A stretch of 26,669 nucleotides of DNA from a virus. The notes beneath the pieces are model-generated. The model saw nothing but the letters and a program-made list of their open reading frames with translations, was not told the DNA's origin and made no database searches. Made by a program: the position numbers and the translations under genes. The stretch spans positions 1 to 26,669 of IMG/VR virus record IMGVR_UViG_3300020465_000078; one strand, written 5' to 3'. Shown piece by piece: positions 1 to 26,669 of the stretch. The stretch's first letter is position 1, and each line of letters starts with the position of its first letter.

Positions 1-460
1 AGTATGATTCCATGCAAGACAGAAGCCTACCGCTCAGAGCCCTTAGAAGGGGATTGCTGTGGGGAACGGTTTCAGGGTTTGTCACTGGCGCAAACAACTC
101 ACTGCACTGCTCCCGGGACGACGCAACAGGCACGCTACATCTTGTGTTTTGACTGCTTTGGTTCTCAATAAGGCATTTCATTACAAAACAGCACAAATTC
201 TAACCGTTGACACTCAGTATGTTACGACTCACTGATTCACTGCGAAACACACGTAAAACCCTGGAGCCTAGTGAGTTACGACTTGGACTACGCATTATAG
301 GTATTGTCGGAAGTTATGGGCATATACATAGGGGGGGAGGGGGTTGGTCTAACAGGATCTAACAGCTCCCGAACCGGTCCACCTAGTTTAGAAAAAATCC
401 GGCAAAGGGCGTGGAGTCATCGTTTGATATCCTAGTGGGATCGATCGAGGGGGAACATTA
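1..460. other. leader region without a convincing gene
   Basis: No open frame here has a good start, length and ribosome binding site together. Frame 1 is open from the window edge to a TAA at 169-171 (56 codons, cysteine-rich) and could be the tail of a truncated gene, but nothing in it is recognisable. A 39-codon frame at 316-435 lacks a convincing Shine-Dalgarno. The stretch holds a repeated GTTACGACT (221-229 and 275-283), the first copy of which is part of an 11-nt match to the T7 promoter core, a doubled TCTAACAG (348-355 and 358-365), and a G-rich run near 331-343. It is most likely regulatory sequence ahead of the late genes. Confidence 0.5.
220..237 (+). promoter_or_regulatory. T7-promoter-like recognition half-site (tentative)
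   Basis: TACGACTCACT at 223-233 matches exactly the -14 to -4 recognition part of the classic T7 RNA polymerase promoter. The following TATAGGG melting and initiation part is not conserved (GATTCAC here). It lies in non-coding DNA upstream of the late operon and points downstream. It could be a divergent single-subunit RNA polymerase promoter or chance. No phage RNA polymerase gene is in this window to support it, and no second full copy was found by eye. Confidence 0.2.
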
Positions 461-634
461 ATGGAGACGCTGGTAGTTGTGGTGCTGACTATTATCCTTT
501 CGTCGTTTGTGATTGAGGGGGCGTTTACTGTTTACCAGTTATTCTGGCACACCTCTGTAGCTGAGAAGTATCGGCAGGGTCACAGCAGCGCTCCTGATTT
601 TGACGCGGGCAGATATTTCCGTGATTCCCGGTAG
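461..634 (+). CDS. 57-aa single-span membrane peptide, unknown function
   Basis: A short frame with a very good ribosome binding site: GAGGGGG ends 7 nt before the ATG. The product starts with a hydrophobic stretch (roughly residues 4-30, LVVVVLTIILSSFVIEGAF...) with few charges before it. A polar, charged tail follows (AEKYRQGHSSAPDF...RYFRDSR). This is the layout of a small inner-membrane protein with a short N-terminus and a soluble C-terminal tail, as in some phage holins, spanins or superinfection-exclusion peptides, but no specific family is recognised. It stands alone upstream of the packaging operon and is followed directly by a 12-bp tandem repeat. Its strong SD and clean membrane segment are the reasons to believe it despite its size. 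Confidence 0.55.
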   Translation: METLVVVVLTIILSSFVIEGAFTVYQLFWHTSVAEKYRQGHSSAPDFDAGRYFRDSR

Positions 635-636
635 CG

Positions 637-684
637 TATGCTTGAGCGTGTGCTTGAGCGTGTGCTTGAGCGTGTGCTTAAGAA
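637..684 (+). repeat. 12-bp tandem repeat, four units
   Basis: Four consecutive 12-bp units of TGTGCTTGAGCG. The first has one change (TATGCTTGAGCG) and the last decays to TGTGCTTAAGAA. Because 12 is a multiple of 3, the array is readable as a peptide from the ATG at 638 (stop 701-703), giving repeated LERV and ending in LKKLHIHS, 21 residues. The spacing of leucines and alternating charges would make an amphipathic helix. No clear Shine-Dalgarno precedes that ATG, so translation is uncertain. The array starts 2 nt after the stop codon of the small membrane-peptide gene. Confidence 0.75.
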
Positions 685-836
685 ACTGCATATACATTCT
701 TAGACATTTACTTACATAACTATACCAAGCTATGACATCTACTACCTCTCTAGTAATTAGCTATTGCTGACTGGCGTATTGGGGGGCACAACCATGTTGA
801 GGATTGCCTTTGTAGTCGTTCTTAGCAGCAGGTTTT

Positions 837-1454
837 ATGGAACGGAGACAGCAAGGTAATGCTTGCGTTCATAGTGTGGAGAGCGGGGCGGGCCTTGGCA
901 ACGGGTCCGCCCTGCTTATCGCTAGCGAAGAGATGGAAATAGCGCCTACAGGAGATGAGGAGTTGCGGCTTTCTGAGGAGATTGCTGATTCTGTGGCGTT
1001 TATTGCGGCGAACGGGGTTGGGCGGGCTAAGGGGCAGCGTTTAGAGAACCGTGATCCTGAGCGGGCGGGCACAATAATAGCTCTGCTGTGCCGTGGGGTG
1101 CCTCACCGGACAATAATTGAGCAGACTAAGGTTAATTCTCAGAGTTTGCAGCGTTTACAGCAGGACCATGCGGAAGTGATTGCGTCGACAAAGCATTCCC
1201 GGGCGGTTCAGGCTACTCGGTTGTCTTTAAAAGCGGCAGATGCGCTAGAGAAGAAGCTCGAGGACGTGCTGCACGACGACGAGGTGCGAGCGAAGACTAC
1301 GGTAAAGGACCTTGCGATGGGATTTGGGATCACTTTTGACAAGAAGCAGGCGTTGGATGGGGTTTCTACGGTCATTACCCATGAGCACAAGGTGACGTTG
1401 GAAGATGCGCGGGCGGCAATTGAGGCAGCGAAGCAGGAGGTAATAGACGTATGA
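837..1454 (+). CDS. putative small terminase subunit / HTH packaging protein
   Basis: The 205-aa product has a predicted helix-turn-helix-like central part (about residues 78-105: AGTIIALLCRGVPHRTIIEQT...SQSLQRL). A long helical C-terminal half follows (KAADALEKKLEDVLHDDEVRAKTTVKDLAMGFGITFDKKQAL), ending in an acidic helix. Small terminases share this plan of DNA-binding head and oligomerising coiled tail, and the gene opens the operon that contains the large terminase. Family membership is inferred from layout and position, not from a recognised signature. The start is uncertain: ATG 837 has a weak AGCAGG four bases upstream; ATG 933 (residue 33) would remove an N-terminus that looks poorly conserved. 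The end overlaps the next gene as ATGA. Confidence 0.55.
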   Translation: MERRQQGNACVHSVESGAGLGNGSALLIASEEMEIAPTGDEELRLSEEIADSVAFIAANGVGRAKGQRLENRDPERAGTIIALLCRGVPHRTIIEQTKVNSQSLQRLQQDHAEVIASTKHSRAVQATRLSLKAADALEKKLEDVLHDDEVRAKTTVKDLAMGFGITFDKKQALDGVSTVITHEHKVTLEDARAAIEAAKQEVIDV

Positions 1455-1645
1455 ATGACGAGCAGTTGGTGATTGAGATCAAGCGTGGAGGTGTGGGCAT
1501 GCGCCAGGTGGTAGATGAGGACGGGATGAGGCAGGAGACTAACCGGGAGGATCGGTTGAAGTGGTTGTTCTGGCGCTGCTACGAGGCTTTTGAAGGACAC
1601 GAGTTTGAAGCAATCGAGAAACAAGTAATGAACGAAGTAAACTGA
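1451..1645 (+). CDS. 64-aa hypothetical protein
   Basis: A small acidic-to-neutral protein (MNDEQLVIEIKRGG...RLKWLFWRCYEAFEGHEF...) with no recognised domain. The middle (residues about 33-50) is rich in Trp, Phe and Leu and would form a helix. It overlaps the upstream gene by ATGA and the next gene by TGATG, so it is probably translated by coupling. The tight packing on both sides is the main evidence that it is real. It belongs to a set of small accessory proteins between the small-terminase candidate and the large terminase. Confidence 0.6.
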   Translation: MNDEQLVIEIKRGGVGMRQVVDEDGMRQETNREDRLKWLFWRCYEAFEGHEFEAIEKQVMNEVN

Positions 1646-1854
1646 TGAGCAAAGGCAGCGGGCAATCATTAATGACAGACCAGATTAAGGCAGCGTGTGA
1701 CCGATTCCTCGAGAGCAGGGGCGAGCGCAGAATCTCTTATCGGGAGCAGATGGAGATAAACGCAAACAAATCACGGCGGATGCGGGGTAAATTTGCGGAG
1801 GATAAGTTAGATAGGGTGGCTAAGGAGATAGAAGACCAATCAAATGACGGTTGA
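1645..1854 (+). CDS. 69-aa charged helical hypothetical protein
   Basis: A highly charged protein, mostly predicted helix, without a known motif. It contains an Arg/Glu-rich segment (SRGERRISYREQMEINANKSRRMRGKF). The start at 1645 overlaps the upstream stop (TGATG). An in-frame ATG at 1672 (MTDQIKAAC...) is an alternative that drops nine poorly ordered residues. Its end overlaps the next gene by 11 nt. The composition suggests a nucleic-acid or protein-binding accessory peptide, but that is only inference. Confidence 0.6.
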   Translation: MSKGSGQSLMTDQIKAACDRFLESRGERRISYREQMEINANKSRRMRGKFAEDKLDRVAKEIEDQSNDG

Positions 1855-2059
1855 GTTTGTCACCCCGGACGGATCAGAGGCTCGCAAGGTTTACCTTCCT
1901 AGCAAGCACCCACAAATAGGCGAAGAAGTGGACGCTTCGTATGACCAGAAGGTCGACGGCGAGATGCAGACTGTGCGGATTGCGGGCACCGTCGACAAAT
2001 TGCGGTGGCATTTAGGCAAAGCGACCGAAGAACACCAGATTGTGATCCAGTTGCGATGA
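1844..2059 (+). CDS. 71-aa hypothetical beta-rich protein
   Basis: A short protein with alternating strands (TVEFVTPDGSEARKVYL...VRIAGTVDKLRWHL...HQIVIQLR), likely a small beta barrel or sandwich. No family is recognised. It starts inside the end of the upstream frame (overlap 11 nt) and its stop overlaps the next start as ATGA, a clear sign of translational coupling within the operon. Confidence 0.6.
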   Translation: MTVEFVTPDGSEARKVYLPSKHPQIGEEVDASYDQKVDGEMQTVRIAGTVDKLRWHLGKATEEHQIVIQLR

Positions 2060-2577
2060 ATTATCAGATTACGTTGGACGGAAAAGACGTCGATTTAGCG
2101 ACAAAGGTAGGAACGCGCAGAAACAATTCCAACATTCGTTGGCAGAGTAAGGATCTTAAGGTCAGTAAGCGTTCAGACGTCGACATTCACATTAGCGGAT
2201 TTGCTGGCGAGGTTGCATTTGCGCGTATTACCGAGCACGTAGCGCCTTATTCTTGCGAAATTGATCTTATGGACACGCACAACGTCGAAGACACGCGGAT
2301 TGGAGACGCTACTGTCGACGTTAAAACTTTTGGGTGGGACAAGACTAGCCTTCTGGTAGGCGCCAACAAAAAAAACAGCTCCTGCGACATCTACGTATTG
2401 ATGACCGGCAAGATGCCGACGTTTACATTTGTAGGTTGGACCACTGCCAAAGAATTATTTGCGACAGAACCGATCCGTTACCCGAAGGAATATCTTAACT
2501 TTGTAATGAGCCAGGATCTGCTTAGAGACCCGGCTCTATTGCTGTCAACGCCCCCTGAAAAGGTAAATGAGCTATGA
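2056..2577 (+). CDS. PD-(D/E)xK-like nuclease candidate
   Basis: The 173-aa product has a layout typical of restriction-endonuclease-fold nucleases. A helix with a conserved-looking Glu (GFAGEVAFARI) comes first, then a strand pair carrying D84 and the D88-V-K90 triad (IGDATVDVKT). A strand LLVGAN and a strand CDIYVLM follow, and a short FVGW element closes the core. D88 and K90 would be the metal-binding and catalytic residues, with the Glu upstream. Phages carry such nucleases for recombination, host DNA degradation or Holliday-junction processing; the substrate is unknown. ATG 2056 is chosen over the upstream in-frame ATG 2005 because it forms the ATGA overlap with the preceding gene. The end overlaps the next gene by ATGA. 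The fold assignment is from motif reading only. Confidence 0.55.
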   Translation: MNYQITLDGKDVDLATKVGTRRNNSNIRWQSKDLKVSKRSDVDIHISGFAGEVAFARITEHVAPYSCEIDLMDTHNVEDTRIGDATVDVKTFGWDKTSLLVGANKKNSSCDIYVLMTGKMPTFTFVGWTTAKELFATEPIRYPKEYLNFVMSQDLLRDPALLLSTPPEKVNEL

Positions 2578-2822
2578 GTGTTATCAGTTACCTACAGCAA
2601 GAGCAGCTAACAAAAGATGCAGTTATTCTGACAGGTCTTAGTGATGCAATCATGGGTTACACGGACCCGGGAGTGTTAGTCTATAGTTACCAAAAGTTAG
2701 TCGACTGCTTAATTAAAGACGGAATGTCGCGAGAGGAGGCATACGATTGGATTGCATACAACATTCTGCCTTTAGCATCTAAAGATGACGGTTTTGTCAT
2801 GCTCTACGACCTGAATGATTAA
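2574..2822 (+). CDS. 82-aa conserved phage accessory protein
   Basis: The protein has the pattern GLSDAIMGYTDPGVLVYSYQKLVDCLI(K)DGMSREEAYDWIAYNI. This pattern is familiar as a small protein in many unrelated tailed phages and host genomes: 'DAI.G....G..VYSY.K......GMS.EEA..WI.YN'. Its biochemical role is not known. It is coupled to the nuclease candidate upstream (ATGA) and overlaps the start of the terminase gene by 8 nt, so it is part of the packaging operon. Confidence 0.7.
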   Translation: MSVISYLQQEQLTKDAVILTGLSDAIMGYTDPGVLVYSYQKLVDCLIKDGMSREEAYDWIAYNILPLASKDDGFVMLYDLND

Positions 2823-4515
2823 GTGGCAGGAACACCCAGTGTTAAAGCCTCCGACTGCTGCGCAGTTGGCAAAAATGGACCCCCAAAAGGTGCTGACGTT
2901 GCACCAGCAGTTTCATTCAGCGATTCGCAATGCCGCCGATGACCCCTTAAATTGCGGGTTTTCAATGCCTCATTGGGATACCGCAGACAGTTTGGTCAGC
3001 GGGGAAGGCGCCACTAACGAGTTAATTGTGCTTGGAGGAAACCGTAGCGGGAAAACGGTCTACGGTGCGCGTAGTATTATCAAAGCGGCGACAGAAAACC
3101 CGGGCAGTTTAATTTTTGCGTTTTCACAGAATGCAGAGGTCTCAATCCGGCAGGTGCAGAAGACTGTCTACGAATGGTTGCCCCCTGAGTATCGCAAAAC
3201 GAGTCGGTCAAAATCGCATTACATTAGTTACAAGCGTGCGACCGGGTTTGCAGGCTCCAGTCTGATCTTTCCCAACGACAGTCAAATTGTCTTTAAGCAT
3301 TACACGCAGTTCCAGCAGGATCAATCTATCCTAGAGGGCGCCGAGCTTGGCAGCTTTGAAGAGAGCTTTGTGAACTGGGGCGTGTGGCTAGACGAGTATC
3401 TTTTAGGACCGGAGCTTGTGGACACGTTGCGCTTCCGATTAGCGACGCGAAATTCAAAAATGCTTCTCACCTATACCCCGCTGACTGGATACACAAATTT
3501 CATCCGTGAATATTTGCACCAAGCGGAAACGCTTGAGGAAAAACCTGCGGAGCTTCTCGACAATGAGTTGGTGCCTTTTGTGCAGCGAAGCAAGAACAGA
3601 GACGCGCACGTCGTCTATTTTCACTCCGTTGAAAATCCATTCGGGGGCTACGAGCGCATCCGCCAGGATTTGGCTAACAGTTCCCGCGACAACATTCTTA
3701 CTCGAGCTTATGGCATACCGGTTAGGTCATCTGCCACCGTGTTTCCGTTGTTCTCACGGGAGGTTAACGTGGTTTCTCCTGAGCAAATTCCGCAGGAAAA
3801 TGTAACCCGATATTTTCTATGCGATCCCGGTGGCGCAAAAAACTGGTTTTGTACTTGGGTGTCAGTCACGGCAGACGGGACGTGGTTTGTATATCGTGAG
3901 TTTCCAGCGGATGAGGCGTGGGTAGAGCACAGAGAAGGCAAGTGGAGACCCGGACCCGGGGCGCGGGGTCGTGGGCTTGGAATTCGAGACTTTGTGAAAC
4001 TGTTTTACACGCTCGAGGGCGGGCAGGTCACCGAGCATGAGGACGGCAGAATCACGACGGACACAACGGAAAAAGGAGAAACCATTTACGAGCGCATCAT
4101 CGACCCCCGTATGTCTCAGATTCAAACGCCAAGTGCTCGAGGCGGCGTAGAATCCATCCAAAGTAACTTAGACGATTTGGACTTTATTACTCATGCGTCG
4201 CTCATCGTTAAAGGGGCGCAAGGCACGGAAATTGAGCAGGGCATTCAAGCGCTCAACAACCTTATGGCATACGACCGGTCAATGCCGATAGATGCTGCAA
4301 ACCGCCCGCATTTTTACGTTTCGACAGAGTGCGAAAACGTCATCCACTCGCTTGGTGAATACACTCTTGAGGCAGGCTTACGTGACCCAAATAAGGACCC
4401 AATCGATTGCCTTCGCTACGGCGCCACGACAGGCATCTACCACATGGACGAGCAATCACTTTTGCAGCAGCAATACCAACAAAACGCAATGCCCAGCTAC
4501 GGAGCACCTCGATAA
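2815..4515 (+). CDS. terL: terminase large subunit (packaging ATPase/nuclease)
   Basis: This is the motor that pumps DNA into the procapsid and cuts the concatemer. The 566-aa product has an N-terminal ATPase with a Walker A loop GGNRSGKT (residues 74-81) and a Walker B strand ending in D193-E194 (VWLDE). A C-terminal RNase-H-like nuclease follows, with a first acidic residue D337 (YFLCDPGG) and a terminal acidic motif D531-CLRY. All expected catalytic landmarks are present and length is normal for the family. The start overlaps the upstream gene and has no strong Shine-Dalgarno, consistent with coupling. One base separates its stop from the next gene. Whether cutting is headful or site-specific cannot be decided from this sequence. 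Confidence 0.93.
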   Translation: MIKWQEHPVLKPPTAAQLAKMDPQKVLTLHQQFHSAIRNAADDPLNCGFSMPHWDTADSLVSGEGATNELIVLGGNRSGKTVYGARSIIKAATENPGSLIFAFSQNAEVSIRQVQKTVYEWLPPEYRKTSRSKSHYISYKRATGFAGSSLIFPNDSQIVFKHYTQFQQDQSILEGAELGSFEESFVNWGVWLDEYLLGPELVDTLRFRLATRNSKMLLTYTPLTGYTNFIREYLHQAETLEEKPAELLDNELVPFVQRSKNRDAHVVYFHSVENPFGGYERIRQDLANSSRDNILTRAYGIPVRSSATVFPLFSREVNVVSPEQIPQENVTRYFLCDPGGAKNWFCTWVSVTADGTWFVYREFPADEAWVEHREGKWRPGPGARGRGLGIRDFVKLFYTLEGGQVTEHEDGRITTDTTEKGETIYERIIDPRMSQIQTPSARGGVESIQSNLDDLDFITHASLIVKGAQGTEIEQGIQALNNLMAYDRSMPIDAANRPHFYVSTECENVIHSLGEYTLEAGLRDPNKDPIDCLRYGATTGIYHMDEQSLLQQQYQQNAMPSYGAPR

Positions 4516-4516
4516 A

Positions 4517-4957
4517 ATGAGCGAAACAGTAACAGAGCACGATATGCCTCAAAAAGAAGCGTGCGACCTAATGAATATTTCCGGGGCAACCATGAAAAAG
4601 CTGCGCGAACGGCACCTTGCAACTGATGACTGGTATTACGTGGAGCGAAAGGGCGGACGCCCACGAATAATGATTCGTCCGACAGGGATTGCTAAACTGA
4701 AAGTCCATTATGCTGCGGCGGAAGTTCTACCATTGATGGTTCCGAGATTCTGTCGCGCCAAAGTTATTAAGTTTGCGACCAACCCCAAAATCGTCATGGC
4801 AGGCATAGAATTACCCACAGGTGAGTGGGTGAAAGGAGCCGTGTTTGTGACCGAGAAGATTAAACAGCACCTTGGAGAAGGAAAACCATTTCGAGTGCAG
4901 GTGATTGAAGATGAAGATGGAAACAGAAGCTACCGTCACGAAAAACTTTGTCCTTGA
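4517..4957 (+). CDS. HTH-type DNA-binding protein
   Basis: The 146-aa protein has an N-terminal helix-turn-helix of excisionase/MerR-like look (residues about 10-55: PQKEACDLMNISGATMKKL...). A basic wing (ERKGGRPRIMIRPTG) follows. The C-terminal half is strand-rich (RAKVIKFATNPKIVMAGIEL...FRVQVIEDEDGNRSYRHE), like a small OB or SH3 barrel. It may be a regulator or a DNA-packaging accessory factor; no specific family is recognised. The ATG at 4517 follows the terminase stop after one base. The frame stays open far upstream inside terL, but there its translation (LQTARIFTF...) is plainly the shadow of terL. Confidence 0.65.
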   Translation: MSETVTEHDMPQKEACDLMNISGATMKKLRERHLATDDWYYVERKGGRPRIMIRPTGIAKLKVHYAAAEVLPLMVPRFCRAKVIKFATNPKIVMAGIELPTGEWVKGAVFVTEKIKQHLGEGKPFRVQVIEDEDGNRSYRHEKLCP

Positions 4958-5144
4958 TCATGCGGACCGGTTCCTTTCGTGGGATTACTGTTACATGCAC
5001 GTCAGGCACGCGGTGCTGGGGACAATCGAAGGATCAAGTTTTGAAGATATTGGTCTGCGCACGGGAAGAGATTCTCGTTGGGCATACAAGGTGTTCAACA
5101 ACGCCCGCAAACGAATAACTGAGGAGGATGCAAACGATGACTAA
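4905..5144 (+). CDS. 79-aa hypothetical, possible HTH
   Basis: A small protein with a central segment (GSSFEDIGLRTGRDSRWAYKVFNNARKRI) that resembles the helix-turn-helix of sigma-like or transposase-type DNA binders. The start is uncertain because three in-frame ATGs (4905, 4911, 4917) follow each other and all overlap the end of the upstream gene. ATG 4917 gives the smallest overlap. The end carries a good Shine-Dalgarno-like GAGGAGG at 5121-5127, just before its stop, that presumably serves the following gene or a short leader peptide. Confidence 0.55.
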   Translation: MKMKMETEATVTKNFVLDHADRFLSWDYCYMHVRHAVLGTIEGSSFEDIGLRTGRDSRWAYKVFNNARKRITEEDANDD

Positions 5145-5149
5145 ATTTA

Positions 5150-5452
5150 GTGACGCTTCCAAAAACAGTTCGCATGGCAGGGCATACCATAAAGGTAGTT
5201 GTCCAAGACCTTGACGGTGATCCTTATGGATCCTGGCACTGTGAGAAAAAGCTTATCACGCTAGATAGCGGTCTCCGAGGTAAAGACCTTGTTGAGACGT
5301 TGCGGCATGAGTTGCTGCACGCCTGTTTTGACCTTAGCGGTCTGAGTTTCGCTAAGGGATTTGACCAGTTGGACGAATCAGTAATTAGAGCCCTTGAGTC
5401 GTTGTTTTTCGACCAGTGGGAACGTGTGCAGCGACGTCTGCAAAAATCTTAA
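5150..5452 (+). CDS. small zinc metallopeptidase-like protein (HELLHA)
   Basis: The 100-aa product carries a canonical zincin motif H53-E54-L-L-H57, in the context TLRHELLHACFDLSGL. A helix with acidic residues follows (DESVIRALESLFF), one of which could be the third metal ligand. The N-terminus is a short strand pair (KTVRMAGHTIKVVV...ITLDSGL) typical of minimal ImmA/SprT-like zincins found in phages. It could cleave a phage or host regulator, or be a maturation or lysis-related peptidase; the target is unknown. The start is GTG 5150, with an alternative ATG at 5174. The nearest Shine-Dalgarno (5121-5127) is over 20 nt away and better placed for an out-of-frame ATG at 5137. Confidence 0.7.
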   Translation: MTLPKTVRMAGHTIKVVVQDLDGDPYGSWHCEKKLITLDSGLRGKDLVETLRHELLHACFDLSGLSFAKGFDQLDESVIRALESLFFDQWERVQRRLQKS

Positions 5453-5466
5453 TACTGAAATGATAC

Positions 5467-6384
5467 ATGTCCTCCAAACCGTCTTTTACAATCAACCGGC
5501 GAAACAAAGTGCCGGTGCTAACTTTTAAAGAACCGGTAGGCGTGGGGAAGCCGGTGCGGATGCTTTTGCAGTTTGATGAGCACTGGGATAATCCGCATAG
5601 CGATCAAGATCTTATCAAAAAGCATATGCAGCAGGCGGTTGATGAAGGTGCGCCAATTATTAAAGGAGGCGACCAACTATGCTTGATGCAGGGACGCTAC
5701 GACCCGCGCCGCGCAAGAAACGATATTCGCCCGGAACATGACGCACCCAACTACATTGATAAGATTGTCGAGGGGTATGCAGACTTTTGCGAGTTTGCGG
5801 CTCCCAACATTGCGTTCATGGGGCGAGGTAACCATGAGCTTTCAATTTTGCGACACCTTGAAACAGACGTAATTGAGCGAGTTGGTGAACGACTTCGCGC
5901 AGCAGGGTCATCCGTGGTCACTGGCGGGATTGGAGGGTGGATCATCGTCAAGATTCACATTACAAAAACCCAATTTGTAACGGTGCCGGTTTTTTATCAT
6001 CATGGATACGCCGGGGGAGGACCGGTGACCCGTGGAATTATACAAACTAACAGGCGTGCTGTTTATTTGCCTGATGCTCAACTAATAATTACAGGGCATA
6101 TCCATGAAGAATGGATCCTTACAATGCCAAGAGAGCGACTAACAAGTCGAGGCAGGGTTTACCTAGATGAGCAGACTCATTTGTGCAGTGCCACTTACAA
6201 GCAAGAATATGACCCAGCAAACTCTTCATGGCACAGTCAGATGGGTCGCCCGCCTAAACCAATAGGTGGCACTTGGGTCGAAATGACCGTTGCGCGGGAG
6301 ATGGATGGAGTTTTGCGCCCAGAAGGAGGAAAAAAACAACTGCCTCTTTTTAAAGTGAACATTAACGCCATAAGGGCGAAGTGA
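5467..6384 (+). CDS. calcineurin-type metallophosphoesterase
   Basis: The five signature blocks of the metallophosphoesterase superfamily appear in order in this 305-aa product: D37-x-H39 (QFDEHWD), GGD69, GNH123E, H178-H179 (FYHHG) and GHI-H213 (ITGHIHE). These bind a dinuclear metal centre that hydrolyses phosphomonoesters, phosphodiesters or nucleotides. Likely substrates in a phage are nucleic acid ends, signalling nucleotides or phosphorylated protein; none can be fixed from sequence. It is the last gene of the packaging operon. A candidate terminator (6439-6465) follows about 55 nt downstream. Confidence 0.88.
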   Translation: MSSKPSFTINRRNKVPVLTFKEPVGVGKPVRMLLQFDEHWDNPHSDQDLIKKHMQQAVDEGAPIIKGGDQLCLMQGRYDPRRARNDIRPEHDAPNYIDKIVEGYADFCEFAAPNIAFMGRGNHELSILRHLETDVIERVGERLRAAGSSVVTGGIGGWIIVKIHITKTQFVTVPVFYHHGYAGGGPVTRGIIQTNRRAVYLPDAQLIITGHIHEEWILTMPRERLTSRGRVYLDEQTHLCSATYKQEYDPANSSWHSQMGRPPKPIGGTWVEMTVAREMDGVLRPEGGKKQLPLFKVNINAIRAK

Positions 6385-6438
6385 ACATTTTGGCAATTTG
6401 TTAGAAAAACGCAAAAAGCACTTTTTCCATTTTTTTTT

Positions 6439-6465
6439 GCGCTGCCATAGCAGTGCGGGATTTTT
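6439..6465 (+). terminator. candidate intrinsic terminator after the packaging operon
   Basis: A 7-bp stem (GCGCTGC pairing with GCAGTGC, one G-T pair) with a CATA loop spans 6439-6456. It is followed by GGGA and TTTTT (6461-6465). A run of eight T lies just before the stem, so the reverse strand also has a terminator-like shape. It sits in the gap between the metallophosphoesterase and the isolated 79-aa gene, where termination would be expected. The four bases between stem and T-run make it weaker than the one at 6785. Confidence 0.5.
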
Positions 6466-6490
6466 GCAACGCCCCCAAATCGGGTCGAGT

Positions 6491-6531
6491 CGGCATCTAA
6501 CAGAAATGCCGTTTAGTATAATGGTCCCGCT
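6491..6531 (+). promoter_or_regulatory. promoter with consensus -10 box and adjacent stem-loop
   Basis: A perfect TATAAT lies at 6517-6522, nine bases before the ATG at 6532. A start site about seven bases past the box would be near 6529, giving an almost leaderless transcript. No good -35 hexamer is found 16-18 bases upstream (CATCTA or similar). Instead a 6-bp inverted repeat (CGGCAT 6491-6496, ATGCCG 6506-6511) occupies that place and could be an operator. The -10 preceded by TAG is one base from an extended -10. Confidence 0.55.
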
Positions 6532-6771
6532 ATGAAGAAAACAACATACACCAAAAAACTGGTTCGTGACCTCGAGGTCGGGGACGTGATCCACCGTGAA
6601 GACTTCGATAACCCTAACGCGCAGTCTCATGTAACTATCACAAAACTCAACCCCTACGGCACAAGCTACCATTCACTTATCGTCACAGGTGAATTTGTGG
6701 CTAGAACAAGGACCTGTGTCGAAAGTTTTGTCTTTGACAAGCTAATGAAGGTTCAAATTGTAAACCGCTAA
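6532..6771 (+). CDS. 79-aa moron-type gene, unknown function
   Basis: A basic 79-aa protein (MKKTTYTKKLVRDLEVGDVIHRE...). It contains the 'LEVGDVI ... VTITKL ... H(S)LIVTGEFV' alternation of a small beta barrel, similar in feel to small phage proteins with an 'R.L.VGD.I' start. No function is recognised. It has no Shine-Dalgarno. Its own TATAAT lies directly upstream and a strong intrinsic terminator directly downstream. It is therefore an autonomous transcription unit inserted between two phage operons, the definition of a moron. Such genes are often expressed from the prophage and alter the host, for example in superinfection immunity. That role is inferred only from architecture. Confidence 0.75.
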   Translation: MKKTTYTKKLVRDLEVGDVIHREDFDNPNAQSHVTITKLNPYGTSYHSLIVTGEFVARTRTCVESFVFDKLMKVQIVNR

Positions 6772-6784
6772 TAACCTTGTGAAT

Positions 6785-6814
6785 ACCCCCGGGCAACCCC
6801 CGGGGGTTTCTTTT
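6785..6814 (+). terminator. strong intrinsic terminator after the 79-aa gene
   Basis: A GC-only 9-bp stem (ACCCCCGGG 6785-6793 pairing with CCCGGGGGT 6799-6807) has a five-base loop and is followed by TTTCTTTT. It lies 13 nt after the stop codon of the isolated 79-aa gene and about 30 nt before the portal gene. It would isolate that gene from the head operon. Confidence 0.88.
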
Positions 6815-6845
6815 GCCCCAAAGTAGGGACTGGACACGGTAAGGT

Positions 6846-8897
6846 ATGGGGGTGAGCAATGATGCGCAGGTTTACGAAGCAGGTGGTCCCGACGTAGCGG
6901 GCCTAAACCAGCACTACCAAGAGACCGTTTCTGAACTGGAAACTTTTATCGATCAATGCCGGGATAATTACGATTCCCGGCGCAATAGTTGGAGCGGCAA
7001 GCAAAAGGATCTGCGCAAAAAAGGAGCAGACGTAGTTCCGTGGGAGGGAAGTTCTGATTCAGAAGCGATGGTCATTGGGGAGCGCATTAATGCGTTTGTT
7101 TCCATGTGCATGTTTGCCCTCGAGCGTGCGCACATTCGTGCTTACCCGGTCGAGATAGGGGATTCGGCAAGAGCTAGAGTTGTTAGCTCCTTCCTGAAAT
7201 GGATGCGCGATTCATATGTCCCACGATTCCGAGAGGAAATGGAACTGGCGGCAAACAACCTATTTGAGAAAGGCCTTGCTGTTACCTACATCGGGTATGA
7301 GCAGCGGGAAGTAAGCAGGTTGCAGGCTATGGATATCGAGCAAATAGCATCGATGAATCCAGATTTTGCCGAGTTATTGATGGACGAAAATAATGACGAT
7401 CTTGTGATCGAGTTTCTTCAGAGCACGTTCCCAAAACTTACAAAACGAAAAGCACGCAAAGCGTTGCGACAATTGCGCAAAACCGGTCAAGCAGAGCTGC
7501 CTATCTCAATTAAGGCAATTGATCGACCTATCGTGCAAACTCTATCGGTCGACACAGACGTCTTTTTTCCACCAAGCTGCGTAGACGTTCAAAAAAGTAA
7601 CATCGTTCATCGTCGCGTCTTGATGTCGCCGCAAGAGGTCATTTCTAAGGTCAACACTGAAGGATGGTCCCAGGATTTTGCTGACGAGGTTATTAAAAAA
7701 GCTCGAGGAGAGAATACTCGAGAATTTGACAGCACAAGTTTCGGACAACCGGCAGCGGCGCCTGTCGAGCACGACAACGGACTGGTTGAAATAATCTACA
7801 CCTATCAGCGTCTTATTTCTGACGAGAATGCGGAAGGCATCTACTGCACGGTGTGGAGCGCTCGCCATCACCCGCAAAACTTGCACGCAAAATACGAGCT
7901 GCTCAACGGAGTAGACGACTTGCCGTTTGTCGTGTGCCGTTTGCACAATGATTCTAAGCGTCTTTACGATACTCACAGCATGGCAGACCTTCTGCGCGGT
8001 GTGCAGTGGCAGGTTAAAGCAGAGCGGGATTCCCGTATTGACCGGGCAAGCATAGCGACTCTTCCTCCTTCTCGAGGACCTGTAGGGCGACCAAAACCAG
8101 AATTCCGTCCGGGCGGGCACGTTACCGAAAGAAGACCGGGGGAGTATTCATTTATGGACCCGCCGCCCGGAGACGCGGGAAGTATTGAGGTTGAAAACAC
8201 CCTTTTGCAACAAGCGGACAGAATGGTTGGGCTTAGTAATCCTGCCGAAGATCCAGATGCGCAAACAAAGCGTGCTTTCTACGTAAACAAGTTCCTTATG
8301 CACGTTCGCGACGTAATCCGCGAAGCATACCGCAGCTATTTGCGCTATGGGCCTGATGAAATGCTTTTCCGGGTGTCCGGGGTGCCTGAGCCGCAACAAT
8401 TCGACAAGGGAGATCCTAATGCAGATCTTGACGTTGCAATTCACTTTGACGCGCAAATGGCGCAAGACCCAGAAGCGGTCGAAGCAAAGTTAGGGCAGAT
8501 GTTGCAGTTGGTGCAGTATGACCGCACCGGAAAAATTGACGTCGAAAGCCTAATCGAAGTTGCTGCTGCCGCCATTGACCCGGTGCTAGCGGATTCCATT
8601 ATTCAACCGCAAGAAGCAGGAGCAGCAAAAATGGCACGGGACGTGGCAGAGGATTTAGCCATGATTTACGCCGGAGTCGAAGTGGGCGCACGCCCCCAGG
8701 GGGCAGAAATCGCGATGCAGATAGGGCAAAACTACTCGCAAGTTCCCGACGTTGCCCAACGGATGCAAGAGGACGAAGCGTTCTCTGCGCGGCTTACTAA
8801 ATATTTTGAGCAGTATCAGTTCCAGCTTACGCAGCAGCGTAATGCGGAAATAGGAAGGCTAGGTACTGAACCGGCAGAAGGAATCCAACAATCGTGA
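6846..8897 (+). CDS. portal protein
   Basis: The 683-aa product is predicted to form the dodecameric ring through which DNA enters and leaves the head. Evidence is length, position before scaffold and capsid, and the motif V-P-W-E-G-S-S-D (residues 64-71), which matches the 'PW.GASD' block found near the N-terminus of many podovirus portals. Helical clip and wing regions follow. The C-terminal part is long, helical and glutamine-rich (EQYQFQLTQQRNAEI), as in portals with a barrel extension. ATG 6846 is the longest start, but GTG 6852 has a better-spaced AAGG (6841-6844) and may be the true one. The stop overlaps the next gene as GTGA. Confidence 0.85.
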   Translation: MGVSNDAQVYEAGGPDVAGLNQHYQETVSELETFIDQCRDNYDSRRNSWSGKQKDLRKKGADVVPWEGSSDSEAMVIGERINAFVSMCMFALERAHIRAYPVEIGDSARARVVSSFLKWMRDSYVPRFREEMELAANNLFEKGLAVTYIGYEQREVSRLQAMDIEQIASMNPDFAELLMDENNDDLVIEFLQSTFPKLTKRKARKALRQLRKTGQAELPISIKAIDRPIVQTLSVDTDVFFPPSCVDVQKSNIVHRRVLMSPQEVISKVNTEGWSQDFADEVIKKARGENTREFDSTSFGQPAAAPVEHDNGLVEIIYTYQRLISDENAEGIYCTVWSARHHPQNLHAKYELLNGVDDLPFVVCRLHNDSKRLYDTHSMADLLRGVQWQVKAERDSRIDRASIATLPPSRGPVGRPKPEFRPGGHVTERRPGEYSFMDPPPGDAGSIEVENTLLQQADRMVGLSNPAEDPDAQTKRAFYVNKFLMHVRDVIREAYRSYLRYGPDEMLFRVSGVPEPQQFDKGDPNADLDVAIHFDAQMAQDPEAVEAKLGQMLQLVQYDRTGKIDVESLIEVAAAAIDPVLADSIIQPQEAGAAKMARDVAEDLAMIYAGVEVGARPQGAEIAMQIGQNYSQVPDVAQRMQEDEAFSARLTKYFEQYQFQLTQQRNAEIGRLGTEPAEGIQQS

Positions 8898-9109
8898 ATA
8901 CACCAGAAGACAAGGATCCCTCCTTTGAGGATACGGTCGCTTACCTAAAGCAAACTCTGTACGCCCGCCCACTGTGCAAAGAATTAATAGAGCGACGCGA
9001 AGCGGCATTTGCCGCAATGAGTTCTGCTCAAAAAGATTCTGATTTGTGGAAGCTAGTTGGACGCATCGAAGCTCTTGATGATCTCGTCGCTCTCTTGCGT
9101 CCTGAATAG
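8894..9109 (+). CDS. 71-aa hypothetical between portal and scaffold
   Basis: A small helical protein (DPSFEDTVAYLKQTL...ELIERREAAFAAM...LWKLVGRIEALDDLVALL) starting with GTG that overlaps the portal stop as GTGA. The 'RIEALDDLVALL' end is a clear amphipathic helix. No family is recognised, though small helical proteins at this spot are common in podovirus head operons and may assist assembly. Confidence 0.65.
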   Translation: MNTPEDKDPSFEDTVAYLKQTLYARPLCKELIERREAAFAAMSSAQKDSDLWKLVGRIEALDDLVALLRPE

Positions 9110-9162
9110 GTCGGACAACCCCGCGTAGTATTAAAGCACGCAGACGTCTAGGCGTAAAGAGG

Positions 9163-10167
9163 ATGGAGACAACAGAGAACGAAACGGCAGTCGTGGATGC
9201 CGGAACAGAAGACACCACGCTACATACGGAAACTTCCGACGACGTGATCCATAGCGATCAACTCGCCGAAATGTTTTCGGACCCGGTTGAAGAGGAGCAG
9301 GAAGAAATTCCGGCAGAACCTTCAACAGAACAGACTGCGGACCTTGACCAACTAAGCGAGGCGCAACTCGAGCAACTAGCAGAGCAAATGAATTCGCGTG
9401 GTGCTGAACGCATTGCGCAACTTATACGTGAACGAAAAGAGCTTGAGGGCAAAATCGCACAGTTGAGCACCAAAGAGAATCCTCTCGAGGAAACTCCCGC
9501 CCCTGAAACTAACCCTTTTTCAGAGATCGATTCGACTGAAGGGCTTCGTGAAAAATACACGGAGGTCAACGGACTGATCGAGCACTTTGAAGAGGTCTTG
9601 GAAGACTACGAAGACGAACACCGTGACACGGTTGTTTATCAAGAAGACGGACAGGATTACACAAAGAGTCAGGTGCGAAAAATGGTGAGAGCCGCACGTC
9701 GCGCAAAAGAGCAACACCTCCCGGCACGTTACGAGCAACTTCAGCAGAAGGAGCAAGTAATCGCCACCCGTGCCCAGTACGAAACTGCGGCGGGAGAACA
9801 GTTTGCTTGGATGAAGGATGACGACAGTCCAATTCGGCAACGGTATGAGCAGGTGCTTAACAACCCTGCTCTCAGTGCGCTGAAAAACGACATGCCTGAG
9901 ATTCCTCTCGTCATTGCACATGCGGCGGACTCAATCGCAAGGTCTGAGGCTCAGAAGCAGAAAGGTGAATCGGCAACAACTGCCCGGGCACCACAGCAGC
10001 AACAAAAACCGCTGCGCCTGAAACCTCCTGCTTCTCCAAACGGTAGCAACGCTGCTCCTGCAAAGGTCGCTAGCAAGCCTGCCAAAGAGCTAAAGGCACT
10101 CCAAAGTCAGTTTGAAAAAACCGGGGACTACAGAGTTCTCACCGAAATATTCAAACATCAAGTTTAA
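9163..10167 (+). CDS. capsid scaffolding protein
   Basis: The 334-aa product is strongly acidic in its first third (runs of Glu and Asp such as DPVEEEQEEIPAEP), then mostly coiled helix (LSEAQLEQLAEQM...AQLIRERKELEGKIAQL; YEQLQQKEQVIATRAQYE). It ends in a basic, Ala/Pro/Lys-rich linker (QQQQKPLRLKPPASP) and a short helix (LKALQSQFEKTGDYRVLTEIF). Acidic coiled-coil body plus basic C-terminal tail is the plan of scaffolding proteins, whose tail docks on the capsid subunit. It lies directly upstream of the capsid gene. The ATG is preceded immediately by AGAGG, closer than usual. Confidence 0.82.
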   Translation: METTENETAVVDAGTEDTTLHTETSDDVIHSDQLAEMFSDPVEEEQEEIPAEPSTEQTADLDQLSEAQLEQLAEQMNSRGAERIAQLIRERKELEGKIAQLSTKENPLEETPAPETNPFSEIDSTEGLREKYTEVNGLIEHFEEVLEDYEDEHRDTVVYQEDGQDYTKSQVRKMVRAARRAKEQHLPARYEQLQQKEQVIATRAQYETAAGEQFAWMKDDDSPIRQRYEQVLNNPALSALKNDMPEIPLVIAHAADSIARSEAQKQKGESATTARAPQQQQKPLRLKPPASPNGSNAAPAKVASKPAKELKALQSQFEKTGDYRVLTEIFKHQV

Positions 10168-10185
10168 CTCTTATTCTTAAAAAAA

Positions 10186-11163
10186 ATGGCTTTTACAGCA
10201 TCTTACGACAACCCTTCTGCTCCCCAAGGAGGTGGAGCGGTGGGTAATTTCGAGGATCTCCATGACCTCGTCACAATCTTGGCTCCAGAGGAAACCCCTT
10301 TTACGAGTCTTGCCGCTAAAAACAAAGCGACTAGCACTAACCATGAGTGGGTCATAGACAAATTGGCAGACCCAGTCGCTGATGGTGTTCTGGAATCAAG
10401 CGACGTTTCATCTTTCGATGATAAGTTCATTGATCAGGTCCGCATCGGAAACACGGTTCAAGGCTTCCGCAGAAGTTTCGGAACCTCCGTAGTGCAGGAC
10501 GCAGTATCAAGCGTTCAGGCTAATTACGCTAATGCGTCTGTTAAGGCGATTCGCGAAATTAAGCGCGACCAAGAGAAAGCAGCGCTTTCTGCAAATGACA
10601 AGGTGACCGGTAGCGGTGCTGCTAAGGCTCTGATGCGCGGCTTTAGCAAATATGTCTCCACCTCACCGGGTAGTGACATTCCAAGCAAATACGCACCAGC
10701 AGCAGCACAAACTATTACTGCTGCAATCACAGAGACTAACCTCAATGCAATGCTTGCCAGTTGCTACAATGTCAGCGGCAAATTGAACAATGTGACCATG
10801 ATTGCGGACTCAAACGTCCGACTTTCGGTAGCAAACTTCATGCGCACAGGTGGAAGTGCCAATGACATGCGTCGTTACAACGTGCCGGGAACCGGTCGTG
10901 AGATTAGCCTCGCAGTTGACGTCTATAATTCAGACTTCGGCACCATTAACATCGTATCCGGTAATCCTCAGTGCAGTCCAGACGCAACAAACTTGGACAC
11001 CGCGCAGGTGGTTAACTTTGACTACGTCGGGCTCGCAACTCTTATCCCACTCTCCACTTCGGAGCTAGAGGATGGCGGAGCAGGTCGCCGGGGTTATTGC
11101 CAGATGTGGTCGACGCTCGAGATGTTCCACCCACAGGCTCACGGATCGTTCAGTCTTGCTTAA
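10186..11163 (+). CDS. major capsid protein (SU10/DUF5309-like)
   Basis: The 325-aa product builds the icosahedral shell. The N-terminal block FEDLHDLVTILAPEETPFTSL followed by KATSTNHEWVIDKLADP (residues about 22-65) is the signature I associate with the DUF5309 / phage SU10 major capsid family of HK97-fold proteins. The remainder (VRIGNTVQGFRRSFGTS..., ADSNVRLSVANFM, TSELEDGGAGRRGYCQMWSTLEM) fits the same family to the end. Position after scaffold agrees. Although it should be the most strongly made protein, no Shine-Dalgarno precedes the ATG; the leader is TTCTTAAAAAAAA. Strong expression presumably relies on the A-rich unstructured leader. Confidence 0.87.
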   Translation: MAFTASYDNPSAPQGGGAVGNFEDLHDLVTILAPEETPFTSLAAKNKATSTNHEWVIDKLADPVADGVLESSDVSSFDDKFIDQVRIGNTVQGFRRSFGTSVVQDAVSSVQANYANASVKAIREIKRDQEKAALSANDKVTGSGAAKALMRGFSKYVSTSPGSDIPSKYAPAAAQTITAAITETNLNAMLASCYNVSGKLNNVTMIADSNVRLSVANFMRTGGSANDMRRYNVPGTGREISLAVDVYNSDFGTINIVSGNPQCSPDATNLDTAQVVNFDYVGLATLIPLSTSELEDGGAGRRGYCQMWSTLEMFHPQAHGSFSLA

Positions 11164-11189
11164 TCTTAGAATTAGAAAGGAAAACAGAA

Positions 11190-11672
11190 ATGAGCAAATA
11201 TATCGCAACTGCAAACACGCAGAATAGAGCAGATGGGTTTACCCATAAATTCATCGTCACGTTTGACGATTTCTCGGTGGCCAATGCAGGAACCGTATCG
11301 GATTCTGCTACTCATACCCTTACTCATGCAGTTAAGCAGGGTGAGGCCATTGTCGGCATCGCATATCGGTTAATTACCCCATTTGATGATTCAGGTGGTG
11401 GGTCTGACTTGACTGTCGCGGTAGGAGACGGTGGTGATCCCGATGGGTTACTTGCGTCCTCGCAAATCCACCTCGACAACACGGACCCTCCGACAGGGTT
11501 TGGCACCGGGGCATACATTGCCGCTGGAGGTCAGCACTACCCAACCGGAGACGACACTGTCGACTACCTGTTTACGCCAGATGCGTCTGGCACGGCGTAT
11601 TCCGTCAACGAACTGACTCAAGGTGAAATTCACTTTTACCTTAAAATCATTGATGTGAACGAAAGAGGATAG
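11190..11672 (+). CDS. head decoration-like or minor structural protein
   Basis: The 160-aa product is nearly all beta strand, with Gly, Asp and Thr-rich turns (DDSGGGSDLTVAVGDGGDPDG, DASGTAYSVNELTQGEIHFYLKIIDVNERG), like a jelly-roll capsid decoration or fibre-base protein. No specific family is recognised. ATG 11190 is used rather than the longer in-frame start at 11097 because it has a proper AAAGGA 9-13 nt upstream and lies after the capsid stop. A long hairpin (11693-11729) follows directly. Confidence 0.65.
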   Translation: MSKYIATANTQNRADGFTHKFIVTFDDFSVANAGTVSDSATHTLTHAVKQGEAIVGIAYRLITPFDDSGGGSDLTVAVGDGGDPDGLLASSQIHLDNTDPPTGFGTGAYIAAGGQHYPTGDDTVDYLFTPDASGTAYSVNELTQGEIHFYLKIIDVNERG

Positions 11673-11692
11673 ATTTGGTTCGTCCAACCATA

Positions 11693-11729
11693 GCCCCGTC
11701 CACCGTTTAGTACCTGCGGCGGGCGGGGC
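11693..11729 (+). terminator. long GC-rich hairpin after capsid/decoration genes
   Basis: A 13-bp stem (11693-11705 with 11717-11729; GCCCCGTCCACCG against CGGCGGGCGGGGC, one mismatch and one G-T pair) with an 11-nt loop. The following ACCCTTCCTTAA is pyrimidine-rich but not a U-run, so it is not a classical terminator. It may be an attenuator or a 3'-end stabiliser that raises capsid mRNA over the downstream genes. It lies in the only sizeable gap (about 70 nt) of the head operon. Confidence 0.55.
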
Positions 11730-11741
11730 ACCCTTCCTTAA

Positions 11742-12032
11742 ATGGAATTAATTGAACAAACTACTCGGGCACTGGAGCGGGAGATCCGAACCGGAGCCAG
11801 GTTGCTCGAAGCTCGAGAGCGAGCAATCAACCAACAAGCGTCTGCTCAAGCTCGAGCAAATAAAGAAGACGTTCGTTTTCGCAAACAACGCACCATGCAA
11901 CACATGGCTAGCATCCCGATGGATGAGTTCATGGCTTTTGCGGCAAACCCAAAATTTCGGGGGTGCTGGCAGGATAAAGAGTTCATGCAGGACTACCTGA
12001 AGCGTAACCCGCACTTGCGGAGTAACAAGTAG
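11742..12032 (+). CDS. 96-aa helical hypothetical protein
   Basis: A charged, Ala/Glu/Arg-rich coiled protein (TTRALEREIRTGARLLEARERAI...). A short 'IPMDEFMAFAANPKF...' and 'DKEFMQDYLKRNPHL' tail follows, with no recognised domain. Other frames over the same DNA are shadows. There is no Shine-Dalgarno (CCTTCCTTAA before the ATG). The stop overlaps the next gene's GTG start (TAGTG). Between capsid and connector, small helical proteins of this kind are usual in podovirus operons, with unclear roles in head completion. Confidence 0.65.
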   Translation: MELIEQTTRALEREIRTGARLLEARERAINQQASAQARANKEDVRFRKQRTMQHMASIPMDEFMAFAANPKFRGCWQDKEFMQDYLKRNPHLRSNK

Positions 12033-12961
12033 TGAGCCAGACGATAACATATTCAGAGACGCTTTCTTTAGTGGAAGCGTTGTTGGGGGCGGATCTAATC
12101 ACTTTGGAAAAAACTAGGGCGCGGGTGTTAATTAACTCCCGGGCGCACACCGCATATCGAGAAAGCGATCTGTGGGATCAATTTTTAGTTACGGAGGAAA
12201 GAATCGTTAACGATGCAGACCCTACGCGGTTGTTCGTTCCGTTTGTTGGCACTACGTCTTCCACAACAGATGTCACCAGCATTAAAGGGGGCGATATTGA
12301 TACGGTGTTGCGGGCGCACGACGCCAATCCCTACGCAGTAAATAGCGTTAAGGAATACGAAGTCTTTATGGGCAAAGACGGTGTTGAACTACCGGGCTAC
12401 AAGATTGTGTATGGAGCAAGCCAAGTGCCTTTGACTTGGGCGTCCGGTTTTGGATCAGCTCTTTTGACTTTAACCAACAAGACTGATGCAATCGTTGGTG
12501 GAACCGTAAAGGTGGAAGGGGTTGTCACCGATTCAACAACTGCAAACGCCTCCTGCAACGACACGTTTACTCTTACTAATGTAACGCAAGCAGACACTTC
12601 GCCAGAAGCTCACTTAGCGGTCGTCGCACACGCCTTCTCAATTACCGCTAACAGCACGGATCTCGAGGATGCAAAGGTTTCGTTTCCTGTAGTCTATTTA
12701 ACCTACAAGCGAAGGCTCACTGAGACTTACGGGGACCTCGGAACGGATACGACCACCTTGCCCCGCGAATGGCATGAGTTTTGTGCTCTAGGCACCGTAG
12801 CAGACATGCTGCAAGCAGACGGATTTAGTGAAAAAAGTGCGGCTATGGAGGCCAAGGCTTATGCCGCACTACAACGCGAGCTGGACCGGATTGACCGGAA
12901 CCGTGCTCACCAATTTGTAAACAACCGCGTGCGCACGCACGCAAGCAACCAAGCAAGGTAA
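12032..12961 (+). CDS. head-tail adaptor / connector protein
   Basis: The 309-aa product starts at a GTG coupled to the upstream stop. Its N-terminal helix (SETLSLVEALLGADLITLEKTRARVLINSRAHTAYRESDLWDQFL) and long C-terminal helices (LPREWHEFCALGTVADMLQADGFSEKSAAMEAKAYAALQRELDRIDR) match the layout of podovirus adaptors of the T7 gp11 / SU10 type, which seal the portal and attach the tail. The strand-rich central part (FPVVYLTYKRRLTETYGD) fits too. The position between capsid and hub supports it. Identification is by architecture. Confidence 0.7.
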   Translation: MSQTITYSETLSLVEALLGADLITLEKTRARVLINSRAHTAYRESDLWDQFLVTEERIVNDADPTRLFVPFVGTTSSTTDVTSIKGGDIDTVLRAHDANPYAVNSVKEYEVFMGKDGVELPGYKIVYGASQVPLTWASGFGSALLTLTNKTDAIVGGTVKVEGVVTDSTTANASCNDTFTLTNVTQADTSPEAHLAVVAHAFSITANSTDLEDAKVSFPVVYLTYKRRLTETYGDLGTDTTTLPREWHEFCALGTVADMLQADGFSEKSAAMEAKAYAALQRELDRIDRNRAHQFVNNRVRTHASNQAR

Positions 12962-12962
12962 A

Positions 12963-13091
12963 ATGCCACAAGGAAAAGGAACATACGGAAATAAAGTTGG
13001 TCGCCCCGCAAAGAAAAAAGGAGGCGCAAAAAAAGCAGGAGTAAGAATCCCTGGGCCCCGTCCTAAGCGCAAGATGCGAGGCGGAAGCTAG
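12963..13091 (+). CDS. 42-aa very basic peptide (MPQGKGTYGNKVGRP...)
   Basis: A very short gene in the gap after the adaptor. It encodes 42 residues, of which more than a third are Lys or Arg, with Gly and Pro, starting MPQGKGTYGNKVGRPAKKK and ending PKRKMRGGS. The opening 'MPxGxGTYGxKxGRPxKK' is a pattern I recognise from other phage structural operons, where a tiny basic peptide follows the adaptor or capsid genes. The extreme charge suggests binding to DNA or to an acidic structural protein. The ATG is one base past the upstream stop. Confidence 0.7.
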   Translation: MPQGKGTYGNKVGRPAKKKGGAKKAGVRIPGPRPKRKMRGGS

Positions 13092-13119
13092 GTGCGACAG
13101 CTACAACTAGAATACAATT

Positions 13120-13374
13120 ATGGGACAAGGAGCTACAGCTTACTCGCTAACTGCTGGCAATGGCGGAATCTTTATTAATGACACCAGTGCGCACACTGGG
13201 GATTTCATGTCAATTATGGCGGTAGGTGACGCTGCCGCAGTAATATCAAGCACAAGCGTTTCAAACATTACAGACTTTGATGCGGACATAACAATCAGCG
13301 CAGGTCAGACTCTTTACGGAAGATTTGATTCCGTCACTTTAGCCTCGGGTGAGGTTGTTGCGTATAATCGCTAA
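13120..13374 (+). CDS. 84-aa beta-rich small structural protein
   Basis: The product alternates short strands with Gly/Asp/Ser turns (GQGATAYSLTAGNGGIFINDTSAHTGDFMSIMAVGDAAAVISS...ISAGQTLYGRFDSVTLASGEVVAYN). This resembles small virion proteins that decorate heads or trimerise fibres, in particular the 'GxFxxIxxxxDAxxxxxxSxNxxG.....I.AG....G.F..I.L.SG.V.AY' pattern seen in many podoviruses. Function is unknown. No Shine-Dalgarno is visible (ATACAATT before the ATG). Confidence 0.7.
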   Translation: MGQGATAYSLTAGNGGIFINDTSAHTGDFMSIMAVGDAAAVISSTSVSNITDFDADITISAGQTLYGRFDSVTLASGEVVAYNR

Positions 13375-13379
13375 AATGA

Positions 13380-15608
13380 ATGCGGTCGGACTTACAAAAG
13401 CTTCTTCGCTCACCACTTGAGAGCACGGTTCTCCAAGACGGAGACACTCAATTTAGGGGGTTGGTTTCCCGACTGCGCCCATCCCAGCTTGAGCCCGGGC
13501 AGGTTTCTATAGCTCGCAACGTAAGGTTTGACGAAAGCGGCGCGGCAAAAGTGCGTGAGGGCGCACGTAGCGTTTCTGGTGCGCTTACAACGACAGCAGT
13601 TATACCCTTCCTTAAGGAGACCACCGGGACATCTGCGCTAGTCCTAATCGACACCACAGGAGCGCATTGCACTGGTGCAGACCAAGGCAGCGGAACCATT
13701 CGCATCACGACTAAAAACAGTGGGAGTTATCCTATTGCTCACGGTATTCCGGCAACCGGCGGCATGGTTAACTTAGCCAGCTTTACCGGCGGCACAGGCA
13801 CCTTGAATGGTAACCGGGCAGCAACCTATGTAAGCTCGAGCACGTTTGACGTTACGGTTTCCGGGGTGAGTGGTTCATGGACAGGTGGAGTAGTAGGTGC
13901 AATTAAGTTGTCCGGCGGCATTACAAGCGTCCACGGAGCCTGTAGGTTTTCGGATCCTACGTTGTCAAACGACGAATCAATTGTCATAGCCTACAACGAA
14001 AAAGCGGTTTCGATTAAGCTTTCGACTTTAGCGTCTACAGACATTGCTTATCCGGCAGGAGTCACAGTCAATGCCTCTGCTCATTTGCAGACTGAGTTTG
14101 GAAAGCTCATGCTTAGGCGTGAGGGCAAAAACACGTTAATTTTTGACCCGCAAGACGGGTCTACCGGATTTGGAGGCACACCGGCTTTCACAAAAGTTGC
14201 TACCGGCACAAAGACGCAACCAATTGAGCTTTCAGATTCAGTTACAGTAGCAACGGACGGCAAGGTCAGCTTTACAATGGGCAGCGCTCATGGGCTTGTA
14301 ACAGGCGACCGCGTGGTCGTTGTTGATGCAGGATCGTCTGGTCTGACAGTAGGTAGAAGCTTTCGAGTTACGCGACTGACAGACAACAATTTTGACTTTT
14401 ACGCAGACGTCGAAAGCGCCGGAAGCAGCACAGTTGTAGTGCGTAAAAATGTGAGCCTTGGTGGCGGTTTTATTAACGCCCCGGCAGCAGGTTTTGGCGT
14501 TTTGGCAGGACAACGAGTGTTTGTGCCTTACACGCACGATTCTGCTGCGTCGCCCTCTGCTCGGTCACCCGAAATCCGCGATGAAATCATCGCTTCGGAC
14601 ATTTTTGACAATCAAACTTTTGATCCAGTTCTTAATCAGTTTCGACTTAATGCAGGATCAGCAGATCACGTCGTAGGAATGCACCCATTTGGCGACGACT
14701 CACTAGTTGTGTTTAATCGCAACAGCATTCACCGGTTACTTGGAGTTTCAGGGTCGTTGCTGGATGTGTCCTCGCACGTTTTGACTAACGAACTCGGATG
14801 CATCTCTCGCAAATCAATTATCTACCACGCCGGAGCGTTCTTATTTCTTTCTGACGATGGGGTAATGGGTCTTACCTTCCAAGATGCGTTAAACCTTAGA
14901 GGCACAGAGGTGCCTCTATCCGAAGCAATCGACACCGAGTTCAAACGTGTAAACCGAGACCACATGGACAAAGCGGTCGCGTGCTACTCAGATAATCGCT
15001 ACTACATTGCAGTTCCAATTGGTGAGTCTACAGAACCAAATGAGATCTGGGTCTATTCGTTTTTAAACAATGCTTGGGAAAGCATCGACTCGTATGCGTC
15101 GTCGTCGTTCACAATCCTAGATCTTATTCCTGCTAAGTCTGGCAAGATTAACGAGGTCTATGCCGTGACGACACAAGGCGGGGTCGTAAAGATTTCTCAA
15201 ACCGGAAGAGCAGACGATTCAATCTATGAAACGTCAGGCAAAAATGCGGCGACAATTTACCCTATTGACGCGCAAGTGCGCACCCGGGGTTACACCTTTG
15301 GTTCTGTAGAAAGAAAGCGGTTTAATCACGTAGATTTGCACATACAAAGCGACGCAGAACACGCTAGTGACGGAGACATCAATCTCATTACCGAAGATCC
15401 TGATAGCATCACCAAACTAGGCACGTTGACAGATCGACTAGGCAGCGTGCTGGCAAAAGCCGAAGGCGCATCGGTGCGTTCACGAACAGGAAATCCTCGT
15501 GGGTTCAGCACACAGATCGATTGGACCCCGTCAACCGGCAGGCCTGAATTGCGAGGAGTAGCAATCAGAGCAACCAGCACATTTAACTCACCAACATCCG
15601 CAAAATAG
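13380..15608 (+). CDS. tail hub / tubular protein (tail accessory, beta-propeller-like)
   Basis: The 742-aa product starts with a segment typical of tail tubular B or P22 gp10-like tail accessory proteins (residues about 37-65: LEPGQVSIARNVRFDESGAAKVREGARSV). Repetitive strand-rich blocks follow (SIVIAYNEKAVSI, VVGMHPFGDDSLVVFNRNSIHRLLG, ISRKSIIYHAGAFLFLSDDGVMGLTF, RYYIAVPIGES...IWVYSFLNNAWESI), consistent with a propeller. It should form the nozzle below the adaptor. The ATG overlaps no gene and a 4-nt gap separates it from the previous stop. A longer G/T-rich insertion (residues about 95-180) looks like an extra Ig-like or fibre-like domain. Confidence 0.75.
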   Translation: MRSDLQKLLRSPLESTVLQDGDTQFRGLVSRLRPSQLEPGQVSIARNVRFDESGAAKVREGARSVSGALTTTAVIPFLKETTGTSALVLIDTTGAHCTGADQGSGTIRITTKNSGSYPIAHGIPATGGMVNLASFTGGTGTLNGNRAATYVSSSTFDVTVSGVSGSWTGGVVGAIKLSGGITSVHGACRFSDPTLSNDESIVIAYNEKAVSIKLSTLASTDIAYPAGVTVNASAHLQTEFGKLMLRREGKNTLIFDPQDGSTGFGGTPAFTKVATGTKTQPIELSDSVTVATDGKVSFTMGSAHGLVTGDRVVVVDAGSSGLTVGRSFRVTRLTDNNFDFYADVESAGSSTVVVRKNVSLGGGFINAPAAGFGVLAGQRVFVPYTHDSAASPSARSPEIRDEIIASDIFDNQTFDPVLNQFRLNAGSADHVVGMHPFGDDSLVVFNRNSIHRLLGVSGSLLDVSSHVLTNELGCISRKSIIYHAGAFLFLSDDGVMGLTFQDALNLRGTEVPLSEAIDTEFKRVNRDHMDKAVACYSDNRYYIAVPIGESTEPNEIWVYSFLNNAWESIDSYASSSFTILDLIPAKSGKINEVYAVTTQGGVVKISQTGRADDSIYETSGKNAATIYPIDAQVRTRGYTFGSVERKRFNHVDLHIQSDAEHASDGDINLITEDPDSITKLGTLTDRLGSVLAKAEGASVRSRTGNPRGFSTQIDWTPSTGRPELRGVAIRATSTFNSPTSAK

Positions 15609-15612
15609 ACCA

Positions 15613-16359
15613 ATGGCTAAATTTTCAAAAGGGCACACATTTGCCTCTGATGAGCAAATGACTCATACGAAGCTCAACAATTTAGTTGATGCTGCGACGT
15701 TTGCTTCTGACGCAGTTGACGATTCTACAACCGCATTATCGTCCGGGGCAATTATTGTGAAAACAGGCGGGATCACTGCAACGCAACTTGCAAGCAACGC
15801 CGTTGAAGAAGCCAAGATTCTAGACGGTGCGGTAACGGCAGACAAACTAGGAGCAGATTGCGTTTCGGGATCAAAAATTGCTGACAACGCAATCGACAGT
15901 GATCACTACACGGATGGGTCAATTGACAAAGAGCATTTAAACGCTGACGTCATTACCGGACAAACTGAACTTGCTGCAACGCCTCATCTAACTCAAGACG
16001 AGGTGCTGATCTCTGACAACGGCACTCTGAAGAGGTTAAAGCTAATGTCTTACCTTCCGCTGCCTCGAGCGTATGGGCTCATTAAGGCAGACGGTTCAAT
16101 AGGAACAGCAGATGCGGTTTCTCTCTACAATGTTACTTGTTCCGCAGCAAGCGGCACGCAATACACGTTTACCCTTGGCAGCACGATGAGCAGTTCTGAC
16201 TACACGGTCATTGCTCAACAACATCACACCGCAGATTGGTCTGATAGCAGTGACACTGTTACGGTACAGCTAGTTAGCGCGACTAGTTTTTACATTCACG
16301 TCCCATCAACAACCGCAGGTCGCCACGTTAGTTTTGCAGTCTTTGGAACGCTTGCCTGA
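15613..16359 (+). CDS. tail fibre protein
   Basis: The 248-aa product begins with a short attachment region (FSKGHTFASDEQMTHTKLNNLVDAATF). It continues with a series of short repeated strands (SGGAIIV..., ITATQLASNAVEEAKILDGAVTADKLG, SGSKIADNAIDSDHYTDGSIDKEHLNADVI) that are the hallmark of trimeric fibre shafts. It ends in a beta-rich head (TYTVIAQQHHTADWSDSSDTVTVQLVSATSFYIHV) likely to contact the host receptor. It is short for a podovirus fibre, so it may be a minor or adaptor fibre. The start lacks a Shine-Dalgarno and sits 4 nt after the hub stop. Confidence 0.75.
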   Translation: MAKFSKGHTFASDEQMTHTKLNNLVDAATFASDAVDDSTTALSSGAIIVKTGGITATQLASNAVEEAKILDGAVTADKLGADCVSGSKIADNAIDSDHYTDGSIDKEHLNADVITGQTELAATPHLTQDEVLISDNGTLKRLKLMSYLPLPRAYGLIKADGSIGTADAVSLYNVTCSAASGTQYTFTLGSTMSSSDYTVIAQQHHTADWSDSSDTVTVQLVSATSFYIHVPSTTAGRHVSFAVFGTLA

Positions 16360-16852
16360 TATTGAAGCGGGACACGTCCGGGCGTGGTTGGAGAAGGGGG
16401 AATTCCCTCCGCAAACTGCGTGGTTATTTGACCAACTGTACGAGTTCACAATCAAGAACGAGGATCACGCCTACGTCCTTGAGCATTTTGAGCCCGAGGT
16501 CGTGCGTATTCTTATCGCGTGGCATTACCTCAAAAAGACTCTCATCTACCACACCACAGACGGAGAGGTGGATGGGCTTTTCATGTGGTATCGCACCACT
16601 GACAAGTGGACGTGGGACGACATCCTTAACTGGACCCCGGACGACCCTACCGGGAATTGTTTCTTTTTGGCATTCCTATGGGCCCAGGGTCCTGCCTTGC
16701 GACGGATGTGCCTTGAGCTAATTGACCGGCAACCAGAAGTCATTCGGGGAAGGTTGTTTGGGTGTAGAGAACAGCAGGACGGACCTTCTATTGTAGAATA
16801 CGATCAAAGGCTACTCGTCAAAATATTGCAGAGACATGGGAGGAAAATCTAG
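16334..16852 (+). CDS. 172-aa Trp-rich hypothetical virion-region protein
   Basis: The frame overlaps the fibre end by 26 nt if it starts at TTG 16334. TTG 16343 or 16352 are alternatives, and no ATG is available before the conserved-looking part. The product is helical and Trp-rich (TAWLFDQLYEF..., LIAWHYLKKTL, GLFMWYRTTDKWTWDDILNW, FFLAFLWAQGPALRRMCLELI) and ends with a short strand/helix pair. In many podoviruses a small acyltransferase-like or internal virion protein with a similar 'MWYR...' segment follows the fibre gene; I regard that likeness as weak. The overlapping arrangement supports translation. Confidence 0.6.
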   Translation: MQSLERLPDIEAGHVRAWLEKGEFPPQTAWLFDQLYEFTIKNEDHAYVLEHFEPEVVRILIAWHYLKKTLIYHTTDGEVDGLFMWYRTTDKWTWDDILNWTPDDPTGNCFFLAFLWAQGPALRRMCLELIDRQPEVIRGRLFGCREQQDGPSIVEYDQRLLVKILQRHGRKI

Positions 16853-17729
16853 AGCACCAGCAGCACCGGCATACATCGACCCCAATGAAGCAATGGGGCG
16901 CTTTTTATTCGGGCAAGACTTTGAAGCAGGTGCAGGCATTACCGACCCGGTTTTTCAGCAAAGGCTAGTTGACGCCGAGAGAGAATTTGGATCGCAATTC
17001 GTAGGCGCTGAAATGGCGCGTCAAGAAGCAGCGGCATTTGGGACAGACGGGCAGGCGGGTTTTCTTGATTTGTTTGAGCGGGCGGCACCACGATTGCAGG
17101 AACTGTCTCAAACGCAGGCAAGGGCACAACGGCAAGCAGACATCGCCGACATCCGAGATTTAGGACCAGAAGCGGTCAGAGCCATCCGAGAAGCGGATCC
17201 TGAGCGTGCGAGGCTTATAGAACAGCAACAAGGGCTCACAGATGACCTCTACGCTCGCGCAGGCGGAGTAACGCCCCAGCAGTCCAGAATGGCAGAGCAG
17301 GGCGCCAGAGAGGCGTATGCGGCGCGTGGAAGAGGGCTCGACAGTGCGTCCGTATTTGCAGAGGCAATGGGACGAGAGGACATTATGCGTCAGAATCGCG
17401 CCGAAGCAATGGGGGCAGGGGGCAACCTGTTCCAAATGCTGTCCGCCTCCGGGGCGGATCCCGCGCTAGCGGTCACTGGTAGGCCAAGCGGCGCTATACC
17501 TTACGCATTCCAAGGAATGGGCCAGAGCATGGCTCTGGGAGGCAGAGGAGCAACTCCGCAGACGTTTAACCCCGACATGGGACTCAACCTCGCTCTGGCG
17601 CAACGTGGTCAACAAATGGAATACGACGCGAACATCTTTGGGGCGCAGCAAGCAGGAGCAGGGTCTGCTTTTGGCGGGTTGTTTACAGGGTTAGGAGCCC
17701 TTGGCGGAGGCCTTCTTTCACGCGGATAA
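16836..17729 (+). CDS. internal/ejection protein candidate, Gly-rich C-terminus
   Basis: The 297-aa product is rich in Ala, Gln, Arg and Gly. It has a helical middle (LFERAAPRLQELSQTQARAQRQADIADI...LIEQQQGLTDDLYAR) and ends in a Gly-rich, hydrophobic helix-breaker tail (GAGSAFGGLFTGLGALGGGLLSRG). Such tails are common in DNA-ejection proteins that insert into the host inner membrane. It is the first of three consecutive genes of this type. No enzymatic motif is visible. The start overlaps the previous stop by 17 nt. Confidence 0.65.
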   Translation: MGGKSRAPAAPAYIDPNEAMGRFLFGQDFEAGAGITDPVFQQRLVDAEREFGSQFVGAEMARQEAAAFGTDGQAGFLDLFERAAPRLQELSQTQARAQRQADIADIRDLGPEAVRAIREADPERARLIEQQQGLTDDLYARAGGVTPQQSRMAEQGAREAYAARGRGLDSASVFAEAMGREDIMRQNRAEAMGAGGNLFQMLSASGADPALAVTGRPSGAIPYAFQGMGQSMALGGRGATPQTFNPDMGLNLALAQRGQQMEYDANIFGAQQAGAGSAFGGLFTGLGALGGGLLSRG

Positions 17730-17741
17730 ACAAAAGTTATT

Positions 17742-19772
17742 ATGGCTAGAATTGGAGATACCGTAGACCCGTCACTAGGTCGCGCAGATACAAGAGGCAT
17801 CCTTATGGGTGCGATGGCAGGCGCCGAAGCTATGGGCAAAGGCATTGCCGCAGCAGGTCAAAGTCTTGCCGAGGGAATGGAAGTTGGTAGGCAGCGCAAA
17901 GTCGCCCGCAAAGGAACCGAGACCAAAATCCAAGCCTTAATGAAATTGCACGAAGGCAACGAGAAAATGACCTCTCGCCTCGCGCCACTTCTGAACACTT
18001 TGCAAAGTGACGAGGCTCGAGGATCAGAAAAAGACGCTATTGTGTCGCAAATTGACCCGCTCGTTAACGCGATTACAGCAAAACAAGCTCAAGACGTGGC
18101 AACTGCGGAAGCAAATTTTAACCGCACGATGCAGGCGGCAGACGTGTTTTTGAAAGGGGAGGCTTTAGAATTGGAGAGACAGAAATTAAAGCCGACTCAG
18201 ATTACTCCGTTCAATGAACTAGGAGTGCGAACTGCGCCAGATGGCAGAATTCAGTATCGCTCTACTGCCATTGAAGAAAACGACAAGACTGCACAAAAGA
18301 ATTTTCAAGAGCGTCTAAGCGCAACTGCTGACACTCCCGATGACATTAGACAACTTAAAGAGTTTCGAGATCTTGTAGCCGAAAGCGACGAAGGGTTGCG
18401 GTTGCTCCAAATGGCGCAGGGCAAACTTGGAGATGTAGCGGGTAGTGAGTACACGCGAAGATTTATGCAGTTCCAGACCGGGTTTGCTCAAAAAATCGCC
18501 AAAGCGAGAAACGGAGCAATTGTGACTGACGATGATGTGCGACAAGCCAAAGATTCGATTTTTGGATTAGGCAAAACAAAGCAGGAAAACCTCGACATTA
18601 TTGATGCTACAATTCGTGAGTATGAAGGGAAGCAGTTGGAGATTTCCAAAGCAGACGCATACCTTCGAGAAAAAGGAACGCTTTTAGGCTACGTCCCTTC
18701 TTCCAATTTTAACCCAGCAGGAGGCAGGGAAGAGCAGCAAGGCGGGGGAGCTGCAAGGCAAGGCGGCGCCAGAGAAAGCGCAGGCCCCGGTTCCGCTTTA
18801 GGCCAATTGATTGAGCAGGAAGAGCAAGAAGCCAAGGGCACGAATCGTGCGCCGGCTCCTGCGCCTGCGCCTCCTATGGGGCAAGGCCCAGGGGATTCCC
18901 CAGAGACACCGGTGCCAGACGTAGAAGTTGAGGGAAGAGTGCCGGGTCCGCCTGCAAGCAGGCTTCAACAAAGCAGGGTGCAACGAGCGCTTGAGCAACA
19001 AGAAGCATCCCTCGAGGACGCTGCGCAAGCTGTGCCAGTCCCAGCAGAGCCTATACCTGAAGAGATTGACACAAGCGGTGCAGGTGTAGCGGAGCCTACA
19101 ACTAAGGCAGTTGCACTAACTAGTTCTCCTGCCTCTTCAGCAGTTGCTTTGAGCGACAAAATTGAAGGCGCAGCGCTCCCAAAGTATTCAGCAAAGTTGG
19201 TCCAGAATTTTGCTTACGACCCAAGCGCAACGGAGAAAATAAAACCACGCTTTGTGCCCGGTCTTGCAGAGCGCACTAAGCTAAGAAAAGCAGGCAACGT
19301 CTTGCTTAACTTAGACGCCAATCACTCAGGCAAGAAAAACGGCAAAGTTATCCGCAGAGTTTTGGAGCCAATTATGGTCATACCTGATGATGCGACACCG
19401 GAGGCAAGGCTTGCTGCTGGAGGAGCGATTGCGTTAATGGATGAACTTTTTGAGAAAGTCCACGGACGTGCTCCAAAAGCGTCGCTCGAATCTAGACTGA
19501 AGACAACAAGCCAAAACAAAAGCGATACAAACCAAGGCGGACGGAAAGGCGTTATCCATTCTGAGCTGTTTGCGGTGACCGATAATAAAATGGTCAATTT
19601 CTTAAAAACCGAAGCAGGTATTAAGGAATACACCGGCATTCTTCGAGAGGCATTCCGAGACGTTCCCAAGTTGCAAATCTTCCTGCCGCACAATCAAAAA
19701 GACCAAGGAGCGGAAACTGACAAAGGAAGCAGCGAAGTAAGCCTTGCGTTAAGGGCACTCAAATACCTGTAA
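17742..19772 (+). CDS. internal/ejection protein with amidase-like C-terminal domain
   Basis: The 676-aa product has a helical, Lys/Glu-rich N-terminal half (about residues 1-310) and a disordered Pro/Ala/Gly-rich linker (about 325-470, including PAPAPAPPMGQGPGD). A compact C-terminal domain (about 490-676) follows. That domain contains D525-A-N-H528-S-G, then IH606-S-E608, PH650-N-Q and a terminal SE665-VSLALRAL helix. The spacing of DxxH, H, H and a late Glu recalls zinc-dependent N-acetylmuramoyl-L-alanine amidases (Amidase_3-like), which podoviruses need for crossing peptidoglycan during ejection. The residues are seen; the activity is inference. The gene lies 12 nt after the previous stop and has no Shine-Dalgarno (CAAAAGTTATT). 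Confidence 0.6.
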   Translation: MARIGDTVDPSLGRADTRGILMGAMAGAEAMGKGIAAAGQSLAEGMEVGRQRKVARKGTETKIQALMKLHEGNEKMTSRLAPLLNTLQSDEARGSEKDAIVSQIDPLVNAITAKQAQDVATAEANFNRTMQAADVFLKGEALELERQKLKPTQITPFNELGVRTAPDGRIQYRSTAIEENDKTAQKNFQERLSATADTPDDIRQLKEFRDLVAESDEGLRLLQMAQGKLGDVAGSEYTRRFMQFQTGFAQKIAKARNGAIVTDDDVRQAKDSIFGLGKTKQENLDIIDATIREYEGKQLEISKADAYLREKGTLLGYVPSSNFNPAGGREEQQGGGAARQGGARESAGPGSALGQLIEQEEQEAKGTNRAPAPAPAPPMGQGPGDSPETPVPDVEVEGRVPGPPASRLQQSRVQRALEQQEASLEDAAQAVPVPAEPIPEEIDTSGAGVAEPTTKAVALTSSPASSAVALSDKIEGAALPKYSAKLVQNFAYDPSATEKIKPRFVPGLAERTKLRKAGNVLLNLDANHSGKKNGKVIRRVLEPIMVIPDDATPEARLAAGGAIALMDELFEKVHGRAPKASLESRLKTTSQNKSDTNQGGRKGVIHSELFAVTDNKMVNFLKTEAGIKEYTGILREAFRDVPKLQIFLPHNQKDQGAETDKGSSEVSLALRALKYL

Positions 19773-19775
19773 AGG

Positions 19776-22700
19776 ATGGCAGAAGAGGAAGAAGACAAGG
19801 GCCTCGTAGAATTCCTGAAAAAAAGCGCCGAAAAGGCGACAGGTTTTTTCGGCAGGTTTTCGTCGGGACAACTGTATCCCGGGCAACCTCTGATTGGACC
19901 TAAAGGCCCAGTGCGACCCGGTTCAGCGCCCGGGCTTACCGACCCTGTCGCAAGGAGCATTGTTGAACGTCAACGAAGGGCCAAGCTGCCGGATCCTATT
20001 AGAAAACGAATAGAAGCAGGAGAAGACGCTCAAGCAGCGCCCGACCCAGTTCCATTGCCGGGTCCAGTTCAAGAAGCAAGTGACTCCGAACGAACAGGGC
20101 TAGCGGCAAGTGAGCCTGTTCTATTTGATTCCGGGTTAGTAACCGTGCAAGGCAAGTCGACGCCTGCTGGGCGGGCATTGTTCAAAAACGCGCAGGCAAA
20201 GGGGCAAGACCCTAACCAAATGATTGATTTTTATGCGCGGGGATTGGTCGACGAGAATTTGCGGGTCACAGAAAGGGGCAGAATTTTTGAGGAAATTGAC
20301 AGGACTAATAGTCTAGACTCAATTTTAGCTATTAATGATCGGACAGAAGGATTCCGTTTGTATTTGGAAGCAGCGGAATCTGGTGCGGTTACCGAGTGGC
20401 AGGACCGCACAGGCGCAGGCGCAGATACGTGGCAAGAGTTTTTAGATCAAGCGGTAGAAAACTTTTTGCCTGACGCGGCAGAAGTGCTGAAACTGGTTAA
20501 AGGTTTCGTCCCGGGCGGAGCGACGTTTTACGACCGCTTGGTTAGAGATAACCCATTAGGATATTTTGGAGGGGTCGCAGGAGCAGCACTTAAACTAGGA
20601 AGAGGTAAATTAAGCAAAGAGGAAGAAGCAGAGCTTGCCCTTATGAAGGACGAGTATTTGCGAGAAGGAGTGTTCCGAACCGCTGCAAGTTATAATGATG
20701 GATTTGTTGCCGCGTTAACGCACGGACCTGGCACCAAAGAGTTTTTTAGTGACCGAGACCGAGCCGCAGCAAAATACCATTTCTGGAAAGACCAGTATGA
20801 TGTCGACAACATGGAGGCAGGTGAAGCTGTCGGTGAGGTAGTAGGATTTGCCGAAAGCGTTAAAGAAACAGTTGCAGACGATGTGAGCTTTTTTGAAGGC
20901 AAGGCAACTGCGCAAGAAGAATTAGTAGAGGTTGAAACCGCCAAGGCGAGGGCAGGGCGAAGCGTGCAAGATGCCGTTGCTTATTTAGACCAACTTGACG
21001 TTGTCGATCCGCAAAACCAACCGCGAGCAGAACAAGTAAGAGACTTAATGCTGCCGTTTAGCTCAATCGCATCTCCAGATGTAGTTTTATCAGTGGGCGC
21101 TGGTGCTGCTATTAGCGGTGCGTTTAAAATGGGCGGAAAAGTCAGCAGGTTGCGCAAAGACTTAACAGATAAAAAAGCAGATCGTCGCCGGGTTGACGCG
21201 CAGTTGCAGGCAGCGGAAGGCGCACAAAAAAGAGCAACGCCTTCTGCGCAAGCTCAACTAGCGCCCGCCAGACTAAGAGGTCCTTCTACAGCAGACGTAG
21301 CAAAGCTTCAAACGCGGCGGACAAAGCTTGATTCCGAAATTGCTAAATTAGAACAGCGCATTGGGCGCATTGACGGGACAGTGCCCGGTCGCGTTGCAGG
21401 GTTTATTGGATCGGTTGGACGCTCGGCAAGAAGCATGCCACTGCGGGCCACGGGTGCTACAGCAAGCGTGACCGGCAACATTTTGCAGAAGCTTGGCAAC
21501 ATTGTAGGACCGGTTGCGGGCGCAGTTGTTGCTGGCAGCGCAATGGGGGGCAACCCGCTTGGGTTTGGAGTCGGGTTTTTAGCAGGCAAAGCGCTTGGAC
21601 TTGGGGCAAGGGGCAAAACGCTTTCCCGGTTTGGTGAGAAAATGTCCCGGGTTGGTCAGGAGTTTAGCCGCAGGCGTATGGCATACCCGATGTTCCGCAA
21701 GTTCGCGCAGGAGGCCAAAACTAATAAGCTAAAGCAATATCATCTTGGCAGAGAAGCGGCATACGGCATGACGGTTGGACTTACCGCTAAATTTGCAAAG
21801 CTTTGGCGGGATGCGTTTTTAGGCGAGCTGCCATTTAGTTACGTCGCCTCTGGTGGTTTTTCACAGGTAGGCGGAAACTTTTTGTCTCAAGCAGCAGCAG
21901 AATCTCTGCTCATTGAGGGGCCAATAATTGGTGCAGGCAAGATGGTAGGGCGAGCTGCCGGTATGCAGCTTTCTGGCGACGTCAAAGAACACAATAGGCT
22001 TGCTTACAATGCAGCTCTTAACTTCCGCGACCAGTTTCTGACAGACCCTGACCAGCGTGCTGCTTTTGATTCGCTGCCGCCAATCGTTAAGCGGATGTAT
22101 GGCAACGCATACACCAACAACCCGGACCTAAAGATTCAGTTCATCACAGATCTTGAGGAGGGCTCTGGTTTGTATGACCCGGACAGCAACACGATTACTA
22201 TTAACCCCAACGACCCCCGAGGAGTTGAAACAATCCTGGCGCATGAGTTTCGACATCACATGGACACTCAGGGGTTTCGCCAAGCTATCATTGAAGCTGC
22301 CGTTGGACCTCGAGGGTTTTTGCGGCAAACTCCTGCAAACGAAACCGTCCAAGGAAGTGGAGAGCTAATTCCTGAATTTAAAGAGTGGGCAGAGAGCTAC
22401 AATCAGATCCGCCTTGAATCTGGGCGCAAGCCGTATGATCTAAATGACGCTGAAGAACTTGGTGACGTTGTGATGGAATGGTCCGCCTATTCGTCAATGG
22501 ACAGTGTTGCGGCAGGCTTGCGAAATAATGTTCTAATCGAATGGAGCAGACGTCACCCGTGGTTGCGTTCGTTCTACGACAGTTTGCTGGGCAGGTTTTT
22601 CCGGCAAGACTCACTTATGAACGCAGGCCTTCTGTTTGATCAGAACGGTAATCTAGCGACACAACCGGGGCTTCCCGGCATGAAAGCTCTTAAGGAGCAC

Positions 22701-25700
22701 CCCGCGTTGTCTGCGCGTCTTGAGCGCATGATGAAGGATCGCGCAGGCATTGGCCTTAGCGCAGCAGAGCTGTCTGACCTTGACGACCCAAACAGCAAAA
22801 GAAAAAAGCCAAGTCCAACTGCAATTCGTCAAGGTGACACCGAAGCTCTGAAAGAAGTGCAGCGGGACATGCACATGGATCTTAAAACTGACCAACAAGG
22901 TAATGTGGTCGAGGTCAAAGGCGTTGCAGAAATTAAACCTGAGCCTCCGCCGCGAGAGCTGCTCCCAGTCTTGCCGGACAAAGACTTCGACGCACCTAGA
23001 GTAAACGAAGGAAGGGGCACAGATAACGCTACAGACCTGACCGGGTCACTAACCGCTCCTGTATTAAATAAAGACGGCACCCGAAAAGATATCATTCCGG
23101 GGAAACCAACTGAATTAGTGCGTCGCGACGACAACGTCGAAGCGCTAAAAGCGCACTTTCGAGAAGGTTACGGTTACAACGATCTGCAACTAGGAATGAT
23201 CGATGACCTCATCGACATAATGTCTGATCCCGACCGCAGAGGCGAAGCGGTCCTGGGCTACTATTTTCCGGTTTGGAAAAAAGAACGGAAGAAAGCCCGC
23301 AAAGGAGATTGGAAACAGTATGTGCCAAAAAAAGGAATCGACGCCAAATGGTATCGGTTCGTGCCTTACGGCTTGGTGCAGACTGACGTCGGCAACGTAA
23401 TCGTCAAAGCTATTAACATGGATCAAGTGCTGCAAAACGCGCAGACAATTGCAAAGAGCAAGAAAGGTCTTAAGGCTTACCAAGGCGATGTCAGTAGCCT
23501 GATGGATGACTTTTACGAGATGGTGCGCAATCACGGGCGTAACATTCAAAATGCTACCCGATTTACCCCGGACAAATTAGCGCTGCTTAATGCCGTTTTT
23601 GGAGACGTAGGCAGAGGGCATAAAGAAGCGAACCTGCTTTTACAAAACGATGCTCAGATTTCGCAGGCAAGGTCTGCGGTGCGCTCATTTAGAATTGAGC
23701 GCTTCTCTCAGATGAACTCCGGCATCAAAGCAGGGTTTCCGTTTTCTCTCGAAAAGACGAAAGCTATGGAGATGCCCGCGCAGGATCCGCAGGCGTCTGG
23801 GCGTTTCTTTGACCCTCAAGAACCTGTTGTGAGCATGGAAAACATGCCCGGGATGAACTCCGGGGTGCTGCAAGGGTTACACTCTGCAAGCCAACAAGAC
23901 CGAAAACAGTTTGAAGACGATATTTTGGAGGCGATTGCAGACGACGAGTTTGGTGACGTGTTTGGTCGGGCAATTGGAAGAAAGGTTAAGTTGGCGGATT
24001 TAGCTGCGTCGGTTTACGTGAACAGTGAAGGCGGCATCGAAATTAATGACGCGCAACAAGTCGGAGGCTTCCAAAGTCAAGAAGAGGCAGAGCTTTATGC
24101 GCTTCTACGGGGCTTCTTTATGAAGCAAGAAGCGGTGGCGGGCAACTTGCCTCGCAAAGGTGGCGCAATGAAGGCAGCAGATTTCAAGGTTGGAAAAGCG
24201 CTCGACAAAACAGAAGTTAGCAAAGTGATGCAACAAGTGCAGACTGAGCTTGAGTCGGTCGGGCTTGCCGCAGCTAATGCCGAAGACTTTGCCTTTTACG
24301 GCAACCCTGAAGGTTTCTCTTTGGTGCATCTAGGGTTCAATGAAGACATTACCCCAGAAATACGAGACAACGTGTTTGCGGAAGTTGGTGTCCTTTTAGG
24401 GGTGCCTAAGCCTAGGAAATTTGACACAGACACTTTTTACCTAGACAACAACTGGAAGACGGAGGACGTTACAACTGATTATGGAGAAGTTAAGCAAGCA
24501 AGCCCTAATGGAGAGGCTTTCGCGCAAGAAATCGCAACTCGTGGAGGCGCCCTCGGACGATCCGATTTACTCGAGGGGGTGGCAAGTCGGGTCGGCACCC
24601 GTCTACAGAAAGTCTATGACGACTTCGCCAACCGACAACTCGGGGAACCGGGACGACAGCTCGGAGTCGAGCCAGCAGCAGAATCCGTAGGGTTCCGCAG
24701 CACCCTGACCGGGAGGGCGATGATCCCGGATGAGGGGCCTATGGGCTCCGTTGCAGTGGCACGACGTAGCGACAAAGCTACGGAAAACCCTGATCTGTCG
24801 CCGCGCCAAAAGATTGGGTCGGATCTCATCCCCTTGGTCGCAAAAGAGAGAGGGCCTAAAATTAGAAAGGCAGTCTTTGCTTTCCGCGACAAAGTAAACA
24901 GTGCGGTTCCCAAGTTTCTTGGACAAGGTGACTTGCGCGGAATAACCGGGGTAGGCAGAAAATCCTGGCGCATGACGCAGCGTCTCGCGACAAACCTTGT
25001 AGACCTGTTTAATGCAGTTCCTGCCAACTTAGTTGCAGAGTGGCGCACTTGGTATGACCGGGCCAATACGTGGGCAGAAGAGCAGTCTAAGCGGGTTTAC
25101 GGGATGACGCTTGAGACCGTGGCAGGAATGACGGCAAGAATGTCTCCCGGGACAGACTGGTTCAACAACCTCACAATGGTAGACCACACTCTGCAAACCT
25201 TTGAGGACAACCCGGTCTTTACCCAGCAAATGGTCGATCATGCTGCACAAAGGGCTTACAACGGGTATTTGCAAAGCGCGAAAGGCAAAGCTGCTACCAA
25301 CGCAGAGCGGCAGGCAGTCAAAGCAAAATTAACCCAAAGGGAAAACGATGTGGCAAAAGGCTATGTGGGCAAAAAATTCCTCGAGGTGCTGGAGCTAGAC
25401 CGCAGTGCCGCTGCAAGAGTCGTTAGGTCACATTCGGAACTAAACATCGGAAACGAGGTTAAAGATGAGACAGGCAAAGTGCGCACCGGAGAGCCCGGAA
25501 TTGGACGATTAGCGTGGACGTCCTACACTGATATTGCGCTAGCGCTAGATATGACACGGTCGCCAAACATGGAAGCCATGTCGCTGCTACTAGGAAACCA
25601 ACACAAAATACGTAGCTTTTATAACAACATCGTTGACCCTAATGACATTACCTATCAGGACGTCACTGTGGACACCCATGCGGTTGGGGCGGCGCACATG

Positions 25701-26111
25701 GCGCCATTTTCGCAAGCAAGCCCAGAGGTTTTAGCTAATTTCGGCACGTCAAATACTCTTGGAACACCTACTAAAAACGCGGCAAGCGGACTTAGCGGGG
25801 TTTATTTTCTGTATGCAGACGCATACCGCATCGCTGCTAGTCGGTTATCCCAGCAATTAGGGCAACAGGTCCTACCACGGGAGGTTCAGAGCGTAGTCTG
25901 GGAAGCAATCCGAGACCTTTACCCCGATTCATTCAAGCGGTCCAATGCTGCCGTAGAGGTACGCAAGATGCTGGATGAAGTGCCAAAAGGGAATTTGTCT
26001 ATGAAGGATGCCGTAGACCAAGTACAAGATTTCGTAACCCAATGGAGACAGACAGCAACAAAAAGGGACCCGGTAAAAATCAACCGCATTCAGGCCTTGT
26101 CCCCCCGATAG
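19776..26111 (+). CDS. giant 2111-aa polyvalent ejection protein with zincin and HhH-GPD-like domains
   Basis: This is the largest gene, single and uninterrupted. In order: an acidic and Pro-rich N-terminus (about 1-115); a helical region; a short hydrophobic part near 433-451; a coiled coil (about 458-530); a Gly/Ala hydrophobic segment near 575-610 that could enter a membrane; a zinc-metallopeptidase site AH823-E824-F-R-H827 with a possible third ligand E901 in VVMEWSAY; Pro-rich linkers; a long helical/strand middle with basic blocks (about 1160-1320); and a C-terminal domain (about 1740-2080). The C-terminal domain has MSPGTDWFNN, K1944-IRSFYNNI and VDTH (D1966). Size, position at the end of the virion genes and mixed enzyme parts match the 'polyvalent proteins' that phages inject with their DNA. 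The last 70 nt overlap the next gene. Domain calls are by motif only. Confidence 0.72.
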   Translation: MAEEEEDKGLVEFLKKSAEKATGFFGRFSSGQLYPGQPLIGPKGPVRPGSAPGLTDPVARSIVERQRRAKLPDPIRKRIEAGEDAQAAPDPVPLPGPVQEASDSERTGLAASEPVLFDSGLVTVQGKSTPAGRALFKNAQAKGQDPNQMIDFYARGLVDENLRVTERGRIFEEIDRTNSLDSILAINDRTEGFRLYLEAAESGAVTEWQDRTGAGADTWQEFLDQAVENFLPDAAEVLKLVKGFVPGGATFYDRLVRDNPLGYFGGVAGAALKLGRGKLSKEEEAELALMKDEYLREGVFRTAASYNDGFVAALTHGPGTKEFFSDRDRAAAKYHFWKDQYDVDNMEAGEAVGEVVGFAESVKETVADDVSFFEGKATAQEELVEVETAKARAGRSVQDAVAYLDQLDVVDPQNQPRAEQVRDLMLPFSSIASPDVVLSVGAGAAISGAFKMGGKVSRLRKDLTDKKADRRRVDAQLQAAEGAQKRATPSAQAQLAPARLRGPSTADVAKLQTRRTKLDSEIAKLEQRIGRIDGTVPGRVAGFIGSVGRSARSMPLRATGATASVTGNILQKLGNIVGPVAGAVVAGSAMGGNPLGFGVGFLAGKALGLGARGKTLSRFGEKMSRVGQEFSRRRMAYPMFRKFAQEAKTNKLKQYHLGREAAYGMTVGLTAKFAKLWRDAFLGELPFSYVASGGFSQVGGNFLSQAAAESLLIEGPIIGAGKMVGRAAGMQLSGDVKEHNRLAYNAALNFRDQFLTDPDQRAAFDSLPPIVKRMYGNAYTNNPDLKIQFITDLEEGSGLYDPDSNTITINPNDPRGVETILAHEFRHHMDTQGFRQAIIEAAVGPRGFLRQTPANETVQGSGELIPEFKEWAESYNQIRLESGRKPYDLNDAEELGDVVMEWSAYSSMDSVAAGLRNNVLIEWSRRHPWLRSFYDSLLGRFFRQDSLMNAGLLFDQNGNLATQPGLPGMKALKEHPALSARLERMMKDRAGIGLSAAELSDLDDPNSKRKKPSPTAIRQGDTEALKEVQRDMHMDLKTDQQGNVVEVKGVAEIKPEPPPRELLPVLPDKDFDAPRVNEGRGTDNATDLTGSLTAPVLNKDGTRKDIIPGKPTELVRRDDNVEALKAHFREGYGYNDLQLGMIDDLIDIMSDPDRRGEAVLGYYFPVWKKERKKARKGDWKQYVPKKGIDAKWYRFVPYGLVQTDVGNVIVKAINMDQVLQNAQTIAKSKKGLKAYQGDVSSLMDDFYEMVRNHGRNIQNATRFTPDKLALLNAVFGDVGRGHKEANLLLQNDAQISQARSAVRSFRIERFSQMNSGIKAGFPFSLEKTKAMEMPAQDPQASGRFFDPQEPVVSMENMPGMNSGVLQGLHSASQQDRKQFEDDILEAIADDEFGDVFGRAIGRKVKLADLAASVYVNSEGGIEINDAQQVGGFQSQEEAELYALLRGFFMKQEAVAGNLPRKGGAMKAADFKVGKALDKTEVSKVMQQVQTELESVGLAAANAEDFAFYGNPEGFSLVHLGFNEDITPEIRDNVFAEVGVLLGVPKPRKFDTDTFYLDNNWKTEDVTTDYGEVKQASPNGEAFAQEIATRGGALGRSDLLEGVASRVGTRLQKVYDDFANRQLGEPGRQLGVEPAAESVGFRSTLTGRAMIPDEGPMGSVAVARRSDKATENPDLSPRQKIGSDLIPLVAKERGPKIRKAVFAFRDKVNSAVPKFLGQGDLRGITGVGRKSWRMTQRLATNLVDLFNAVPANLVAEWRTWYDRANTWAEEQSKRVYGMTLETVAGMTARMSPGTDWFNNLTMVDHTLQTFEDNPVFTQQMVDHAAQRAYNGYLQSAKGKAATNAERQAVKAKLTQRENDVAKGYVGKKFLEVLELDRSAAARVVRSHSELNIGNEVKDETGKVRTGEPGIGRLAWTSYTDIALALDMTRSPNMEAMSLLLGNQHKIRSFYNNIVDPNDITYQDVTVDTHAVGAAHMAPFSQASPEVLANFGTSNTLGTPTKNAASGLSGVYFLYADAYRIAASRLSQQLGQQVLPREVQSVVWEAIRDLYPDSFKRSNAAVEVRKMLDEVPKGNLSMKDAVDQVQDFVTQWRQTATKRDPVKINRIQALSPR

Positions 26112-26233
26112 ATCCCAACGCTCGAGAGGAGCGGGAACTAAAGAATCCTGACGGGTCTGACCTCGACGAGTTTAGCGAGCACTATAGCCCTGCGCTGGCA
26201 AGGCAGGAGGAGCTTGAACAGGGGCTCGATTAA
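26042..26233 (+). CDS. 63-aa hydrophilic hypothetical, overlapping the giant gene's end
   Basis: This frame begins inside the last 70 nt of the giant gene and continues 122 nt beyond its stop. It encodes a charged, Pro-containing peptide (LVPPIDPNAREERELKNPDGSDLDEFSEHYSPALARQEELEQGLD) that looks like real protein past the overlap. No family is recognised and no Shine-Dalgarno is seen before ATG 26042. It would be the last gene of the late operon. Because nothing else is coded between 26112 and 26233, I keep it. Confidence 0.55.
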   Translation: METDSNKKGPGKNQPHSGLVPPIDPNAREERELKNPDGSDLDEFSEHYSPALARQEELEQGLD

Positions 26234-26330
26234 GGTCGCAACCCCGTCTTGCTATTTGACCAAATTCCTTTTGCCTTTTGCCATTAATTTGGTATCCAAA
26301 TGTCGTCTTTTGACACAAGCTGCACACTAA

Positions 26331-26348
26331 CGTATTCTATAGAATACG
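26331..26348. repeat. perfect 18-bp palindrome
   Basis: CGTATTCTA is followed at once by TAGAATACG, a perfect palindrome with no spacer, 33 bp left of the att core. A loopless palindrome is a typical dimeric operator rather than an RNA hairpin. It may bind a regulator or a recombination directionality factor. Confidence 0.6.
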
Positions 26349-26380
26349 GTAGTTGACGAAAAAGAGGGTAGGCAAATACC

Positions 26381-26403
26381 TTCGAGTCCCGTCCGCTCCG
26401 CCA
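26381..26403 (+). other. att core: 3' end of a tRNA-Asp gene
   Basis: These 23 nt reproduce the end of a bacterial tRNA-Asp gene: T-loop TTCGAGT, T-stem CCCGT, acceptor strand CCGCTCC, discriminator G and CCA. Compared with E. coli tRNA-Asp as I remember it, there is one difference (CCGTTCC). The bases just upstream (AAATACC) cannot pair with CCCGT, so this is not a tRNA gene but a tRNA-end copy. Phages that integrate into tRNA genes carry exactly such a piece in attP so the target tRNA stays intact. The repeats on both sides and a new gene 180 nt downstream favour attP over a prophage end. Confidence 0.75.
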
Positions 26404-26431
26404 TTGTTCAGTTCGTGCCAAAAGGCAACCA

Positions 26432-26451
26432 AACCCCTGAATTTAGGGGTT
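26432..26451. repeat. 7-bp stem-loop in the right attP arm
   Basis: AACCCCT and AGGGGTT flank a GAATTT loop. No T-run follows, so a terminator is unlikely. It sits between the tRNA-like core and the right-arm repeats and may be a protein-binding site or simply a DNA bend region. Confidence 0.45.
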
Positions 26452-26584
26452 GCTGCCAAATCGATTGAGTCAAATCCTGTTATTTGGACGGTCTTTTTTG
26501 CCATTTCTTTTGCCATTCGGTGGCAAAAAAGTGCGGCGGCGACCGTCTGAGATCGGGGTTTTGACCTCAACTGGACGAACAACA

Positions 26585-26669
26585 ATGAGCAGAAAAAAGA
26601 CGCCGAAACCGGCGAATAAGGACAGTGCGGACCACCGCAAATATTGGACGGCATCGGGTGACCCCAACG
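26585..26669 (+). CDS. truncated gene start, probable phage integrase
   Basis: An ATG at 26585 opens a frame that runs off the window edge after 28 codons. The product starts with a basic region (MSRKKTPKPANKD...) and continues SADHRKYWTASGDPN. Basic N-termini are usual for tyrosine integrases, whose arm-binding domain comes first, and the integrase gene normally lies directly beside attP. No catalytic residues are within view, so the assignment rests on position. The upstream GGACG is a weak ribosome binding site. Confidence 0.4.
   Translation, partial: MSRKKTPKPANKDSADHRKYWTASGDPN

Follow-up and report, generated by a model that had tools for sequence, protein, structure and literature searches.

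With high confidence, we read the segment at 26254-26528 of the window (the whole stretch analyzed, the linear virus record IMGVR_UViG_3300020465_000078, 26,669 bases long) as the attP of a phage that integrates at the 3' end of a host tRNA-Asp gene, placed just upstream of the phage's own tyrosine-integrase gene. The arm–core–arm organization proposed in the first-pass annotation is supported by the identity of the core, the geometry of the arms, and the integrase of a sister phage, and the span that it assigned fits the arms well. The element is well confirmed and of an ordinary kind, with an ordinary mechanism; the added detail concerns geometry, cassette exchange, and host. The relevant features of the window are listed here, with L089, L002, and L177 denoting contigs of sister phages:

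2815-4515, TerL gene
19776..26111, + strand, 2111-aa protein, the last large gene of the structural module; a homologue precedes attP-int in L002, L177, and L089
26042..26233, + strand, 63-aa ORF, the last gene before attP
26269..26275, + strand, P-arm site TTTTGCC (7 of 8 positions)
26276..26283, + strand, P-arm site TTTTGCCA; tandem TTTGCCA sites in L089 lie at most 2-3 nt off the same distance from the core
26326..26353, no strand, near-perfect palindrome ACTAACGTATTCTA/TAGAATACGGTAGT, left of the core
26381..26403, + strand, attP core TTCGAGTCCCGTCCGCTCCGCCA, 23 nt matching the tRNA-Asp(GTC) 3' end exactly from T-loop to CCA
26432..26451, no strand, hairpin AACCCCTGAATTTAGGGGTT that lies between the core and the P' arm and leads into GGTTGCTG
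26471..26486, no strand, inverted repeat CAAATCCTGTTATTTG (CAAATC-N-TG-NN-ATTTG), part of the second repeat family; close copy in L089
26496..26503, + strand, P'-arm site 1, TTTTGCCA, at 93 nt past the core, an offset shared by L089 and L177
26508..26515, + strand, P'-arm site 2, TTTTGCCA, 12 nt after site 1
26521..26528, − strand, P'-arm site 3, inverted, TGGCAAAA, 25 nt after site 1
26574-26581, conserved GGACGAAC, just upstream of the integrase start
26585..26669, + strand, start of the predicted integrase gene, 28 codons without the catalytic residues, cut by the contig end

The right part of the window is the end of a phage structural module comprising TerL, a portal-sized gene, capsid and tail genes, and the 2111-aa protein; the major capsid protein is of the SU10 type (PF17236, 3.6e-45, Pfam search). 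A DNA search with the large window gene gave no match among GenBank phages. The 63-aa ORF, which is the first gene to the left of the element and ends at 26233, has a near-identical counterpart in L002 and is replaced by another small ORF at the same place in L177 and L089. About 350 nt separate it from the ATG at 26585, and the short open frames that overlap the attP element were given no weight. Rfam returned nothing beyond chance hits in the att region, and the window contains no whole tRNA gene. A short tandem repeat, CTTGAGCGTGTG, occupies 640-685 in the non-coding left end.

The core occurs once in the window, and the first-pass annotation was correct in calling it an exact copy of a tRNA-Asp 3' end. 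The same 23 nt end complete tRNA-Asp(GTC) genes in many viral contigs and in Roseibacillus genomes, as the annotation had anticipated for bacterial tRNA-Asp genes, and the core thus reproduces the 3' part of a host tRNA gene exactly. This identity, together with the presence of the same core in L089, supports tRNA-Asp as the integration target. The cores of the window, L002, L177, and L089 all start with the T-loop sequence TTCGAG, and crossover is likely to occur at this T-loop start because all four begin there.

Repeated arm-type sites flank the core on both sides. The TTTTGCC(A) family noted previously is present at 26269 and 26276 to the left and at 26496, 26508, and, inverted, 26521 to the right; all three + strand copies of TTTTGCCA in the window fall within the attP element, as does one of the four copies of TGGCAAAA. 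When the flanks were subjected to dinucleotide shuffling, four copies of one 8-mer, counting both strands, appeared in 2 of 500 shuffles. We also scored each position for an 8-mer with a direct copy at +12 and an inverted copy at +25. The top-scoring position was the one precisely 93 nt beyond the core in the window (24/24, 1 of 26,629 positions), in L089 (20/24, 1 of 14,754), and in L177 (18/24, 1 of 4,783, with the motif TTTTAACG/TTTTACAC), values that measure rarity within each contig rather than the success of a blind prediction because the test was designed after the repeats had been seen by eye in the window, L002, L177, and L089. The P' arm of L002 has its direct pair at 92 and 104 and its inverted copy shifted to 126. 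The expectation that related phages would carry the same repeats is therefore borne out in part: L089 has the TTTTGCCA motif with the spacing seen in the window, but L002 and L177 use another motif at positions that are kept or nearly kept.

The second repeat family of the first-pass annotation, ATTTGG/CCAAAT, exists, and its inverted repeat at 26471..26486 recurs in L089, but its conservation is only partial. CCAAAT occurs three times and ATTTGG twice in the attP region, compared with 10 and 11 occurrences in the whole window. Taken alone, this family is weaker, and we rejected it as an independent set of arm sites because of its partial conservation. The inverted pair described as 10 bp long is real but extends over 11 bp (CTTTTTTGCCA at 26493-26503 and TGGCAAAAAAG at 26521-26531).

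Between the core and the P' arm, all four sisters share a segment consisting of GGTTGCTG followed by a GATT-CAAA stretch (GGTTGCTG...GATT...CAAA). A small stem-loop directly precedes GGTTGCTG in the window and is less regular in the sisters; this hairpin, at 26432..26451, may be a terminator or a bending element. Small stem-loops also occur in L002 and L177 at a distance left of the core similar to that of the palindrome in the window. Inspection by eye against the consensus gave no convincing IHF site between core and arms.

Judged by homology, the truncated gene that starts at 26585 probably encodes the N-terminus of a tyrosine integrase, as the first-pass annotation had suspected: L089 carries a complete PF00589 protein at the same place, and the window fragment matches the N-termini of the sister proteins. 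The L089 integrase (465 aa, 587-1984) matches PF00589 at 4.3e-18, with 66.1 bits against a cut-off of 27.1. The 28 residues encoded by the window are 52% identical to it over the aligned part and score 76 against the L177 N-terminus and 56 against that of L002, whereas none of 2000 shuffles reached either value (maxima 45 and 47, respectively). Pfam assigned no family to the partial integrases of the window, L002, and L177; their identity as tyrosine recombinases comes through the L089 protein and L203, a 422-aa PF00589 protein from a genome of the Roseibacillus family. The L177 integrase, an open frame of 271 aa, is 40% identical to that of L089 (273 aligned positions) and 32% identical to L203; its predicted structure had a mean pLDDT of 41.6, too poor for use. 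In L089, L177, and L002, an N-terminal block of ~80 aa lies ahead of the remainder of the integrase. The window, L002, and L177 contigs all break inside the integrase gene (about 85, 447, and 813 bases in, respectively), as if assembly fails at a variable cassette.

The sister phages place the element in a wider genomic context. L089, which was obtained through the 23-mer search, starts within the portal gene and keeps the gene order of the window through the large protein; next come a small ORF, the tRNA-Asp core and arms found in the window, and the complete integrase. In L002, the C-terminal 459 aa of the large protein are 98% identical to those of the window, after which the att-int cassette diverges to a tRNA-Gln core with TTTTACCA arms. 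The layout is also shared by L177, which has a second tRNA-Gln core and belongs to a phage with a TerL 75% identical to that of the window. G004 and G005 (contigs L175 and L176) are more distantly related and carry a different PF00589 integrase in inverted orientation and a third tRNA-like core, TTCGAATCCTWCCGCAGGAGCCA, which was found in 0 of 260 Roseibacillus-family genomes. Excisionase is represented among the relatives by a PHROG hit in G005 and an excisionase-like ORF in L089. This L089 ORF lies after int, in a group at 3388-4164 with an HTH ORF and, on the other strand, a small DNA-binding-protein-like ORF; homologues of the excisionase-like and small DNA-binding-protein-like ORFs lie near attP in G005.

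From these comparisons we raise the possibility that core and arm motifs change with the integrase while the P'-arm geometry stays fixed (+93, +105, and inverted +118), that relatives may switch between tRNA-Asp and tRNA-Gln by swapping a compact cassette that shares the stem-loop and GGTTGCTG, and that the group possibly infects Verrucomicrobiota. With only four sister sites to compare, the joint variation of core, arm motif, and integrase is suggestive.

By analogy with lambda-type systems, the N-terminal domain of the integrase would hold the TTTTGCCA arm sites and its catalytic part would act at the core shared with the tRNA, probably at the T-loop or beside it, with the DNA between core and arms presumably bent. 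Crossover between attP and attB would rebuild an intact tRNA-Asp gene because the phage supplies the same last 23 nt, and an attL-like junction would consist of tRNA-Asp joined to TTGTTCAGTTCGTGCC. Binding, bending, recombination, and lysogeny are inferred; the core identity, the arm sites with their fixed geometry, and the integrase beside them in the sisters are observed.

We weighed several other explanations of the element. The contig ends 266 nt past the core, which leaves a short right side that could belong to a phage–host junction, the attL or attR of a prophage, with host chromosome as the right flank. This possibility is very unlikely: arm sites lie on both sides of the core, and in L089 the core and arms sit inside the phage genome, flanked on the left by the structural module and on the right by genes for the integrase, an excisionase-like protein, and regulators. 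Moreover, the right flank of the window gave only short gapped matches to Roseibacillus flanks. We give almost no credence to the idea that the core is functionless, a tRNA fragment that arose by chance or decay. Although only 23 nt match, and L089 matches the same host tRNA plus flank over 28 nt, the match in the window is exact, lies between arms and next to int, and has counterparts at the same place in the identical core of L089 and the tRNA-Gln cores of L002 and L177. A role of the repeats in regulating int or neighboring transcription, rather than as integrase arm sites, would be in keeping with the nearby hairpins and with the tight regulation that integrase genes can be under, as is reported for KplE1 intS (PMC2951348). 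We consider this role improbable, however, as the copies flank the core on both sides at fixed distances and the motif differs between the tRNA-Asp and tRNA-Gln types with positions kept or nearly kept.

A reading compatible with a genuine attP is that the phage is essentially lytic and integrates rarely or transiently without stable lysogeny, which we regard as possible though doubtful. Stable lysogens do not form when the T7-like cyanophages S-TIP37 and P-SSP7 integrate into tRNA-Leu, and integration of S-TIP37 needs both int and attP (PMC8776855). TerL relatives of the window's phage are abundant in viral contigs (at least 562 confirmed, 562 of the first 600 candidates), and a search by TerL for a close prophage gave no confirmed case among 84,980 species genomes and no match among 260 Roseibacillus-family genomes. 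Arguing against an essentially lytic phage are the HTH and small DNA-binding-protein-like genes after int in L089, the excisionase-like gene in G005, and structural modules of this kind, distantly related, within Verrucomicrobiota genomes (G403). With the attP read as above, the phage would be temperate; this claim of the first-pass annotation is drawn from the attP and is limited by the lack of a close prophage in those searches and by the cyanophage precedent.

Similar sites are known in other phages. The attP of phage lambda is not known to use a tRNA core, whereas the core of the window is the end of tRNA-Asp. The window resembles lambda attP/Int in having a core between P and P' arms with repeated sites and in its putative heterobivalent tyrosine integrase, a class whose N-terminal domain binds arm sites and whose catalytic part acts at the core (PMC4880445). 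The cluster K mycobacteriophages CrimD, Anaya, Adephagia, and Pixie have attP 5' of a tyrosine integrase and share with the window paired arm-type repeats (11-bp in cluster K) flanking a core of tmRNA or tRNA origin, a putative stem-loop that lies between this core and P3 and is noted there as a putative terminator, and an arm consensus that differs between close relatives, with a related phage using a different attB (PMC3203893). Cluster K differs in its phages and hosts, its tmRNA and tRNA-Lys targets, and its arm motif and spacing, and integration is proven there, whereas the attP of the window is predicted from sequence. In marine T7-like cyanophages (PMC8776855) and uvMED phages (PMC3861242), attP is likewise a host tRNA segment near int. 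The cyanophage attP, in contrast, lies downstream of int and matches tRNA-Leu (PMC8776855). In the uvMED phages, tRNA-derived attP sites served for host assignment, including that of G11 to Verrucomicrobia (PMC3861242). The window terminase had a single match in the GenBank phage collection, C75C1 (OQ984151; 39% identity over 94%), whose major capsid protein is 41% identical to that of the window and in which we found no PF00589 integrase. The element offers a precise attP whose predicted arm sites are open to bench tests. Across the four sister sites, the arm motif varies along with the integrase N-terminus, and this set could help to decode arm recognition.

The first-pass annotation had also taken the core as a handle on the host, for which the tRNA-Asp core alone is insufficient because it is too widespread: the 23-mer occurs in 67 of 260 Roseibacillus-family genomes and, within whole tRNA-Asp genes, in many viral contigs. 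The tRNA-Gln cores of the sisters are more specific. Across 84,980 species genomes, the exact L002 core was found at seven loci, only in tRNA-Gln of Roseibacillus/Akkermansiaceae, and the exact L177 core was found once, in Roseibacillus. The window 23-mer is also present in four of the eight genomes with L002 or L177 cores, in two of them as a whole tRNA-Asp. TerL-profile matches occurred in 22 of 388 Verrucomicrobiota genomes (about half strong, many weak), compared with 0 of 385 genomes of a comparison phylum (that of a Flavobacteriales MAG). G403, a distant relative on a 3.75-Mb Verrucomicrobiota genome contig (L249/L250), has TerL, portal, capsid, and tail genes in the order of the window. 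A 402-aa ORF beside a 24-nt repeat in G403, considered as its integrase, had no Pfam match and was not used as attachment evidence. The likely host group is thus marine Verrucomicrobiota near Roseibacillus, the label 'marine' following from the marine nature of the genus Roseibacillus. Different members of the phage group may have different hosts, as the G004/G005 core differs and is absent from the family genomes. With this assignment, a group of uncultured phages that has hardly any relatives in GenBank would be linked to a host phylum with few described phages.

The first-pass annotation had further predicted prophages whose attL and attR share the core. None was found for the window's phage in the 84,980 species genomes or the 260 genomes of the Roseibacillus family, but an L006-like phage does occupy the same tRNA-Asp core in Roseibacillus. 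In two Roseibacillus genomes, a right arm matching that of viral contig L006 (94/100 and 91/100) comes after the tRNA-Asp end; in another, an L006-like left arm precedes the core and chromosomal flank follows it; and in a fourth, the tRNA-Asp site is apparently empty. Because other phages use the same core and such junctions exist in Roseibacillus genomes, Roseibacillus tRNA-Asp looks like an integration hotspot. The genomes with attL-like and attR-like junctions and the apparently empty site are L205-L208, and viral contigs L006 and L024 carry the same 23-nt tRNA-Asp core with different arms.
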